Source: Acinetobacter colistiniresistens
GTDB taxonomy: Bacteria; Pseudomonadota; Gammaproteobacteria; Pseudomonadales; Moraxellaceae
DNA length: 64,000 nucleotides
Direction of reading: 5' to 3'
Assembly (NCBI RefSeq): GCF_024582815.1
Contig: NZ_CP102099.1
Coordinates: 1,736,001-1,800,000 of the forward strand
Shown: positions 1-64,000 of the stretch, piece after piece
How the letters are laid out: every line of letters begins with the position of its first letter
Numbering within the stretch: position 1 is the first letter of the stretch
Notes under the pieces: model-generated
What the model saw: only the letters and a program-made list of their open reading frames with translations
Database searches by the model: none
Told to the model about the DNA's origin: nothing
Translations under genes and position numbers: made by a program

Positions 1-632
1 TGGAGGGTGGTCGAGCCCAAGTGTATGGCTTTGTGAATTTGAATCGTGACACCAAATCCAAAGGTGGGGTACGCCCAGAAATTATTGATGAAAATGCTGT
101 AACACTCGGTGTCGGGGCAAATTATCAGCCTTGGCAATCTATTCCAGTCCGTGCTTATCTGGAAGTGGGTGGTAGCTATGATTTGATTGACCGTAATCGG
201 GATAAATTTCGTGAAAGTGTAGTCGGCGGTGTTACCGGTTATCAGGAATGGTACGCCAATCCAGCCTTAGAACAACGCACAATCTGGAATGATTACTTTA
301 CTGATTTATATGGCAATGTCGCCAGTTATTCACGAGAAAATTATAACATCATTGCTGACCTGAGATTACGTTCTGGTTTTAATCTTTATCGCGGTGAGGC
401 GGGTACGGTACAGGCCTATGGCAAACTGCATACCCTCGCGGACTCTAAGGGCGAAAATTATAATAATTTATTTGAATATGGGGCAGGGCTTGCCTGGCAG
501 CCTTTTAACTATGTTCCTGTAAAATTGCGGGTTGAGCGTTTATACGGCCGTTATTTAAAAGATGCTTTAGCCGATGGAACAGAAAATTATAACAACACAC
601 GTACTGAACTTGTATTTTATAAGGATTTCTAA
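1..632 (+). CDS. NfrA-like outer-membrane protein, C-terminal part (5' end outside window)
   Basis: The reading frame is open from the first bases of the window, so only about the last 209 residues are present. The fragment is rich in alternating aromatic and polar residues and ends in DF, as expected for a beta-barrel. It resembles the C-terminal region of the bacteriophage N4 adsorption protein A (NfrA) family, outer-membrane proteins that work with an inner-membrane glycosyltransferase in making or exporting a surface glycan. wecB follows after 2 bases and its ribosome binding site lies inside this gene, so the two are co-transcribed. In E. coli, wecB is also known as nfrC, which supports the assignment. 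Other large polysaccharide-export barrels cannot be excluded from this fragment. Confidence 0.7.
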   Translation, partial: EGGRAQVYGFVNLNRDTKSKGGVRPEIIDENAVTLGVGANYQPWQSIPVRAYLEVGGSYDLIDRNRDKFRESVVGGVTGYQEWYANPALEQRTIWNDYFTDLYGNVASYSRENYNIIADLRLRSGFNLYRGEAGTVQAYGKLHTLADSKGENYNNLFEYGAGLAWQPFNYVPVKLRVERLYGRYLKDALADGTENYNNTRTELVFYKDF

Positions 633-634
633 CA

Positions 635-1762
635 ATGAAAAAACTCATTTCAATTGTCTTTGGAACACGACCTGAACTGATTAAATTAGCACCAGTTATT
701 CTACTGGCTCAACAGGATGCCCGTTTTCAGGTTGAGGTTATTTTTACGGGTCAGCATGACGAATTGGTCCGAGATGCCATTGAATTTTTTCAAATAAAAA
801 TTGATCATCGTTTGAAAATGATGAATGCTGGGCAAAGTCTAAATCAGTTACTGATACAGGGTTTAAGCCAGTTAGAAGGTATTTTTAATGATGGTCAACA
901 GCGTAGTGCAATTGTCATTCAAGGTGATACCACTACAGTTCTAGCCGCAGGCTTAGTTGCTTTTTCTATGAAAATTCCTGTGGCACATGTAGAGGCAGGT
1001 TTACGTTCATATGATTTAGAGCATCCATTTCCAGAAGAGGGAAATCGCCAACTGGTATCCAGAATTACCAAGTGGCATTTTGCACCAACGGAGCAATCGA
1101 AACAAAATTTACGACAAGAGCATATTGCTGCGGAAGGAATTACAGTAACAGGTAACACTGTGGTTGATGCTGTTTATTTAGGTCGTGAACTCATCCAGCA
1201 GCAAGGTACGCAACTGAATCAATTACAGCAACATGGACTCAGCTTTCCAGCACAGGCGAGAGTTGTGCTGATTACTGCACATCGTCGTGAAAATTTTGGC
1301 GAAGGAATTCAAAATATTTGTAATGCTGTAGCGTATTTGGCAGAAACATATCCGGATGTCCATTTCGTTTGGCCTGTGCATTTAAATCCTGCTGTGCATG
1401 ATGTTGTTCATGCAAGATTTGATGGACATGCTCAAATACACTTAGTTAAACCACTGGATTATCCAAGTCTACTTGCCGTCATTGATCGGGCGAGCTTTAT
1501 TTTGACAGATTCGGGTGGCTTACAAGAGGAAAGTCCTTCATTCCATAAACCGGTGCTTATTTTAAGGGAAACAACTGAGCGCCCAGAAGTTGTACAGGTT
1601 GGAGCGGGGATTTTGGTTGGAACTGATCAAGACAAGATTATTCAGGAAGCAGAAAAATTATTATCGGATCAAGCTCATTATGCCAAAATGGCAAATGTGC
1701 CAAATCCATTTGGTGATGGCAAAGCATCACAGCGAATTCTGGACCAGATCGCTTTAGGTTAA
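635..1762 (+). CDS. wecB: UDP-N-acetylglucosamine 2-epimerase (non-hydrolysing)
   Basis: It interconverts UDP-GlcNAc and UDP-ManNAc in the cytoplasm, supplying ManNAc for surface polysaccharides. The 375-residue length is typical of the family. Visible motifs are GTRPELIKLAPVI at the N-terminus, GQHDELV, HVEAGLRSYD followed by PEEGNRQL, TAHRRENFGEGI and TDSGGLQEE near the C-terminus, which together form the two-Rossmann nucleotide-sugar binding fold. The start is set by an AAGGA ribosome binding site that overlaps the end of the NfrA-like gene. The convergent neighbour on the minus strand stops only 1 base away, so the two transcription units meet tail to tail. Confidence 0.95.
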   Translation: MKKLISIVFGTRPELIKLAPVILLAQQDARFQVEVIFTGQHDELVRDAIEFFQIKIDHRLKMMNAGQSLNQLLIQGLSQLEGIFNDGQQRSAIVIQGDTTTVLAAGLVAFSMKIPVAHVEAGLRSYDLEHPFPEEGNRQLVSRITKWHFAPTEQSKQNLRQEHIAAEGITVTGNTVVDAVYLGRELIQQQGTQLNQLQQHGLSFPAQARVVLITAHRRENFGEGIQNICNAVAYLAETYPDVHFVWPVHLNPAVHDVVHARFDGHAQIHLVKPLDYPSLLAVIDRASFILTDSGGLQEESPSFHKPVLILRETTERPEVVQVGAGILVGTDQDKIIQEAEKLLSDQAHYAKMANVPNPFGDGKASQRILDQIALG

Positions 1763-1763
1763 T

Positions 1764-2660
1764 TTATGATGTTGTCTTTGTGCTAAAGCCATATTTAAGC
1801 TTATACCATAAGGCAACACTATAGACGCTGAAACGGTTCATATAATGTGGACCATCAAAAATATATACGGTTTGTCCTTCATAGGCCTTGAGCTGTTGAA
1901 TGATTTCCCATGGATAAGCTGAACGGAATTGTCCTTCCTTTACAGGACGGAAGGCTTCTAGGACAATCACGATTTTATCTTTCCCAAACTCTTTTTGTAA
2001 GTCATCTAAAACTGCCCGTGCTTGCTGAGGGGTACGGGTGCCGACACCAACACCATCTTGAAAGAATACACCAGTGTGATTGGGTAACCAGCTTTTTAAC
2101 CAAGAATCCAAGTGCTCTGGCATTTGTTCAGCGCTGTAAATACTAATCCAGAGTGGTTTTGGTAAAGTTCGAATTGCTTTGGCAAGGTCATCCACACAGA
2201 TCCAGGTGGGATCGGCCTCGACTGGAAAATAATATCCCTTAAGTGCGATATTCTTTGTATTCTGAATAATTTTTTTGGATTGTTCGGCAAGTTGTAATAC
2301 ATTGGAACGTGCTTGTTTTTCATCATACTCTCCAGCTAAGCCGAGCAGAATATTTTGTGCCCATGTTTTTTGCTGGAGCTTTTTTAGATTAATATTTTTA
2401 TCCCATTTTTCCAGACCAAGATCATGGTCTAGCCATGATCTGGATTGCACCACAGACCATTGGGGAACAAACGTAGAGACACCGAGCAGCTCCCAGTTAC
2501 CATTTGGTGGGGTTGTGGCTAAGTCTGGCTGCCAAAATATACCTTCAATGTGTGGAGGCTGCACATCTGTTTCAATATGAGCACAACCTCCTAAAAACAA
2601 GAGGGTTGATAAAGCGAGTGTAGTTAAAACTGTTGATTTATTCAGCTTTATTTTTAGCAT
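1764..2660 (-). CDS. lipoprotein, possible glycoside-hydrolase-like (DUF4434-type) protein
   Basis: A 298-residue protein with a signal peptide and lipobox (LFLGGC, Cys26). The mature part has many Trp and acidic residues (for example GYYFPVEADPTW and FQDGVGVG) and resembles DUF4434-type putative TIM-barrel glycosidases. It is the last gene of the five-gene operon and overlaps the preceding BcsB-like gene by 23 bases, so the two are translationally coupled. A polysaccharide-trimming lipoprotein would fit the operon, but the enzymatic role is inferred. Confidence 0.75.
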   Translation of the reverse strand: MLKIKLNKSTVLTTLALSTLLFLGGCAHIETDVQPPHIEGIFWQPDLATTPPNGNWELLGVSTFVPQWSVVQSRSWLDHDLGLEKWDKNINLKKLQQKTWAQNILLGLAGEYDEKQARSNVLQLAEQSKKIIQNTKNIALKGYYFPVEADPTWICVDDLAKAIRTLPKPLWISIYSAEQMPEHLDSWLKSWLPNHTGVFFQDGVGVGTRTPQQARAVLDDLQKEFGKDKIVIVLEAFRPVKEGQFRSAYPWEIIQQLKAYEGQTVYIFDGPHYMNRFSVYSVALWYKLKYGFSTKTTS

Positions 2661-4485
2661 TTGGTCTTTTTCGCCAGTACCAGAGCAAGATTGCCAAAAC
2701 CATGATAGCAGAGATTATAACAACCAAGATAAAGAATGATGATTGTTTAATAAGAGGCGCTTTTTGATTTCCGACAAGAATCTTTTGTAAAATAAAGACT
2801 TGCCCACTTTCGGTGACCAGTATTTTACTGGCATTGTTGGGAATATTCTGTTGAATTTTCTCCCATAATTTGCTGAAGTTTTGCGCACCTTGAATGGAGT
2901 CGGTAATAATATCAAAACGTTGGTCATGGAAACTGACTAAAAAACCATTCGCTGTTGCAGGTGGGTAAAGTGTATTTTGATGCATTAAAACTTGTTGACG
3001 ATAAATATTGGCATTCACCTGAACATTGAGAAGCTCTGGTTTATTCGGATCCAATTTCACCAGATTTAAGGGAATTGGATCATTGGTCATGAGCATTTTC
3101 TTTGCCACTTGACTGGTGGTCATCGCAATTTCCAGACTTCCAGCATTGCCATCAATGGCGATGGTTGGATGTGTTGCAAAGCTCATTGACAGTGAAGCAA
3201 CCCCATTTTTAAGCTTATGGGGTAATTTTACCGTCGATTTTTGTGTATCAATCCACAGAGAACCTTTGGCTGTTGGTAAACATTGTGAGTTTACAATCAC
3301 AGAATTTTCAAGTTTTAGATTAAAGGTTGTGTTATTTGAAATGGTTTTCGCAAAATAGTTAAATTGGCGATTCACTGGATCTGAATCTAAGTTGGCTGTT
3401 TTTAAACTGCCTGCCAGTCCACCATCAATCCATGTGGTAATGTTGGAACCTTCCAGTAATCCACTTTGGACTCGTAGCGCAATTTGCCCTTGTAAAATAT
3501 CTGTGGGTTGCCAGACGGCAGGGAAATTCAGGAACAGGTTTTTTTCAGCCTGATTTAAACGGAAATCATTGATACCTAAGTCTGCCAAGGTATGGATTTG
3601 TCTTATTTTAGCCCACTCTGGTGCGGCAAGTTTATTTGGCAGGAACGTTGCAGAGGTATCCAGTTGTTGTAAATAATCTTGATTGAGTAAGCCATTGATT
3701 GCCGAGACCAGTTTTTCTGGCTGATCATATTGAATTTGTAATGTAGGAATATCATTTGTGCTACTGATTTGAACCAGTGTTCCTTTTGGTAAGGCAGTTG
3801 CTGATTTGATAATTTCAATATAAAAGTTTGGGTTTTGTTCTGCGGGCGCATTCTGTTCATACCACTGAATCGGAGTGACAGAACCCCAAGCACTCATTAA
3901 ACGTCCTAACATCGAAGCTTCATTGACATTTGCTAGGTTGTATTTCAGTACCCCGACAAAAGGTGCAGGACGAACGACTTGAGGGTTAAACAAAGCGTCA
4001 GGTAAATCTTTGAGGCGATAAATCGGTCGGTGACGAATATACTCAATTTTGGAATTACTTAAATAAGTCACTTGATCCACATCTTCACTACAGAACGTGG
4101 TTTTATCAGCAGCTGGAGAGGTTGTGGGTGAGTATTGCTGTAAAATAAAATCTAAACGATGAAAACCACTTTGAGTAACTGGAATATTGAAACTTAGAGT
4201 ACCGTCACCATTTAAGGTGGTGTTGTAGATCAGTTTATCATCCAGTTTGACCAAAAGGGTGGTGAAATGCTCAGTAGAATAATCACTGATGAAGCGGATA
4301 TTTTGCCATTCAGAACCTTTCCCCACATAAAAGAAGTGTGGCTCGATGGTGTATTTATTGGAGGTATTGATATTATCAAACTTCCATGTATTCAAGGTAT
4401 CTGCCGATGCAAAGATGGGCAAGGAGAGAGCAACACTTGCAACGAAGACTTTGAAGAGCGGATGATGTAAAGTTTTATTTTTCAT
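2638..4485 (-). CDS. cellulose synthase subunit BcsB-like periplasmic protein
   Basis: A 615-residue protein with an N-terminal signal peptide ending near ASADTL, a long periplasmic region and one C-terminal membrane segment (about residues 584-604, rich in Ile, Val and Leu) followed by a basic tail (WRKRPNAKNK). This is the topology of BcsB, the membrane-anchored periplasmic partner of cellulose-type synthases that receives the growing glycan. Its start abuts the stop of the glycosyltransferase gene with no gap. No BcsC, BcsZ or PilZ domain is seen nearby, so the polymer need not be cellulose. With wecB opposite, an amino-sugar polymer is possible (inference). Confidence 0.8.
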   Translation of the reverse strand: MKNKTLHHPLFKVFVASVALSLPIFASADTLNTWKFDNINTSNKYTIEPHFFYVGKGSEWQNIRFISDYSTEHFTTLLVKLDDKLIYNTTLNGDGTLSFNIPVTQSGFHRLDFILQQYSPTTSPAADKTTFCSEDVDQVTYLSNSKIEYIRHRPIYRLKDLPDALFNPQVVRPAPFVGVLKYNLANVNEASMLGRLMSAWGSVTPIQWYEQNAPAEQNPNFYIEIIKSATALPKGTLVQISSTNDIPTLQIQYDQPEKLVSAINGLLNQDYLQQLDTSATFLPNKLAAPEWAKIRQIHTLADLGINDFRLNQAEKNLFLNFPAVWQPTDILQGQIALRVQSGLLEGSNITTWIDGGLAGSLKTANLDSDPVNRQFNYFAKTISNNTTFNLKLENSVIVNSQCLPTAKGSLWIDTQKSTVKLPHKLKNGVASLSMSFATHPTIAIDGNAGSLEIAMTTSQVAKKMLMTNDPIPLNLVKLDPNKPELLNVQVNANIYRQQVLMHQNTLYPPATANGFLVSFHDQRFDIITDSIQGAQNFSKLWEKIQQNIPNNASKILVTESGQVFILQKILVGNQKAPLIKQSSFFILVVIISAIMVLAILLWYWRKRPNAKNKAE

Positions 4486-5736
4486 TTATTTTTTCTCCTT
4501 GCTACGCTCAGTTTTATACCATTGTAATGAATTGCCTTGGATCTTATTTTTGAGCATGTCATAAGCAGCTTTAAACACGATAAATAAGAACACTTGTGAA
4601 TACGTAACGTAAGATAAGACTGAGAAGAAATAGAGTTGAGGTTTGGCTTTTTCTAAAGATAGAGTGAACCACATTTGCGCCACATATAAGCAGAAGGATA
4701 AGCCCCAGAGCAGGGTAAATGGCCCTGGAACAGTAATCCCTGCGATACCAAGTAGACCTAAAGCTAAGGTGATATGACTCCAGATCAGCGCTGGAACAAA
4801 CAACACATAGCACATGATGTTATTGAAGATTTCGATACCAATTGGAAAAGGTTTTCTGAGCGCAATTGGAAGATACTTACTGGTGACGTAGAAGTTACCT
4901 TGAGTCCAGCGTGAGCGCTGTTTGATAAAGACACTTAATGATGGAGGGTCTTGCTGCCAACCCACGGCATAAGGAACCCACTTAATGCGTCTTTGTCCAA
5001 GGAAGATACGAAAGCTCATCTCTGTATCATCTACCAAGGATTTTTCATCAAATCCTCCCAGCGTTTCCAAAGCATCTCGCCAAATGACATAGTTTGTCCC
5101 CATGAGGGTGGAAAGTTCGAAACGCTGCCAACGGCCGCCTTGAAAAATCCACTGAAAGAAAATGAATTCAATCGCAATAAAACGGGTCAAAATACTGTCT
5201 CGCCAGTTACGGGTACGAACTTTACCATTTACTGCAACTAATTTTTTATCTGCCATTAAGGTTTGAGCTAAGAGACGGACACAGTCTGGTTCTGGAGTAC
5301 TGTCAGCATCGTAGACCACAATCAGCTCCCCCTTGGCATGGGGTAAACCATTATTCAGGGTACGGGATTTTCCTTTACCTCCCATTCCTTTGGGCACATT
5401 GACAATTTTAATGCAGGGGTAAATGGCAGCCATACGTTCGGCAATTTCCAAAGTATTGTCTTTAGAACCATCATTAATCAGTAGTACTTCATAGGCATGT
5501 GCTGGATAATCCTGCTGTGCAATGGCATGTAAGGTATCTTCAATGACGACTCCTTCGTTATAAGCGGGAATCAAGACACTTAAAACGGGCCAATGTTCAG
5601 GCACAGGCAAATTTTCGAGTTCTTTCGCCGCATTTTTAGAGTATTTCCATGCCTGAAAACTTAGCCAAGCCCAGAATGCTTGTGGAATCCAAATCCCAAG
5701 AAAGCCAAATAAGAAAAGAATATCAATTGCGGGCAT
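4486..5736 (-). CDS. family 2 processive glycosyltransferase
   Basis: A 416-residue inner-membrane glycosyltransferase. An N-terminal membrane segment is followed by a GT-A domain with SVLIPAYNEG, LLINDGSKDNT, VYDADSTPEPD (the DxD-like metal and nucleotide-sugar site), VDDTEMS (acidic catalytic region) and QRSRWTQGN (the QxxRW motif of processive enzymes). Several C-terminal membrane segments follow. The size and motifs resemble PgaC or BcsA-core synthases without a PilZ domain. It overlaps the upstream 301-residue gene by 14 bases and abuts the BcsB-like gene, so it is the catalytic centre of this operon. The sugar specificity cannot be read from the sequence. Confidence 0.9.
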   Translation of the reverse strand: MPAIDILFLFGFLGIWIPQAFWAWLSFQAWKYSKNAAKELENLPVPEHWPVLSVLIPAYNEGVVIEDTLHAIAQQDYPAHAYEVLLINDGSKDNTLEIAERMAAIYPCIKIVNVPKGMGGKGKSRTLNNGLPHAKGELIVVYDADSTPEPDCVRLLAQTLMADKKLVAVNGKVRTRNWRDSILTRFIAIEFIFFQWIFQGGRWQRFELSTLMGTNYVIWRDALETLGGFDEKSLVDDTEMSFRIFLGQRRIKWVPYAVGWQQDPPSLSVFIKQRSRWTQGNFYVTSKYLPIALRKPFPIGIEIFNNIMCYVLFVPALIWSHITLALGLLGIAGITVPGPFTLLWGLSFCLYVAQMWFTLSLEKAKPQLYFFSVLSYVTYSQVFLFIVFKAAYDMLKNKIQGNSLQWYKTERSKEKK

Positions 5737-6628
5737 TTATTCTTCTCCTGCGGATAATTGAAATAATCAGGATCAGCAATAGTCCACCACCAAGTAATAA
5801 TGAAATCCAAGAAATTGAACTTCCAAAAGTACTCAGCAGGCTTGGATAATGCGCTGAATAAATATAGTCGAGCGGGATAACGACAGTACTCAGAGTAATC
5901 AGGATATAGCCCCATAGGCTCGTTTCTATACCCTCTTGAGTACTGGTAAACTGAGTACGATTCAAATCCCAAGAAATCCCAAGCTGAGGGTATTCGATGT
6001 TATTGAGCGGCATACCGAGCGGTGGATTAATCACGACTTGGTACCCCGTACTTTGTGAGGGATCGGTAATAGCCTGATAAAAATAGTGTTGATGATGTTG
6101 AATTTTTCGTGCAGGAATCGGCAATTCATCAGGGCTATTCGATTGAATGATATAGCTGCCAGCAGGTTGAGCAATGATGTTTTCATCCCAACCTGTTTCA
6201 ATTAGTGCAGCGAGAGGACGTAATCCAATTGCCGTTGAAAAAGTGGCTTTGGCAGCAAAATATTTTGAATGGGTCATTTGATAGAAAGCTATGGGAATGG
6301 CGCCTTGATTGACCGCTTTTTTGATTTCATAATATTTAATCGCACTAAAATATTCATTTGGTAAAATCACACCAGGCCTAATCCCTTTGGCAATCAATTG
6401 CTTAAAACTTTCTGAGTTTAATTGGTCAGATGTAAATATTGGCCACCATGTAGCGGGTTGGGGGAAAAGTTCCGCAACGGTTTGTGGGGTTTCAAGCTGA
6501 GTACTCGAGTCCGTTTTGGCAAGCTGAATATTACAATGATAGTACCGTTGATAAAATTGCTGTAGGGTCGTATCAGGAAACTGGCTGGTGGCGACCAAGA
6601 TACCGCAAATGTTGAGCAGTAAAGACAT
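5723..6628 (-). CDS. membrane-anchored protein of unknown function in polysaccharide operon
   Basis: A 301-residue protein that I do not recognise. It has an N-terminal hydrophobic segment consistent with a signal peptide or anchor, a soluble central region with many Pro, Gln and aromatic residues, and two C-terminal hydrophobic segments (the last about residues 272-292, followed by RRRR). Most of it is probably periplasmic. Its start codon overlaps the stop of the upstream gene by one base, and its 3' end overlaps the glycosyltransferase start by 14 bases. This coupling points to a subunit or accessory factor of the glycan synthase. Confidence 0.75.
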   Translation of the reverse strand: MSLLLNICGILVATSQFPDTTLQQFYQRYYHCNIQLAKTDSSTQLETPQTVAELFPQPATWWPIFTSDQLNSESFKQLIAKGIRPGVILPNEYFSAIKYYEIKKAVNQGAIPIAFYQMTHSKYFAAKATFSTAIGLRPLAALIETGWDENIIAQPAGSYIIQSNSPDELPIPARKIQHHQHYFYQAITDPSQSTGYQVVINPPLGMPLNNIEYPQLGISWDLNRTQFTSTQEGIETSLWGYILITLSTVVIPLDYIYSAHYPSLLSTFGSSISWISLLLGGGLLLILIISIIRRRRINARN

Positions 6629-7320
6629 TAGCGCACCTCACTGCTTGCAGGAGCCAGGTATTCTATATGTTGTTCAATGTTGAGTTTAAGTACAGTGAGT
6701 GCCTGAAGATCTTGAATAAATAAGGGGTAGCTTTGATGTTCATCAAGTGTTGAATCGTGTATGACAATACTTTTAATTTCACTGAGTTCTTCATTAATAA
6801 AATGGTAAATTACACTGTCTCGTTCATTAGACAGGATTGCCATAATTTTATTTTGCGTTTCTTTCCAGATATCCTCACCCAGCATTTCACGAATAAGTAC
6901 AGTATTGTTGATATGGGTACTAATAATTTTATAATGATCTTTCTGCGTTAATTTTAAAAGCTTTCTGAGTTCAACCTGAAAATGCGTTAGCGCTGTTAAT
7001 GGCAAAATATCATGTTGATAATTACGGTCATAGCTTTGGATTGCACGGAAACTTTTAAGGGCATTTTGAATATTATGACGGATTGCGCTGAGAAAAATTG
7101 GAGTAATTGGCAGAACAAACAATAACAAAAGTTGGCGTTCAATATAGGTTTGATTGGCCAAATCAAGAAAGAAATATACTGCAACGCCAATAAAGGTAAT
7201 GAGCCCTAGCAGTAATGCCATGCCAACGTTGAGGAATGCGCCAGCGATTAAGAGTAAAAGTAGAAAAACCCAACTTCCACGATAACTTGCGGGTAACCAC
7301 TCATACGCCACTATACCCAT
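6628..7320 (-). CDS. membrane protein of unknown function, first gene of polysaccharide operon
   Basis: A 230-residue protein with two or three hydrophobic segments in the first 90 residues, followed by a soluble, charged and probably helical region of about 140 residues. No family is recognised. It is the first gene of the operon that continues with the 301-residue protein, the glycosyltransferase, the BcsB-like protein and the lipoprotein. A helical cytoplasmic domain behind a membrane anchor could be a regulatory or scaffolding part of the synthase (inference only). Confidence 0.7.
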   Translation of the reverse strand: MGIVAYEWLPASYRGSWVFLLLLLIAGAFLNVGMALLLGLITFIGVAVYFFLDLANQTYIERQLLLLFVLPITPIFLSAIRHNIQNALKSFRAIQSYDRNYQHDILPLTALTHFQVELRKLLKLTQKDHYKIISTHINNTVLIREMLGEDIWKETQNKIMAILSNERDSVIYHFINEELSEIKSIVIHDSTLDEHQSYPLFIQDLQALTVLKLNIEQHIEYLAPASSEVR

Positions 7321-7484
7321 AAAGATTTGAGCTGAAATAATCCATAAGACGAGTGCAGGAGCTGGATTTTTTGCATAATAATTTTATTTTAATAAATGTC
7401 TTTTATAACCAAGTTAGCATTATTTTACGGTTTTTACGACAGTTTTTCTGTTGTTGGCTTTGTAAAATAATTTTATAAACAGTT

Positions 7485-7502
7485 ACATACAGTATAGTAT
7501 GT
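7485..7502. promoter_or_regulatory. dyad ACATAC-N6-GTATGT upstream of the polysaccharide operon
   Basis: The AT-rich gap 7321-7557 contains no gene. It holds the promoter region of the minus-strand polysaccharide operon and the 3' flank of the photolyase gene. A perfect dyad with 6-base arms (ACATAC and GTATGT) around AGTATA lies about 165 bases upstream of the first operon gene. It could be an operator, but no matching regulator is identified. Confidence 0.3.
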
Positions 7503-7557
7503 ATTTCTTTAGAACAAAAAACATCCAAGATAACAGTTTTTTTATTTTATGTAATCT

Positions 7558-9003
7558 TCAGGAAGGAAGCTTAAATGCTTCAATTGCACGAAGACGGCTC
7601 ATTTTTAAATCAACGATTGGCTGAGGATAGTTTATCGATAAGCCCTGATGCTTTGCATAAGGTTCATGGATTGTTTTGTGATCAAGCTGGGCCAGTTCTG
7701 GAACCCATTGACGAATATATTCACCTTCTGGATCAAATTTCTGTGATTGAGTGATAGGATTAAATACTCTGAAATAGGGTACAGCATCGGTTCCTGTGGA
7801 GGCACACCACTGCCATCCACCATTATTGGCAGCCAAATCCCCATCAATCAAATGCTGCATAAACCACTGTTCGCCTTTACGCCAGTCAATCAGCAAGTTT
7901 TTGCTTAAGAACATGGCACAGATCATACGAACACGATTATGCATCCAACCTGTTGCGAGCATTTGCCGCATGCCTGCATCAATAATTGGAATTCCAGTTT
8001 GGCCTTGTTGCCATTTTTTTAAAGCAATGGGATCATCCCGCCAGCGGATTTTTTTAGTGGCAGCTTGAAAGGGCAGATGTTTTGAAACCTGAGGGAAGTC
8101 AAACAGGACATGTTGATAAAACTCGCGCCAAAGTAATTCATCTAACCATGTTTGTTGGCCTTCAGACTGAATTTCAAAATGGCCATGCTGTTGCCGAAAT
8201 AGCGCTTGTAGACATTGGCGAATGGAAATAATTCCGATATTTAAATAGGCTGAAAGCTGACTAGTTCCCGCTACAGCAGGAAAATCTCGTGCCGTTTTAT
8301 AGCCAGCCAATTGTTTATCAATAAATTGATCGAGTAACATGAGTGCGTGTTGCTCGCCCACTTGCCATTCCGTATAGCGAGTGGTTGATATCTGTTGAAT
8401 ATAATTGCTATGCAGTTGCTGAAGATCACTCTGTTGAAAAAGCGAATCGTCCAGTGCTATAGGGTGTTGAGTCTGAGGTGCTGGGTAGCATTGTGGCAAA
8501 CCATGCTGTAAACGTTGATAGCAGGTTTTCTTAAATGCACCAAAAACTTGATAGGGTTGATTAGATTGGTTGCGAATCGAAGCGACAGGAAATAGGGTTC
8601 GGTCATGGAAAAGTATCAATTCTTTTTGTTGCTGATTCAAAAATTTTTGTACAGACTGGTCCCGTTTTAATTCATTAACTGCTAGCTCGATGTTGGCATA
8701 AATATTATGGATAGGAATGCGTTGGGCAAGTTGCTTGAGAAAATCAGGGATGTCCTTCCAGAGTGGGATGATTTGCACTAATAAGGGAATATGCAAATGT
8801 TCAAGTTGCTGTTTTAAGGCTTGGAGTTGGCGTAGATAGAACTCAATTTTAATGGGTGCATCGTGATGTAACTGCCATTGTTCCGGTGAGAGGATCACCA
8901 TTGCAATACAGGGACCAGCTTGAGTCGCATGCCAAAGTGCAGCATGGTCATGAATTCTTAGGTCCTGACGGAACCAAATCAATTGATAAGCAGTAGACAT
9001 CAT
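7558..9003 (-). CDS. phrB: deoxyribodipyrimidine photolyase
   Basis: A class I CPD photolyase of 481 residues that uses blue light to split cyclobutane pyrimidine dimers in DNA. The N-terminal antenna-binding Rossmann domain begins LIWFRQDLRIHDH, typical of the family. The C-terminal FAD domain carries WRDDPIALKKWQQGQTGIPIIDAGMR (positions about 335-360), the Trp- and Asn-rich catalytic stretch GDLAANNGGWQW and the TGTDAVPYFRVFNP segment. Two consecutive ATG codons offer starts that differ by one residue. It stands alone between intergenic regions. Confidence 0.95.
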   Translation of the reverse strand: MMSTAYQLIWFRQDLRIHDHAALWHATQAGPCIAMVILSPEQWQLHHDAPIKIEFYLRQLQALKQQLEHLHIPLLVQIIPLWKDIPDFLKQLAQRIPIHNIYANIELAVNELKRDQSVQKFLNQQQKELILFHDRTLFPVASIRNQSNQPYQVFGAFKKTCYQRLQHGLPQCYPAPQTQHPIALDDSLFQQSDLQQLHSNYIQQISTTRYTEWQVGEQHALMLLDQFIDKQLAGYKTARDFPAVAGTSQLSAYLNIGIISIRQCLQALFRQQHGHFEIQSEGQQTWLDELLWREFYQHVLFDFPQVSKHLPFQAATKKIRWRDDPIALKKWQQGQTGIPIIDAGMRQMLATGWMHNRVRMICAMFLSKNLLIDWRKGEQWFMQHLIDGDLAANNGGWQWCASTGTDAVPYFRVFNPITQSQKFDPEGEYIRQWVPELAQLDHKTIHEPYAKHQGLSINYPQPIVDLKMSRLRAIEAFKLPS

Positions 9004-9073
9004 TAAGCTATTTTAAGAAGAGAATATCTAGACCTTAAGCGATTTTTTAATTTTGTAAAAGTATTGGCAATAA

Positions 9074-9099
9074 AAAAGCAAAGCCGAAGCTTTGCTTTT
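9074..9099 (-). terminator. rho-independent terminator after slyD
   Basis: A perfect 11-bp inverted repeat (AAAAGCAAAGC, loop CGAA, GCTTTGCTTTT) follows the slyD stop codon by about 20 bases. On the minus strand it continues into a T-rich run. Confidence 0.85.
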
Positions 9100-9118
9100 C
9101 CATCTAATTCAAAAAGAA

Positions 9119-9601
9119 TTAGTGGTGGTGACCACCTGCACCATGAACATGGCCGTGATCTAATTCTTCTTGAGAAGCATCACGGATTTCAACGATTTCA
9201 ACTTCGAAAGTAAGATCTTGACCAGCAAGTGGGAAGTTCGCATCAACGATGATGTTGTCGCCTTCAATTGCTTTAACGGTTACGATTTGAACACCGTCAT
9301 CAGTTTGAGCTTGGAACTGCATACCTGGTTGGATGTTGTCCACGCCTTGGAACATTTGAGCTGGAACTTCTTGAACTAAGTCTGGGTTATATTCGCCATA
9401 ACCTTCAGCAGCTGGAACGTTTACAGTGAATTTTTCACCAACAGTTTTACCTGTAAGTGCATTTTCTAAACCAGGAATGATGTTGCCCGCGCCGTGCAAA
9501 TATGCAAGTGGTTCACCTTGAGATTGGTCAAGTGTTTCACCCTCAGCGTTTGTTAAAGTGTAGTGGAATGAAACCACGTGGTTATTTGCAATAGCAGTCA
9601 T
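9119..9601 (-). CDS. slyD: FKBP-type peptidyl-prolyl isomerase SlyD
   Basis: A 160-residue cytoplasmic prolyl isomerase and chaperone of the SlyD type. The FKBP core has DQSQGEPLAYLHGAG, IPGLENAL, NVPAAEGYGEYNPDL and the inserted IF chaperone flap (about residues 68-130), then the typical EVVEIR-like strand and a short His-rich tail (HGHVHGAGGHHH) that in SlyD binds Ni and other metals. The tail is shorter than in E. coli. A longer frame reaches 9622, but the start at 9601 is preferred: it has a GGA-containing ribosome site and matches the family N-terminus, whereas the longer form has none. Confidence 0.93.
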   Translation of the reverse strand: MTAIANNHVVSFHYTLTNAEGETLDQSQGEPLAYLHGAGNIIPGLENALTGKTVGEKFTVNVPAAEGYGEYNPDLVQEVPAQMFQGVDNIQPGMQFQAQTDDGVQIVTVKAIEGDNIIVDANFPLAGQDLTFEVEIVEIRDASQEELDHGHVHGAGGHHH

Positions 9602-9728
9602 GTTTTGAATCCATGTCATCAATAGTTTTAAACTGTAATATCATAAAGTGAAAAACAGATTTTGTTGACCATTTTCCACTTTTTGAAACGATTTAGTCAA
9701 ATATTGAGACGAAATATCAAATTTCAAC

Positions 9729-11015
9729 TCAATACAGTTTAATTTTTGGACGGACACGACGCGTTAAAAAATCTTTCATGGTGAGCATGCCTGCTTGAGT
9801 ATAGCCATGAATATTGGCCTGATGCAGTCGATATAACGAGACGTACATGGTTTTGGCAATAAAACCTTGTACGCTTACATCACCCAGCAACTCTCCTACG
9901 GCTTGATTGTGGCTAAGTGACACTAGAGATCCTTTCTCGTTAAATGTGAACATTGGTTGAGGCGAGCCAGATAAACGTGCAGCCATTGCATCGACCAAAA
10001 AAGTGGCCTGCTGACTTGCTACTTGGGCACGTGGTCCTAATGGTGGCTGACGTGCATCAAGTTGACAGTTGGCACAGTCACCGAAAGCAAACACATTGGG
10101 ATCAGAGTAGGTTTGTAAGGTTGCATAGACCATTAAGCGATTGATTTTGTCACGTTTAAAATCATGGAAGGATTCTAGGACTTTGGGTGCTTTTACACCG
10201 GCTGCCCATACTGTAATATCTGAGTGTAAGACACTGCCATTACTAAAATAGACATTTGATTCATCAACCTTTTGTACTTTATGTTGGGTCAGAATTTCAA
10301 TCCCCATTTTCTTCAGTTGTTTGGCACTATGTGCAGCGGTTTTCTCTGTGAGGGCAGGCAAAATACGATCAGAAGCTTCAATCAGGGTAATTTTGACTTG
10401 TTTAGGGTCAATTTTCTTTAGACCATACCGATAGAAGTTTTTGGTGGTTTCAATCAGTTCTGCTGCCAGTTCAACTCCCGTTGCACCTGCACCTACGATT
10501 CCAATATTTAAGGCACGTTCATTTGGCTGACTTTGTGCTTCGATATAGAGATGGAACAAATCTTGTTGGAAGATATCGGCCTGTTGACGACTATCGAGAA
10601 AATGGCAATGTTCACGTACACCTTCTGTGCCGAAGTCATTGGATACGGAACCGACAGCAAGCACAAGTGTGTCGTAGTTTAGCGTCTGGATAAGAGGGGT
10701 ATGTTCTTTGGAAAGCTGTGGAGGAGAAAGTGTAATTTGTTTTTTATCTTTATTAACATCAACGAGAGTACCAAGGACAAACTCAAAATGATGTTTTTCG
10801 GCATGGGCAAAATAATTGGTTTGTTCTTCGTGGGGATTGAGCGAGCCAGCTGCGATTTCGTGAAGGAGAGGTTTCCATATATGCGTGAGGTTTTGGTCGA
10901 CTAGGGTAATTCGGGCTTTCTTACGTCTCCCAAAACGTTCACCTAGTTGTGTCGCAAGTTCTAAACCACCTGCGCCACCGCCTACAATCACGATATGATG
11001 TAAGGTTTTACTCAT
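9729..11015 (-). CDS. ndh: type II NADH dehydrogenase (NDH-2)
   Basis: A 428-residue membrane-associated flavoprotein that passes electrons from NADH to quinone without pumping protons. The N-terminal FAD site reads IVGGGAGGLELATQLGERFGRRKKARITLVD. The second dinucleotide (NADH) site is NIGIVGAGATGVELAAEL around residues 165-185, and the FAD-contacting region FAFGDCANC lies near residue 315. The C-terminus (LTRRVRPKIKLY) is basic and hydrophobic, as in NDH-2 proteins that bind the membrane through an amphipathic helix. It is a single-gene unit downstream of the carboxypeptidase gene. Confidence 0.93.
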   Translation of the reverse strand: MSKTLHHIVIVGGGAGGLELATQLGERFGRRKKARITLVDQNLTHIWKPLLHEIAAGSLNPHEEQTNYFAHAEKHHFEFVLGTLVDVNKDKKQITLSPPQLSKEHTPLIQTLNYDTLVLAVGSVSNDFGTEGVREHCHFLDSRQQADIFQQDLFHLYIEAQSQPNERALNIGIVGAGATGVELAAELIETTKNFYRYGLKKIDPKQVKITLIEASDRILPALTEKTAAHSAKQLKKMGIEILTQHKVQKVDESNVYFSNGSVLHSDITVWAAGVKAPKVLESFHDFKRDKINRLMVYATLQTYSDPNVFAFGDCANCQLDARQPPLGPRAQVASQQATFLVDAMAARLSGSPQPMFTFNEKGSLVSLSHNQAVGELLGDVSVQGFIAKTMYVSLYRLHQANIHGYTQAGMLTMKDFLTRRVRPKIKLY

Positions 11016-11039
11016 GATTAACCTAATTTTTTTGTGAAA

Positions 11040-11067
11040 GGATGGCTGGATTATGCCATCCTTTTTT
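11040..11067 (+). terminator. hairpin with T-run between ndh and dacC
   Basis: GGATGGC and GCCATCC form a 7-bp stem with an 8-base loop followed by six T on the plus strand. The flanking genes are both on the minus strand, so the T-run points against them and the biological role is unclear. Confidence 0.4.
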
Positions 11068-11109
11068 CAAGATTGTATTGGTAATCTTGATAGAAAAAGT
11101 AGGTTTTTT

Positions 11110-12429
11110 TTAACCTTGATTTAAAGGGTAAACTTTTGGGTTTTTAGTGTCATTTGTTGAAAAAAAACTGAACAGATTAGAAAACCAGATCATGATTTTC
11201 TGGAAAATATTGGCTTCCTCAATCTGTACATCATTCTCGATTTGTAAGCTGCGGATCAACTGGTTGTTCTGATAAATTGATACGGTAGCCAAGTTCATAG
11301 CTTGTTTTAAAGGTGCAGTTAAGCGTTGTTCATTCAATTCAATATTAATGCGTGTATTGGTAGTTTCAAGAGGTTCAACCGTGGTGACTTGTTGATTGGC
11401 ATCACTCAAATGAATGCGTTGAGTCAATAAATCAAAGGTATTTAAGTCAATTGGTGTTGTTTGACCATATAAAGAGGTTGTCACAATGGTCGGCTGCTGT
11501 GTTTCGACCCTAAATATTTTCAAGGTTGATTTAATCACGGGCAGTTCTGCAATCAATCTTTGCTTAGGAATAACTTCTTCATCACGGGTATAGGTATAAG
11601 CCAGGTTCATTAACTTGTGTGCAACCTCAGCACGTTTCACTGCGCTTGGTGTACCTAAAACAACAACGATAAGGCGACGCTTTTCAATTGGTGAATTCAA
11701 GGTCGGGCGTTCAGCGGTTAAGGCTAGGTTATAACCCGCTGCCTTGGTGAAGCCGGTCTTTAAACCATCTGCAGTTGGATCCATTTTCAAGGCAAGGTTG
11801 GTAGCATGGTGAAAATGCTGGTTATAGCTAAAGCTTGGCATTTTTGAATAATATAAGTATTCAGGAGTTTGCTTCACAATCGCTTTTGCCAACAAGCTGA
11901 GATCTGCCGCAGTTGAATAATGATCGGTCATGGTAATCCCAGCAGGGTTGCTGAAATGGGTATCTTTCATACCTAAGGCTTGTGCTTCCTGATTCATTCG
12001 CGCAACAAATTGTGGCACGCTGCCCGAGATTTTTTCAGCTAAAGTCACAGCTGCATCATTCGCAGACATCACGATCAGCCCTGCCAAAAGTTGATCAACC
12101 GAAATTTGTTCACCAGCTTTCAGATACATTTGTGATTCATCCCACATCACAGTACTCACAACTGGTGTTGCGGTTAGAACTTCTTCTTTACGTAATTTAC
12201 CGGCTTCAATCTCTTTTAAGGCAATATAGGCCACCATCATTTTAGTAAGAGATGCAGGGGCTCGCTGAACATGGCTATTATGTTCTGCAATGATTTGCCC
12301 TGACTGGGCATCAATCACCGACCAAGCTTGAGCTTCAACTGTTTCAGGAGCAATGCTCAGTAAATTTGCATGTGCCAGATTTGCACAGATGAGACTCAAC
12401 AATGTAAAGAGGGGGAGAAGAAATTTCAC
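11110..12429 (-). CDS. dacC: D-alanyl-D-alanine carboxypeptidase (PBP5/6 type)
   Basis: A 439-residue low-molecular-weight penicillin-binding protein that trims the terminal D-Ala from peptidoglycan stem peptides in the periplasm. It has a signal peptide (cleavage near ANLAHA). The three serine-transpeptidase motifs are visible: SLTK (Ser60, Lys63), SAN and KTGFT. A C-terminal PBP5-type beta domain is followed by an amphipathic stretch (QKIMIWFSNLFSFF) that would anchor it to the outer leaflet of the inner membrane. It is somewhat longer than E. coli PBP5 or PBP6. Confidence 0.93.
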   Translation of the reverse strand: MKFLLPLFTLLSLICANLAHANLLSIAPETVEAQAWSVIDAQSGQIIAEHNSHVQRAPASLTKMMVAYIALKEIEAGKLRKEEVLTATPVVSTVMWDESQMYLKAGEQISVDQLLAGLIVMSANDAAVTLAEKISGSVPQFVARMNQEAQALGMKDTHFSNPAGITMTDHYSTAADLSLLAKAIVKQTPEYLYYSKMPSFSYNQHFHHATNLALKMDPTADGLKTGFTKAAGYNLALTAERPTLNSPIEKRRLIVVVLGTPSAVKRAEVAHKLMNLAYTYTRDEEVIPKQRLIAELPVIKSTLKIFRVETQQPTIVTTSLYGQTTPIDLNTFDLLTQRIHLSDANQQVTTVEPLETTNTRINIELNEQRLTAPLKQAMNLATVSIYQNNQLIRSLQIENDVQIEEANIFQKIMIWFSNLFSFFSTNDTKNPKVYPLNQG

Positions 12430-12504
12430 GTGAATACCTTGTATAGCCGATCCAGTGGCCTTAAATGTGAGAGGAGAATGCTATGACTTTTTTGTTGAAG
12501 AATC

Positions 12505-12775
12505 TAGGGGCTATTGACATTTTATATATGAATTGCGTTGTAGGCTAAAAATTCATCAGACGAGACATGAAACGCAGGGAATGGCTATTCCCTTGCCAAG
12601 TTTCATAACGAAGTATGAGGGTATTTTAGCCCCAACCCTTTGGGACAGGGGCATTTTTTGTCGCTACTACGTTATACCTTGTTCATTTAGAATGACTAAA
12701 ATTCACAAGACATGCCTTGTATCGCCTAAAAAATCTCCACTGTCGCAACCATAGATAAAGTGACAATAGCCCCTA
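12505..12775. mobile_element. MITE-like non-autonomous element with terminal inverted repeats
   Basis: The 437-bp gap between the divergent dacC and M61 peptidase genes contains a 271-bp segment bounded by inverted repeats. The left end TAGGGGCTATTGACATTTTA and the reverse complement of the right end match at 18 of 20 positions. Read as GGGGCTATTG...CAATAGCCCC, the element is flanked by TA on both sides, which would be a TA target duplication of the kind made by IS630/Tc1-mariner and some IS5 elements. Internal self-complementary segments exist (for example TGAAAC...GTTTCA). A 73-codon frame inside has no ribosome site and resembles no protein I know. The parent transposase is not in this window. 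Confidence 0.55.
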
Positions 12776-12866
12776 AACTTTTGCTGACAATTACGACATC
12801 TACGCATGACTTTGTAAAAAAATGCTAAGCTGTGCGAAATTGTTCCCATTTTCATGATTAGAAATT

Positions 12867-14570
12867 ATGTTGCACTATCAAATTGAGTTCGACGATTATC
12901 GCCAACACCTGATTCATGTCACCTTACGCTTTCTTGCCAATCCAAACCAAGAATTGTGGTTGCCAACCTGGATTCCTGGCAGTTATTTGATTCGGGAGTT
13001 TTCCAAGCACATTGAATCAGTGAAGGCCTCTGATGAAGCAGGACGATTACTGAGTATTAAAAAAACCGAGAAAAACCGTTGGCGCTTATTCAATACCGAT
13101 CATGAACTGATTACGGTTGAGTATGATGTCTATGCGTATGATCTGTCAGTACGCGGTGCCTATGTCGATCAAACTCGTTTGTACGTGAACCCTGCTTGTG
13201 TCTGTTTAGGATTAAAAGATCAAGAGCAATCGCCATGTGAGCTGGAAATTTTTCTACCAGATGAGTTAAAGCATTTTCAAATTGCGACTGGTTTGCCAAA
13301 CAAAAGCTTGGTCAAAGGACGCTTTACTTTAAAATCAGACAATTACGACCAGTTGATTGATAGCCCATTTGAATTGGCTGATCAGACTCGCTTTAGTTTT
13401 CAAGCCCATGGCATTCCGCATGAGTTTGTGATTTCAGGAAAACACAGCACCAATTTGACCCGTTTACAAACGGATATTGAAAAGATCTGTCAAACTGAAA
13501 TTCAGATGTTTGGTTCAGCACCCTTCCAGAACTATACCTTTATGACCATGGCGACAGGAAGTAGCTATGGTGGTCTGGAACATTGCAATAGCACCAGTTT
13601 AATTACGCCACGTGATGATCTCCCGAAGGCAGATGAAGCAGTAGAACCATCAAAAGATTACCAACGTTTCTTAGGGTTATGTAGTCATGAGTATTTTCAT
13701 TCATGGTTGGTGAAGTTTATTCGTCCTGAAAACTTTAGCCATTACGATTTACATAAAGAAGCCTATACCAGCTTATTATGGATTTTTGAAGGTTTTACTT
13801 CTTATTATGATGATCTGGTTTTGTTGCGTAGTGGGGTGATTTCACAACAATCATATTTAGATTTATTAAAAGCACAAATTGATCGTTATCTGCAAAATCC
13901 TGGGCGTATGATTCAATCGGTTTCAGAGTCGAGCTTTGATGCGTGGATCAAATTCTATCGTCAAGATGAAAACTCGAATAATGCTGGAACCAGCTATTAT
14001 AACAAAGGCAGTTTAGTGGCACTTTGTTTAGACTTAGGACTACGTTTACGTGGTTCAAACCTTGATGCTTTAATGCGTCGTTTATATGAAAACACCCAGA
14101 ATGGAATTCAAGTCAATGATCGCACCATTTTTGAATTGTGTAGTGAACTGACAGGCGATAACTGGATTGAGCAGATCAATCATCTAATTAACACGACTGA
14201 TGAATTACCACTTGATCAACTGTTCCCAGAGTTTGGTTTGAGCTACACCGTTAAAAGTGACAAGGCTTTACCGTTTGGCTTAAAAGTTGTAGATAAAGCT
14301 GAAGGGGTTGTAGTGCAACAGCTTCGTCGTGATAGTGCAGCAGCACAAGCGGGTTTATCTGCCAATGATGTGATTGTTGCGATTGATGGTATCAAGGCTT
14401 CGGAGAAGCTTTTAGCCAAGTACGCAAAACAACAAGGCACATTTACGGTCTATGCATTCCGTCGTGATGAGCTTTTGCAATTTGAACTTCAAGCGGGTGA
14501 AAATGAATTGACCACGGTTGAATTAAACGTTGAAGATCAGCAAAAAGTTGATCGTTGGTTGAAGAGCTAA
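12867..14570 (+). CDS. M61 family metallopeptidase with PDZ domain
   Basis: A 567-residue glycyl-aminopeptidase-like protein of family M61. The zinc site HEYFH is at residues 274-278 and is followed by a Glu-containing helix (HKEAYTSLLWIFEG) that supplies the third zinc ligand. The N-terminal beta-rich domain begins with the family-typical LWLPTWIPGSYLIREFSKHI. A C-terminal PDZ domain (about residues 455-540, with DKAEGVVVQQLRRDSAAAQAGL) probably recognises peptide ends. There is no signal peptide, so it is probably cytoplasmic. It is a single gene downstream of the MITE-like element. Confidence 0.9.
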   Translation: MLHYQIEFDDYRQHLIHVTLRFLANPNQELWLPTWIPGSYLIREFSKHIESVKASDEAGRLLSIKKTEKNRWRLFNTDHELITVEYDVYAYDLSVRGAYVDQTRLYVNPACVCLGLKDQEQSPCELEIFLPDELKHFQIATGLPNKSLVKGRFTLKSDNYDQLIDSPFELADQTRFSFQAHGIPHEFVISGKHSTNLTRLQTDIEKICQTEIQMFGSAPFQNYTFMTMATGSSYGGLEHCNSTSLITPRDDLPKADEAVEPSKDYQRFLGLCSHEYFHSWLVKFIRPENFSHYDLHKEAYTSLLWIFEGFTSYYDDLVLLRSGVISQQSYLDLLKAQIDRYLQNPGRMIQSVSESSFDAWIKFYRQDENSNNAGTSYYNKGSLVALCLDLGLRLRGSNLDALMRRLYENTQNGIQVNDRTIFELCSELTGDNWIEQINHLINTTDELPLDQLFPEFGLSYTVKSDKALPFGLKVVDKAEGVVVQQLRRDSAAAQAGLSANDVIVAIDGIKASEKLLAKYAKQQGTFTVYAFRRDELLQFELQAGENELTTVELNVEDQQKVDRWLKS

Positions 14571-14578
14571 GACTTAGT

Positions 14579-14605
14579 AAAAAGGACGCGATAAGCGTCC
14601 TTTTT
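14579..14605. terminator. bidirectional terminator between M61 peptidase and the hydroxyisourate hydrolase
   Basis: AAAAAGGACGC, loop GATAA, GCGTCCTTTTT: a perfect 11-bp inverted repeat with A and T tails, placed between two converging genes and able to serve both. Confidence 0.9.
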
Positions 14606-14606
14606 A

Positions 14607-15008
14607 TTAGCTCCCACGATAAGTCGAATATCCGTAGGGGCTGAGCAGTAATGGAATGTGATAGTGCGGTAAGGTTCCATCAACTTCAAAAATAACTGGA
14701 ACTTCAGGAAAAAAACTACTTTGCTTTTGCGCTTTATACCAGTCACCTGTTTTAAAAGTCACTTTATAAATACCCGACTTTAATTGTTGTTGCGTCGGAT
14801 AAAGGGCAGTAATTCGGCCATTTTGATCAGTTTTGGCCTGATTGATCTCTATCCACTGATTTTTTTGTTGTGCTTCGAGAACAACGGTGACATCAGCAGC
14901 AGGTAGACCATTTTGCTGGTTGAGAACATGCACACTCAATGGGTTTGTTGCTGCGAATAAGCTGCTTGTAGCCGATAGTGCGGCGATGGTGAATAGATTT
15001 TTATACAT
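14607..15008 (-). CDS. 5-hydroxyisourate hydrolase (transthyretin-like protein)
   Basis: A 133-residue protein of the UraH/transthyretin-like family, which hydrolyses 5-hydroxyisourate in uric-acid breakdown. The mature part begins LSVHVLN (catalytic-type His), has NGRI (Arg) in the middle and ends HYHIPLLLSPYGYSTYRGS, with the His and the C-terminal YRGS signature of the enzyme. An N-terminal signal peptide (about residues 1-19) predicts export to the periplasm, as in some enterobacterial homologues. No other ureide genes are nearby. Confidence 0.9.
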   Translation of the reverse strand: MYKNLFTIAALSATSSLFAATNPLSVHVLNQQNGLPAADVTVVLEAQQKNQWIEINQAKTDQNGRITALYPTQQQLKSGIYKVTFKTGDWYKAQKQSSFFPEVPVIFEVDGTLPHYHIPLLLSPYGYSTYRGS

Positions 15009-15129
15009 AACAATATTCTACCTTTGTTGATCAATGTTTTCGTCTGTATTGCCGTCAGTTGTTGTGAGGGCAATACATGGGCATGGGATAAGAGTACAAA
15101 AAAACAATGCTAATCAGTGCTTTAAAATT

Positions 15130-15822
15130 TTAAAATGAATATCTTGCACCTAAATAAAAGTCACTTGAATATAGGTGTGCTTTCATCTGTTCATCTTGAA
15201 GAGTGCGGGCATTCGTAAAGTTATTTAAACCACTCTCGGCTTTGCCTAAATCGACATAGCGATAACCCAAATCTAGATTTAAATTTTTAATGGCTGTGTA
15301 GGTTGCGCCTGCACCTAAGCTATAAACCAATTGTGTTTCGGTATTGGCAAGGTATTGACGTGATATATTGCCTTGCCAACCGGATGATTGTGTACGTGCT
15401 ACTCCCAAGCCGAGATTGCCGTAAATCGCTACATTTCGGATTACTTCGAAATCACGATAAGCATTTAGCATTAAACGTTGTGTCTCAACTTTGTGATGAT
15501 TGAAACTCGTGGGAAAATTGGTTGAGCCACTAGTAAACTCAGCATCATTTTTAAAGGTGTATTCAGCTTCTGTACGCCAGCCATTGCCAAAATCATAGCC
15601 AAATCCAAGAGATGTATTGATTAAATCATCCTGATCGTTACCTGTTACAAATTGACCAATCCCAGGGCGTAAACTGGTTTGCATATTCTTCGCCTTTAGC
15701 TCCGCAGCAGTCACTTTTGCCGAGACAAAATAGCCCGTAAGATTGGTATCTTGGGCAGAGCTGAGTGATACGCTGGTAAGTAAAATAGAAGAAAAAGTAA
15801 GGCGAGTAATTAGGTTGTCCAT
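15130..15822 (-). CDS. outer-membrane beta-barrel protein (opacity/OmpA-like porin type)
   Basis: A protein of about 230 residues with a signal peptide (MDNLITRLTFSSILLTSVSL, cleavage after LSSA) and an eight-strand-type small beta-barrel. Evidence includes GFGYDFGNGWRTEAEY, LGLGVARTQ, YSLGAGATYTAIKNLNLDLGYRYVDLG and the C-terminal ...YLGARYSF, which ends in Phe as recognised by the BAM complex. The start at 15822 is chosen because GGGA lies 8 bases upstream; an in-frame TTG at 15846 has no ribosome site. It is transcribed divergently from the two-component system, which might control it. Confidence 0.8.
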   Translation of the reverse strand: MDNLITRLTFSSILLTSVSLSSAQDTNLTGYFVSAKVTAAELKAKNMQTSLRPGIGQFVTGNDQDDLINTSLGFGYDFGNGWRTEAEYTFKNDAEFTSGSTNFPTSFNHHKVETQRLMLNAYRDFEVIRNVAIYGNLGLGVARTQSSGWQGNISRQYLANTETQLVYSLGAGATYTAIKNLNLDLGYRYVDLGKAESGLNNFTNARTLQDEQMKAHLYSSDFYLGARYSF

Positions 15823-15972
15823 ATTCATTTTCCCAAAATCAAACAAGGCGACTGAGTAATAGAAAATCTTTATTTCCTCAGGACATGGTAAAAAGAAATG
15901 AATTTGATCATGATGACAATTGGATTACCGATTTGTAATCTTAGCGAGGGATAAACAAGGTTAAGATGTGGA

Positions 15973-16656
15973 ATGCATATTCTAATTGTTGAAGATGAAT
16001 TCAAAATCGCACAGTTTCTAGCGAAAGGATTACATGAGTCTGGTTATACCTGTGCCGTTGCAGCAGATGGCATAGAAGCATTGTCACGTTTGCAACAAGA
16101 AGCATTTGATTTATTGATTTTGGATGTGATGTTGCCACAATTGGACGGCTGGCAAGTTTTGCAAACGTTACGGACTTTTTCGAAAATACCTGTATTAATG
16201 CTGACGGCAAAAGATCATGTTCTGGATCGGGTGAAAGGATTAGAGTTTGGCGCAGATGACTATCTGGTTAAACCATTTTCATACGTAGAATTATTGGCAC
16301 GAATTAAAAGTTTATTACGTCGTGTGCCAAAGGTCGAAAAAGAGGTTTATCAAATTGCTAACCTGAGTTTAAATCGCTTGAGTCGGGAAGTTCATCGAGC
16401 CGACACCAAGATTGATTTAACAGCCAAAGAGTTTGTGTTGTTACAACTGTTACTTCAACATCGTGGAGAAGTGTTAACACGAACGCAAATAGCCTCAATG
16501 GTTTGGAATATTAATTTTGATACGGATACTAATGTGGTGGACGTTGCAATACGTCGCCTAAGGGCAAAGATTGATGATCATTTTGCGCCCAAGTTGATAT
16601 ATACCGTGCGGGGCATGGGCTATAAGGTCGATTTAAAAGATGGACATAATGGGTAA
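15973..16656 (+). CDS. OmpR/PhoB-family response regulator (CopR/CusR-like)
   Basis: A 227-residue response regulator. The receiver domain has the acidic pair VEDE (residues 7-9), the phospho-acceptor Asp51 in LLILDVMLPQLDGW, LMLTAKD and the conserved Lys in DDYLVKPFSYVEL. The C-terminal winged helix-turn-helix (about residues 128-225) ends VDVAIRRLRAKIDD...YTVRGMGYKVD. The sequence is closest in style to heavy-metal regulators such as CusR and CopR. It overlaps the histidine kinase gene by 17 bases. No metal-efflux genes are adjacent, so the stimulus is unknown. Confidence 0.92.
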   Translation: MHILIVEDEFKIAQFLAKGLHESGYTCAVAADGIEALSRLQQEAFDLLILDVMLPQLDGWQVLQTLRTFSKIPVLMLTAKDHVLDRVKGLEFGADDYLVKPFSYVELLARIKSLLRRVPKVEKEVYQIANLSLNRLSREVHRADTKIDLTAKEFVLLQLLLQHRGEVLTRTQIASMVWNINFDTDTNVVDVAIRRLRAKIDDHFAPKLIYTVRGMGYKVDLKDGHNG

Positions 16657-18019
16657 ATTGTCTTTGGCTTCGCGCCTGAGTCTGGCTTTTAGTCTGATTT
16701 CTTGTGTGGTTTTTATCAGTATTGGCGGGTTGTCTTACCAAAACTTCAAAGCAATAGTCTATACCCAACAAGATAAAGCCTTAGCTGCGCGAATTAGGCG
16801 GATGGACGTCTTTTTGACTGATGCTCATTCAGCCAATATTTTAGTAAAATATCCCAAGCTTTATGAAAATATGGTGGGGCATGAAGACAGTATATTTATC
16901 GTCAAAGATGCACAACATGATTTGATAAAGATCAATCCGCTGCAGGTCAGTATTCCAGCATTCAATTATTCAAATCAAATTCAGTATGCGAATAATACAA
17001 CGGAATATCCAAGTACTCGTTTTGCTTTCCAAACAATTCAATATGGCCGCCAACAACAGTATTATTTAATTGCAGGTCAGCAATGGGCAGCAGTCAATAC
17101 GATGCTCAAACAATATTTCTGGAAAATTGTATTTTATAGTGGTTTGGGCATTTTATTATCGAGTTTGTTGGGTTTTATGGTAGGACATTATCTGTTCCGT
17201 TCGATGCGGCATTTGATCGCTGAGACCAATAATATCAATGTTCAAAAGCTTAATTCACGTATCCATATTAAATCAAACAACATTGAGGTTCAGCAACTCA
17301 GTCAGGCAATGAATGAAATGCTAGATAAGATTCAGCAGGATTATCAAAAACTATCGCAGTTTTCAGAAGATATTGCACATGAACTCAGAACTCCTCTGAA
17401 TAATTTAATGGGGCAAACTCAAATCTTATTATCCCAGTCTCGTCCGGTCGAAGAGTTGGAAAATTTATTATATTCACATTTAGAAGAATATGAACGGCTG
17501 ACCAAGATGATTGAAAGTATGTTGTTCATTGCCCGTTCGGAGCATGCAGAATACGGACTGGAAAAACAGGCGTTAAATGTAAAACAGCTAATCGAGACGA
17601 TTGCGGATTATTTTGATTGCGTAATTGAAGAACGTCAAATGAGATTGGTGTTTGATCTGCCAGATGATTTGAGTATTGTGGCAAATGCAGCCTTAATGCA
17701 GAGAGCGATTGCGAATTTAATCAGTAATGCGGTATTGCATGGTAAAGAACAGGGGACTATTGCATTACAGGCCTATCAATCTGATCAACATGTGGGGATC
17801 ATTGTGCAGACGGAAGGTGTTTTTATTGAGGAAAAACATTTACCACATCTATTTGACCGATTTTATCAAGTCGATCAGAGTCGGCATCAAAAAGCACGAA
17901 CGGGAGGGCTAGGTTTAGCTATTGTGAAGTCAATTATGCAACAGCATGACGGTATAGCAGCCGTTGCAAATCACCATAACGGTATCGCATTTAAATTGAT
18001 CCTACCACTAAAGAATTAA
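16640..18019 (+). CDS. sensor histidine kinase (heavy-metal sensor/CusS type)
   Basis: A 459-residue inner-membrane kinase. It has two membrane segments (about residues 10-32 and 165-190) around a periplasmic sensor domain, then a HAMP region, the H-box FSEDIAHELRTPLNNL (His247), an N-box LISNAVLHG, the F-region LFDRFYQVDQSR and a glycine box TGGLGLAI. The usual G1 motif is degenerate (VQTEGVFI), a tolerated variation in CusS-like kinases. It partners the response regulator whose gene overlaps it by 17 bases. Confidence 0.92.
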   Translation: MDIMGKLSLASRLSLAFSLISCVVFISIGGLSYQNFKAIVYTQQDKALAARIRRMDVFLTDAHSANILVKYPKLYENMVGHEDSIFIVKDAQHDLIKINPLQVSIPAFNYSNQIQYANNTTEYPSTRFAFQTIQYGRQQQYYLIAGQQWAAVNTMLKQYFWKIVFYSGLGILLSSLLGFMVGHYLFRSMRHLIAETNNINVQKLNSRIHIKSNNIEVQQLSQAMNEMLDKIQQDYQKLSQFSEDIAHELRTPLNNLMGQTQILLSQSRPVEELENLLYSHLEEYERLTKMIESMLFIARSEHAEYGLEKQALNVKQLIETIADYFDCVIEERQMRLVFDLPDDLSIVANAALMQRAIANLISNAVLHGKEQGTIALQAYQSDQHVGIIVQTEGVFIEEKHLPHLFDRFYQVDQSRHQKARTGGLGLAIVKSIMQQHDGIAAVANHHNGIAFKLILPLKN

Positions 18020-18347
18020 CGAATTATTCATCTAAGTCTGTCAGAATAAGCCTGCTTATTTAGTGACTTATGTATTTGTTTGCTAAATGATCAATTCGGT
18101 GTGTAGCTTTAAGGCTGGTAGCGGTTTGTATTTGAAAAGACAAAACTTGACCGCATATATACATCGTACAATGCTACTATTATATCATTTTGTAGTATTT
18201 TTTATCGAAATGTCGTTATCACAGGATATTGCGTTGACTCGCATGTGATGAACGCTGATACTCTCAAGTTTGTTTCAGCAAATCGGTTCTAGGAACTGGG
18301 CCAAAAGCGCAGTTTTCCGTAACTCAATCCAACACAAGGGGCTATAT

Positions 18348-20579
18348 ATGGCTGGTGGAAAGTCAAAAATCATTTACACACTGACTGATGAGGCGCCGTT
18401 ATTAGCGACTTATTCATTGCTACCGATCATTGAGACCTTTACCAAACCTGCTGGCATCGAGATTGTAAAAAGTGATATCTCTGTTGCAGCACGTGTACTC
18501 GCAGAATTTTCAGATTACCTTAAAGATGAGCAAAAGGTAAACAATAACCTTGCTGAGTTAGGTCGTCTTACCCAAGATCCAGATACAAACATTATTAAAC
18601 TTCCAAACATCAGTGCTTCTGTTGCGCAGTTAGTGTCTTGTATCAAAGAGCTCCAGTCGAAGGGCTATGCAATTCCTGATTATCCAGAAAACCCAACAAC
18701 TGAAGAAGAAAAAGAAATCAAGGCACGCTATGGTAAATGCCTTGGTTCGGCAGTGAATCCGGTATTGCGTGAGGGTAACTCTGATCGCCGTGCGCCAGCT
18801 GCTGTGAAAAATTATGCAAAAAAACACCCGCATTCAATGAGCGAGTGGAAACAATGGTCTCAAACTCACGTTTCTCACATGGACGAAGGCGACTTCTACC
18901 ACGGTGAAAAATCTATGACTTTAGACCGTGCGCGTAATGTGAAAATGGAACTCATCACCAAGTCAGGTGAAACCATTGTGCTTAAGCCTAAAGTTGCGCT
19001 TCAAGACGGTGAAATCATTGACTCGATGTTTATGAGCAAAAAAGCCCTATGCGATTTCTACGAGAAAGAACTCGAAGACTGTCGTGAAGCAGGCATCCTG
19101 TTCTCATTGCACGTTAAAGCAACCATGATGAAAGTATCACACCCGATCGTTTTCGGTCACTGTGTGAAAATTTACTATAAAGATGCTTTCGAAAAACACG
19201 GTAAATTATTCGACGAACTCGGTATTAACGTGAACAACGGTATGGCGGGTCTTTATGAAAAGATCGAAACTTTACCGACTTCACTCCGTGAAGAAATTAT
19301 CGAAGACTTACATGCTTGCCAAGAACACCGTCCTGCGCTTGCAATGGTTGATTCTGCAAAAGGCATTACCAACTTCCATTCACCAAATGACGTGATTGTC
19401 GATGCTTCTATGCCTGCAATGATCCGTGGTGGTGGTAAAATGTGGGGTGCTGACGGCAAACCTTATGATTGTAAAGCGGTCATGCCTGAGTCGACATTCG
19501 CACGTATTTACCAAGAAATGATCAATTTCTGTAAGTGGAATGGTAACTTCGACCCACGTACCATGGGTACTGTGCCAAACGTTGGTTTGATGGCGCAAAA
19601 AGCTGAAGAATACGGTTCACACGACAAGACTTTCGAAATTTCTGAGGCGGGTATTGCCAACATCACTGATCTAGATACTGGCGAAGTGTTAATGAGTCAG
19701 AATGTAGAAGAAGGCGATATCTGGCGTATGTGTCAGGTGAAAGATGCACCGATCCGTGACTGGGTGAAACTTGCAGTTACACGTGCACGTAACTCTGGCA
19801 TGCCTGCAATCTTCTGGTTAGACCCGTACCGTCCACATGAAAATGAATTGATCAAGAAAGTTGAAAAATACTTGAAAGATCATGACACCGCAGGTCTTGA
19901 TATCCAAATCATGTCACAAGTACGTGCAATGCGTTATACGCTTGAACGTGTTGCGCGTGGTTTAGATACCATTTCAGTAACGGGTAATATCTTACGGGAT
20001 TACTTAACTGACTTGTTCCCGATCATGGAATTGGGTACTTCAGCAAAAATGTTGTCAATCGTGCCGTTAATGGCCGGTGGTGGCATGTACGAAACAGGTG
20101 CGGGTGGTTCAGCGCCGAAGCATGTTCAGCAGTTGGTTGAAGAAAACCACTTACGTTGGGATTCTCTCGGTGAGTTCCTTGCATTGGCAGTGTCTTTAGA
20201 AGAGCTTGGTATCAAAGAAGACAATAACCGTGCGAAATTGCTTGCCAAGACACTTGATCAAGCAACAGGCAAACTTCTTGATAACGACAAGTCTCCATCA
20301 CGTCGTACAGGTGAGTTAGATAACCGTGGCAGCCACTTCTACTTGGCATGGTACTGGGCTGAAGCATTAGCAGCTCAAGACGAAGATGCTGAGTTAAAAG
20401 CGAAATTTACGCCACTTGCAAAAGCATTGGCTGAAAATGAGCAGAAGATTGTGGCTGAGCTTGCGCAAGTACAAGGTCAAGCTGCTGATATCGGTGGTTA
20501 CTACGCCATTGACCCTGCGAAAGTCAGTGCCGTAATGCGTCCAAGTTCTACATTGAATGCAGCACTTGAAACAGCTTAA
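18348..20579 (+). CDS. icd: NADP-dependent isocitrate dehydrogenase, monomeric type (IDH-II)
   Basis: The large monomeric TCA-cycle enzyme, which oxidises isocitrate to 2-oxoglutarate with NADP. Its 743 residues match the usual length of about 740. Recognisable segments are [20 protein letters not shown] at the N-terminus, [55 protein letters not shown] and [22 protein letters not shown]. An open frame extends upstream to 18270, but the start at 18348 is chosen because AAGGGG lies 6 bases upstream and it matches the family N-terminus ([17 protein letters not shown]). A second, unrelated isocitrate dehydrogenase lies 1.8 kb downstream. Confidence 0.95.
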
Positions 20580-20614
20580 GTTTTAAAATATTACTGACAT
20601 TTTGTTGGTCGTGA

Positions 20615-20644
20615 AAAAAGCCGATGCGAAAGCATCGGCTTTTT
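20615..20644 (+). terminator. terminator after monomeric icd
   Basis: AAAAAGCCGATGC, loop GAAA, GCATCGGCTTTT: a GC-rich hairpin with a T tail, 35 bases after the stop codon. Confidence 0.92.
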
Positions 20645-20744
20645 ATTAATATGAGTCGGATTTTTCGATTTTTGGGGTTTTAAAGTAAAAGATGGAACAA
20701 ACTCGGGCTGATACGCATTCCTCTGTTTTTATGGCAGCTTTTTA

Positions 20745-21146
20745 TTGTTACATCTAGCTTATTATATCGTTTCGGAATCCACTTACAGTTTTATTGAAAA
20801 TCATATTTATCAAAAGAAACAAGAATATGTTGAAGCAGATGAGAAAATAAGAGTTTATGTAGAAAAATATCAGGCCAAAAAAACGACATACTATTTTGAG
20901 CTTTACAATGATGGTTCTTATCTCGGAGATATTTTCTGTGGTGCTACTATGATTCATTTATGTCGGGAGTGGAGTGATTATCAGTATGGCTTTAAAGTCG
21001 AAAATTTAGCCTACGAAGCCCGAGTGAATGATTTAGGTGAGGTGAAGTCGGTTAGAGTTAAATATTTTGACTTAATTAATAATGATAAATATAAAATTAT
21101 AAATAATAGGGAGTTTTTCTCCATCATTATCAACACTTGTTGGTAA
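20745..21146 (+). CDS. hypothetical protein, AT-rich, start uncertain
   Basis: A 133-codon frame whose product I do not recognise. The only upstream start is a TTG without a clear ribosome site. The frame is open back to 20712, and the upstream codons plus residues 1-10 would make one membrane segment (FYGSFLLLHLAYYIV), as if the true N-terminus were lost. An ATG at 20692 in another frame could join it through a one- or two-base shift. The remaining protein is soluble and charged with many Tyr and Lys. The 60-residue membrane protein follows after 4 bases. Low GC relative to the neighbours suggests an acquired pair. Confidence 0.45.
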   Translation: MLHLAYYIVSESTYSFIENHIYQKKQEYVEADEKIRVYVEKYQAKKTTYYFELYNDGSYLGDIFCGATMIHLCREWSDYQYGFKVENLAYEARVNDLGEVKSVRVKYFDLINNDKYKIINNREFFSIIINTCW

Positions 21147-21150
21147 ATTA

Positions 21151-21333
21151 ATGATCAGTCTTATTTTTGCTCTCTGCGTAAATCTTTCGATCTTGATTTA
21201 TTGGTGTAAAATTCTTCGTGAAAGACAGTTAAATAAATATAAATATGATTACTTTATAATTTATGGTTGTCCCTTACTTATGTTGGGTTATTTCATAAAA
21301 TGTATTTTTGATATTTATTCTTTTGTATTCTGA
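21151..21333 (+). CDS. small hypothetical membrane protein
   Basis: A 60-residue protein predicted to have two membrane segments (about residues 2-18 and 35-58) with a basic linker (RERQLNKYKYD). It starts 4 bases after the preceding hypothetical gene and is probably translated with it. The composition is very AT-rich. No family is recognised. Confidence 0.45.
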   Translation: MISLIFALCVNLSILIYWCKILRERQLNKYKYDYFIIYGCPLLMLGYFIKCIFDIYSFVF

Positions 21334-21353
21334 ATCATCTGTTGTTTAGCGCA

Positions 21354-21387
21354 TGTTTTAAAGCCCACGAAAGTGGGCTTTAAAACA
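21354..21387. terminator. terminator between small hypothetical gene and rluE
   Basis: TGTTTTAAAGCCCAC, loop GAAA, GTGGGCTTTAAAACA: a perfect 15-bp stem between convergent genes. It can terminate both. Confidence 0.9.
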
Positions 21388-21395
21388 TCTAAATT

Positions 21396-22214
21396 CTAAC
21401 GGCCATTACGGTTACGACCGCGCGGTGCTTTGGTGTTTGGACGGGTTGTGCCATTGGTCTTACGACGTGGTTTATCTGCTTCGTCAGTTTGCCAGATACG
21501 GGTTGTACCACCACCTGCTTTTTTCTTGCCTTTAAATGGTTTTTCACCTTTTTCTTCACGTGCTTTATCTTTGGCGCGAGAGAAATGCGGTTTATTATTC
21601 GATTTTTTCGCGAAAGAACGACCTTCATAAGGCTTATCGGCTGGAACATCTTTAAAATCTGGATAAAGCAAAGGTTCGATTTCCAGTTGTTCACCAGGCT
21701 GTAAACCTAGTTTAACCAGATCAATTGTACCAATTTGAGTACGAATCAGACGTAAAGTTGGGAAACCCACAGCAGCGGTCATACGACGCACTTGACGGTT
21801 ACGGCCTTCACAGATTTGTAATTCGATCCAAGTCGTTGGAATATTGGCACGGTAACGCACAGGTGGATTACGTTCCCATAGCCATTCAGGTTGATCGACT
21901 TTACGGGCTTTGGCAGGTAAGGTCATCCCATCTGCAAGTTCAACACCCTTTTGCAGTTTTTCGATTGCTTCTTCTGTGACATCACCATCAACTTGAGCCA
22001 GATAAGTTTTATATTTCTTATTGTCTGGATGGGTGATGAATTGATTTAAACCACCATGATCCGTAAGAAACATTAAACCTTCAGAGTCTAAATCTAAACG
22101 TCCTGCAATACGAAGTTCAGGATCTTTGATAAAACTTGAAACTGTTAGATGTTTTTCATCTTCGCGAAACTGTGACAAAACGTCAAAAGGTTTGTTAAAT
22201 ACGACTACTTTCAT
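21396..22214 (-). CDS. rluE: 23S rRNA pseudouridine synthase, RsuA/RluE family
   Basis: Converts one uridine of 23S rRNA (U2457 in E. coli numbering for RluE) to pseudouridine. The catalytic region GRLDLDSEGLMFLTDHGGL contains the essential Asp. Other family segments are FNKPFDVLSQFREDE at the N-terminus, KKYKTYLAQVDG and EGRNRQVRRMTAAVGFPTLRLIR. There is no N-terminal S4 domain, as in RluE. The protein is 272 residues and carries an unusual C-terminal extension of about 70 residues rich in Lys, Arg and Gly (for example RRKTNGTTRPNTKAPRGRNR), probably disordered and RNA-binding. Confidence 0.88.
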   Translation of the reverse strand: MKVVVFNKPFDVLSQFREDEKHLTVSSFIKDPELRIAGRLDLDSEGLMFLTDHGGLNQFITHPDNKKYKTYLAQVDGDVTEEAIEKLQKGVELADGMTLPAKARKVDQPEWLWERNPPVRYRANIPTTWIELQICEGRNRQVRRMTAAVGFPTLRLIRTQIGTIDLVKLGLQPGEQLEIEPLLYPDFKDVPADKPYEGRSFAKKSNNKPHFSRAKDKAREEKGEKPFKGKKKAGGGTTRIWQTDEADKPRRKTNGTTRPNTKAPRGRNRNGR

Positions 22215-22408
22215 ATGAATATACTACTTTGGTTATGGGCGGCATCATAACAATAACGGTTTCTATTTAATGGGAAAATGTTGTTATTTCCCGTATAAAT
22301 CTCAAAAAAACCAGTTTTGAACTAAACTGTTTCATGCAATAAAAAACGAAAGTATGCCAGAGAAGGCATAGACATAATCGCTAAAATACATGAGGGAGAA
22401 CCTACAAA

Positions 22409-23665
22409 ATGGGTTATCAGAAGATCGTGGTTCCTACGGATGGAGACAAAATCACAGTAAATGCAGATCTGTCACTAAATGTTCCAAATCGTCCGATCAT
22501 TCCTTTTATTGAAGGTGATGGTATTGGTGTGGATATTACACCAGCAATGAAAGCAGTAGTAGATGCCGCTGTGCTAAAAGCTTACGGTGGCAAACGTTCT
22601 ATCGAATGGATGGAAGTCTACTGCGGTGAGAAAGCAGACAAAATTTACGGCAACTATATGCCAGAAGAAACTTTTGATGCTTTACGCGAGTTTATTATAT
22701 CAATAAAAGGGCCATTAACCACACCTGTTGGTGGTGGGATTCGTTCTTTAAATGTGGCATTACGCCAAGAACTTGATTTATATGTCTGTGTGCGGCCTGT
22801 TCGTTGGTTTAAAGGAGTACCTTCACCCGTGAAGCATCCTGAACTGACCGATATGGTGATCTTCCGTGAAAATTCGGAAGATATCTATGCTGGGATTGAA
22901 TGGCCAGCAGATTCTCCCGAAGCGAAAAAAGTAATTAAATTTCTGCAAGAAGAAATGGGCGTCACCAAAATCCGTTTTCCTAAAGATTGTGGTATCGGGA
23001 TTAAACCAGTGTCTAAAGAGGGGTCTCAGCGCCTAGTGCGTAAAGCGATTCAGTTTGCAATTGATAATGACAAGCCTTCGGTGACCTTGGTGCATAAAGG
23101 CAACATTATGAAATACACCGAAGGTGCATTTAAAGAATGGGGGTATGAACTGGCTATAGAACGTTTTGGTGGTCAGTTACTGGATGGTGGCCCGTGGGTA
23201 AAAATTAAAAATCCCAAAAATGGTAAAGACATCATTATTAAAGATGTCATTGCTGATGCGTTCTTGCAGCAAATTTTAATGCGCCCTGCAGACTACTCGG
23301 TGATTGCGACCCTGAACTTAAACGGGGACTATATTTCTGATGCACTGGCGGCAGAAGTGGGTGGAATTGGAATCGCACCGGGTGCCAATATTGGCGGCGC
23401 GATTGCCATGTATGAAGCCACTCATGGCACAGCACCCAAGTATGCGGGACAAGATAAAGTCAATCCGGGTTCGATTATCTTGTCTGCTGAAATGATGCTG
23501 CGTGACATGGGCTGGACGGAAGCAGCAGACTTCATCATTACTGGTATTTCTGGAGCGATTTCAGCCAAGACAGTGACCTATGATTTTGAGCGTCTCATGT
23601 CAAATGCAACTTTGTTGCGGTGTTCGCAATTTGCTCAAGCCATTATTGAACATATGAAAGATTAA
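22409..23665 (+). CDS. icd: NADP-dependent isocitrate dehydrogenase, homodimeric type (IDH-I)
   Basis: A 418-residue isocitrate dehydrogenase of the E. coli Icd type. Visible features are [17 protein letters not shown], the substrate loop [27 protein letters not shown] (with the regulatory-type Ser before LNVALRQ), [14 protein letters not shown], the Lys-containing [20 protein letters not shown], and the NADP-site region [33 protein letters not shown]. It catalyses the same reaction as the unrelated monomeric enzyme encoded upstream, giving the cell two non-homologous enzymes for one TCA-cycle step. Its own upstream region and terminator make it a separate unit. Confidence 0.95.
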
Positions 23666-23680
23666 TTTTCACTTGCAGAG

Positions 23681-23707
23681 AAAGGGCGGTTATACCGCTC
23701 TTTTTAT
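23681..23707 (+). terminator. terminator after dimeric icd
   Basis: GGGCGG, loop TTATA, CCGCTC (one G-T pair), followed by a run of T, 20 bases after the stop codon. Confidence 0.8.
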
Positions 23708-23799
23708 TTTTAAATGAGTGAACGAAGTCATATTAAAATAATATACAAAACTGCAGATATAACCTATGTTAGGGTTTTATAAAATAAAATCTGGGCATT

Positions 23800-24420
23800 A
23801 TGGCAGAACGAAAATATGGTCAGGCTGCAGCTAAAACGATCGAAACATTCTCCAGCTTGGACTGGTATGGACAAGAGCTGAATAATCAGAAATATGAAAA
23901 GGTACTCTTTGTTGATCTGGATCTGTCTGAGGCGAAAAGCACTGGGGTAATTTTTAATGAATGTACATTTCGACAAGCACGGTTTAATGCATCCGTTCAT
24001 CAAAGTAGTGCATTTTTAAATTGTACCTTTATCTCGTGTAATTTCTTTGACAGTAAATTTACCGACTGTAAATTTGTTGGAAGTATGTTCAGTGATTGTC
24101 AGTTTCATTATATGCGAGTTGAAGATAGTGATTGGGCTTTTGTGGGATTGCCTGATGCAGATTTAGAAAAGGCTGCATTTTTAAGAACCCGTTTAAGAGA
24201 AGCAGATTTGACCGGCGCCCGTTGTCAAGGCAGTTCAATCCGAGATAGTGATTTATCTGGAGCGTGGTTACACCGCGCAGATTTTACTGCATGTGATTTA
24301 AGGGGAAGTGACTTGAGTGCCTTGGATCCGAAAGAGTCACAAATTAAGGATGCAATTATTCAACTTGATCAAACCTTGCTGATTGCAGAAAATTTGGGCT
24401 TTGATGTCAGGCTCGATTGA
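23800..24420 (+). CDS. pentapeptide-repeat protein (Qnr/McbG-like)
   Basis: A 206-residue protein made largely of A(D/N)LXX-type five-residue repeats (for example NCTFISCNFFDSKFTDCKF and EADLTGARCQGSSIRDSDLS), which fold into a right-handed quadrilateral beta-helix. Members such as Qnr and McbG mimic DNA and shield gyrase, but most relatives have no known target. The repeats span about residues 40-185, broken around residue 110 (RVEDSDWAFVGLPDADLE), a pattern also seen in Qnr proteins. It is a chromosomal single gene. A quinolone-protection role cannot be claimed from sequence. Confidence 0.85.
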   Translation: MAERKYGQAAAKTIETFSSLDWYGQELNNQKYEKVLFVDLDLSEAKSTGVIFNECTFRQARFNASVHQSSAFLNCTFISCNFFDSKFTDCKFVGSMFSDCQFHYMRVEDSDWAFVGLPDADLEKAAFLRTRLREADLTGARCQGSSIRDSDLSGAWLHRADFTACDLRGSDLSALDPKESQIKDAIIQLDQTLLIAENLGFDVRLD

Positions 24421-24442
24421 GTTGCTGTGTAATGGTGCTGAT

Positions 24443-24472
24443 AAAAATGAGTGGGATGTACCACTCATTTTT
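24443..24472. terminator. terminator between pentapeptide-repeat gene and XapX gene
   Basis: AAAAATGAGTGG, loop GATGTA, CCACTCATTTTT: a perfect 12-bp stem between convergent genes. Confidence 0.9.
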
Positions 24473-24500
24473 ATGGGAGATAAAATCAGTTTTCTTTAGG

Positions 24501-24665
24501 CTAGGACAGATAGAGTCGGATAAAAGGCACCAATTGTTCGCCAATCACGATACCCAATAAACCCAGTAATGCAACAATTGGTGGTGCGGGAGCTTTCACA
24601 TCAAGGAGGTAATACAGCACGCCAACCAATACACCGACAGCCAGCGACAATAAATAAATCTTCAT
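24501..24665 (-). CDS. XapX domain-containing small membrane protein
   Basis: A 54-residue protein read directly from the sequence. It has two hydrophobic segments (about residues 3-21 and 28-48) around a short APAPP turn, and resembles the DUF1427/XapX family of about 50 residues (pattern LxVGxLVGxLYxLLxVxxPAPP). It lies 12 bases downstream of the DJ-1/PfpI gene on the same strand, so they form an operon. XapX proteins are often found beside xanthosine-, isonitrile- or DJ-1-type genes, but their function is unknown. Its GG-rich upstream region (TAGGT) may serve as ribosome site. Confidence 0.8.
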   Translation of the reverse strand: MKIYLLSLAVGVLVGVLYYLLDVKAPAPPIVALLGLLGIVIGEQLVPFIRLYLS

Positions 24666-24677
24666 ATTTGGTAGGTC

Positions 24678-25301
24678 TTAGTCCACTTTTGCTTTGCAGA
24701 AAGGGTCAATTTTAGGATTACTGTTCCAGATGTATTCAGCCTCTTCCGCGCAAAGTTGCGCAACCTGTTCACCTTGAGTGTTATGAATAAAGGCAAGAGT
24801 CATATCCATACCTGCACTCACACCTGATGAAGTATAGAATTTTCCATCAATTACCCAACGGGCTTGGGCTTGCCATAACACTTGGTCATTGAGTTTTTGT
24901 ACAAACTCGAATGCCATTTTATTCGACGTTGCTTTAAGGCCATTTAAAAGACCTGTCGCTGCAACTAATGAACTGCCTGTACATATCGTGAGTACGTGTG
25001 CACTTTGGGTTGCTAAAGTTTTAAGCTCATCAAGAAACTGCTGGTTATTCATCAGTTCAAATGTCACGATCCCCCCCGGAACCAATAGAATACTTTGTGC
25101 ATTGGTTTCAATTTCACTAAAAGCTTGGGTTTGGATGCAGACACCATGCTTATTGGAAACCAAGCCACCATTTAGGCTATAAAACTGCACTTGGTAGTGC
25201 GCTTGCAATAAGCCAAACAACTCGACCGGGCCCATGATGTCGAGGGTTTCAAAATCTTCAAAGACGATGGCATTAACGGGGATACGCATTGCTTTTCTCA
25301 C
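24678..25301 (-). CDS. DJ-1/PfpI family protein (isonitrile hydratase-like)
   Basis: A 207-residue glutamine-amidotransferase-like protein. The nucleophile elbow is in LTICTGSSLVAATGLL (Cys), preceded by ILLVPGG with the partner acidic and oxyanion residues. The N-terminal VFEDFETLDIMGPVELF is typical of the GATase1_PfpI/InhA subgroup, which includes isonitrile hydratase and the N-terminal domain of some AraC regulators. No helix-turn-helix is present here. The start may be at Met1 or Met5. The XapX gene follows in the same operon. The substrate is unknown. Confidence 0.85.
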   Translation of the reverse strand: MRKAMRIPVNAIVFEDFETLDIMGPVELFGLLQAHYQVQFYSLNGGLVSNKHGVCIQTQAFSEIETNAQSILLVPGGIVTFELMNNQQFLDELKTLATQSAHVLTICTGSSLVAATGLLNGLKATSNKMAFEFVQKLNDQVLWQAQARWVIDGKFYTSSGVSAGMDMTLAFIHNTQGEQVAQLCAEEAEYIWNSNPKIDPFCKAKVD

Positions 25302-25562
25302 TTGTTTAATCTGCGTAATACCATAGAGAGCTGCAAATTTTTTATTGTGAATATTCTGTATGGCTTATTTTGAATTATGCTAAATCAGTGGACTTTTGGC
25401 CTGATCTGTTAGCAAGCGGAACATATTTTTAGCTTAAATTTTAAACATTTAAGCTGGTTGAATTAGAAAAACTCTGGTGTATCGTAAATTTAGAAAAATC
25501 TGTATCTATCATTTCTAGACCAGATGTTCAAAATAACTGGAAAATAGAGAGAGTGTTGTGTC

Positions 25563-26381
25563 ATGAAGATGTATCAAATTGATGCTTTTACCCAACAATT
25601 ATTTAAAGGAAATCCGGCCGCGGTTATCGTTGTGGATGAATGGTTAGATGACCATTTGATGCAGAATATTGCGATGGAAAATAATTTATCAGAGACCGCA
25701 TTTGTCAGAACACTTGATGACAGTAATTATGAGATTCGCTGGTTTTCTCCACTGGATGAGGTGGCTTTTTGTGGGCATGCGACTTTAGCCAGTGCTTTTG
25801 TACTGTTTAAAGATTTCACTCAAGCAACAACCATTCAGTTCCATGTGCGCGAGCTCGGAATTTTTATTGTCAGCCAAGCTGCTGATGGCAAAATCAAAAT
25901 GAACTTTCCAATTCGAAAAGCTGAATTAGTCTCTGATTTTCCTCAGGAACTACGTGAGGCGCTGACGAAACCATTTAAAGCTGTTTATCGTAATGCTCAA
26001 GCTTATATTGTTGAATATGAAACCGTGCAGGATGTATTGGATGAACAACCTGATCTGGAAAAATTAAAACAACTTGGCAAGATTCGTACAGCAATTACTG
26101 CTTCACAGCCGGATGTTGCCATTACCGCACGCGGCGAAGGGACGTTTGATTGCGTTTCTCGCTATTTTGCACCCGCAATTGGCATTGATGAAGATCCAGT
26201 CACGGGTTCGATCCATACCGCGATTGTCCCGCTTTGGGCCGATAAATTAAACAAGAAACAATTGGTGGCTTTTCAAGCTTCTGCACGTGGCGGGATTCTG
26301 GACTGTGTGATTGAATCTGAACAGCGTATTGAAATTTCAGGTTATGCAAAATTATATATGCAAGCTGAATTGCTAATCTGA
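25563..26381 (+). CDS. PhzF family phenazine-biosynthesis-like isomerase
   Basis: A 272-residue protein with the PhzF fold (two diaminopimelate-epimerase-like domains). The start YQIDAFTQQLFKGNPAAVI and the segment NNLSETAFV, whose Glu matches the catalytic Glu45 of PhzF, are diagnostic, together with FCGHATLASAFVLF and DEDPVTGSIHTAIVPLW in the C-terminal half. No other phenazine genes are present, so this is one of the many PhzF homologues of unknown substrate. It has its own terminator. Confidence 0.9.
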   Translation: MKMYQIDAFTQQLFKGNPAAVIVVDEWLDDHLMQNIAMENNLSETAFVRTLDDSNYEIRWFSPLDEVAFCGHATLASAFVLFKDFTQATTIQFHVRELGIFIVSQAADGKIKMNFPIRKAELVSDFPQELREALTKPFKAVYRNAQAYIVEYETVQDVLDEQPDLEKLKQLGKIRTAITASQPDVAITARGEGTFDCVSRYFAPAIGIDEDPVTGSIHTAIVPLWADKLNKKQLVAFQASARGGILDCVIESEQRIEISGYAKLYMQAELLI

Positions 26382-26412
26382 TTTTTAGCTTAAATTGTGC
26401 AAAAACAAAGAT

Positions 26413-26440
26413 AAAAGCTGTTTAAATAAACAGCTTTTTT
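26413..26440 (+). terminator. terminator after PhzF-family gene
   Basis: AAAAGCTGTTTA and AAACAGCTTTTTT form a hairpin with a short AT loop and a T tail. Confidence 0.88.
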
Positions 26441-26525
26441 CAAAACATAACTATTAAAAATGCGAATCGTTCTCTACTATAGCTTGACGTTTTTATTTAA
26501 ATCACCAAAATTACTTGGATAAATT

Positions 26526-29294
26526 ATGTTAATGCGGTTTAAGCAGCTTACTCTCTCTCTTTGTTTGATCGGGTTGAGTGCGACGTCTTGGTCTCAGACA
26601 GTACTCGTAAAAAGTGAAAAAAATATCGAAGAATATAAATTAGATAATGGTTTTCGTGTAATTCTTGCGCCAAATGATAAAGAAAACAAAGTCTATGTAA
26701 ATACGGTTTATTTTACGGGTTCACTGAATGACCCGAAGGGTAAAGGCGGTCTGGCACATCTATTGGAACATCTGGCTTTTAAAGGCACGCAGAATGTGAA
26801 AGGCGATGAGTTCCAGCGTCGCCTGGATCAATTTACCCTGATGACCAATGCCAGCACCGATTACTACTCGACTAAATATTTAAATATTGTTCGTCCTGAA
26901 AAGAATGCATTGAATGAAATTCTGTACCTCGAATCTGAGCGTATGGACAAATTGGTACTGCAAGAAAAATTTGTGCCTTCTGAAATTGAGATTGTCAAAC
27001 GTGAACGTGAAATCCGTATGGATCAACCTTTTGCGGTATTGATGGATCAAATGTGGAAAGCCGCTTATGGCAACCAATATTTGGGCCGTTTGCCGATTGG
27101 TGATCTACCCGAGTTAAAGTCCATTCAGCTGAATGAATTGAATCAGTTTTATAAAACTTGGTATGCGCCGAATAATGCGGTGATGGTGATTTCAGGTAAA
27201 TTTGATAAGACCGAAGTGCTGAATAAGATTGATCAATATTTTAGTCCAATACCAGCACGTGCTGTGCCTGCCCAGGTACAAGTGCCTGTTCTGGATTCAA
27301 GCAAAATTGAACAGCGCCAATTTACCGTGCAAAAGGGCAGTGATTTAGCCAAATTCCACATCTATATGAATGGTAAAAATACCAAGCTGCAGCCTGCGTT
27401 AGCATTGGCACCGGCACTCTATACCATGCAACCTAGTGGTATCCTGTATAAAAGTATGGTGGAGACGGGGATCAGTACCGCAGTACAGTCAACCACATGG
27501 TTAGATCAAGATTTTAATTTGGTGTTTATGGGGGCAATTTATGCACCGAATCATGATGCCAAAAAGGTCAATGATGCACTCACGGCAGGTGTAGAGAATA
27601 GCCACGAATTTAGTGAGGCTGAGTTACAACGGATTAAAAATATCACGCAAAATGATGCGGATACCATTATGAATGATGCGGTGGCGTTAGGATCACGTCT
27701 GAGTGATTATGCCGTTTCATCTCATGGTCAATGGGATCAGTACTTTAAAGATTTACAATCAGTTAAAGATTTAAAATTAAAAGATGCCAATCAAAACTTA
27801 AAAGAATTTTTAGTAGCATCCCATCGTATTTCAGGTGATATTTTGCCAACACCTGAAGATCAGAAGAAGGCGATGACGCTAAAAGCTGATAATCAGCCAA
27901 AAACGCTAGATCAAAGTGCAGAAAAGCCTGAACCGTTAAAGGATGTCAGTGTTTATCAGCAGGAAGTCAGCCAGTTTATGACGCAGTCTGCTCAACAATT
28001 GCAAAAGAATGAGCAGAAAATTCAGCGTGGCGAGTTAAAGAATGGTATTCGCTATGCACTCTTCCCAACGCCTACACGTGATGATAAAACCTATGCCACC
28101 ATTAGTTTAGATTTTGGTGATGAAAAAACATTATTTGGCAAAGGTGTGACCTTAGATTTAACCAGTTATTTGATGTTACGTGGATCTGAAAAGCATACTT
28201 TGCAAGAAATTACGGATAAAGCAATTGCTGCAAGTGGTGGGGCATCGGTCAGCTCGAATGGCAATGGTTTTACCATTGTGATTCAGGCGAAGAAAGACAA
28301 GTTTGAAGATTTCTTCAACTTTATTGTGGATGTGGTTAAACAACCAAAATTTTCACAAACTGAATTTGATCTGGCAAAAAATCAGAGCTTATCGGTATTG
28401 GATCGTCCATATACAGAACCTGCGGTTGTGTCATCGATGACTTTATCGAAAATTCTGGAAATCTATAAACCAGGCGATATCCGTTATCACTTTGAACCAG
28501 AACTTGCGAAAAAGCAGATCAGTGAAGTCACTCAGCCACAAATTAAACAGTTCTATGAGCAATTCTTTGTGACGGATCATGCCCAAATCGCTGTGACAGG
28601 TGATTTTGATGCTAAGAAAATGCAGAAGACCTTACAAAAGGCCTTTGGTTCTTGGAAAGCAAAGCAGCCGTTCACGAAAGTGACAGGTCAATATACGGTG
28701 TATAAAGCGCAGAAAGTACATGCTTTATCGGAACAGCGTGAATTTGGTAGTTATCAAAGTGTACTGGCGTTGCCTGTTGGTTCATACCATAAAGATGCAC
28801 CAGCTTTGATTATCCTGAGTCATATCTTGGGGAACTCGCAACTCTCATCGCGTTTGGCACAAGAGTTACGTGAGAAGAACGCCTTGGTATATGGCTTTGG
28901 TAGTGGCCTAGATCTTGATCCTGATATTGATGATGGTACGTTGAGTATCACTGCAAATTATACTTCTGGTCGTTCTGAGCAAGTTTCGCAATCGGTACAT
29001 AAGGTATTGAATGAGTTACTGAGCAAAGGCGTGACTGAGCAGGAAGTGGAAGCAGCCAAAGCCGATATCATGAAAAAACGGGTGACCGCTTTAGAGGACG
29101 AGCGCAATATTCATGGCATGCTCACGGGGCAGTTAGAGCGTAACAAGACTTTGTTGGATCGTGCTGAGCGAGATCAAGAACTTGCGAAACTGAGCAAAGA
29201 AGATGTCAATGCGGTAATCAAGAAATACATCAAACTTGATCAGTTTGTCGAAGTCATGGCTGACCAATACGGGCAAGCACAAGATCTGAAATAA
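26526..29294 (+). CDS. M16 family zinc peptidase (PqqL/insulinase-like), periplasmic
   Basis: A 922-residue two-lobed insulinase-family protease with a signal peptide (cleavage after SATSWS). The inverted zinc motif HLLEH is at residues 78-82, and the downstream acidic ligand region is NEILYLESERMDKL. The N-terminal half carries the active site. The C-terminal half (from about residue 490, RGELKNGIRYALFPTP) repeats the fold without the zinc residues, as in PqqL and other fused M16B proteins. It probably degrades peptides in the periplasm; whether it recycles imported siderophore or plant-ferredoxin peptides, as some relatives do, is not known. Confidence 0.92.
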   Translation: MLMRFKQLTLSLCLIGLSATSWSQTVLVKSEKNIEEYKLDNGFRVILAPNDKENKVYVNTVYFTGSLNDPKGKGGLAHLLEHLAFKGTQNVKGDEFQRRLDQFTLMTNASTDYYSTKYLNIVRPEKNALNEILYLESERMDKLVLQEKFVPSEIEIVKREREIRMDQPFAVLMDQMWKAAYGNQYLGRLPIGDLPELKSIQLNELNQFYKTWYAPNNAVMVISGKFDKTEVLNKIDQYFSPIPARAVPAQVQVPVLDSSKIEQRQFTVQKGSDLAKFHIYMNGKNTKLQPALALAPALYTMQPSGILYKSMVETGISTAVQSTTWLDQDFNLVFMGAIYAPNHDAKKVNDALTAGVENSHEFSEAELQRIKNITQNDADTIMNDAVALGSRLSDYAVSSHGQWDQYFKDLQSVKDLKLKDANQNLKEFLVASHRISGDILPTPEDQKKAMTLKADNQPKTLDQSAEKPEPLKDVSVYQQEVSQFMTQSAQQLQKNEQKIQRGELKNGIRYALFPTPTRDDKTYATISLDFGDEKTLFGKGVTLDLTSYLMLRGSEKHTLQEITDKAIAASGGASVSSNGNGFTIVIQAKKDKFEDFFNFIVDVVKQPKFSQTEFDLAKNQSLSVLDRPYTEPAVVSSMTLSKILEIYKPGDIRYHFEPELAKKQISEVTQPQIKQFYEQFFVTDHAQIAVTGDFDAKKMQKTLQKAFGSWKAKQPFTKVTGQYTVYKAQKVHALSEQREFGSYQSVLALPVGSYHKDAPALIILSHILGNSQLSSRLAQELREKNALVYGFGSGLDLDPDIDDGTLSITANYTSGRSEQVSQSVHKVLNELLSKGVTEQEVEAAKADIMKKRVTALEDERNIHGMLTGQLERNKTLLDRAERDQELAKLSKEDVNAVIKKYIKLDQFVEVMADQYGQAQDLK

Positions 29295-29300
29295 ATCATA

Positions 29301-29334
29301 AAAATAAAGCCACCAAATCGGTGGCTTTATTTTT
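29301..29334. terminator. terminator between M16 peptidase and DUF3144 genes
   Basis: AAAATAAAGCCACC, loop AAATC, GGTGGCTTTATTTT: a long perfect stem between convergent genes. Confidence 0.92.
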
Positions 29335-29345
29335 AGCAGAAATGT

Positions 29346-29729
29346 TTAATGATCATGTTTATGCGCATGAAAATCTTCATTCTTACGGAAGCGTAAGTAG
29401 TTTTCAAACTGTTCACAGTATTCGTCAAAGTTGTCTTCCAGCATCATTTGGAATTGTTGCAGTAGATAAGACATTACTTGCTCTTTGGCATCACGCATTT
29501 CTTCGCCGTCTTTAAAGTTATTGGCTGCAACCCAGGTATTAAAACGGGCAGTGGCGAATAACATGGCTGCACTGACTTGACCACGTAATTCTTCTGGTTT
29601 AGCTTGCTGACCTTTGGGTGGTCGGCAGAAATCATTGGCAAGCTTAATGAACTCATCTGCACGCTCAAAAAAGACTGCATTTAAAGCTTCTTCTTCCGTC
29701 ACATCAGTGGCGTTAATTTTTTGAGACAT
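29346..29729 (-). CDS. DUF3144 domain-containing protein
   Basis: A 127-residue, mostly helical cytoplasmic protein. The DUF3144 core is visible as FFERADEFIKLANDF, VSAAMLFATARFNTWVAA and EQVMSYLLQQFQMMLEDNFDEYCEQFENYLRF. The tail is His-rich (HAHKHDH), suggesting metal contact, though this is only inferred. The frame is open to 29858, but the start at 29729 has GGGA 9 bases upstream and matches family N-termini. The function of the family is unknown. Confidence 0.85.
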   Translation of the reverse strand: MSQKINATDVTEEEALNAVFFERADEFIKLANDFCRPPKGQQAKPEELRGQVSAAMLFATARFNTWVAANNFKDGEEMRDAKEQVMSYLLQQFQMMLEDNFDEYCEQFENYLRFRKNEDFHAHKHDH

Positions 29730-29834
29730 GGTTTTTCCCAGCGACAAGTTAAGACACATTATTATAGACAAAGCCTTGTCGAAACTAAACCTTTGCCTTA
29801 ACCTAAAATAGCCTAAGCAATTAGAATAACCACT

Positions 29835-30467
29835 ATGCAAGATGCAATCGCGATTCAAAGCTTAAAAACGGATATTGCTTTATTACGCCAGCATATTTAT
29901 CCACCCCAATATTTAGAGCATGTCGAAGGCTTGCCGATTTATTATGGGCTGAAAGAGGATGTAGATGAGTATTATCGGCAGTGGCAACCGCTGATTGAAA
30001 GAGCACAACAGTTATGTCAGCCTTTTATGGAAGACGAAATTGTGGATGCGATTCACTTACCCAGTCACTTAAATCTGCCGCTTTTTTTCTTTCAGGTGGA
30101 TCGGATTCGGATCAATAAAACCCGTGCCAAAGAGTCTAAAACTTTTCGCGGTGTGGCGGCTTTGTTAGAAAAATGTGGCCAGTTTGAGACCGATCAGATT
30201 TTTGCGATGCAGGAATGGTTGGGCAGTGACGATACTGCGGCCTTAGTTGCACATCGTGAATTTATTGATTTACGTACCTATGTATTTCAGCATGGGCAAA
30301 GTGACTATACCCGTACTCGGTTTTATATGAATGGCGTGATTTTAAGTGTAGAGCCGCATTTTAAATTGGTGGATGCACGGGACAAGCCACGTAAGCAGCG
30401 TAATGATAGTTATAGTGATCCGATTGCTGATAATGGTACGTGGAAGATTTTTGGGAAATATCGGTAA
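29835..30467 (+). CDS. conserved hypothetical protein
   Basis: A 210-residue soluble protein that I do not recognise. It is transcribed divergently from the DUF3144 gene. It contains an acidic, aromatic N-terminal half (YYGLKEDVDEYYRQW) and a basic C-terminal part (RDKPRKQRNDSY). The segment INKTRAKESKTFRGVAALLEK suggests a helical core. No signal peptide or membrane segment is present. The codon use is like that of the neighbours, which supports a real gene. Confidence 0.75.
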   Translation: MQDAIAIQSLKTDIALLRQHIYPPQYLEHVEGLPIYYGLKEDVDEYYRQWQPLIERAQQLCQPFMEDEIVDAIHLPSHLNLPLFFFQVDRIRINKTRAKESKTFRGVAALLEKCGQFETDQIFAMQEWLGSDDTAALVAHREFIDLRTYVFQHGQSDYTRTRFYMNGVILSVEPHFKLVDARDKPRKQRNDSYSDPIADNGTWKIFGKYR

Positions 30468-30589
30468 ATGATTTAAGCTTAATATGGAGATATTATCTGC
30501 CTGCTAAAGAACTAATTTTCATTTTCCGTTAAGGTGAGTAAGACCTCAAAAATTATGAATAACCGAATACCTTTTGTATAGGTGGTGCC

Positions 30590-30696
30590 TTACTTTTGAC
30601 TGGGCAAAAGTAACAAAACCCCTCTGTTAAGCTGATGGCACATCCTTGATGCCACAGCTTAACGGCGGCATCCATGCCGCCAGCACGATAACAGAG
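30590..30696. repeat. cluster of nested hairpins (intergenic repeat-like element)
   Basis: Within the 255-bp gap before the CYTH-CHAD gene, three inverted repeats are stacked: TTACTTTTG...CAAAAGTAA (30590-30613), GTTAAGCTG with TGGCA pairing TGCCA and CAGCTTAAC (30626-30663), and GGCGGCA...TGCCGCC (30664-30681). The last two are enclosed by CTCTGTTA and TAACAGAG (30624-30696). No reading frame is plausible. The structure suggests a dispersed intergenic repeat or a structured RNA. Confidence 0.5.
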
Positions 30697-30722
30697 TGAG
30701 GTGATTTTCCCTTGTGCAGCAA

Positions 30723-32177
30723 TCAATCCTCATCCCAAAAAATATCTTTAGCAGATAAACCCTGTAGCTTTTTATTCGCTTTCTTGGCCACATGTGGTTG
30801 TTGTGCCTTGACCCAACCTAAAGCAAATAAAAATTGTGGATGCTTCACAGCCTGTTGTTCAAAGATCTGTTCGGCGACAAAGAGATCATTATAAAAACCT
30901 AAATACTCCTGAATCGGCTGCAACTTATTTAAGAATTGTCGAACTTGTTTTTCAGGATAAATCCCTGCAATAAAGTCGATGCAATAACGCAATTGTTTAA
31001 CGCGTTTACGGGTACGGTGTTGTTGCTCGACTTCTAGCTTCGAAAATTGAGAGGTATCTTTAAGAATTTTTTGATACAACTTGGTTAAGCTTTTAGCCGC
31101 TTGTTTAGAGAGTTTAGATTTAGACTCATGCTCACTATAGGTAAAGCTGAACAATGCTAAAAATAGCTGTGTGGTTTGAGTATGGCTTAATAACTGAGAA
31201 ACACGACTGTCAACCTTATCAGGGAGTGGAAAATCAAAATCACAAACTTCTTTGACTAAGGGAATGACCGAATCTTGAATTGCATCGTTATCACGTGATT
31301 GCCCCAAAGCTCTAAAAATATCAGCCAACTGACTTTCCCATGCAGGATCAATGTGCGCAGACCAGTTTGAGAAATGTTTTAAAGCTGAACGCAAACGTCG
31401 TAAGCCGACACGTGCTTGATGAATATGGTCTGTTTCTGCTACACCATCAGCGATTGCAGCCGTATTAGGCAAGATATGATTGAGCGTATTTTCGATCATC
31501 AGTTTAAGGGCTTGTTCAGCACTGACATTTGTTTCTAAATTTAGTGTTTTTGCTTTGGTGGCAGGGGAAACCCGTTTACCAATGGCCAGTAAATTGCCCC
31601 GTTCAGCTTTACTGCGTACATCAAGCCAGAGCTGATATTTGTCTACCCAGGTTTTGGCAAAATCTATCAGAGACTGTGCCGAGCCTTGTTTGAGCTCAAA
31701 TTCGACTTCACAGATTTTGGCTTGATCAGTTGGGGTGCGAATTTCTCCATCATCCAAGCAGACTTCAATATGCGAACCTGCAAACTCGAAGACATGGAAG
31801 GTACGCTGTACATCAGTTTGAAATTGCAACTGTAGCTCAGCAGGCTGTTCACCTAAAACATCACGGAGTACGCTTTGCACGGTTTGATTATGTTTATATA
31901 AAGATAAATCCAGCTCAGGTTCTTCAGCGCATTTGCCTAAATAAATATCTTCTTCGATACGTTGTAAATGGTTCTTACTGGCGGCCTTAAAGGTTTGCAC
32001 CCAATGCTCACCTTCCTGACGCAGACGAATGGCGATGTAATTCTTTGCCAGTAAGCGATCGGCAGTGTCATAGTATTTTGCTTGCAGGTGAATTTTCTGT
32101 GCTTTTTGCTTGCTTAACAGCTGTAATACACTTTTTTTCTTAGATTCAGGCAGTTGAAATTTTAGCTCTATTTCCAT
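30723..32177 (-). CDS. CYTH and CHAD domain-containing protein (inorganic triphosphatase-like)
   Basis: A protein of about 484 residues. The N-terminal CYTH domain (about residues 1-200) starts with the EIELKF signature (ExExK) and has alternating basic and acidic strands forming a triphosphate tunnel (AIRLRQEGEHWVQTFKA, IEVCLDDGEI). The C-terminal CHAD domain (about residues 230-480) has conserved His and basic helices (HQARVGLRRLRSALKHF, QHRTRKRVKQLRYC) that bind polyphosphate. The arrangement matches E. coli YgiF, an inorganic triphosphatase. The start at 32177 places Met directly before EIELKF; a 9-residue longer frame is less likely. Confidence 0.9.
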   Translation of the reverse strand: MEIELKFQLPESKKKSVLQLLSKQKAQKIHLQAKYYDTADRLLAKNYIAIRLRQEGEHWVQTFKAASKNHLQRIEEDIYLGKCAEEPELDLSLYKHNQTVQSVLRDVLGEQPAELQLQFQTDVQRTFHVFEFAGSHIEVCLDDGEIRTPTDQAKICEVEFELKQGSAQSLIDFAKTWVDKYQLWLDVRSKAERGNLLAIGKRVSPATKAKTLNLETNVSAEQALKLMIENTLNHILPNTAAIADGVAETDHIHQARVGLRRLRSALKHFSNWSAHIDPAWESQLADIFRALGQSRDNDAIQDSVIPLVKEVCDFDFPLPDKVDSRVSQLLSHTQTTQLFLALFSFTYSEHESKSKLSKQAAKSLTKLYQKILKDTSQFSKLEVEQQHRTRKRVKQLRYCIDFIAGIYPEKQVRQFLNKLQPIQEYLGFYNDLFVAEQIFEQQAVKHPQFLFALGWVKAQQPHVAKKANKKLQGLSAKDIFWDED

Positions 32178-32353
32178 GAAGTTATGACTCCTGACCACCG
32201 ACAATGATAAATATAAAAATAGTATAACTTGTTGATCTCAAAAATCATTGTAAAGTTGTTTTAAGCAGGGAAAGGATGGCACGCAATGACTTTATTTTGT
32301 ACAGAAAATGCATTAACGTGTGGAGAGTCTTGCACGATTAGGATGATCTTAAA

Positions 32354-32725
32354 ATGAATGCACCAGCGAATATTACCCAGCCAGTGGAATTTTCATTACC
32401 CATTAAAAACTATGACGAATTTTATCATTTTTATTTAACCGAACACCGCAATATCGCCAGTCGCCGTTTACATGCAGCAGGCAGTTCGATTGGTTTATAT
32501 TTCTTTAGTCAAGCCATCCGTAAACGTCAGGCAAAATATGCGGTATATGGTTTAGTATCAGGCTATGCCTGTGCTTGGGTTGGGCACTTCTTCTTTGAAC
32601 ATAATAAGCCTGCCAGCTTTAAACAACCGCTGTATAGCTTTATTTCGGATTGGCGCATGTTGTCTGATGTTGCACGTGGTCGTTTAAGTCTGATTGATCG
32701 TAAGTTTGATAAAATTGAGTCGTAA
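32354..32725 (+). CDS. Mpo1-like (DUF962) membrane protein
   Basis: A 123-residue protein of the DUF962/Mpo1 family; yeast Mpo1 is an iron-dependent dioxygenase that alpha-oxidises 2-hydroxy fatty acids. Family features seen are FYLTEHRNIASRRLHAAGSS and WVGHFFFEHNKPASFKQPLYS, which supply the conserved His residues for iron, and hydrophobic segments for membrane association. The bacterial substrate is not known. It is followed by a terminator before cas1, so it is not part of the CRISPR operon. Confidence 0.88.
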   Translation: MNAPANITQPVEFSLPIKNYDEFYHFYLTEHRNIASRRLHAAGSSIGLYFFSQAIRKRQAKYAVYGLVSGYACAWVGHFFFEHNKPASFKQPLYSFISDWRMLSDVARGRLSLIDRKFDKIES

Positions 32726-32751
32726 ATCAACGTATATTTAAAAATTATAAA

Positions 32752-32791
32752 GCGACATTCGGTGTCGCAAAGCTGCTTCGGCAGCTTTTTT
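32752..32791 (+). terminator. tandem hairpins, terminator before cas1
   Basis: GCGACA...TGTCGC (32752-32768) is followed by AAGCTGC, loop TTCG, GCAGCTT and a T run (32770-32791). The second hairpin is a good intrinsic terminator that separates the Mpo1-like gene from cas1. Confidence 0.85.
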
Positions 32792-32841
32792 ATTGTTTAT
32801 CGTTCCAGTAAGATCATAAAAAATGAGGGAAAAACAAAAGA

Positions 32842-33789
32842 ATGGAACAACTTAACTCATCTGATTTAAAAGCAATCTTACATTCTAAACGTGCCAATCT
32901 TTATTATTTAGAACATTGCCGGGTGATGCAAAAAGATGGGCGAGTGCTGTATCTCACCGAAGCAAAGAATGAAAACCAATACTGGAATATTCCCATTGCC
33001 AATACCACGGTGATTTTACTGGGTACAGGAACATCGATTACGCAGGCTGCGATGCGAATGTTGTGCAGCGCAGGAGTGTTGGTTGGTTTTTGTGGTGGTG
33101 GTGGCACGCCATTATTTGCTGGCAGTGAGGTGGAATGGTTAACGCCACAAAGTGAATATCGCCCAACTGAATATATGCAGGGCTGGATGAGCTTCTGGTT
33201 TGATGATGCCAAACGTTTAGATGTTGCAAAGCAATTTCAATTTGCTCGTATCGAATTTATCCGCAAAATTTGGGCTAGAGACAAAGATTTAAAGGATGAA
33301 GGTTTTTATCTGGATGATTTAGATATTCAGCAAGCTTTAGCTGGTTATGAAAAGAAAATTCCTAATATGGTCAAAGTGGGTGATTTACTCCTCGCCGAAG
33401 CGCAGATGACCAAGCAACTTTATAAAATTGCAGCAACTCGTTGTAAGTTGAGTTTTGAACGTAATCCAGAGCAAGGGGATTTAGCCAATGATTTTTTGAA
33501 TCATGGCAATTACTTAGCCTATGGCCTCAGTGCGACAACACTTTGGGTCTTAGGTATTAGTCATAGTTTTGCTGTGATGCATGGCAAAACCCGACGTGGT
33601 GCTTTGGTCTTCGATGTGGCTGATCTCATTAAGGATACGGTGGTTTTACCATGGGCGTTTATTTGTGCCAAAGAGGGGCTGACTGAGCAAGCGTTCCGTC
33701 AGCAGCTGTTGCAAAAATTCACAGAATATCGCTGTCTGGATTGGATGTTTGAGCAGGTGAAAGAGAAGGCTATGTTAAATTTAAAATAG
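32842..33789 (+). CDS. cas1: CRISPR-associated endonuclease Cas1, type I-F
   Basis: A 315-residue subtype I-F Cas1, the integrase that inserts new spacers into the array as a complex with the Cas2 part of the neighbouring Cas2-3 protein. I-F features are LKAILHSKRANLYYLEHCRV at the N-terminus, GTGTSITQAAMRMLCSAGVLVGFCGGGG and the C-terminal catalytic half with LLLAEAQMTKQLYK (Glu), SHSFAVMHGKTRRG (His) and LVFDVADLIKD (Asp). GAGGGA lies upstream of the ATG. It is separated from cas3 by 353 bases, unlike many I-F loci where the genes are close, and that gap holds the CreTA-like elements. Its stop codon overlaps the presumed guide target. Confidence 0.96.
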   Translation: MEQLNSSDLKAILHSKRANLYYLEHCRVMQKDGRVLYLTEAKNENQYWNIPIANTTVILLGTGTSITQAAMRMLCSAGVLVGFCGGGGTPLFAGSEVEWLTPQSEYRPTEYMQGWMSFWFDDAKRLDVAKQFQFARIEFIRKIWARDKDLKDEGFYLDDLDIQQALAGYEKKIPNMVKVGDLLLAEAQMTKQLYKIAATRCKLSFERNPEQGDLANDFLNHGNYLAYGLSATTLWVLGISHSFAVMHGKTRRGALVFDVADLIKDTVVLPWAFICAKEGLTEQAFRQQLLQKFTEYRCLDWMFEQVKEKAMLNLK

Positions 33790-33804
33790 ATACATCTAGT
33801 ATGG
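33788..33804 (-). promoter_or_regulatory. presumed CreA guide target with type I-F CC PAM
   Basis: On the minus strand this reads CC followed by ATACTAGATGTATCT, which is identical to the first 15 nt of the pseudo-spacer at 34022-34048. CC is the canonical type I-F PAM and lies on the correct (5') side of the protospacer, and the perfect match is in the seed. Beyond position 15 the match breaks down, which is expected to allow Cascade binding without Cas3 cleavage. The site overlaps the cas1 stop codon and a TAGTAT -10-like element and abuts TTGTTT, so binding would block transcription of the downstream ORF. These matches are visible in the sequence; the regulatory role is inferred. Confidence 0.8.
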
Positions 33805-33864
33805 TTGTTTTTATTTTTAATTGGTGTTATTTTGCTCAGTATCAATATGAGAGGAGATACACCT

Positions 33865-33975
33865 ATGTTCAAAAATAAGCTTTTTGTAGTATTTTTTATT
33901 TCATTGATATGGTCAGTGAATATTTCTGTGAATTTTAATCCAGAAATATATCTTGATTTTACATTTAGAAAATGA
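33865..33975 (+). CDS. creT: putative CreT toxin: 36-residue hydrophobic peptide
   Basis: A 36-codon ORF (too short for usual gene calling) between the guide target and the mini-CRISPR. It has a strong ribosome site (GAGGAG, 8 bases before ATG). The peptide begins MFKNKLF, has one hydrophobic stretch (residues 6-17, FVVFFISLIW) and ends DFTFRK, like membrane-active type I toxins. Codons include two AUA and one AGA. In CreTA modules the toxin gene sits exactly here. Some CreT toxins, including one reported from Acinetobacter type I-F, are said to act as small RNAs, so the transcript rather than the peptide could be the toxin. The promoter is not resolved (TAGTAT at 33797 or TTGTTT-N17-TATTTT at 33805-33833). 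Confidence 0.6.
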   Translation: MFKNKLFVVFFISLIWSVNISVNFNPEIYLDFTFRK

Positions 33976-33983
33976 GTTATGAG

Positions 33984-33989
33984 TATAAT
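33984..33989 (+). promoter_or_regulatory. consensus -10 box (TATAAT) of the presumed creA promoter
   Basis: A perfect TATAAT ends 4 bases before the first repeat-like hairpin, so transcription would begin near 33996 within the first pseudo-repeat, as expected for a crRNA-like RNA with its own promoter. No good -35 box is seen (TTTACA at 33958 is 20 bases away). Confidence 0.55.
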
Positions 33990-33993
33990 TAAT

Positions 33994-34076
33994 ACCAACT
34001 GTCACATAGACAGCTTAGAAAATACTAGATGTATCTTGGATATGTCTTTTTCACAGCCGCATAGGTTGTTTAGCAG
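33994..34076 (+). ncRNA. creA: CreA-like mini-CRISPR RNA (two pseudo-repeats and a 27-nt pseudo-spacer)
   Basis: Pseudo-repeat 1 (33994-34021) has stem CTGTC/GACAG, loop ACATA and handle CTTAGAAA. Pseudo-repeat 2 (34049-34076) has TTTCA, stem CAGCC/GGTTG (one G-T pair), loop GCATA and TTTAGCAG. Array repeats have GTTCA, stem TGGCG/CGCCA, loop GCATA and handle TTTAGAAA. The architecture (5-nt stem, 5-nt loop, 8-nt handle) is thus the same although stem bases differ in a paired manner, and Cas6f could process it. The 27-nt pseudo-spacer (array: 32) begins ATACTAGATGTATCT, which matches 33788-33802 next to a CC PAM. It would guide Cascade to repress creT. The structure is visible; expression and function are inferred. 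Confidence 0.82.
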
Positions 34077-34109
34077 GGCTAATATAAGTCTAAGACTTGT
34101 ATTAGCCCT
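34075..34109 (+). other. strong hairpin between pseudo-repeat 2 and cas3
   Basis: AGGGCTAATATAAGTC, loop TAA, GACTTGTATTAGCCCT: a 16-bp stem with one U-G pair. It begins at the last two bases of pseudo-repeat 2 and ends 33 bases before the cas3 start. It lacks a T run, so it may be an RNA end-stabilising structure, a factor-dependent terminator, an attenuator of cas3 or an operator. Confidence 0.65.
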
Positions 34110-34142
34110 CATTAATTCTAATGAATATGAGGTTACTGGTTT

Positions 34143-37100
34143 ATGATCGTAACCTTTATCTCTCAGTGTGAAAAGAAAGCGATTGCTCGAACTCGTCGTG
34201 TGCTCGATGCTTTTGCAGATCGGATTGGTGATAACACATGGCAAACAGTGATCACTGAAGATGGATTGTTGGCGGTCAAAAAATTACTTAGAAAAACTGC
34301 GACGAAAAGTACAGCGGTTTCATGTCATTGGATACGTGGTCGTCGTAGAAATGAATTGATGTGGGTTGTAGGAAATCGTAATAAGTTTAATGAACAGGGG
34401 ATAGTCCCCGTAAATACCACAAAGAAAAGCTTGTCTCAAAATAAATGGGAAAATGACTGGCATTATTTACCATTAATCAAAGCATTAGTTGCTGTGTCTG
34501 CTTTACTGCATGATTGGGGTAAAGCAACGGTATTATTCCAGCAAAAATTACTTGATAAAAATAACCAATTTAAAGGTGATCCTTTACGTCATGAATGGAT
34601 TTCATGCCTATTATTAAATGCCTTGGTGCAATCATCAGGCAATATAGAGTCTGATGAGGTTTGGTTAAATCTATTTATTAATCAAAGTTGGGATGAGGAA
34701 CTTCTCCAGCAAATGATTGTAAAAAAATCAGATCAATCAAAAGTTTTAACTCAGCTTCCACCATTCGCTCAATTAGTTGCGTGGCTGATCATTTCACACC
34801 ATCGCTTACCTAATTTAAAAGATGATAAAGATTCAAAAAGGTATGCTGCTGAACCTGCAAATAGTATTACAGAATTATTTGAATGTATCGAAGCAAACTG
34901 GGGCTATCAAAATAAATTTCATGAAAAGGATTACCAGCAACGACTTAAATTATGTTTTCAGTTTGAGCAAGGCTTACTAAGCCAATCTACTGAATGGACA
35001 AAACAAATTAAAAAATGGTCATCACGGTTATTACAGGAAGCTCAAGTATCAGGACAGATTTTTATTGATGGTAGTTGGCGAGTGATTTTACATCATGCGC
35101 GCTTATGTCTAATGTTGGGGGATCATTATTATTCATCGTGTGAGGCGGATAAAACATGGAAAACGAGTTTATCACTCGTTGCAAATACAGATGCTAAGAC
35201 TAAGCAGGCCAAACAATTTTTGGATGAACATCTAGTTCGAGTCAGTGACAATGCTATGCGGATAGCTCAGTCTTTAAGTCGTTTAGCTGATGAGATGGAA
35301 TCTGCTTATAATATTCAAAAATTAAAAAAGAAAAGTCCATCAGGTTTTGAATGGCAGGATCAGGCTGCTAAAGGGATTCAGCAATTTATTCAAAAAAATG
35401 AAGGGGCTGAGAAACAGGGTTGGTTTATTGTCAATATAGCAAGTACAGGGAAAGGAAAAACCATTGCAAATGCGAAAATTATGCAAGCCTTATCTAAGGA
35501 CGGACAATCATTACGTTATATTTTAGCTCTAGGCTTAAGGACATTAACTTTACAAACAGGGGATTCATACCGTCATGATATTGGTTTAGGTAATGATGAG
35601 CTAGCTGTTTTAATTGGTTCAAAAGCTGTACAGGAGTTGCATCATCAAAATGCCAGAAATGATCAACAGGACAAATTAAATATCGAGGAAATCGGTTCAG
35701 AGTCATTAGAGGCGTTATTAGAGAATGAACTGGATTACGACACGATGCCCCAAGCCGATTTTATGAATGCTTTATTCCCTAAAAATCAAGAACAACGTAA
35801 TAAGGCATTTCTATATAAACCTGTTTTAGCTTGCACCATTGATCATATTATGGCAGCGACTGAAACCAAGCGTGGTGGCAAATATATTTTACCGAGCTTA
35901 AGACTTTCGTCCTCAGACTTGGTCATTGATGAAGTGGATGATTTTAATGCTCAAGACTTAGTTGCTATTGCTCGACTGGTGCATCTTGCAGGCATGTTGG
36001 GACGAAAAGTGATGATATCGTCAGCAACTATACCTCCAGCATTGGCTGAGGGATTTTTTAATGCCTATCAGCAAGGCTGGGCTTTGTACTCTGCCTTTAA
36101 AAAACTAAAAAATAAAAATATCGTTTCGATGTGGGTTGATGAGTTCAAAACAAAAATTCAAACCATTGATTCGAATACGCCAAAAGAGCTTATACAACAA
36201 TATCAAAATACACATGATCAATTTGTAGATCTTCGGACAGCAGTATTAGTTCAGCAAGTTGTGAAACATAAAGCCTATATTGTGCATTGTGCTGATCTTG
36301 TAGTCGAAAAAGAAGTTCAACGTTTAGATCAAAGCTTGCAGTCTCAATATTTTGGACGGATTCAGCAGAATGCTGAACAATTACATTTGAGTCATCACAG
36401 TATTGATCTTAAGACAGGTAAAAAAGTCTCTTTTGGTGTAGTGCGTGTTGCCAATATTCCACCTTGTATCGCTTTAACTCAATACTTACTCAATGCAGAA
36501 TGGTCACAGGGCATAGCGCCTCGTGTTATGGCATATCATAGTCGTCAAGTTCTGTTGCTACGTAGTGAGCAGGAACGGCATTTGGATCAGGTTTTAAAAC
36601 GTAAAGAAAAAGAAGGAGAGCAAGCAACCGCATTTTCAGATAATGTAATTCGCCAGCATTTAGATTCGATTGAAGATGAACATGTGATTTTTATTTTGGT
36701 TGCAACCCCAGTAGAGGAAGTTGGTCGAGACCATGATTTTGATTGGGCCATTGTAGAGCCATCATCTTATCGTTCGATTATTCAATTAGCAGGACGAGTG
36801 TTACGTCACAGAAAATTGGAGCAGAATATCGAAAAGCCAAATATTGCTTTAATGCAATATAATTTAAAAGGATTAAGAAAAGCTAAGGCTGCTTTTGAAA
36901 AGCCTGGTTTTGAACTTAATAATGATAAATTCCAATTACTCACGAAAGATTTAAAAGAATTACTCGATATTTCAGATGTGAGTTTTAATATTAATGCCAT
37001 ACCAAGAATAAAAAAGAATTGCCCATTACAAACAAGAAAAAGGCTAGCAGATCTTGAACATGCAGTAATGGCTGATGCGTTAACCTCATACGAAAAATTA

Positions 37101-37520
37101 GGAGCAAAACCATTAAATTCGTGGTTAACACAAAAATGGTTTTTAACTGCTTTACCGCAAAAAATTATACAATTTAGGCAAAGCTCTCCGAATATTCAGA
37201 TTTTTGCTGTTTGGAGAGATCATAAGCTGATACTCTGTGAAAAAAATGATTTTGGTCATTATATTGATCGGAGTAGTTTTTATAATATTGATTATTTGCA
37301 ATTAAATAATTTGGAACAAAAAAGATTATGGTTGAATAGGGATTATTACGACATTTTGTGTCGCTTGACCCTTGATCATTTAACTGGAAATGAAGAAGAT
37401 GTCGAAGCAAAGATTGAAAGGCTATCGGAACGTTATGGGGAGATTATGTTGCCTGAGTATGATGAGAATAAACGATTAATGTATTCAGAACAGTTTGGCT
37501 TGGTAGTTTCAAATAAATAA
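34143..37520 (+). CDS. cas3: CRISPR-associated Cas2-3 fusion nuclease-helicase, type I-F
   Basis: A 1125-residue protein combining adaptation and interference. The N-terminal about 95 residues are a Cas2 domain (MIVTFISQCEKKAIARTRRV). The HD nuclease follows with LLHDWGKA (His123, Asp124). Superfamily 2 helicase motifs are ASTGKGKT (Lys439), VIDEVDDF (Asp596), SSATIPPAL and, late in the protein, AGRVLRHRKLEQN. After Cascade finds a protospacer, it degrades the target strand; with Cas1 it integrates spacers. GAGG precedes the ATG by 10 bases. It is followed by cas8f after 15 bases, starting the operon cas3-cas8f-cas5f-cas7f-cas6f. Confidence 0.96.
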   Translation: MIVTFISQCEKKAIARTRRVLDAFADRIGDNTWQTVITEDGLLAVKKLLRKTATKSTAVSCHWIRGRRRNELMWVVGNRNKFNEQGIVPVNTTKKSLSQNKWENDWHYLPLIKALVAVSALLHDWGKATVLFQQKLLDKNNQFKGDPLRHEWISCLLLNALVQSSGNIESDEVWLNLFINQSWDEELLQQMIVKKSDQSKVLTQLPPFAQLVAWLIISHHRLPNLKDDKDSKRYAAEPANSITELFECIEANWGYQNKFHEKDYQQRLKLCFQFEQGLLSQSTEWTKQIKKWSSRLLQEAQVSGQIFIDGSWRVILHHARLCLMLGDHYYSSCEADKTWKTSLSLVANTDAKTKQAKQFLDEHLVRVSDNAMRIAQSLSRLADEMESAYNIQKLKKKSPSGFEWQDQAAKGIQQFIQKNEGAEKQGWFIVNIASTGKGKTIANAKIMQALSKDGQSLRYILALGLRTLTLQTGDSYRHDIGLGNDELAVLIGSKAVQELHHQNARNDQQDKLNIEEIGSESLEALLENELDYDTMPQADFMNALFPKNQEQRNKAFLYKPVLACTIDHIMAATETKRGGKYILPSLRLSSSDLVIDEVDDFNAQDLVAIARLVHLAGMLGRKVMISSATIPPALAEGFFNAYQQGWALYSAFKKLKNKNIVSMWVDEFKTKIQTIDSNTPKELIQQYQNTHDQFVDLRTAVLVQQVVKHKAYIVHCADLVVEKEVQRLDQSLQSQYFGRIQQNAEQLHLSHHSIDLKTGKKVSFGVVRVANIPPCIALTQYLLNAEWSQGIAPRVMAYHSRQVLLLRSEQERHLDQVLKRKEKEGEQATAFSDNVIRQHLDSIEDEHVIFILVATPVEEVGRDHDFDWAIVEPSSYRSIIQLAGRVLRHRKLEQNIEKPNIALMQYNLKGLRKAKAAFEKPGFELNNDKFQLLTKDLKELLDISDVSFNINAIPRIKKNCPLQTRKRLADLEHAVMADALTSYEKLGAKPLNSWLTQKWFLTALPQKIIQFRQSSPNIQIFAVWRDHKLILCEKNDFGHYIDRSSFYNIDYLQLNNLEQKRLWLNRDYYDILCRLTLDHLTGNEEDVEAKIERLSERYGEIMLPEYDENKRLMYSEQFGLVVSNK

Positions 37521-37535
37521 TAAGATGGAAAGGAT

Positions 37536-38786
37536 ATGGCAGAAAGTATTCATGCATTTTTAAATGAGCGTAAAGAGCTTTGGCTAAAAGATCGTTTAAA
37601 AAAAGCAGAAAGTGATGTTGAAACTTTAACTTTGCAACATCAGGCAGATAATAAATTTAGTTTAAATGAATGGTTACCTGATGCAGCAAAGCGTGTAACC
37701 CAGCTTGCAATGGTGAGCCACCCAAGTAAGTTTAGTCATCCAAGTGCCAAGACTTCAAGCCTTATTGCTAAGGCGAAACATTGTAATGATGGCTATTTAC
37801 GCAGTGGTAATGTGAACTATTCATTGGATGTATTTGGTAATGCTGCTGCAATGGATGTATTTAAGTTCTTATCTTTACCGCTTACTGAAAAAATGACGGT
37901 TTTGGATGGTTTCGAACAGGGTAATCAAGAGTTGCGAATTTTAATTACGCATGCAGGTTTAAATTTTGAAACATTGAGTTCAGAATTTTTAAAAATTAAA
38001 GCCGCAGACCATTCAGTAAAGACAGATCATTTAGTAAAACAGGTCTATTTCCCAATTGATCAATCTGAATATAATTTATTATCTATTTTAACTTCATCTG
38101 GTTTAATTACTCGACTCAAACAAGTCATTGATGCCATGCGTTTTTCGGAAGAAACCAAAAAAGCTAAAGAATTGCGTAAGAAAAATGAACATGATGAAAT
38201 TGGTTATGTGGACATACTTGATCTAACAATAACTGCGTATGGTGGAACTCAACCACAGAATGTTAGTGTTTTAAATAGCCAAAATGCGGGACGAGCTTAT
38301 TTACTGTCGAGTTGCCCACCAGTATTAGAAAAAAGAACGATTAGACTTCCTAAAACTGATTTTTTTATGCAGTGTTTATATCGAAGAAATTATCAAGACA
38401 GCTTTATTCAATTACATAGATTTATGCAGCTTGATCTAAATAATATGGATATTAGAAATGCGATAAAAAATATTATTCAATTTGTGATTGATCAAGTGTT
38501 ACTACAGGCATTAAAGACTAGACAATATGCAATTGAAGGGTGGACAAATCAAGATTATTACGCAAACTTACCGAAAATGCAGCGAATTTGGCTAGATAAA
38601 ACTTATCAAGTCGAGCGAGAAGAAAATAGTGACTGGCGTGACGAATTAAGCCGAGAAATAGCGCGTTGGATATTACGAAGTTATGAAAAAGTAATTAGTG
38701 ATGCTTATATGTTGGGAACAGTTGAGTTGGTTGAAGTTAAACAGCGTGTAGAAAGCTCATTACAACAAGCAAAGGAGTTTTTCTAA
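37536..38786 (+). CDS. cas8f: type I-F Cascade large subunit Cas8f (Csy1)
   Basis: A 416-residue Csy1 protein. It binds the crRNA 5' handle together with Cas5f and recognises the CC PAM. Family-like segments are AKHCNDGYLRSGNVNYSLDVFGNAAAMDVFKFL, GGTQPQNVSVLNSQNAGRAYLLSS (the conserved GGTxPQNVS motif) and the C-terminal EIARWILRSYEKVISDA. The stop codon shares one base with the cas5f start (TAATG), which couples translation. Confidence 0.94.
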   Translation: MAESIHAFLNERKELWLKDRLKKAESDVETLTLQHQADNKFSLNEWLPDAAKRVTQLAMVSHPSKFSHPSAKTSSLIAKAKHCNDGYLRSGNVNYSLDVFGNAAAMDVFKFLSLPLTEKMTVLDGFEQGNQELRILITHAGLNFETLSSEFLKIKAADHSVKTDHLVKQVYFPIDQSEYNLLSILTSSGLITRLKQVIDAMRFSEETKKAKELRKKNEHDEIGYVDILDLTITAYGGTQPQNVSVLNSQNAGRAYLLSSCPPVLEKRTIRLPKTDFFMQCLYRRNYQDSFIQLHRFMQLDLNNMDIRNAIKNIIQFVIDQVLLQALKTRQYAIEGWTNQDYYANLPKMQRIWLDKTYQVEREENSDWRDELSREIARWILRSYEKVISDAYMLGTVELVEVKQRVESSLQQAKEFF

Positions 38787-39670
38787 TGCGTCATTTTTTA
38801 TTGATTTCTCATTTAAAACTTCACAATGCCAATGCCATGAGTAGCCCATATACCATTGGATTTCCAGCAATGACAGCTTGGCTTGGCGCAGTCCACGCTT
38901 TGCAACGTAAATTACAAGCTAAATCATGTGATGTGGCTTTAACTAAAGTTGCGGTATGTTGTCATGAGTTTAATTTGCAAACCTATAAAGGACAGGGCGA
39001 TTTTGTCCATTCAATTATTGGTACCGCAAATCCATTGGATAAGGATGGAAGTCGCCCCGCTTTTATTGAGGAAGCCCGTTGCCATTTGGAAGTTTCACTT
39101 TTAGTTGAAATTGAAGATTTGAATAACAAAAAAAGAGAGCAATTGTTAGAACTTGCTTCTGAGCTAATTTGTAGTATGAAATTTGCAAGTGGAGATGTTC
39201 TTACACTGAAGAATTGTCAAATACTGGATTTTGATGAAGATGAAGATCATGACAAGGAATTAAAACCAATCCTCAATAAACTCATGCTTGGGCATGTACT
39301 GGTTGAGCGTCGTGATCTCGTAATAGACAGTATGAATCAAGGTAAGGATGCTTTAGATGCGCTTTTAGAATATTTACAAGTCACGCATAGCTCGAGTGTA
39401 GATGAAGATAACAAAGTGACATGGACATCAAAGCGGAAAGCTCAAGGTTGGCTCGTACCTGTCGCTGTTGGCTTTCAAGGAATTTCTGATTTGGGATTCG
39501 CAAAAAATCAAAGGGATGCCAATACACCACATCGGTTTGCCGAAAGTGTTTTAACTTTAGGTGAATTTTTGATGCCGTATCGCATAGAACATCTTGATCA
39601 AATGTTATGGCAATACCATTTTGATTCAGAAAACAATTTATATCTCTGCCAAAACGCTACAACAAATTAA
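38786..39670 (+). CDS. cas5f: type I-F Cascade subunit Cas5f (Csy2)
   Basis: A 294-residue RAMP-fold protein that caps the 5' end of the crRNA with Cas8f. Typical Csy2 sequence is FLLISHLKLHNANAMSSPYTIGFPAMTAWLGAVHALQRKL at the N-terminus and GWLVPVAVGFQGISDLGF and AESVLTLGEFLMPYRI near the C-terminus. It overlaps cas8f by one base and is followed by cas7f after 25 bases. Confidence 0.94.
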   Translation: MRHFLLISHLKLHNANAMSSPYTIGFPAMTAWLGAVHALQRKLQAKSCDVALTKVAVCCHEFNLQTYKGQGDFVHSIIGTANPLDKDGSRPAFIEEARCHLEVSLLVEIEDLNNKKREQLLELASELICSMKFASGDVLTLKNCQILDFDEDEDHDKELKPILNKLMLGHVLVERRDLVIDSMNQGKDALDALLEYLQVTHSSSVDEDNKVTWTSKRKAQGWLVPVAVGFQGISDLGFAKNQRDANTPHRFAESVLTLGEFLMPYRIEHLDQMLWQYHFDSENNLYLCQNATTN

Positions 39671-39695
39671 TTTGATATTGAAAAAGGAAAGACTC

Positions 39696-40709
39696 ATGGC
39701 TAAAAATGAAAAAACAGTCGCAAGTGTACTCGCATTTGAAAAGAAACTTGTTCCATCTGATGGATATTTTTATGGAATGACTTGGGATAATCGCAACGAA
39801 CAAACCGCTTTAAAACTTATTTCCAAATCAGTCCGAGGAACGATTTCAAACCGTTTAAAGCCTACTGTTGCCAGTGATCCATTGAAGTTGAATGCTGAAG
39901 TTGAAAAAGCCAATTTACAAACAGTAGATGTTTGTGCTTTGGGTGAGCATCAGGATACTTTAAAAGTTGGTTTTACTTTGAAAATATTAGGTGGTGTTGA
40001 AAATCCATCTGCTTGTAACAATGAAGCTTTTTTAAACTCTTATCAAGCCGTCGCAAAAAGTTATATTAACAAATATGGCTTTACAGAGCTTGCGAAGCGT
40101 TACGCGCTCAATATTGCCAATGCTCGTTTTTTATGGCGGAATCGTGTCGGTGCGGAAAAAGTAGAGGTTGTGATAACAATAAATGATCAACCTGCTATAA
40201 CATTTAATGCTTTGGACTATCCACTGCATGATTTTGACCATGTAGATGAAAAATTAAAAACATTGGCTGATCAAATCGCTCAGGCTCTAAAAGGTGACAC
40301 AGCATATTTATTAATTAAAGTTGAGGCTTATGCCTTGGTGGGTAAAGCGCAAGAGGTTTATCCAAGTGAAGAATTGGTTCTTGATAAAGGTAAGGGTGAT
40401 AAGAGTAAAATCCTCTATCAAGTTAATGATGTTGCTGCAATGCACTCTCAAAAAATTGGTAATGCACTACGTACAATTGATACTTGGTATCCTGAGTTTG
40501 ATGATAAAAAAACAGCAATCGCGATTGAACCTTATGGTGCGGTCACAAATCTTGGAAAAGCTTATCGTACTCCTAAAGAGAAAAAAGACTTTTTTACCTT
40601 ATTTGATAAATATGCTTTAGGTGAGCCGTTAGAAAATCTGGAGCAAGAACATTATGTTATGGCTGTTTTAGTGCGTGGTGGGGTATTTGGTCAAAGTGCG
40701 AAGGATTAA
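39696..40709 (+). CDS. cas7f: type I-F Cascade backbone subunit Cas7f (Csy3)
   Basis: A 337-residue Csy3 protein; six copies coat the spacer part of a standard crRNA. The start at 39696 (MAKNEKTVASVLAFEKKLVPSDGYFYGMTWDNR) has GGAAAG 6 bases upstream and fits the family; an open frame extends to 39594 within cas5f but lacks support. Other Csy3 segments are VKGTISNRLKP-like VRGTISNRLK, RYALNIANARFLWRNRVGAEKVEV and KAYRTPKEKKDFFTLFDKY. A shorter guide, such as the 27-nt one of the CreA-like RNA, would probably take fewer copies. Confidence 0.95.
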   Translation: MAKNEKTVASVLAFEKKLVPSDGYFYGMTWDNRNEQTALKLISKSVRGTISNRLKPTVASDPLKLNAEVEKANLQTVDVCALGEHQDTLKVGFTLKILGGVENPSACNNEAFLNSYQAVAKSYINKYGFTELAKRYALNIANARFLWRNRVGAEKVEVVITINDQPAITFNALDYPLHDFDHVDEKLKTLADQIAQALKGDTAYLLIKVEAYALVGKAQEVYPSEELVLDKGKGDKSKILYQVNDVAAMHSQKIGNALRTIDTWYPEFDDKKTAIAIEPYGAVTNLGKAYRTPKEKKDFFTLFDKYALGEPLENLEQEHYVMAVLVRGGVFGQSAKD

Positions 40710-40711
40710 TA

Positions 40712-41323
40712 ATGCAATATTATCAAGAAATCACTTTAATTGATCAGGATGAAATTTCACCTTATTTTATTTGGTCAAAAGTGTATACCCAACTCCATAT
40801 TGCTTTTGCAGAACATACAGATGATCAAGATAAGAGTCGCTTGGGTGTCTCTTTTCCTCAATATCGTATTAACCAGCAAAAGAATATTGGTTTTTTGGGT
40901 GCGAAAATTCGTATTTTTGCCAATACAGAAGTTGAGTTACAACAGCTTAATCTGGCGAAGTGGTTGGAACGGCTTGTGGACTATGTCCATTTCACTCAAC
41001 CACGTGAAGTACCTCAAGCTAAAATCACGGGTTACGCTCATTATTTTCGAGTTAATCCAAAGATGAATTTAGAAGAGCGTATTATTCATCAAGCACGGCG
41101 CCACAATATTTCATTGGATCAAGCGAGACAGCACTTTAAGGAATATATTGATCAGCCTGTAGTTGAGCCTTATGTGAGTTTAAAAAGTCTGAGTGCCAAG
41201 CGAGAAGAAAATATAGATCGACCATATCGCCTATATATTGGTAAATCTGTTGTCGATGAGGCAAAAGATGGAACATTTGGAACTTATGGGTTAAGTCGTT
41301 TCTCAACTGTACCAGAATTTTAA
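40712..41323 (+). CDS. cas6f: crRNA-processing endoribonuclease Cas6f (Csy4)
   Basis: A 203-residue Csy4 protein that cleaves the repeat hairpin and stays bound to the 3' end of the crRNA. Features are the N-terminal YYQEITLIDQDEISPYFIWSKVYTQLHIAF, with the catalytic-type His near residue 31, the arginine-rich helix region (IIHQARRHNISLDQARQHFKE) that grips the hairpin, and the C-terminal FGTYGLSRFSTVPEF. It should cut after the hairpin base A20 to leave an 8-nt handle UUUAGAAA. The gene ends 130 bases before the array. It must also process the CreA-like RNA if that RNA is functional. Confidence 0.95.
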   Translation: MQYYQEITLIDQDEISPYFIWSKVYTQLHIAFAEHTDDQDKSRLGVSFPQYRINQQKNIGFLGAKIRIFANTEVELQQLNLAKWLERLVDYVHFTQPREVPQAKITGYAHYFRVNPKMNLEERIIHQARRHNISLDQARQHFKEYIDQPVVEPYVSLKSLSAKREENIDRPYRLYIGKSVVDEAKDGTFGTYGLSRFSTVPEF

Positions 41324-41453
41324 CCCAATATTTTTTGACTCTTTAATAGCTTAATAAAATCAATGAGTTACAATAAGTTGTTTTTGATTGGGTAAAATGC
41401 CTAAATCTATATTAACTACTTGTTGTAACTTATATTTTTACTATAATTTTATA
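41324..41453 (+). promoter_or_regulatory. CRISPR leader
   Basis: A 130-bp AT-rich stretch between cas6f and the first repeat. It lies at the end of the array with the best-conserved repeats, whereas mutated repeats are at the opposite end, so this is the leader and the array is transcribed on the plus strand. Confidence 0.75.
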
Positions 41454-43042
41454 GTTCATGGCGGCATACGCCATTTAGAAAACCAAGCGTTTTCATCACC
41501 AAACGGAGTTGTTGTTCATGGCGGCATACGCCATTTAGAAAATACATGGGTTCATCTCCAGACACCTCCAACTGTTCATGGCGGCATACGCCATTTAGAA
41601 ATCGCTGAAACCACACATTCGGGCATAATGCTTGTTCATGGCGGCATACGCCATTTAGAAATCTGTGCACTTTCCTCCATCCCATAAGCAGTTGTTCATG
41701 GCGGCATACGCCATTTAGAAAAAGAAAAAAGCCTTGTAATCGACATTAAAACAGTTCATGGCGGCATACGCCATTTAGAAAGCGATGAGGTCTACAACAA
41801 AGACTCTAAAGATGTTCATGGCGGCATACGCCATTTAGAAATCTAAAGCGTTAATTCAATATAGCAAAAAATAGTTCATGGCGGCATACGCCATTTAGAA
41901 AGCCACCAAAATGTGACAAAACAGACCCTTATGGTTCATGGCGGCATACGCCATTTAGAAAATTGCTTCTGCAATGCTATCAGTCTACTTGACGTTCATG
42001 GCGGCATACGCCATTTAGAAATCAAAGAAGCCATTGCAATGCATGCCCAAGATGTTCATGGCGGCATACGCCATTTAGAAAAAGAACACAAGCTACATTT
42101 GAAGTTCAAACAAGTTCATGGCGGCATACGCCATTTAGAAACGAGGGTGGCTTAAACTCTTTCAAACTTAAAAGTTCATGGCGGCATACGCCATTTAGAA
42201 ATACCTTTGTCCGGCTGGTGTATGGACAATAGGGTTCATGGCGGCATACGCCATTTAGAAATTTTGCAGGTTTTGCATTTAAATCCTTTACTCGTTCATG
42301 GCGGCATACGCCATTTAGAAAATTTGCTTCAATCAATTCGCGATCTGATTCGAGTTCATGGCGGCATACGCCATTTAGAAATAAAGATGCCATATCTTGA
42401 GGTTTTTTCTATTGTTCATGGCGGCATACGCCATTTAGAAAACTTGATGATGTTGGCCAACGCTGCATGTTTCGTTCATGGCGGCATACGCCATTTAGAA
42501 ATTCTCCGTCACGCTTAGTCATGTTCTTAGCACGTTCATGGCGGCATACGCCATTTAGAAAAACAATTTCAATCGAAGGTTTCTTAAGCTGGAGTTCATG
42601 GCGGCATACGCCATTTAGAAAAGCGTAAGCGCCAGAAGCAAACAATAGAGGCGGTTCATGGCGGCATACGCCATTTAGAAATGTATGCGCAAAAGTTCAT
42701 TAAGTTGGATGTGGTTCATGGCGGCATACGCCATTTAGAAAAACAGCAGAATCATAAAATGCAGCTCTGGCTTGTTCATGGCGGCATACGCCATTTAGAA
42801 AAAGCCTTAAATTATATTGCGGAGAATGAGCAAGTTCATGGCGGCATACGCTATTTAGAAAACACGTAAAACCTGTTGCAGTAGCACCGCAAAGTTCATG
42901 GCGGCATACGCCATTTAGAAACTGACGGATTTTTACATTGAACGAATTTTGTTGGTTCATGGCGGCATACGCCATTTAGAAATAGATTTTGCAAAGGAAT
43001 CTTTAGATAAAACAGTTCATGGCGGTATACGCCATTTATAAA
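41454..43042 (+). CRISPR. type I-F CRISPR array, 27 repeats and 26 spacers
   Basis: The 28-bp repeat is GTTCATGGCGGCATACGCCA followed by TTTAGAAA. Units are 60 bp from 41454 to 42894, with 32-bp spacers; the 25th spacer (42922-42954) is 33 bp. Repeats begin at 41454 and every 60 bases to 42894, then at 42955 and 43015. The repeat at 42834 has one change (CTATTTAG) and the last repeat (43015-43042) has GTATA in the loop and TTATAAA, marking the leader-distal end. The repeat folds into TGGCG/CGCCA with loop GCATA for Cas6f. No spacer matches elsewhere in this window by eye. ORFs spelling VHGGIRHLE or FLNGVCRHE are artefacts of the repeat. Confidence 0.98.
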
Positions 43043-43101
43043 ACAGACTGTAATAGGAAAATGTTGTCAGTGAGTACTTCTTTTATCTGATAGAAGCTAC
43101 T

Positions 43102-43188
43102 AGTACATATCACGACAAATATTTTTTGCTATATTGAATGATATACCACCTTTTTTTGTCGTGCCTATGAATTGCTATGATATGTACT
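43102..43188. repeat. split inverted repeat across the LuxR regulator start
   Basis: AGTACATATCACGACAAA (43102-43119) is complementary to two nearby pieces: TTTGTCG (43155-43161) and TGATATGTACT (43178-43188), separated by 16 bases. It spans the presumed start codon of the LuxR gene. It might be an operator or an mRNA structure. Confidence 0.35.
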
Positions 43189-44333
43189 ATGATGAGCTGG
43201 TTGAGCTTATTTATAAAATTCCTTTAAGCACAGAAGGATGGAATCAATTTGCTACACGTCTTAACCGAGTTCTAGGTTTATCTTTGGTACATATTCTTGC
43301 ACTAGATTTCCAAAAACAGGCTTTTTCGTTTAGTTATAGTGTTGGCGTGATTAAAGAAGAGGAGATTGCAAGTACAGAGGTTAAATATCTGCATTATTCG
43401 GTTGCAGATGATCCACGCTGGGGGGAGTTTCTAAGGCCAGATCGTACTGGTTGGTATCAATGCCACTACACCGTTTCTGATGAGTTTGTTGCTCAATCAG
43501 CCCTTTATCAAAATATTTTATTACCAATACAGGTACGTTATACCGCAGCGCATGAACTTATTTTAGATGATAAGTTGTGTGTATTGTTGGGCGTATTTAC
43601 TTCACTCGAAAGGCAACCATTAAACAAAGAGGATTTAGAGTTTTTAGATCAACTCATTGTGCATCTAAAACGAGTTGTGGCCATTCAAAGACATATCTAC
43701 GAGTTTTCTAGTAAAGCAATTATGGGATATGCATTGATTGATAAACTTTCTCAACCAATTATGCTATTAAATTTAGCTGGGCAGGTATCTCATTCTAATT
43801 TGGCTGCTAAGCACTTATTTAGTAAAAGCAAGATACTCGAGATTGAGGATAATCGGCTTATCTTGCCAGAACCTTACCAATCTCAATTGATGGATAACCT
43901 ACAACATATTGAATATTTGTTTAAGTCGAGACAATTATTGTCTGAGCAAATATTGGACGATGGCTGTATAAAAATAATAGATCAAAACAACGAAATTCTT
44001 TATATTTTCGCAACGTTACTAGTTTCAGAACAAGAAATGAAAGCTTTTGGAATCAGGCCTTCTGTGATGTTGACCTTCTATCACCCAAGCCACTCATCTA
44101 CTGTAGATGCTCATTTACTCCATGCAGCATTTAATTTATCGCCAGCGGAAGCTAGGGTGGCTTTGTTACTCTTAGAAGGTGACCTACCCAAAGAAATCGC
44201 AACGAAGCATCAAGTTCACTTAGATACGATCCGTAAACAATTACAATCTATTTATAAGAAAACGTCGACAAGTCGCCAAGCAGAACTAGTTAAATTACTA
44301 TTAAATATTCCGCGTTATAATTTAAACGCTTAA
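43134..44333 (+). CDS. LuxR-family transcriptional regulator
   Basis: A 399-residue regulator with a C-terminal LuxR/GerE helix-turn-helix (residues about 330-390, [24 protein letters not shown] then [22 protein letters not shown]). The long N-terminal region (residues 1-320) may bind a ligand through PAS-like folds ([25 protein letters not shown]). It is a paralogue of the minus-strand regulator at 47209-48336. The start is uncertain: ATG at 43134, 43167 and 43182 all lack a ribosome site. It stands directly after the CRISPR array and before two lipoprotein genes. Confidence 0.85.
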
Positions 44334-44347
44334 AAGTAGGTTTTATA

Positions 44348-44367
44348 CCTCATTCATGGAATAGACG
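44348..44367. promoter_or_regulatory. shared box upstream of first lipoprotein gene
   Basis: CCTCATTCATGGAATAGACG occurs 57 bases before the lipoprotein start and recurs with one change (CATTTATG) at 45491-45510, upstream of the second lipoprotein gene. The left half is degenerate here (TTTTATACC rather than GTCTATTCC). Candidate binding site for one of the flanking LuxR regulators. Confidence 0.5.
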
Positions 44368-44423
44368 AAGTAATCATTTTCTTTAACACTAAAGAGGTTG
44401 TCATTTTTAGTAGGGAAAGAAAA

Positions 44424-45293
44424 ATGAGATATTCAGTATTTAGCCTTTTCATTGGCAGTTTGTTATTAGTGGGTTGCGGTGGTTCAGATAATTATAATAA
44501 TGATTCGAGTAGCTCATCCAAAAACAATGGTAGTTCAGAGCAACCAAGTACTAAACCTGCTGTAACGACGGAACTAGTTAATGAAATGAGCGGTATTGCA
44601 TTACGTGAGGCATTACAGTCAGGTTTGGTTCATACTTTAATTTCGGGGACTGACGAGGTGCTTGATGGTCGGCAATGTAAAACAGGAACAATGACGCATG
44701 CGGAAAGTAGTTTTACCTTTAATGGCTGTGAAGGCATCTACGAGGAAGCCAATGTTAAAGTGTCAGGGCAAGTTACGACTGAAAATGATAGCTATACATT
44801 TAAGAATCTCACTCTAACTTACCCAAGTGGTGAAACACAAAAGATTAATGGCAGTTTACAAATTTTAGAGAATCCAGCAAGCGTAAAAATTACTTCGTCA
44901 CAACTGATACTTGATGCACAAGAGCTCAATTCAGCTAAAAAACTAATTCCAATTAACTATACGATTAAAGATTATCAACTGGTTTGGACACCGAGTGATG
45001 CAACTCATGTACAGTTACAAGTAAGTTCAAAATTAAAATCTACAGGTCGAGAAGGCGGGGATTTTAATATGGCTTTTGATAATTTCATGACACCATTCAA
45101 TATTCAAAAAAATGAAAAAGATGATTTAATTGGAAACCCCTATACAGGAACATTAACGATTACAGACTTAAATCAAAGTGAAAATATCATTACTATCAGA
45201 GCACTAGGTGTAAATCAAAAAGCCCAATATACATCTATTGGTGATCAGCGTTTTGATAAACAAATTGCATGGGAAGAACTGTTAGATTATTAA
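44424..45293 (+). CDS. lipoprotein of unknown function
   Basis: A 289-residue lipoprotein with a short signal peptide and lipobox LLLVGC (Cys18), then a Ser/Asn-rich linker (NYNNDSSSSSKNNGSSEQ) and a soluble beta-rich domain (FTFNGCEGIYEEANVKVSGQV and later DDLIGNPYTGTLTITDL). No family is recognised. The N-terminus (MRYSVFSLFIGSLLLVGCGG) is nearly the same as that of the next lipoprotein, and the two share an upstream box, so they are probably co-regulated. The membrane side cannot be told from the sequence; residues after Cys are GGSD. Confidence 0.75.
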   Translation: MRYSVFSLFIGSLLLVGCGGSDNYNNDSSSSSKNNGSSEQPSTKPAVTTELVNEMSGIALREALQSGLVHTLISGTDEVLDGRQCKTGTMTHAESSFTFNGCEGIYEEANVKVSGQVTTENDSYTFKNLTLTYPSGETQKINGSLQILENPASVKITSSQLILDAQELNSAKKLIPINYTIKDYQLVWTPSDATHVQLQVSSKLKSTGREGGDFNMAFDNFMTPFNIQKNEKDDLIGNPYTGTLTITDLNQSENIITIRALGVNQKAQYTSIGDQRFDKQIAWEELLDY

Positions 45294-45439
45294 TTTCTTT
45301 TGTTATGTTGAAATACGTAATTTTTAGATAAATGATCGAGATTTTAGATTTATTAATACTTTAATAAAGTAAGGTTTTATCCTTGATGTGGTTTAAAATT
45401 TTTAATAAGATTTATTTTAATGTTGGTGAATAAATTTAT

Positions 45440-45473
45440 AGCTGTACATTGATTCCTATGTGCAGCTTTTTAT
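45440..45473 (+). terminator. terminator after first lipoprotein gene
   Basis: AGCTGTACA and TGTGCAGCT (one G-T pair) with a 10-base loop, then T-rich sequence. It lies 147 bases after the stop codon. Confidence 0.6.
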
Positions 45474-45483
45474 ATTTTACAGA

Positions 45484-45510
45484 GTCTATTCCTCATTTAT
45501 GGAATAGACG
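45484..45510. promoter_or_regulatory. palindromic operator candidate upstream of second lipoprotein gene
   Basis: GTCTATTCC, spacer TCATTTAT, GGAATAGAC: a perfect 9-bp inverted repeat 53 bases before the lipoprotein start. Its right part forms the box shared with 44348-44367. The size and symmetry suit a dimeric LuxR-type regulator. Confidence 0.55.
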
Positions 45511-45562
45511 TAAACATAAAACTCTCTAATATTATAACTATGCGTTTAGTGAGGAGAGCATC

Positions 45563-47119
45563 ATGAAGTATTCAATATTCTGTGTCTTAATCGGTAGTTT
45601 ATTACTTGCTGGGTGTGGAGGGGGAAGTGATAGTGAAAAGTCAACAACAGGTCAGGTTCCTAATAAAACTGAGTTAGAATCGATTTACCAAAATACTCAA
45701 CTTTACTATACCTTTGAGATGCAAAGTAATATTGGGAAAACTTATAAATCAACGATTACTTTATCGGTTAAACCTGATGGTGGAATTATTGGGGAATGGA
45801 ATTCACCATTTGGGAATTTTCAACTGTTAGGCAGTGCGGGAAATTATTCTCCAGAAAAATACTTATCTTGTTTTGAAAAAGGGGGGATTACAAGTGAGTG
45901 TCTTGGTTCATCACTATTAAATAGCAATCCTGGTGTTTTATTTATTTCAGCCAGTAATTCTCAAAAAACACAAAATTGTAGTCTAGTTGAGTCTATTTCT
46001 AAAAACAAGGATGGATCTATTTTAATAAAACCTTTAAATCATGTTAATTTAAATGCTGTTTGTAAAGATGCTGATTCTGATGAAAGGTATTTTGCAAAAG
46101 ATTTAAATGTTTCTATTAATGGTGCTGTGCCTATCATTATTTCAGGATCAACAGATGCTACTAGTTCTGATCATAATAATTTTATTAGTTGGGATAACAG
46201 TGTGAATGGAACAATTGTTAAAGATGGTAGTAATCAGAGTTTTGCTGTTCAAGTTTCGGACGGTATTGTAGTTGATCTTCAAAGAAATACACGTTTAAAT
46301 GGGACACAAGTACTAAAAAATAATAATGCAGATTTAGTGATTGATGGCAAAGTTGTAGGAAATGTTGGATATACAACGGCGACAAATGGAGGCCAAATTA
46401 CAGTTTTTAATTGTAAAACTGGTGGACAGATGACTTTTACAATATCAGGTAATCAGTATACATGGAATTGTCCAAATGGAAGTTCAGGAAGTACAGGCAG
46501 CTCTGAGGAAAATTCTAATGATGAGAGTTATGTAAATTGGAATGGAAATGCGAATGGCTCAACGATTAAAGATGGGAATAATCGGAGCTTTGCAGTTTAC
46601 TCTTCAAATCGTATGCTTGTAGATATTCAAAATGGTATAGAGCTTAGAAATGCGATAGTGAACAATAATGCGAATTTGATTGTTGATGGTAAAGTGATTG
46701 GTAGTGTTGTGCAGGCAACGGCTTCAAATGGCAGTAAAATTGCTGTTTTAAATTGTAGTACTGGCGGTCGAATGACTTTCTCAAATTCGGGAAGTCAATA
46801 TACATGGCATTGCCCTGATGGAGGAACAGGTAGTACATCTGGCAGTAATTCAGGAATGAGTGGCGGAAAACAAGGTATTAGTGCAACTCAGTGTATAAGG
46901 CTGGTTGATCAGGGTAATGATAAATATGTATTCCGCAATAGCTGCTCAGATATTATTAATATTTCTTATACTATTAATGGATTAGGTGGAACATATATTA
47001 CCTTGCGTGCAGGTGAGAGTACTCTAGATACAGTTTCAAAAACAGATCAATATTTTTATAATGCATGTGTTTTCCCATCTGTACCTGTGTCTGATAAAGG
47101 AGGATGTAATTCATATTAA
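45563..47119 (+). CDS. lipoprotein with two tandem ~115-residue repeats
   Basis: A 518-residue lipoprotein (lipobox LLLAGC, Cys18). After an N-terminal domain come two homologous repeats, about residues 205-315 and 320-430. Each contains a GTIVKDG or STIKDGN motif, a FAV strand, LVIDGKVVGNV or LIVDGKVIGSV, two paired Cys (FNCKTGGQMTF...YTWNCP and LNCSTGGRMTF...YTWHCP) and a Gly/Ser linker. A Cys-rich tail follows (SATQCIRL, RNSCSDIINISY, GGCNSY). The paired cysteines suggest disulphide-stabilised secreted domains. Function unknown. It shares its N-terminus style and upstream box with the first lipoprotein. Confidence 0.8.
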   Translation: MKYSIFCVLIGSLLLAGCGGGSDSEKSTTGQVPNKTELESIYQNTQLYYTFEMQSNIGKTYKSTITLSVKPDGGIIGEWNSPFGNFQLLGSAGNYSPEKYLSCFEKGGITSECLGSSLLNSNPGVLFISASNSQKTQNCSLVESISKNKDGSILIKPLNHVNLNAVCKDADSDERYFAKDLNVSINGAVPIIISGSTDATSSDHNNFISWDNSVNGTIVKDGSNQSFAVQVSDGIVVDLQRNTRLNGTQVLKNNNADLVIDGKVVGNVGYTTATNGGQITVFNCKTGGQMTFTISGNQYTWNCPNGSSGSTGSSEENSNDESYVNWNGNANGSTIKDGNNRSFAVYSSNRMLVDIQNGIELRNAIVNNNANLIVDGKVIGSVVQATASNGSKIAVLNCSTGGRMTFSNSGSQYTWHCPDGGTGSTSGSNSGMSGGKQGISATQCIRLVDQGNDKYVFRNSCSDIINISYTINGLGGTYITLRAGESTLDTVSKTDQYFYNACVFPSVPVSDKGGCNSY

Positions 47120-47150
47120 CGATTCCGTGATTTATCAATGATTCCTTCTT

Positions 47151-47169
47151 AGCCACTTAATTTGTGGCT
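47151..47169. terminator. weak hairpin between second lipoprotein and LuxR gene
   Basis: AGCCAC, loop TTAATTT, GTGGCT, followed by TTGCTTATAAT. It lies between convergent genes. Confidence 0.5.
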
Positions 47170-47208
47170 TTGCTTATAATAAACCTTGTATCTTAAATTT
47201 TAAAGTGA

Positions 47209-48336
47209 CTACAAAAACTTCATTAATAGCTGTACCAATTCACTTTGTCGATGTGTTTTGGTCTTAGTGAAAATAGACTGTAAATGTTTTCGGACAGTAT
47301 CCAGTTGAATGTTGAAAGTATGCGAAATCTCTTTTAATGTTTTGGAGTCCAACAACTGTTCACAGATTTTATTTTCTACAGGTGTAAAGAGGAAAATCTG
47401 TGTGTATAGTTCTCTTTGATATTTAGCCTTGTGTTTCAAACAAGAAAAGTTCGCTAATACGACAGGACGTAAACCAAAAATCTTATGTGCTTTTTCAGGA
47501 ATGAGTAAATCTAGGGTTAAAAATAAATCACGATCAAGTACCAGTGTTTTAGTCCGTTGTGCATAATCCAATGTTTGATAATGATTATAATTGTGCTCTA
47601 ACTCATATAAATGCTGACTAAACAGACTTTGGTAATGCTCATTAAAAGAAAATCTTCGTTGATAAAAATGTAGGTGAGGATTATTTTCACATAATTGTTT
47701 TGCTTCATCATTTAACTCTAAAACAGTTCCATTCAAATTGATGATTGCAATTGGTTGTTTAATTTTTTGGATCAGCTGAGAGCCTAATAGAGTACGCGTT
47801 GAATATTCAAAATGATGACGATGCTGCTGAATTTTTTGTTGTAACATCGGTAGCATGTCATAAACAGGCTGTAATTCTGAACTGCTCAACGCCCCACGAT
47901 GCGGGCTGGTCAGGAGTGCCAAGATCACACAAATTTTTTGATCATAAATGAGTTGGATTGCAGAACCAAATTGTATATTCAGTGGTTGTAAGACCTGCTG
48001 ATAGACTTGTGTTTGATTAATTTCTTGTTCTGTAAAATGTTGTGAATCATGCATCCAGCCCTGAAATGGGGCTGAGATTGATTTTTTTAAACGTGGGTCA
48101 TCGTCAATTTCTAGGCGTATATTGGTCAAAGCCACTTGATTGAGATAGTCTGCATCAATATTCAGACCATGATGCACACTAAAAGACAGTGCTTGGACTT
48201 GCAGATCAACTGCTAGAAGCTGAGACAATTGTATATTAAAAGCATGATTCAGATGTTCCAAAAACATGACCCAGTCATCAATATCTTGAACTTTTTCCAA
48301 GACTTTCATGACTGCTCTTTGCTTGATTAGATCCAT
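47209..48336 (-). CDS. LuxR-family transcriptional regulator (paralogue)
   Basis: A 375-residue regulator with the same arrangement as the gene at 43134: a long N-terminal sensor-like region and a C-terminal LuxR helix-turn-helix (FTPVENKICEQLL, KEISHTFNIQLDTVRKHLQSIFTKTKTHRQSELVQLL). Shared motifs such as LNLNGTV-like text and DTVRKHLQSI show that the two are paralogues. It points toward the lipoprotein genes from the other side, closing a two-regulator, two-lipoprotein island. Confidence 0.87.
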   Translation of the reverse strand: MDLIKQRAVMKVLEKVQDIDDWVMFLEHLNHAFNIQLSQLLAVDLQVQALSFSVHHGLNIDADYLNQVALTNIRLEIDDDPRLKKSISAPFQGWMHDSQHFTEQEINQTQVYQQVLQPLNIQFGSAIQLIYDQKICVILALLTSPHRGALSSSELQPVYDMLPMLQQKIQQHRHHFEYSTRTLLGSQLIQKIKQPIAIINLNGTVLELNDEAKQLCENNPHLHFYQRRFSFNEHYQSLFSQHLYELEHNYNHYQTLDYAQRTKTLVLDRDLFLTLDLLIPEKAHKIFGLRPVVLANFSCLKHKAKYQRELYTQIFLFTPVENKICEQLLDSKTLKEISHTFNIQLDTVRKHLQSIFTKTKTHRQSELVQLLMKFL

Positions 48337-48606
48337 CTAAAACCACGGCAAGAAATCAAATGATTTCAGTTATTTTATAATAGCTTCATGAGCACGAAAA
48401 TGAGCAAAAATAAAAAATAACTGGTTTAGACAACTATCCGATGAAATGTAATATAGATCGAACTGTACTGTAGTTTCACCAATAGCAAAATTTAAAGTGC
48501 TTTATTGATCTTGGTAGCAATCAGAGCTTCTATGCACAATCAATATAGCTTATGACATCAATATTCTTTACAGTATCAATTGAAAAGTGTTCTAACTGAG
48601 TGATTT

Positions 48607-49218
48607 ATGCGCGGTCTATACCTCATTACCAATGATGATCCAATCCAACTATTATTAGAAAAATTAGATGTGGCTCTAGCAACAGGACAGATTGCGATTC
48701 TGCAATATCGTCGTAAAAAAGTAGCAAAAGCTGATCAGCCAAGTGAAGTCGAACAGATCAAAGCACTTTGTGAAAAGCATCAAGTCCCATTTGTGATTAA
48801 TGATGATTTGGCACTGGCTGAACAATTTGGTTTAGGTGTGCATCTTGGACAGTCCGATGGTGAAATTAGCGATGCGGCTACACGTTTGCCATCAGGTGTG
48901 ATTATTGGGCGGACTTGTCTAAACTCATTAGAACTGGCTGAAAAGGCAATTGCGGATGGGGCGACTTATGTGGCATTTGGTGCGGTCTATGCCACCTCAA
49001 CCAAACCAGAAGCGGGTAATGTAGGCATCGAAGTCATTCAGCAGGCGAAACAAAAGTTTGCTGTACCGATTTGTGCGATTGGCGGGTTGACCGTTGAAAA
49101 TTCTCAAGTGGTGATTGAGGCTGGTGCGAGCCTTTGTGCAGTAATTAGTGATATATTAGGCCGATCAACAGCCGAAATTCCTGCTCGTGTAGATGCATGG
49201 GCAAAGTTATTTGACTAA
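48607..49218 (+). CDS. thiE: thiamine-phosphate synthase
   Basis: A 203-residue TIM-barrel enzyme that joins HMP-pyrophosphate and thiazole-phosphate to give thiamine phosphate. Visible family segments are GLYLITND at the start, ILQYRRK (pyrophosphate contacts), VPFVINDD, GVHLGQSDG, GATYVAFGAVYATSTKP and VPICAIGGLTVEN near the end. The length is normal. hemL follows in the same direction after 82 bases. No thi-box (TPP) riboswitch was noticed in the 270 bases upstream. Confidence 0.93.
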   Translation: MRGLYLITNDDPIQLLLEKLDVALATGQIAILQYRRKKVAKADQPSEVEQIKALCEKHQVPFVINDDLALAEQFGLGVHLGQSDGEISDAATRLPSGVIIGRTCLNSLELAEKAIADGATYVAFGAVYATSTKPEAGNVGIEVIQQAKQKFAVPICAIGGLTVENSQVVIEAGASLCAVISDILGRSTAEIPARVDAWAKLFD

Positions 49219-49228
49219 TTATATGTAT

Positions 49229-49272
49229 CCGCTTCGCGGAACCTTTATTGTTTCTCGGAACGACAACGTTCC
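49229..49272 (+). other. hairpins between thiE and hemL
   Basis: Two small inverted repeats, CCGC/GCGG (49229-49239) and GGAACG, loop ACAA, CGTTCC (49257-49272), lie in the 82-base spacer. Neither is followed by a T run. They could be processing or attenuation structures. Confidence 0.35.
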
Positions 49273-49300
49273 TCGTCCTCGATTCTAGGTTGAGTCTTTT

Positions 49301-50599
49301 ATGAGCTTATCTCCAAAGCAAGAACAGCTATTTAAACAAGCAAATAAACATATTCCAGGTGGGGTTAACTCACCTGTACGTGCATTTAACGGTGTTGGCG
49401 GTACGCCAGTCTTTATCGAAAAGGCAAAAGGGGCGTATTTGTGGGATGTTGATGGCAAACGCTACGTAGACTATGTCGGTTCATGGGGCCCAATGATTTT
49501 GGGTCACGCACATCCAGATATTATTCAAGCAGTACAAACTGCGGCGGAAGATGGTTTAAGTTTTGGTGCGCCAACTGTGCACGAAACGACGCTGGCAGAT
49601 ACGATCTGTGACATTATGCCATCCATTGAGTTGGTGCGTATGACCAGTTCAGGTACAGAAGCAACCATGACCGCGATTCGTCTGGCACGTGGCTATACTG
49701 GCCGTGACAAAATTGTGAAATTTGAAGGCTGTTATCACGGTCATTCCGATTCACTATTGGTAAAAGCAGGTTCAGGTTTACTGACTTTAGGCGAAGGTGA
49801 GCCAACGTCAAAAGGGGTGCCTGCTGATTTTGCCAAACATACCTTAACGCTGCCATATAATAATATCGAAGCGCTGAAAGAATGCTTTAGCAAGTTTGGT
49901 CATGAGATTGCAGGTGTGATCATTGAGCCTGTTGCAGGTAACATGAACTTGGTGACACCAATCGATGGTTTCTTGCAGGCGATTCGTGATGTGTGTGATG
50001 AATACAAATCAGTCTTCATTATTGATGAAGTGATGACGGGTTTCCGCGTCGCTTTGGGCGGTGCGCAATCGGTCTATAACGTGAAACCAGATTTAACCAC
50101 TTTGGGTAAAATTATTGGTGCGGGTTTACCGGTCGGTGCTTTCGGCGGTAAACGTGAAATCATGGAATGCATTGCACCATTAGGGGGTGTTTACCAAGCA
50201 GGAACTTTGTCGGGTAACCCATTGGCCATGCGTGCAGGCATTGCGATGTTCAAGCATCTTCGTGAACCTGAGTTTTATGACAAGCTTTCAGCACAGTTAG
50301 CCAAATTACTGGCAGGTTTACAGGCTGCGGCAGACGAAGCGGGGATTCCATTTAAAACCCAGCAAGTTGGCGGTATGTTTGGTTTGTATTTTACCGATCA
50401 AGAAGATATCACCAGCTTTGATTCAATGTTGGCTTGTGATGTTGAAGCATTCAAGAAATTCTTCCACGGCATGTTAAAGCGTGGCGTCTATCTTGCACCA
50501 TCAGCATTTGAAGCTGGTTTTATTTCATCAATGCATTCTGATCAGGATATTGCAGAGACCATTCAGGCAGCAAAAGAAACCTTTGCTGAAATGAAATAA
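49301..50599 (+). CDS. hemL: glutamate-1-semialdehyde 2,1-aminomutase
   Basis: A 432-residue PLP enzyme that converts glutamate-1-semialdehyde to 5-aminolevulinate, the C5 route to heme. The N-terminus [18 protein letters not shown] is diagnostic. The PLP Lys is in [19 protein letters not shown] (Lys270), with the aminotransferase motif [16 protein letters not shown] before it and [13 protein letters not shown] after. An intrinsic terminator follows. The 330-bp gap from here to the GlcG-like gene holds that terminator and otherwise no recognisable gene. Confidence 0.96.
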
Positions 50600-50616
50600 C
50601 GCTGCGATACATACAT

Positions 50617-50641
50617 AAGCCCGATTTATTCGGGCTTTTTT
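50617..50641 (+). terminator. terminator after hemL
   Basis: AAGCCCG, loop ATTTATT, CGGGCTTTTTT: 7-bp GC-rich stem with a T tail. Confidence 0.92.
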
Positions 50642-50929
50642 AATGGATATATCTTTAATCTGAAATGAATAGAAAGCTTAAGGTATTAAAAAAATAAGGA
50701 TTGGCCTTAACGCAACCGTACTGATTTGCTACCTGTTTATAGGATAAACCTTAGCGATGAACAAAAAAGATAAATAATCTTTATTGTACCGCCAGCTAAA
50801 ATAATGCTTGAATAATAAACTATATTTGCGCTGGTCTTAGGCTGTGCTTTGGGCTTGCGTAGGCTGTAGATTGCAGTTGTATCACATCTAAAAGCTTTTT
50901 ATAAGAAACGCATAGGAATGGAGTAAAAC

Positions 50930-51346
50930 ATGAAAACTAAACATTATTTAACGTCCGCTGATGTGGAAATTCTGGTTGATGCAGCCTTGCAATATGCAAC
51001 AGCGCATAGCTTTAATGTCAGCATTGCAGTTGTGGACGACGGTGGAACCTTGTTAATGATGAAGCGCATGGATGGTGCGTCGGTACTCTCAACAGAGATT
51101 TGTCAAGAAAAAGCCAAATCTGCTGCGGTCAGCCGTAGAGCAACCAAGGTATCAGAAGATATGATCCGTGATGGAAAAGTTGGCTTTTTAACGATTAATG
51201 CGGCAAAAGGCATGCTAGAAGGCGGAGAGCCAATTGTGTATCAAGCACAGCTGGTCGGTGCTGTAGGGATTTCGGGAGTACAATCTTTTCAAGATGCAGA
51301 AATTGCCCAGTATGCAATTCAACAATTTTTAGAGCAACAAACCTAA
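50930..51346 (+). CDS. GlcG/HbpS family heme-binding protein (DUF336)
   Basis: A 138-residue protein of the GlcG/HbpS family. Typical segments are VSIAVVDDGGTLLMMKRMDGA, EKAKSAAVSRRAT and GGEPIVYQAQLVGAVGISGV. Family members include a heme-degrading or heme-binding protein and a glycolate-locus protein of unclear role. No signal peptide is present, so it is probably cytoplasmic. It is a single gene with GGAG ahead of the start (GGAATGGAG, 8 bases). Confidence 0.88.
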   Translation: MKTKHYLTSADVEILVDAALQYATAHSFNVSIAVVDDGGTLLMMKRMDGASVLSTEICQEKAKSAAVSRRATKVSEDMIRDGKVGFLTINAAKGMLEGGEPIVYQAQLVGAVGISGVQSFQDAEIAQYAIQQFLEQQT

Positions 51347-51446
51347 ATCATCATTTAAATTCGATTCTGGATGAAATATCGAGAGAAACACGAAAAAAAT
51401 TAGTAAAAATACGTGTCATGCATTGTAATTCAGCGCTAAGCTTTTT

Positions 51447-52133
51447 ATGATTGCCCGCTTGTTTTCATCCAGTCGTTGGAAGGCTACCTTGAGTGATTTT
51501 CTAAGTGAACATTTGATTCATCGTGATGAAGATTTTATGGTCATCCATAAACCTGCAGGCTTACTCACTGTGCCAGGGAAAACGCCAGATTTACAAGATT
51601 GTTTAATCAATCGTCTATTAGAACTAGAACCCAAAACCTTACTGATTCATCGTCTAGATCGTGACACTTCAGGTATCTTGGTCTTTGGCCTATCCAAATT
51701 TGGACAGAGCACGATTTCACGTCAGTTTCAGGATCGTCAGACTTCCAAAATTTATCAAGCTTTGGTTGCTGGGCATTTAGAAGGTCAGGGCACCGTCGAT
51801 ATTCCTGTAATTTATGATCCAAGCCGTCCACCCTTACATATTGTGGATGCCTCTTATCACAAACCTGCATTAACAGAATGGCAAGCGATCGAACATTTAG
51901 AAATTCAAGGACAAACTGTAACTCGAGTTCAACTGATTCCGATTACAGGGCGTTCGCATCAGCTTCGTGTGCATATGCAATATTTAGGTCATCCGATTCT
52001 GGGTGATACCTTATATGCCACACCCGAACAGCAGCAGCTTTATGCGCGTTTGTGCTTACATGCAACGCAATTAAGCTTCGCTCATCCTAAAACAGGTGCA
52101 CAATTGACATTCGATTGTCCTGTACCGTTTTAG
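51447..52133 (+). CDS. rluA: RluA-type pseudouridine synthase
   Basis: A 228-residue pseudouridine synthase of the RluA group, which in E. coli modifies U746 of 23S rRNA and U32 of several tRNAs. The catalytic HRLDRDTSGILVFGLS is complete. Other segments are HKPAGLLTVPGK, KIYQALVAGH and PITGRSHQLRVHMQYLGHPILGDTLYA. There is no S4 domain, as in RluA. The N-terminus (MIARLFSSSRWKATLSDFLSEHLIHRDEDFMVI) is a little longer than E. coli RluA; a later start is possible. It stands upstream of rapA, as in E. coli, where rluA and rapA are neighbours. Confidence 0.88.
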   Translation: MIARLFSSSRWKATLSDFLSEHLIHRDEDFMVIHKPAGLLTVPGKTPDLQDCLINRLLELEPKTLLIHRLDRDTSGILVFGLSKFGQSTISRQFQDRQTSKIYQALVAGHLEGQGTVDIPVIYDPSRPPLHIVDASYHKPALTEWQAIEHLEIQGQTVTRVQLIPITGRSHQLRVHMQYLGHPILGDTLYATPEQQQLYARLCLHATQLSFAHPKTGAQLTFDCPVPF

Positions 52134-52277
52134 TCTAAAAACTTTTTTATGAAACACGATGTGATGCACGCTATTTGATTGCGCTTTGTGTCAAAATACA
52201 TCGTTGAAAACTACATAAAATGCCTTAACTTTTATTTGGGTCAGGGCATAAAATGTGTAGGCTAACTTGAGATAAAG

Positions 52278-55115
52278 GTGGAAAAATTGCAGCAGTTTGC
52301 TATTGGTCAACGTTGGTTATCAGATACTGAAACTGAACTCGGTTTAGGGGTTCTTATTGATGTAGATGAACGTTCTATCAGCATTTTATTCCCTAAAAGT
52401 GATGAAACTCGCGTCTATGCACGCAACAATGCGCCTTTATCTCGCATCATCTTTAATGTAAACGATGAAGTCCAAGACCAAGAAGGCCTTAAGTGGATTG
52501 TTGAGTCGATTGAAGATCGTCATGGCGTACTTCGTTATGATGTGGTTCGTACATTGGAAGATGGCAAACAAGAGCGCAAGTCACTGAACGAAACCCGTAT
52601 CGGTGCACAAATCCAACTGTCAAAACCTTTAGAACGTCTGTTGGCCAGCCAAGTCGATTATAAAGAATGGTATGACCTGCGTATTGAAGCGATGTTGTTG
52701 CAAGCACAAATGCATACCAGCCCTTTACGTGGTTTTCTCGGTGCACGTGTGGGCTTGATTCCACATCAGCTTTATATCGCACATGAAGTCGGTAAGCGTT
52801 TTGCACCACGTGTCTTGTTAGCGGATGAAGTGGGCCTAGGCAAAACCATTGAAGCAGGTTTGATTATCCACCAACAACTGAAAACAGGACGTTCAGAACG
52901 TATCCTGATTTTAGTGCCTGATTCACTGCAGTATCAGTGGATGATTGAAATGCGTCGCCGTTTCAATTTGCAATTCTCGCTATTCGATTTAACCCGCACT
53001 GCTTCGATCAAAGAACATGATCCTGATCTGAATCCATTCCTGACTGAACAATGCATTATTGCCAGTGTCGACCTGATGGTTGACCATGATGACTTGCGTG
53101 AGCAAGCCATGGAAGCTGGTTTTGATTTGCTGGTTGTGGATGAAGCGCACCACTTGATGTGGAGTGAGGAAGAGGGCGGTAATGATCGCTATGACCTTGT
53201 TGAAGAACTGGCAGAACAGACCGCAGGCGTACTACTGCTCACGGCAACGCCGGAACAGTTAGGGGTTGAAAGCCATTTTGCCCGTCTTCGTTTGCTTGAT
53301 CCGCAACGTTTCAGTAGTCTCGATCGCTTCCTTGATGAAGAAGAACAATATCAACATACTGCAAAAATCGCGGAAGTGTTGATGTCAGATCAAGCATTAA
53401 CAGAAGAGCATCTTGCTGCATTGGATGGCTTATTGGGTCATCGTATTGATGATCAGCCTGAACAGCGTATGCGTGCGATTCACGAATTATTAGACCGTCA
53501 CGGCACAGGTCGTATCTTGTTTCGTAACACCCGTGAAGCGATTCAAGGCTTCCCTGGTCGTGATTGCCAGCCAGCGCCTTTGCCAGCACCAGAAGACTGG
53601 TCATTTGATGGCAAAATGCGTGAGCAAATGTGGCCAGAAGAAGGTCAGCTCGACGGTGCATGGATGGAAAATGATCCGCGTGTGCCGTGGTTAATGGAAG
53701 TGCTACGTAAAGAGTTAAAACACAAAAAAGTGTTGTTGATCGCGCGTAGCGGCCCTGTAGTTGAAGCACTTGAAAATGTACTGCGTTTACATGCGGGTAT
53801 TCGTACCGCGATGTTCCATGAAGGCATGAGCTTATTGGAACGTGACCAAGCGGCAGCCTACTTTGCTGAAGATAGCTATGGCGCTCAGATTCTCCTCTGT
53901 TCGGAAATTGGTTCGGAAGGTCGTAACTTCCAGTTTGCCAGTGATTTGATCTTATTTGACCTGCCTGCAAACCCGGATGTATTGGAGCAGCGTATTGGTC
54001 GTCTGGATCGTATTGGTCAGGAAAACCGGATTCAAATTCATGTGCCCTATCTGATGGGTACAGCACAGGAGCGTATGTTCCGCTGGTATAACGAAGCGCT
54101 CAATATTTTCAGCAATATTTCTCCAACTGCACAAACGTTACAAGAGAACTTCATTGTTGAATTGAAGGATTGTTTATTGGCAGATCAAGGCCAGACTTTT
54201 GAAGATTTACTGGAAGAAGTCAATGTACAACGTCAAGCCTTGGAAGCAGAACTACAGGCAGGTCGTGACCGTTTGCTCGAGTATAACTCTTGTCGTCCAA
54301 TCGTGGCGCAGGGGATTGTCCAAGCGCTTGAAGATTATGATGACAATACCACTCTGCCAATGTTTGTGAAGCGTTTCATGTCATCCACCAATATTGACTT
54401 TGATGAGCAGAGCAACGGTACAGTGATCATCAAGCCAACGGATCAAATGCAGGTTCAAGGTCTCACTTTGGACGAAGAAGGTATGACAGCAACCTTCTAT
54501 CGTGATCAGGCACAGATCCGTGAAGATGCGCAATATTTGACTTTGGAACATCCGTTTATTGAAAGTGTGATGGAAATGATCCGTACACAATCATTCGGTT
54601 GTACCAATGTGGCTTTGCTGAAATCCAATGCGTTGAAACAGGGTTCGGTATTGCTTGAAGTGTGGTTCAAAGTTGATGTGGTGGCACCAAAAGCATTGAA
54701 CCTGCCATCAAGTTTACCGAAACAATTGATTCGTGTATTACTCAGTGAAAATGGTCAGGACTTGTCTGCCAAGATCGATCCAAGCATTTTACGTCCATAT
54801 CTGCATCATCTTGATGGCAATAGCTGTCGCCAAGTGGTGAAAGCACGCCGTGAAGTGATTGAGTCACGTTATGCACAAGCTTTAGAGATTGCAAAAGGAT
54901 CATTACCAGAGTTAATGCAGCAAGCCAAAGAGCATTACAGCGGTAAATGGCAGTATGAAATTGATCGTTTAAGCTATCTCAAGCAATTTAATCCAAGTAT
55001 TCGTCAAGATGAAATTGAGCGTTTACAGAAATTCCAGAAAGAGGGCCTAGGTCTCCTAGATGGTCTTTCTGTGACGCCAGAAGCAATTCAAGTTTTGGTT
55101 GTTGTTAAACCTTAA
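52278..55115 (+). CDS. rapA: RNA polymerase-associated ATPase RapA
   Basis: A 945-residue Swi2/Snf2-type ATPase that binds RNA polymerase and aids its recycling. The N-terminal domain FAIGQRWLSDTETELGLG matches E. coli RapA. Helicase motifs are LADEVGLGKTIEAGLI (Lys about 189), VVDEAHHLMW, LLTATP, and in the second RecA lobe EIGSEGRNFQFASDLILFDLP and QRIGRLDRIGQENRI. The GTG at 52278 has a weak ribosome site. A TTG at 52287 lies 5 bases after a strong AAGGTGG and would give MQQFAIGQRW, closer to the E. coli N-terminus, so it may be the true start. rluA precedes. Confidence 0.95.
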   Translation: MEKLQQFAIGQRWLSDTETELGLGVLIDVDERSISILFPKSDETRVYARNNAPLSRIIFNVNDEVQDQEGLKWIVESIEDRHGVLRYDVVRTLEDGKQERKSLNETRIGAQIQLSKPLERLLASQVDYKEWYDLRIEAMLLQAQMHTSPLRGFLGARVGLIPHQLYIAHEVGKRFAPRVLLADEVGLGKTIEAGLIIHQQLKTGRSERILILVPDSLQYQWMIEMRRRFNLQFSLFDLTRTASIKEHDPDLNPFLTEQCIIASVDLMVDHDDLREQAMEAGFDLLVVDEAHHLMWSEEEGGNDRYDLVEELAEQTAGVLLLTATPEQLGVESHFARLRLLDPQRFSSLDRFLDEEEQYQHTAKIAEVLMSDQALTEEHLAALDGLLGHRIDDQPEQRMRAIHELLDRHGTGRILFRNTREAIQGFPGRDCQPAPLPAPEDWSFDGKMREQMWPEEGQLDGAWMENDPRVPWLMEVLRKELKHKKVLLIARSGPVVEALENVLRLHAGIRTAMFHEGMSLLERDQAAAYFAEDSYGAQILLCSEIGSEGRNFQFASDLILFDLPANPDVLEQRIGRLDRIGQENRIQIHVPYLMGTAQERMFRWYNEALNIFSNISPTAQTLQENFIVELKDCLLADQGQTFEDLLEEVNVQRQALEAELQAGRDRLLEYNSCRPIVAQGIVQALEDYDDNTTLPMFVKRFMSSTNIDFDEQSNGTVIIKPTDQMQVQGLTLDEEGMTATFYRDQAQIREDAQYLTLEHPFIESVMEMIRTQSFGCTNVALLKSNALKQGSVLLEVWFKVDVVAPKALNLPSSLPKQLIRVLLSENGQDLSAKIDPSILRPYLHHLDGNSCRQVVKARREVIESRYAQALEIAKGSLPELMQQAKEHYSGKWQYEIDRLSYLKQFNPSIRQDEIERLQKFQKEGLGLLDGLSVTPEAIQVLVVVKP

Positions 55116-55131
55116 CTTGAGGCGACGCAAT

Positions 55132-55163
55132 AAAAAAAGAGGACCATTACAGTCCTCTTTTTT
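55132..55163. terminator. terminator between rapA and dps
   Basis: AAAAAAAGAGGAC, loop CATTACA, GTCCTCTTTTTT: a strong bidirectional hairpin between convergent genes. Confidence 0.92.
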
Positions 55164-55177
55164 ATTTTCAATACTTT

Positions 55178-55672
55178 TTAGTGATCAATATTGGCTTCCA
55201 AGAACCATAAATATTGATCCAGATCCTCGAGTGCTGCATGAATAATATCTTCGGAAATGGGATCTTGAATTTCGTCAATCGTGTCACGTAAATGATTGGC
55301 GACCACGCCATAGCGATCAGCCAGTTCTTTTAAATGATCCTGTACGGCATGAATCGTGACGGGATAAGCTTTGAGATGTGAACTTTTAGCAACCGATTGC
55401 GTTGTGCCCAGTGCGGTCCCACCGATCTGTACGGCACGTTCGGCGACATTGTCCAAGTGAGTGATGAGTGATGTTCTAAACATATCTAACATTTCATGCA
55501 CTGCAATAAAGTTGCTCCCCCGCATATTCCAATGTGCTTGTTTGGTTAGCAAGGAAAGATCAATTAAGTTGGCAAGGATTTGATTTAAGATTTTTATGGT
55601 GGACTCTTTGATCGAGTCATCTAAATTATTACGTGTATATACTTTTAAAGCTTTTGCTGTTGAAGAATTCAT
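55178..55672 (-). CDS. dps: Dps-like DNA-protection and iron-storage protein
   Basis: A 164-residue ferritin-like protein that forms a dodecamer, oxidises and stores iron and protects DNA in starvation. The ferroxidase region [24 protein letters not shown] supplies the inter-subunit His, Asp and Glu ligands. The family segment [21 protein letters not shown] follows, and the C-terminal part has [16 protein letters not shown]. The frame is open to 55726, but AGGT 5 bases before 55672 supports the shorter start. The N-terminus has basic residues ([11 protein letters not shown]), which could bind DNA. Confidence 0.93.
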
Positions 55673-55888
55673 AGTTACCTCATTCAATTCTAATGTGATG
55701 AAACATTGTGAATAAAAACCATTCATTACATCACTAGCTTATCGCTTGAATGTGCACTTGAGTGTTTTTGTTGTCTAGGCTTTTGTAAGTTTGCTTATCA
55801 TCTATTCTCTTTTTGATAATAGCTGTTTTAATTCAGATTCATGGATCATTGCATTCGAAAAAGGGTCTTTTTGCATGTTGAGCATTGC

Positions 55889-56905
55889 TTAGATCAGCCC
55901 CGCATCTTTGCATTCCAATTTGATATAAGCATAGAAAATAGGGGCAACGATTAAACCACTTAATCCAAAAATGGATTCAAAAATCAGCATTGCCAATAAC
56001 ACTTCCCATGCACTGGCATTAATTTTAGTACCAATAATCTTGGCATTGATGAAGTATTCAAGCTTGTGAATAATCACCAGATAGGCAAGAGCGATGGCTG
56101 CCACAGACAGCGAAATGGTTAAGCCTGCCATGATGATCAAGGTATTTGAGATCAGGTTACCAATAATAGGCAGTAAGCCAAAAATAAAAGTCAGAATGGT
56201 CAGCGTCTTCGCAAAAGGCAAGTGGATATTAAAAATCGGTAAAACGATAAAAACGAAAATGATAAACAGACCAGTATTGATCAGGGAGATCTTTACTTGG
56301 GCAAATACCACATTCTTAAATGAAATTGAGAGCTTTTGAATGCGATGCAAAATTGCAGCTTTAAATGCAGGTTGTGGCGCATGTTGTTTAAAATTCTGAA
56401 TCGATACCAAAATACCGACAATCAGGCCAATGACCATGGTCGCAAGGTTGTGCAGAATATCTGTGCCTGTATTTTTGACAATCGAAATATTATTTTTGAT
56501 AAAGGATAAAATCTGGTTCTTGATATCGGCAACACTATGCGGTAGATAACCTGGTAAATACTGGCTCATCTCGGTCTGAAACTTAATCAGTGTTTGATCA
56601 ATTTTAAAGTTAAATGAATTAAGCCCGGTTCCTTTTAGATCATAGATCACAAAACTAATCAGGCTGGTAATAAAGAAACCAAGCAAAACGATAGTGGCTA
56701 CGCCTAAGATAATACTGATAAAGATTCGTGCCCGTTGTCCATCAATATGCTTCTCAACAATTGAACTTAAGCTATTAATAATTTCAAAGACCAGAAAACC
56801 AGCAAAAAAACTCGGTAACAGATGTAAAGGAATGACCATCATTAAAAATAAAGACATCAGAATAAAACTGGCGATGATACTTTGACGGTCATTAAGTAGA
56901 TTCAT
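55889..56905 (-). CDS. AI-2E family (UPF0118) transporter
   Basis: A 338-residue integral membrane protein with about seven or eight membrane segments. The pattern (two N-terminal hydrophobic segments, a long cytoplasmic or periplasmic loop at residues 85-150, then paired segments and a final GLIVAPIFYAYIKLE) matches the AI-2E/PerM family. The motif LVIIHKLEYFINAKIIGTKINASAWEVLLAMLIFES corresponds to the family region QxxExxxxxPxIxGxxxxxxP in degenerate form. Substrates of family members vary (autoinducer-2 export, sodium-proton exchange), so the cargo here is unknown. Confidence 0.88.
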   Translation of the reverse strand: MNLLNDRQSIIASFILMSLFLMMVIPLHLLPSFFAGFLVFEIINSLSSIVEKHIDGQRARIFISIILGVATIVLLGFFITSLISFVIYDLKGTGLNSFNFKIDQTLIKFQTEMSQYLPGYLPHSVADIKNQILSFIKNNISIVKNTGTDILHNLATMVIGLIVGILVSIQNFKQHAPQPAFKAAILHRIQKLSISFKNVVFAQVKISLINTGLFIIFVFIVLPIFNIHLPFAKTLTILTFIFGLLPIIGNLISNTLIIMAGLTISLSVAAIALAYLVIIHKLEYFINAKIIGTKINASAWEVLLAMLIFESIFGLSGLIVAPIFYAYIKLECKDAGLI

Positions 56906-56995
56906 GATCTATATGCCTGATTTGAGTTGTTGTTATGCTAAAGGACAAAAGTATGATTTTGATTACATTCGGAGAGTTTAAGCCGATAATTGAGC

Positions 56996-57700
56996 TTAAT
57001 CAATTTCCATTTTATCAATATGACGTGCGCCTTCTAGAATCATACGGATCATCACCATGGTCTGCTCAGCCACTTCGGTACGCTGTTCAACAGGCAAATC
57101 CAGCACTTTTGCCCCCATATTGAACACCAATTGAGTAATGGCCTTAGCGACAAGATCGGCATGACTGATTTTACTGTTGTTCATTTGTTCTAAACGGATT
57201 AGGTCTTCTTGAAGCTCTTGCTGAAAGAAATTGAGTTGCCGATCAACCGCTGCTTTATATGAGGTTGAGCCCGTATAGCCTTCGCGTAATAACAAACTCA
57301 GGTTGCCTTCATCGGTATTCAATTGTTGAATAAACACTTCTACCGAGCTGCGGATAACGCTGTGTTGCTTTGAAGCCTGCAAGCGAGCTTCACGAATAAT
57401 TCTGCGCAGCACCAAGCCAGATTGATCAATCAAGGCAATAGCCAGTTCATCAATGTCCTTGAAATGGCGATAAAAACTATTGGGTGCAATACCAGCTTCA
57501 CGTGCAATTTCACGTAAGCTGAGAGAGGCAATACTTTTTTGTGGGCCGATCAGATTCAGTGTGGCCTGAAACAGCTCTTCTTTGGTAATGGTTGCTTTTC
57601 TACCTACAGAGCGCACAGGAGATTTCATGGGAATGACATCTTGTTCATTTACGTTGTCATTGCCGAGCGGTAAAAAAGAAGAATGAACCATTGTTTTCAA
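56996..57700 (-). CDS. TetR-family repressor, FabR/DesT type
   Basis: A 234-residue regulator close to FabR and DesT, repressors that sense the ratio of unsaturated to saturated acyl-CoA or acyl-ACP. The helix-turn-helix reads SLSLREIAREAGIAPNSFYRHFKDIDELAIALID, nearly as in E. coli FabR, followed by QSGLVLRRIIREAR and the ligand domain. Start options are Met1, Met4 and Met25 (MKSPVRSVGRKATITKEEL); the last is closest to the family. It is divergent from the reductase-desaturase operon, the same layout as desT-desCB in Pseudomonas, so it probably represses it. Confidence 0.88.
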   Translation of the reverse strand: MKTMVHSSFLPLGNDNVNEQDVIPMKSPVRSVGRKATITKEELFQATLNLIGPQKSIASLSLREIAREAGIAPNSFYRHFKDIDELAIALIDQSGLVLRRIIREARLQASKQHSVIRSSVEVFIQQLNTDEGNLSLLLREGYTGSTSYKAAVDRQLNFFQQELQEDLIRLEQMNNSKISHADLVAKAITQLVFNMGAKVLDLPVEQRTEVAEQTMVMIRMILEGARHIDKMEID

Positions 57701-57769
57701 TATATAAGTAAGCTACTCGGGATTATAACGATTGTCTGTGGACTTGTGAAATGTAAATTCTTATACGAG

Positions 57770-57791
57770 TGTATATACAAATATATATACA
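57770..57791. promoter_or_regulatory. operator candidate in the FabR/DesT-desaturase promoter region
   Basis: TGTATATA, spacer CAAATA, TATATACA: a perfect 8-bp inverted repeat in the divergent promoter region. A second palindrome (ATACATATGTAT) overlaps a TATAAT -10 box at 57796-57801. The TetR-family neighbour is the likely binder. Confidence 0.5.
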
Positions 57792-57831
57792 TATGTATAA
57801 TAATTAGCAAACAACCAGAGTAAAACTGCTC

Positions 57832-58899
57832 ATGCAAGCAATTGAAAAGAGAAATTCTCTATTTAATTCGTTGGCTCAAAGTGTCATGAATAGCCATGAC
57901 GCCAATTTTTGGTTACAGAAAATCAATCCATTGTGGTCCATTAATCAGCCTCTTGCCAAAATCGTAGAAAAACAAATTGTGGCAAAAGATACGGTCAGTC
58001 TAATGTTGCAATGCAACCGACATGTCGTTCGTGGGGTTGCAGGGCAGCATCATCCTGTGACTGTGGATATCGCAGGGCGTCATTACGAACGGACTTATAG
58101 CATGATGCAAGTCGATGCAGATCATCTTTGTCTAACCGTGAAAAAAGTGGATCAAGGTTTGGTGAGTTCATGGTTGGTTGAGCAAAGCCAAGCAGGTGAC
58201 ATTTTACGCTTAGGGCATCCCTACGGCGAGATGCAGCAATCTGTTGTAACCCCTCACTTATTATTGCTGGCTGCAGGAAGTGGTATCACGCCCATGTTGA
58301 GTTTGATTGAAGCTTTATGTCAGTCAAAACAATTGAATACTACGACGGTCCAATTGATGTATTGGGTAAAAACTCATGCAGATGCGGCCTATGCTGAATA
58401 TCTGAAAGAAGTGTCAGAAAATTTTTCAAAATTTAGCGCTCAAATTTTTTATACCCAAGAGCAAGACTCACGTTTAAATCAGAGTCATGTTGATCAATTG
58501 ACATCTTTAAATGAAACCACCGTGTATGCCTGTGGTCCTTCAGGTTTTGCTGCAACAGCAGAAAGTCTGTTTCAGAATGCTGCCGCACTGCACACAGAAG
58601 CATTTAGCTTAAGCCAATTTGAGCAAGAGCAATCCGAGACTGGCTTTATTAATGTTACGTTGACGCAATCCAATAAAACCATTGCCATTCCTAAAGGGCA
58701 GTCGATTCTTACAAGCTTGGAACATCAAGGGATCAAGCCGGATCATGGTTGTCGGATGGGCATTTGTAATAAATGTGCATGTAATAAGGTGCAGGGGGCA
58801 ACCAAGAACTTGTTGAATGGAGCTGCCAATAATGAACCAACGCAGTTATTAAAAATTTGTGTCAATTCAGCCCAGTCTGATCTTGTGATTGATCTATAA
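57832..58899 (+). CDS. ferredoxin reductase-type oxidoreductase for fatty-acid desaturase (DesC-like)
   Basis: A 355-residue flavin and iron-sulfur electron-transfer protein. The FAD/NAD part carries RTYSMMQVD (FAD), LLLAAGSGITPMLSLIEAL (NAD) and VYACGPSGFAATAE. A C-terminal plant-type 2Fe-2S domain shows the four cysteines in HGCRMGICNKCACN and ICVN. It probably passes electrons from NAD(P)H to the desaturase encoded 14 bases downstream. It corresponds to DesC of Pseudomonas, where the pair is repressed by DesT. Confidence 0.9.
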   Translation: MQAIEKRNSLFNSLAQSVMNSHDANFWLQKINPLWSINQPLAKIVEKQIVAKDTVSLMLQCNRHVVRGVAGQHHPVTVDIAGRHYERTYSMMQVDADHLCLTVKKVDQGLVSSWLVEQSQAGDILRLGHPYGEMQQSVVTPHLLLLAAGSGITPMLSLIEALCQSKQLNTTTVQLMYWVKTHADAAYAEYLKEVSENFSKFSAQIFYTQEQDSRLNQSHVDQLTSLNETTVYACGPSGFAATAESLFQNAAALHTEAFSLSQFEQEQSETGFINVTLTQSNKTIAIPKGQSILTSLEHQGIKPDHGCRMGICNKCACNKVQGATKNLLNGAANNEPTQLLKICVNSAQSDLVIDL

Positions 58900-58913
58900 G
58901 AGAGTCATTGATT

Positions 58914-60008
58914 ATGAACATGCTTGTTAAAAATGAATTTTTTAAAAATCCAAAAAATCGGGATTTAACGACTGCAGAACTAGATGCTTTTGCTCGTGAA
59001 TTGGATCAAATCAAACAAGAGGTACTGGATGATTTGGGTGAAAAAGACGCTCGATATATCCGCCGTGTTTATTCTACCATTCGCTATAGCAGTTTGGCTG
59101 GACGTGCTTGCCTGTTCTTAGGATGGTTTCCACCAGCATGGTTGTTAGGTACTGGGTTATTAGGCTTTGCCAAAATCATGGAAAACATGGAGTTGGGTCA
59201 TAATGTCATGCATGGTCAATATGACTGGATGAATGATCCGAAGTTTAACGGTCAAACCTATGAATGGGATACGGTTGGAACGTCAGATAACTGGCGCCAA
59301 ACCCATAATTATAAACATCATACCTATACCAATGTGAAAGGCATGGATGACGATGTTGGTTATGGTGTATTTCGTTTATTCCCAGAACAGCGTTGGTCGA
59401 AATTTACCTTAATTCAGCCTATTTATATTGTGCCTTTTAGTCTGTTATTCCAGTGGGGCGTCGCAATTCAAAACCTTGAATTGGGTAAAGTGCTGTATAA
59501 GCGTAAAAGCATGGCTGAATTTAAACGTGAATGGCAGCCTGCACAAAAGAAAATCATGAAACAAGTGTTTAAGGACTATGTATTTTTCCCATTGATTGCA
59601 GGCCCAGCAGCACTCCCTGTATTTGCAGGTAACTTGGTGGCGAATGGGATTCGTAATGTTTGGACATTCAGTATTATTTTCTGTGGCCATTTTACCAAGG
59701 ATGTTGAGGTTTTTCCGAAGTCGATTTTAAAAGATGAAAGCCGCGGACATTGGTATATGCGTCAGATCCGTGGCTCATCTAATCTTACGGGATCAGAAGC
59801 TTTCCATATCCTAACTGGGCATTTGAGTCATCAGATTGAACATCATCTATTCCCAGATATTCCTGCACGTCGCTATCGCCAAGTTGCTCCCAAAGTGCAA
59901 GCCGTGTGTGAAAAATATGGTCTGCATTATAACAATGCCAGCTTTGTGAAGCAGTTTAGTGAAGTGGTTGGGCGTATTTTTAAATACGCATTACCTTTTA
60001 AAAAGTAA
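58914..60008 (+). CDS. acyl-lipid or acyl-CoA delta-9 fatty-acid desaturase (DesB-like)
   Basis: A 364-residue membrane desaturase that introduces a cis double bond into saturated acyl chains using oxygen and a di-iron centre. The three His boxes are HNVMH in ENMELGHNVMHGQY, HNYKHH in WRQTHNYKHHTYTNV, and HQIEHH in HLSHQIEHHLFPDI. Membrane segments are at about residues 55-90 and 180-260. The ATG at 58914 has AAGAGAG 9 bases upstream. It forms an operon with the reductase and is followed by a terminator. Confidence 0.93.
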   Translation: MNMLVKNEFFKNPKNRDLTTAELDAFARELDQIKQEVLDDLGEKDARYIRRVYSTIRYSSLAGRACLFLGWFPPAWLLGTGLLGFAKIMENMELGHNVMHGQYDWMNDPKFNGQTYEWDTVGTSDNWRQTHNYKHHTYTNVKGMDDDVGYGVFRLFPEQRWSKFTLIQPIYIVPFSLLFQWGVAIQNLELGKVLYKRKSMAEFKREWQPAQKKIMKQVFKDYVFFPLIAGPAALPVFAGNLVANGIRNVWTFSIIFCGHFTKDVEVFPKSILKDESRGHWYMRQIRGSSNLTGSEAFHILTGHLSHQIEHHLFPDIPARRYRQVAPKVQAVCEKYGLHYNNASFVKQFSEVVGRIFKYALPFKK

Positions 60009-60021
60009 ACCATAAAGCCTT

Positions 60022-60058
60022 AAAAAGCCCTGCATGTATTTGCTTCAGGGCTTTTTTT
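60022..60058 (+). terminator. terminator after the desaturase gene
   Basis: AAAAAGCCCTG and CAGGGCTTTTTTT with a 13-base loop. It overlaps the stop codon of the convergent DUF4442 gene. Confidence 0.85.
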
Positions 60059-60524
60059 ATTTCTTCTTTTTGGAAATCCACATGGTAATGGTGGCATGGA
60101 AAACTTTTTCATTGTGCTGATTAAGGACATCAACATTCACCAAGTATTCTCCAGCTTTGTCCCAATCGTAATGGTCATCAACAGGGGTGGCGATCGCAAC
60201 CAGATCAGATTCGGCCTTCTTTAAATATTCAACCGTCATACCTTTCGGAATCCAACGATGTGTGTTGGGAACCGTGACTTCAGTCATGGTGCCACCTGCA
60301 AGTTCGGCCATATTACACATCGCAATTGCGTGTACCGTACCAATATGATTCAGCACAGAACGCTTTTTCTTGATGCTGATTTTACAAGAATTGGGTTTTA
60401 GTTCTTCAAACAAAGGCGAGATACTACTGAAATAAGGGGCTTTAACACACAGCAGTCGAGTGAATGTCCACTTTCCTGCAGGTAAGGCTGAGACTTTATT
60501 CCACAATTCTAAGGTTGAAGCCAT
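60057..60524 (-). CDS. DUF4442 hotdog-fold protein
   Basis: A 155-residue hotdog-fold thioesterase-like protein of the DUF4442 family. Segments include HIGTVHAIAMCNMAELAGGTMTE, in which HAIAMCNMAELAGG resembles the active-site helix of PaaI-type thioesterases, and VNVDVLNQHNEKVFHATITMWI. Probably acts on acyl-CoA, but no activity is shown for the family. It lies between lipid-desaturation genes and a TetR regulator, suggesting a lipid role (inference). Confidence 0.85.
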   Translation of the reverse strand: MASTLELWNKVSALPAGKWTFTRLLCVKAPYFSSISPLFEELKPNSCKISIKKKRSVLNHIGTVHAIAMCNMAELAGGTMTEVTVPNTHRWIPKGMTVEYLKKAESDLVAIATPVDDHYDWDKAGEYLVNVDVLNQHNEKVFHATITMWISKKKK

Positions 60525-60635
60525 GTTCAGATTTCCTGTGACAGAATTAAATTCTTTTACAGAATATAATTCTGTTTACAAGTTGCGGTCAAGTCATACA
60601 CAATAGTTCCGACCATTGGTAAATTTGATTGAACT

Positions 60636-61283
60636 ATGCAAACGGCACAGCAGTTATTGGAACGCTTATATCCACAACGTCGATCGTTGCTCAAAAGACA
60701 AATTTTGTTAGATGCATTGTCTTGTTTTCTTGAACATGGTTTGGAAACCACCAGTATTGAAATGATTAGGGAAAAATCTGACAGTAGTGTGGGGGCGATT
60801 TATCATCATTTTAAGAATAAAGATGGGGTCGTTGCAGCATTGGTATTTGCGGCTTTAGATGATCAGGCACAATTGCGAGATCAATATTTACAACAAGCAA
60901 AATCGCTGAAAGAACTGCTCTATGCGCTGATTTATAGTTATACGGATTGGGTCTCTGATCAGCCCAAGTTTGCACAGTTTTTATTACTTGCCCATTATAA
61001 TGTGCGGCAGGGTGAGTATGGGCAAAGCTTAAATGATAAAAATAAACTCAGGAATCAAAAGATTGCCGGTTATATTTCCAATTATGCAGATGCCAGTTTA
61101 TTCAAATCAGTACCAACCGAGTTAATGATGTCTTTGGTGATTGGTGCAACAGAAAGCTATTGTCGCGCTTGGTTGTCTGAAAAAGTAGTAACCAATCCTA
61201 AAATGTATAGAGAAAGCTTGGCGCAGGCGGCTTGGGATTCCTTACAACATTTAAGCAAAGTTCCATCAGATCAAGAGCATTAG
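60636..61283 (+). CDS. TetR-family transcriptional regulator
   Basis: A 215-residue regulator. The helix-turn-helix is in residues 20-65 (ILLDALSCFLEHGLETTSIEMIREKSDSSVGAIYHHFKNKDGVVAAL), a clear TetR signature. The ligand-binding C-terminal domain is helical, with LLLAHYNVRQGEYG and GATESYCRAWLSEK. It is divergent from the DUF4442 gene and may control it. The ligand is unknown. Confidence 0.88.
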   Translation: MQTAQQLLERLYPQRRSLLKRQILLDALSCFLEHGLETTSIEMIREKSDSSVGAIYHHFKNKDGVVAALVFAALDDQAQLRDQYLQQAKSLKELLYALIYSYTDWVSDQPKFAQFLLLAHYNVRQGEYGQSLNDKNKLRNQKIAGYISNYADASLFKSVPTELMMSLVIGATESYCRAWLSEKVVTNPKMYRESLAQAAWDSLQHLSKVPSDQEH

Positions 61284-61366
61284 GGGCATAAATGATGACA
61301 GCAAATCATTCGAAGCTACACTGTTAAATAGTATCTTGGTTAATCAATATAAATTAAATAATTCAT

Positions 61367-62389
61367 TTAAAGTTGTGATGAGTTAGCTCTAAAATATTTG
61401 GGTGAAACGTTCTTCCAGCGTTTAAATGCTCTAGAGAAGGCAGAAGCTTCAGAATAGCCCAACTGTGCGGCAATTTCTTCAATGGTTAATTCTGTTGTGG
61501 TAAGTAAATCTTCTGCTAAATCTTCACGAATATTACTCACTAAGCGCTCATAGGTAATGCCTTCACTTGCTAGATGCCGTTGTAACATCCGAACGGTGAT
61601 TTCAAGCTGTGTTGCTATCTCCTCTATATTAGGCATTTGTGAGGGTTTTAATAACAGGATATTGCGAATTTTTTGACTAAACTTGCCGATGGTGCTTCTA
61701 CGTATCCAAAGATTTTGACATTCTTTTTCATAATAGGTACGGGTAAAGTGGTCGGCTTGAGGGAGAGGTAAATTTAACAGGCTGGTCTCAATAATAATGC
61801 AACTGCGAGGTTGGTCAAAATTAATGGCGTACCCTGTCAGTTCTACAAATCGATCTGCATACACAGGGGTGGGGAGAGCGACATTAATTTCCATGACAGG
61901 AAGTGAGAGCGGCAAAATATCCTTTTGCAGTGACATGATGGTGGTGTAGTCCCGTTCAGCTAGAAAATAGACCAAATCTTGTGGTAAGTCATCATGATTA
62001 AAGGTGATGACAGTATGTTCCCCGACTTTACTGGTTTCGAGTTTGCAAAAAAAAGAACTTAGCTGCAAATATCTTAAGGCGAGATGTAAAGCTGCTTCGA
62101 TGGTTGGGCTACTGAGAATGGCAAACCCCCATGCCCCAAAGGTGGTGGTGTGATGTCTTAAACCAGCTTCAACCCCTATGGGGATTTCAGAACCTAATAA
62201 ATCAATTAAGTTACGCAGTACTTGAAATTCTTGCTGAACATTGATTTCATGATGAATTTTCGATAAATCTTCAAGAGTAATATCACTCTTTTTTAGACAT
62301 TGTGCAACGGTCAAACCATGCGATTGTCCGACGGCAACTAGCACACGAACAGCGTTTATATGGCGTGGAAAATCCCAGTGATGTTGCAT
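61367..62389 (-). CDS. AraC-family transcriptional regulator with arabinose-binding-like domain
   Basis: A 340-residue regulator. The N-terminal part is an Arabinose_bd-type ligand domain (TFGAWGFAILSSPTIEAALHLALRYL), and the C-terminal AraC helix-turn-helix pair reads LEITVRMLQRHLASEGITYERLV and TIEEIAAQLGYSEASAFSRAFKRW. This type (as in OruR, MmsR and similar) controls catabolic or lipid genes. It is divergent from the desaturase-reductase fusion gene, with 106 bases between the starts, and probably regulates it. Confidence 0.9.
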   Translation of the reverse strand: MQHHWDFPRHINAVRVLVAVGQSHGLTVAQCLKKSDITLEDLSKIHHEINVQQEFQVLRNLIDLLGSEIPIGVEAGLRHHTTTFGAWGFAILSSPTIEAALHLALRYLQLSSFFCKLETSKVGEHTVITFNHDDLPQDLVYFLAERDYTTIMSLQKDILPLSLPVMEINVALPTPVYADRFVELTGYAINFDQPRSCIIIETSLLNLPLPQADHFTRTYYEKECQNLWIRRSTIGKFSQKIRNILLLKPSQMPNIEEIATQLEITVRMLQRHLASEGITYERLVSNIREDLAEDLLTTTELTIEEIAAQLGYSEASAFSRAFKRWKNVSPKYFRANSSQL

Positions 62390-62495
62390 ATAATCATGTC
62401 ATGAAATGTCATGTTTTATATTATAAAGTCATTCTTTTGTGATGCAATCCTTTATATCTTTGACCATGTTGTTAAGTTAGATTGGAAGGTTGCAG

Positions 62496-64000
62496 ATGTT
62501 GGTCGCACACAACGATGACTCTAGTAAAAATCAAAGTTTAGTCCTTGAGTTAAAGGCTTTATATGATACAACGAAAGCAAAAGTTGGCGATGAAGATTTA
62601 GCTCATATCAGAAATGTTGCCGCGTATTCAAAAGCGATTAAAGCGCGTAGTGATAAGCTGATACAACAAGGTGGAAAACCCAATGCTGTAATGCGTGGCT
62701 CTGTGTTGGGTGCGTTGCATATCTTGCTGGAATTTTCTGAACTGGGTCATAACATTATGCATGGTAGTTATGACCATTTGCCAAATTGTGGTGAATTCCA
62801 TTCTGAACGTTGGGTATGGGGGATTGTTGCAGATCCGCATGAATGGCGTGTGATGCACCATCAAAATCATCATCCTTTTACTAATATTGTTGGTAAAGAC
62901 CATGATATAGGCTATTCATTTTTGCGTTTAAAACCTGGTCAGAGTTGGTATGGGCATAATATTATTCAATTTCCATTACTCTGGTCGATAGCTTTAACAC
63001 CAAGTTATTATTTTACCTTTGTCACGGGGACATCGGCAGCGCGTACAGAAGGGCGTCGTGTATTAAGTAAAGAGACTTTAGCCCAATCATTTAAACTTAT
63101 TAAGCAACATGCTTTAAAAAATTTTATAAAAGAACCGCTTTCTGTTTCCCCTAAGCGAGTGTTGCCGACCTTTGCAGGGAATTATGCTAGTACGGTACTG
63201 GGCTATTTTCTTACTACAGCAGTTTTATTGCTGGAACATCATGCCCCAAATGTCGAATTATTTAGTGACCCTGGCGATGATGAGTCGGAAGAGGAGTATT
63301 TTCGTCGTCAAATTTTAGCAACCAGTAATTTTACGCCGTATGCCGACCTGGATCATTATTTTAAAAAACTGCTTGCGGAAGAAGTGAGGTTTGATAATCC
63401 ACCGCCCTTTGAGGTATTTTATGGTGGCTTAAATACGCATCTGGAGCACCATTTATTCCCCGATTTACCCTGTAATCGCCAACGTGAAATTCAACCGCGG
63501 GTTAAACAGCTTTGTTTAAAATATGGGCTGCCCTATAACGTGACACCGTTTGAAACGGTTGTTCCTTATATGATTAAAAATATTTTTAAACTCACTTTGC
63601 CAACTGGTGAGCTTGAACAAGGGAAACCGACAAAAATTCTAAAAAAACCGATGGAACTGCTGCGTCGCATTGCTTATGGCACTCGCTATAAACAACCCGA
63701 CATCATGACCTATTTACAAAAACCATTGTTTTATAATGTGCCAGTTAAAGTGGTAGCGGTCTATCCACAGGCTGAGGGACAGGCCTTGAAAGTGCATCTG
63801 GAAAAGCCTTTGGGTTGGGAGGAAGTGACATGGGAAGCCGGCGCATTTATTTCAGTCCGTGTCGAGGTCGATGGTCAATCGCTTGTTCGCCAATATAGCT
63901 TATTAAAAGACAGTATTGATGCTGGGAATAGCCTGGAAATTACCGTTAAACGCGTTGCGGATGGTCGGGTTTCAAACTATATCAATGGCCACATCAAGAC
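62496..64000 (+). CDS. fatty-acid desaturase fused to a ferredoxin reductase (3' end outside window)
   Basis: A frame of at least 501 codons, open to the window end, with GGAAGGT 5 bases before the ATG. Residues 1-370 are a membrane desaturase with His boxes HNIMH (85-89), HHQNHH (121-126) and HLEHH (315-319, HLEHHLFPDLPCN). A linker follows, and from about residue 405 a reductase begins, with RQYSLL (465-470), the FAD-binding RxYS motif. The rest, probably NAD and 2Fe-2S domains, lies beyond the window. It unites in one chain what the DesC-DesB-like pair 3.6 kb upstream splits in two. An AraC regulator is divergent. Confidence 0.88.
   Translation, partial: MLVAHNDDSSKNQSLVLELKALYDTTKAKVGDEDLAHIRNVAAYSKAIKARSDKLIQQGGKPNAVMRGSVLGALHILLEFSELGHNIMHGSYDHLPNCGEFHSERWVWGIVADPHEWRVMHHQNHHPFTNIVGKDHDIGYSFLRLKPGQSWYGHNIIQFPLLWSIALTPSYYFTFVTGTSAARTEGRRVLSKETLAQSFKLIKQHALKNFIKEPLSVSPKRVLPTFAGNYASTVLGYFLTTAVLLLEHHAPNVELFSDPGDDESEEEYFRRQILATSNFTPYADLDHYFKKLLAEEVRFDNPPPFEVFYGGLNTHLEHHLFPDLPCNRQREIQPRVKQLCLKYGLPYNVTPFETVVPYMIKNIFKLTLPTGELEQGKPTKILKKPMELLRRIAYGTRYKQPDIMTYLQKPLFYNVPVKVVAVYPQAEGQALKVHLEKPLGWEEVTWEAGAFISVRVEVDGQSLVRQYSLLKDSIDAGNSLEITVKRVADGRVSNYINGHIK

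What the first reader, a model, noticed from the sequence alone, without database searches (positions are those of the whole stretch)
33788..34109. CreTA-like CRISPR-regulated toxin-antitoxin between cas1 and cas2-3
Seen: the 353-bp gap between cas1 and cas3 contains, in order, a guide-matching target with a CC PAM, a small ORF with a strong ribosome site, a consensus -10 box and a mini-CRISPR of two repeat-like hairpins around a 27-nt guide. Known: CreTA modules pair a toxin (CreT) with a crRNA-like antitoxin (CreA) that uses Cascade to silence the toxin; they were first described in a haloarchaeal type I-B locus, and to my knowledge one has been reported with Acinetobacter type I-F. Inferred: if an anti-CRISPR or a cas mutation disables Cascade, the toxin is released, so the module would guard this I-F system.
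Basis: partly seen in the sequence, partly recalled or inferred. Interest (0 to 1): 0.95.

Follow-up and report, generated by a model that had tools for sequence, protein, structure and literature searches.

The report
CRISPR-silenced toxin with viral guide mimics
Inside its CRISPR immune locus this Acinetobacter carries a tiny protein gene and a CRISPR-like guide that matches DNA beside the gene's predicted switch, so the CRISPR complex likely keeps a predicted toxin silent that would be released when a virus disables CRISPR, and several viral sequences carry the first part of that same guide.

Summary
The 353-bp gap between cas1 and cas2-3 of a complete type I-F locus holds a CC-flanked target, a predicted promoter directly after the PAM, a 36-aa ORF and a two-repeat mini-CRISPR whose guide matches the target over 15 nt (20,000 shuffles: at most 10). 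Of 51 measured genus loci, 43 have almost no gap and 8 carry a 343-504 bp insert, all 8 with this layout. Guide and target change together; mismatches concentrate at positions 6 and 12, bases that Cascade flips out (8 of 20 versus 2 of 130 elsewhere). Repeat decay follows the published creA pattern. The ORF is protein-coding (6 synonymous, 2 nonsynonymous changes against a 90% relative). Cargo is exchangeable: short hydrophobic peptide or DUF2188 protein.

It works like CreTA but differs from the published Acinetobacter module in place, orientation, ORF and target position. Toxicity and Csy-dependent repression are untested; CreR-like autoregulation of cas2-3 is the main rival.

Unexpected: eight IMG/VR viral contigs carry a mini-CRISPR with the first 14 nt of the window's guide, and a prophage carries nearly the guide of a sister species: predicted CreA mimics. 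New variant of a known kind.

The parts
32842..33789 (+). cas1 (Cas1f)
   Evidence: TIGR03637, E 1e-139
33788..33804 (-). predicted CreA target: 15-nt protospacer 33788-33802 plus CC PAM (33803-33804), overlapping the cas1 stop codon
   Evidence: 15-nt PAM-anchored match to the guide; only exact site in the genome for CCATACTNGATGTNTC
33805..33833 (+). predicted creT promoter: TTGTTT, 17 nt, TATTTT
   Evidence: same placement in 8 of 9 loci, shuffled mean 0.10; pattern chosen after seeing the sequences; not called by the generic scan
33865..33975 (+). 36-aa ORF with hydrophobic N-terminal half, predicted CreT toxin; ribosome site AGAGGAGA at 33850-33857
   Evidence: 6 synonymous vs 2 nonsynonymous changes against L269; second codon positions conserved among four types; hydropathy maximum 2.4 over 15 residues
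33984..33989 (+). TATAAT, predicted -10 box of creA
   Evidence: read; TATAAT also present in the three other 36-aa inserts L014, L017, L038; not called by the generic scan
33994..34021 (+). psiR1, degenerate repeat (hairpin CTGTC-ACATA-GACAG, handle CTTAGAAA)
   Evidence: handle 7/8 and stem part 7/20 identical to the own repeat; fold
34022..34048 (+). guide (psiS, 27 nt), first 15 nt match the target
34049..34076 (+). psiR2, degenerate repeat (hairpin CAGCC-GCATA-GGTTG)
   Evidence: stem part 12/20, handle 6/8 identical to the own repeat; fold
34075..34109 (+). 16-bp hairpin, predicted terminator separating creTA from cas2-3
   Evidence: terminator-like scan: 2 sites found, 0.1 expected; a long hairpin at this place in 8 of 8 inserts
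34143..37520 (+). cas2-3 (Cas3f)
   Evidence: TIGR02562, E 4e-272
37536..41323 (+). csy1, csy2, csy3, csy4: the effector genes on which the module would depend
   Evidence: TIGR02564, TIGR02565, TIGR02566, TIGR02563
41454..43042 (+). CRISPR array, 28-nt repeat GTTCATGGCGGCATACGCCATTTAGAAA

Best explanation
Between cas1 and cas2-3 of a complete type I-F locus lies a cassette in which a two-repeat mini-CRISPR carries a guide that matches a CC-flanked site abutting a predicted promoter of a conserved 36-aa hydrophobic ORF, and this guide RNA is predicted to lead the Csy complex to shut off that likely toxin, so that loss or inhibition of Csy would release it. Predicted steps: Csy4 cuts the two degenerate repeats (inferred from the hairpins and the conserved 8-nt handle); Csy1-3 assemble on this CreA RNA (inferred); the complex pairs with about 15 nt next to the PAM, likely too few for Cas3 cleavage, and keeps RNA polymerase off the -35 box (inferred from position); when an anti-CRISPR, an RNA decoy or a csy mutation removes the complex, the peptide is made and likely arrests or kills the cell (inferred). 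What is shown is the anatomy, its conservation, the co-variation of guide and target, and protein-level selection on the ORF.
For: 15-nt PAM-anchored match, shuffles at most 10 of 20,000. 8 of 51 genus junctions carry an insert and 8 of 8 have the layout. Guides match their own targets at 14-17 of 17 positions, other families' targets at 4-10; co-changes at positions 4, 9, 10, 15. Mismatches in positions 1-15: 7 of 18 at positions 6/12 versus 2 of 117 elsewhere; 8 of 20 versus 2 of 130 with L269. psiR1 keeps handle, psiR2 keeps stem, as published for creA. ORF under purifying selection. Hairpin after psiR2 in 8 of 8. Translated small CreT with a promoter-overlapping target is established in Citrobacter rodentium. 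Viral sequences carry the same guide between repeat hairpins, as expected if phages meet this module.
Against: No toxicity, RNA or repression data. The window's psiR2 matches the array repeat at only 12 of 20 stem-part positions, so processing by this Csy4 is uncertain. Promoters are not called by a generic scan. With a strict run score the matches of L014 (12 of 300 shuffled guides as good) and L019 (1 of 300) are weaker. DUF2188 is a widespread family (314 plasmid records), not a known toxin. The toxin-less L130 shows that a mini-CRISPR can occupy this junction without any ORF.
Confidence: 0.75

Rival explanations
1. CreR-like autoregulation: the guide RNA with Csy represses the promoter after cas1 mainly to hold down cas2-3 and csy expression; the small ORF is a leader or bystander.
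For: PcreT and cas2-3 point the same way, and the insert separates cas1 from cas2-3, which abut in 43 of 51 loci. L130 has target, promoter, mini-CRISPR and then cas3, with no ORF and no comparable hairpin. CreR is described for I-B, I-E and V-A (PMC13131331 passage).
Against: In the window the ORF is conserved as protein and a terminator-like hairpin lies before cas2-3; 8 of 8 genus inserts have an ORF and a hairpin. Two unrelated cargo types at one place fit a payload better than a leader.
Confidence: 0.12
2. The cargo is regulated by Csy and CreA but is not a toxin: a defence or stress protein switched on when CRISPR is blocked.
For: DUF2188 is widespread and uncharacterised and is listed as a candidate defence gene, PDC-S16. 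No known toxin family matches the peptide.
Against: Small hydrophobic peptides are common as toxins (recalled); the C. rodentium CreT is a translated 96-bp ORF that arrests growth; classical toxin genes occupy the same junction in distant I-F loci.
Confidence: 0.1
3. CreT acts as an RNA, as in Acinetobacter WCHA45, and the ORF is only a translation-start decoy.
For: The WCHA45 CreT works through its RNA although it has a conserved mini-ORF.
Against: 6 of 8 changes against L269 are synonymous, whereas synonymous changes of codons 2, 3 or 5 abolish WCHA45 toxicity; second codon positions are the conserved ones among four types, although the frame +1 control of pN/pS there was not discriminating.
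Confidence: 0.05
4. A decaying remnant without function in this strain, because its repeats no longer fit the local Csy4.
For: psiRs are poor matches to the window's own repeat.
Against: The exact match of guide and target, purifying selection on the ORF, and the unchanged stretch from creA -10 box through psiR1 to the guide's 14th base against a 90% relative.
Confidence: 0.03

Closest known systems
CreTA of Acinetobacter sp. WCHA45, LoGeW2-3 and ANC3789, type I-F (PMC10097628; Results parts 1-3, Discussion and one Methods section read)
   Same: Genus, I-F effector, two degenerate repeats around a short guide, CC PAM, partial match to a nearby target, small ORF with ribosome site.
   Different: There the module lies in the cas3-csy1 gap, creA and creT are divergent, the target lies after the creT start site, and CreT is a 33-bp mini-ORF acting as RNA. 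Here it lies between cas1 and cas2-3, in one orientation, the target abuts the -35 box, and the ORF is a conserved 36-aa protein.
Cascade-repressed toxin of Citrobacter rodentium, type I-E (PMC12055562, one section read)
   Same: Small ORF (96 bp) that must be translated to be toxic; target overlaps the upstream part of the promoter.
   Different: Type I-E, cas3-casA gap, creA on the opposite strand; no sequence relation was tested here.
CrePA (protein toxin with KilA-N domain, CreA RNA; known here only from the review PMC12737573, one section read)
   Same: Protein cargo repressed by a CRISPR effector through a crRNA-like RNA.
   Different: No KilA-N or other Pfam domain in the 36-aa peptide; the alternative cargo is DUF2188.
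CreR, cas-regulating RNA (PMC12737573 passages; PMC13131331 passage)
   Same: crRNA-like RNA with a partial match to a promoter inside the cas locus; L130 looks like this.
   Different: In the window a conserved ORF and a hairpin lie between the promoter and cas2-3.
RNA anti-CRISPRs, Racrs (PMC10651486, passages seen) and phage mini-arrays (Shmakov et al. 2023, not held; recalled)
   Same: Repeat-like RNAs in prophages and viruses that engage Cas proteins.
   Different: The viral elements found here have two repeat hairpins around a guide that matches a creT promoter; Racrs are described as solitary repeats.

Membership tests
CreTA | crRNA-like gene with two degenerate repeats beside a type I cas locus, psiR1 keeping the handle and psiR2 the stem | tested here: met
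   published pattern
CreTA | partial, PAM-adjacent match of the guide to the promoter region of a nearby small gene | tested here: met
   the promoter itself is predicted (one search does not call it)
CreTA | effector-dependent repression of that gene | not testable with these tools
   needs reporter or RNA data
CreTA | the repressed product is toxic | not testable with these tools
   needs an expression test
CreTA | toxin acts as an RNA (archaeal and WCHA45 modules) | tested here: inconclusive
   protein-level selection argues against it; a translated CreT exists in C. rodentium
CreTA of the WCHA45 type | cas3-csy1 gap, divergent creA, 33-bp mini-ORF | tested here: not met
   cas1-cas3 gap, one orientation, 36-aa ORF; cas3-csy1 gap is 15 nt by ORF ends
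CrePA | KilA-N protein toxin | tested here: not met
   no Pfam match for the peptides; DUF2188 in the other cargo
CreR | no toxin gene; guide targets the promoter of the cas operon | tested here: inconclusive
   a conserved ORF and a hairpin argue against it in the window; transcription of cas2-3 untested; L130 fits it

The most novel reading that the evidence does not exclude
Acinetobacter prophages carry stolen antitoxins against this guard. Eight IMG/VR contigs have a mini-CRISPR whose first 14 guide nt equal the window's CreA guide, and a prophage in another Acinetobacter carries nearly the guide of the A. puyangensis module. Loaded into Csy with a short guide, such an RNA would occupy the immune complex and still silence the creT promoter: an RNA anti-CRISPR that does not trip the alarm. 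Each creT promoter type would then select for its own phage mimic, and the swapping of cargo and guide at the cas1-cas3 junction would be the host's answer.
Probability: 0.4. Interest if true: 0.95.

Novelty: new variant of a known kind. Interest (0 to 1): 0.78.

Why it matters
CreTA modules are hard to find because they are short and poorly conserved. This one gives a recognisable slot (the cas1-cas3 junction of I-F loci), a computable signature (mismatches at flipped bases 6 and 12, handle-keeping psiR1, stem-keeping psiR2) and a set of genus loci with exchangeable cargo, so that guard function can be tested directly. If the cargo is toxic, CRISPR guard modules would have interchangeable protein payloads. 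If the viral mini-CRISPRs act as CreA mimics, they would show that phages meet these guards in nature and how they get past them.

Tried and rejected
Rejected: filing it as the published Acinetobacter CreTA (place, orientation and ORF differ); chance match.

Led nowhere or counted against the reading: Rfam gave no match in the window. The 36-aa peptide had no match in plasmids at E 0.1; in the genus only the four inserts score E 3e-19 or better, and the next hits start at E 3e-4; of these I looked at five and saw no repeat handle nearby. Six more distant DUF2188 relatives in the genus lie elsewhere, with no convincing psiR (handle-like words without a hairpin in L186 and L187). DUF2188 is common on plasmids (314 records), so that cargo need not be a toxin. 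No viral copy of the DUF2188-type or L035-type guide. A first, longer viral pattern found nothing. Three of the 11 viral hits of the successful pattern lack the hairpin and are taken as chance. Viral mini-CRISPRs with guide ATYAAACTTAGTTT have no convincing target in what I hold. The looser genus pattern (3 mismatches) gave 7 hits in its backwards control, so I rely on the exact pattern, which gave 5 hits and none in the control. Frame-shift controls of pN/pS among the four distant peptide types were not discriminating in frame +1; the protein claim rests on second codon positions and on the close pair. Insertion borders could not be defined: pairwise alignments of occupied and empty junctions were ambiguous.

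Rows dropped: of the Cas1 hits in 83 of 175 genomes, split or partial genes were not fetched; of 70 loci had a measurable cas1-cas3 junction; 17 loci of a 43-46% identical Cas1 lineage gave no Cas3 N-terminal hit, and L022 and L049 gave none either. The 51 loci with both gaps measured include a few double records of one genome (for example L038 and L095).
Full report
WHAT IS THERE. The window is G000:C1:1736001-1800000 of a 3.9-Mb genome; the closest named Cas1 relatives are Acinetobacter. cas1, cas2-3, csy1-csy4 and an array of the 28-nt repeat GTTCATGGCGGCATACGCCATTTAGAAA form a complete type I-F locus. The 353-bp cas1-cas3 gap holds, on the plus strand: target 33788-33802 and GG 33803-33804, predicted promoter 33805-33833, ribosome site 33850-33857, 36-aa ORF 33865-33975, TATAAT 33984-33989, psiR1 33994-34021, guide 34022-34048, psiR2 34049-34076, hairpin 34075-34109.

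IS IT CHANCE? The guide matches the target over 15 contiguous nt from the PAM; 20,000 dinucleotide shuffles gave at most 10. In the own genome CCATACTNGATGTNTC has one exact site, this target.

RELATIVES. Cas1 relatives were found in 83 of 175 genus genomes. Of 51 loci with a measurable junction, 43 have a gap of 20 nt or less and 8 have 343-504 bp. All 8 show the same series: target, PAM, promoter-like boxes, ORF, psiR1, guide, psiR2, hairpin. Five are named by their contigs: A. junii CIP 64.5 (L004), A. tjernbergiae (L014), A. puyangensis (L017), Acinetobacter sp. MB5 (L019), A. chengduensis (L038); L016 and L035 are unnamed, and L001 is the window itself. Two more relatives, 90.5% identical over the insert, are in records filed as Acinetobacter phage MD-2021a; the stretches carry cas genes and look bacterial. 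Among the 80 best of 365 Cas1 relatives in named genomes, Ignatzschineria sp. F8392 (L130) also has a guide-target pair at this junction.

GUIDE AND TARGET EVOLVE TOGETHER. Over the first 17 nt each of nine guides matches its own target at 14-17 positions; across guide families the score is 4-10, but within a family guides cross-match (13-17), so the test is strong only between families. Positions 4, 9, 10 and 15 changed on both sides within families. Mismatches in positions 1-15 concentrate on 6 and 12, bases that type I effectors flip out of the duplex (recalled): 7 of 18 cells against 2 of 117 elsewhere, p 7e-6, and 8 of 20 against 2 of 130 with L269, p 9e-7. L269 differs from the window within the 15-nt target only at position 12. 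The loci are related and some share a guide, so these p-values are optimistic. Against: by a strict run score, 12 of 300 shuffled guides did as well as L014 and 1 of 300 as well as L019, because each has one mismatch at another position.

REPEATS. psiR1 keeps the handle (CTTAGAAA in 9 of 9) and little of the stem sequence; psiR2 keeps more of the stem and less of the handle, except in L017. This is the pattern published for haloarchaeal creA. In the window psiR2 agrees with the array repeat at 12 of 20 stem-part positions only, so processing by the local Csy4 needs a test.

PROMOTER GEOMETRY. In 8 of 9 loci a TTG-N3-N17-TANNNT pair of boxes begins 0-1 nt after the PAM (shuffled mean 0.10, maximum 3); L035 has TGG. 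I chose the pattern after seeing the sequences, and a generic scan calls neither promoter in the window. If right, Csy would sit against the -35 box, unlike WCHA45, where the target lies downstream of the start site, and like C. rodentium, where it overlaps the UP element.

CARGO. Five inserts carry a short hydrophobic peptide (36 aa in L001, L014, L017, L038; 39 aa in L035) and three a 75-aa DUF2188 protein. Window against L269: 6 synonymous and 2 nonsynonymous changes, pN/pS 0.08, p 6e-4. DUF2188 cargo: pN/pS 0.17-0.24 in three pairs and a match to the PADLOC candidate PDC-S16 at E 1e-37; the family is widespread. On a Cas3 N-terminal tree of 56 rows the insert needs 7 changes, 6 of them forced by starred branches; L015 (no insert) and L017 (peptide) are nearly identical, and L014 (peptide) and L016 (DUF2188) pair with support 89 (quick tree, warnings on long branches). 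L035 shares the 3' hairpin sequence with L016 and L019 but has another ORF. The cassette is thus gained, lost and re-armed.

CREA WITHOUT TOXIN. In L130 the promoter after the target leads straight into psiR1, with no ORF and no comparable hairpin before cas3. This looks like CreR and makes autoregulation the main rival. In the window the ORF and the hairpin argue for a unit of its own, but expression of cas2-3 is untested.

OTHER LINEAGE. Of 51 loci with both gaps measured (a few are double records), 24 have a cas3-csy1 gap above 150 nt; 23 of these have a cas1-cas3 gap of 23 nt or less, and the exception, L136, has a GNAT-TacA pair at the junction. Guide-target pairs on the opposite strand after cas3, as published, were found in L036, L113, L117 and L133 (cas3-csy1) and in L131, where csy1 was not located.

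VIRAL COPIES OF THE GUIDE. A pattern for the handle plus the peptide-type guide hit 11 viral contigs. Eight have psiR1 (stem CTGTC/GACAG as in the window), guide ATACTAGATGTATC, psiR2 and a terminator-like hairpin; three lack the repeat hairpin. The pattern asked for the guide but not for the hairpins. The eight are 99% alike over 181 nt, so they are few independent events. psiR1 plus guide agree with the window at 36 of 41 nt. In L252 the neighbours include an endolysin and an integrase, and a flanking gene that I read as icd is 98% identical to a genus genome; L251 looks alike by eye; the other six were not examined further. In 1.97 Mb of CRISPR loci held, the only PAM-flanked site with at least 11 of 12 non-flipped matches to this guide is the window's creT promoter (L269 and L270 were not in that set); the viral pieces held contain no target (best 8 of 12). 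In the genus the exact pattern gave 5 hits in 175 genomes, four of them inserts and one a prophage of G034, with none in the backwards control. That prophage (holin and endolysin families) has a mini-CRISPR whose guide matches the A. puyangensis target at 15 of 15 non-flipped positions and the A. tjernbergiae target at 14; 3 of 100,000 shuffled guides did as well against the nine targets, not corrected for the search that found it. G034 itself has no site within two mismatches that begins with the PAM. Transfer in either direction would explain the likeness; that phages keep it to silence creT is inference.

LITERATURE. Read: PMC10097628 (Results parts 1-3, Discussion, one Methods section), PMC12055562 (one section and passages), PMC12737573 (one section and passages), PMC8501985 and PMC9458426 (outline and one section each), passages of PMC10651486 and PMC13131331. 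Shmakov et al. 2023 and Shu et al. are not held; what I say of them is recalled or from reviews. In the held library, searches listed no paper that by title or opening of the abstract describes a cas1-cas3 CreTA or a phage copy of CreA; papers outside the library may exist.

VERDICT. Observation confirmed; the CreTA-like reading is supported by comparison; toxicity and guard function are untested. New variant of a known kind, with a lead on phage counter-measures that is more surprising than the module itself.

Noticed in passing
L251 near 11427, L252 near 9672, L253, L254, L255, L258, L260, L261 (IMG/VR contigs): Viral mini-CRISPR with the first 14 nt of the window's CreA guide between two repeat hairpins and a terminator-like hairpin.
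   Followed up: partly
L233 (G034:C45) near 9400; same element in L191 and L211: Prophage mini-CRISPR whose guide matches the creT target of A. puyangensis at 15 of 15 non-flipped positions.
   Followed up: partly
L247, L248, L249, L250 and L234: A second family of viral and prophage mini-CRISPRs with guide ATYAAACTTAGTTT, of unknown target; in L230 and L234 it lies beside a small gene.
   Followed up: partly
L130 (Ignatzschineria sp. F8392), cas1-cas3 junction: Mini-CRISPR with target and promoter but no ORF and no comparable hairpin before cas3: a likely CreR-type form at the same junction.
   Followed up: partly
L122, L136, L142, L144, L146, L148, cas1-cas3 junctions: In distant I-F loci the same junction holds PIN/VapB (L122, L144), GNAT/TacA (L136), PIN/MazE-like (L142), RhuM (L146) or an unknown 122-aa gene (L148): it may be a general docking site for toxin genes.
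   Followed up: partly
G000:C1:2969943-2970849 (outside the window): A second array in the same genome, repeat GTTCATGACGGCATACGTCATTTAGAAA, with a compensatory change in the stem; the genome has one cas1 match only.
   Followed up: no
L049 and L087, end of cas1: cas1 runs straight into repeat units (L049) or a repeat-like end (L087), with no cas3 or csy hit in the stretch held, as if the interference genes were deleted by recombination.
   Followed up: no
CAKLQF020000007.1 and CAKLQH020000006.1 (L269, L270): Contigs filed as Acinetobacter phage MD-2021a look like bacterial chromosome with a I-F locus and the creTA insert, in which no gene is annotated.
   Followed up: partly
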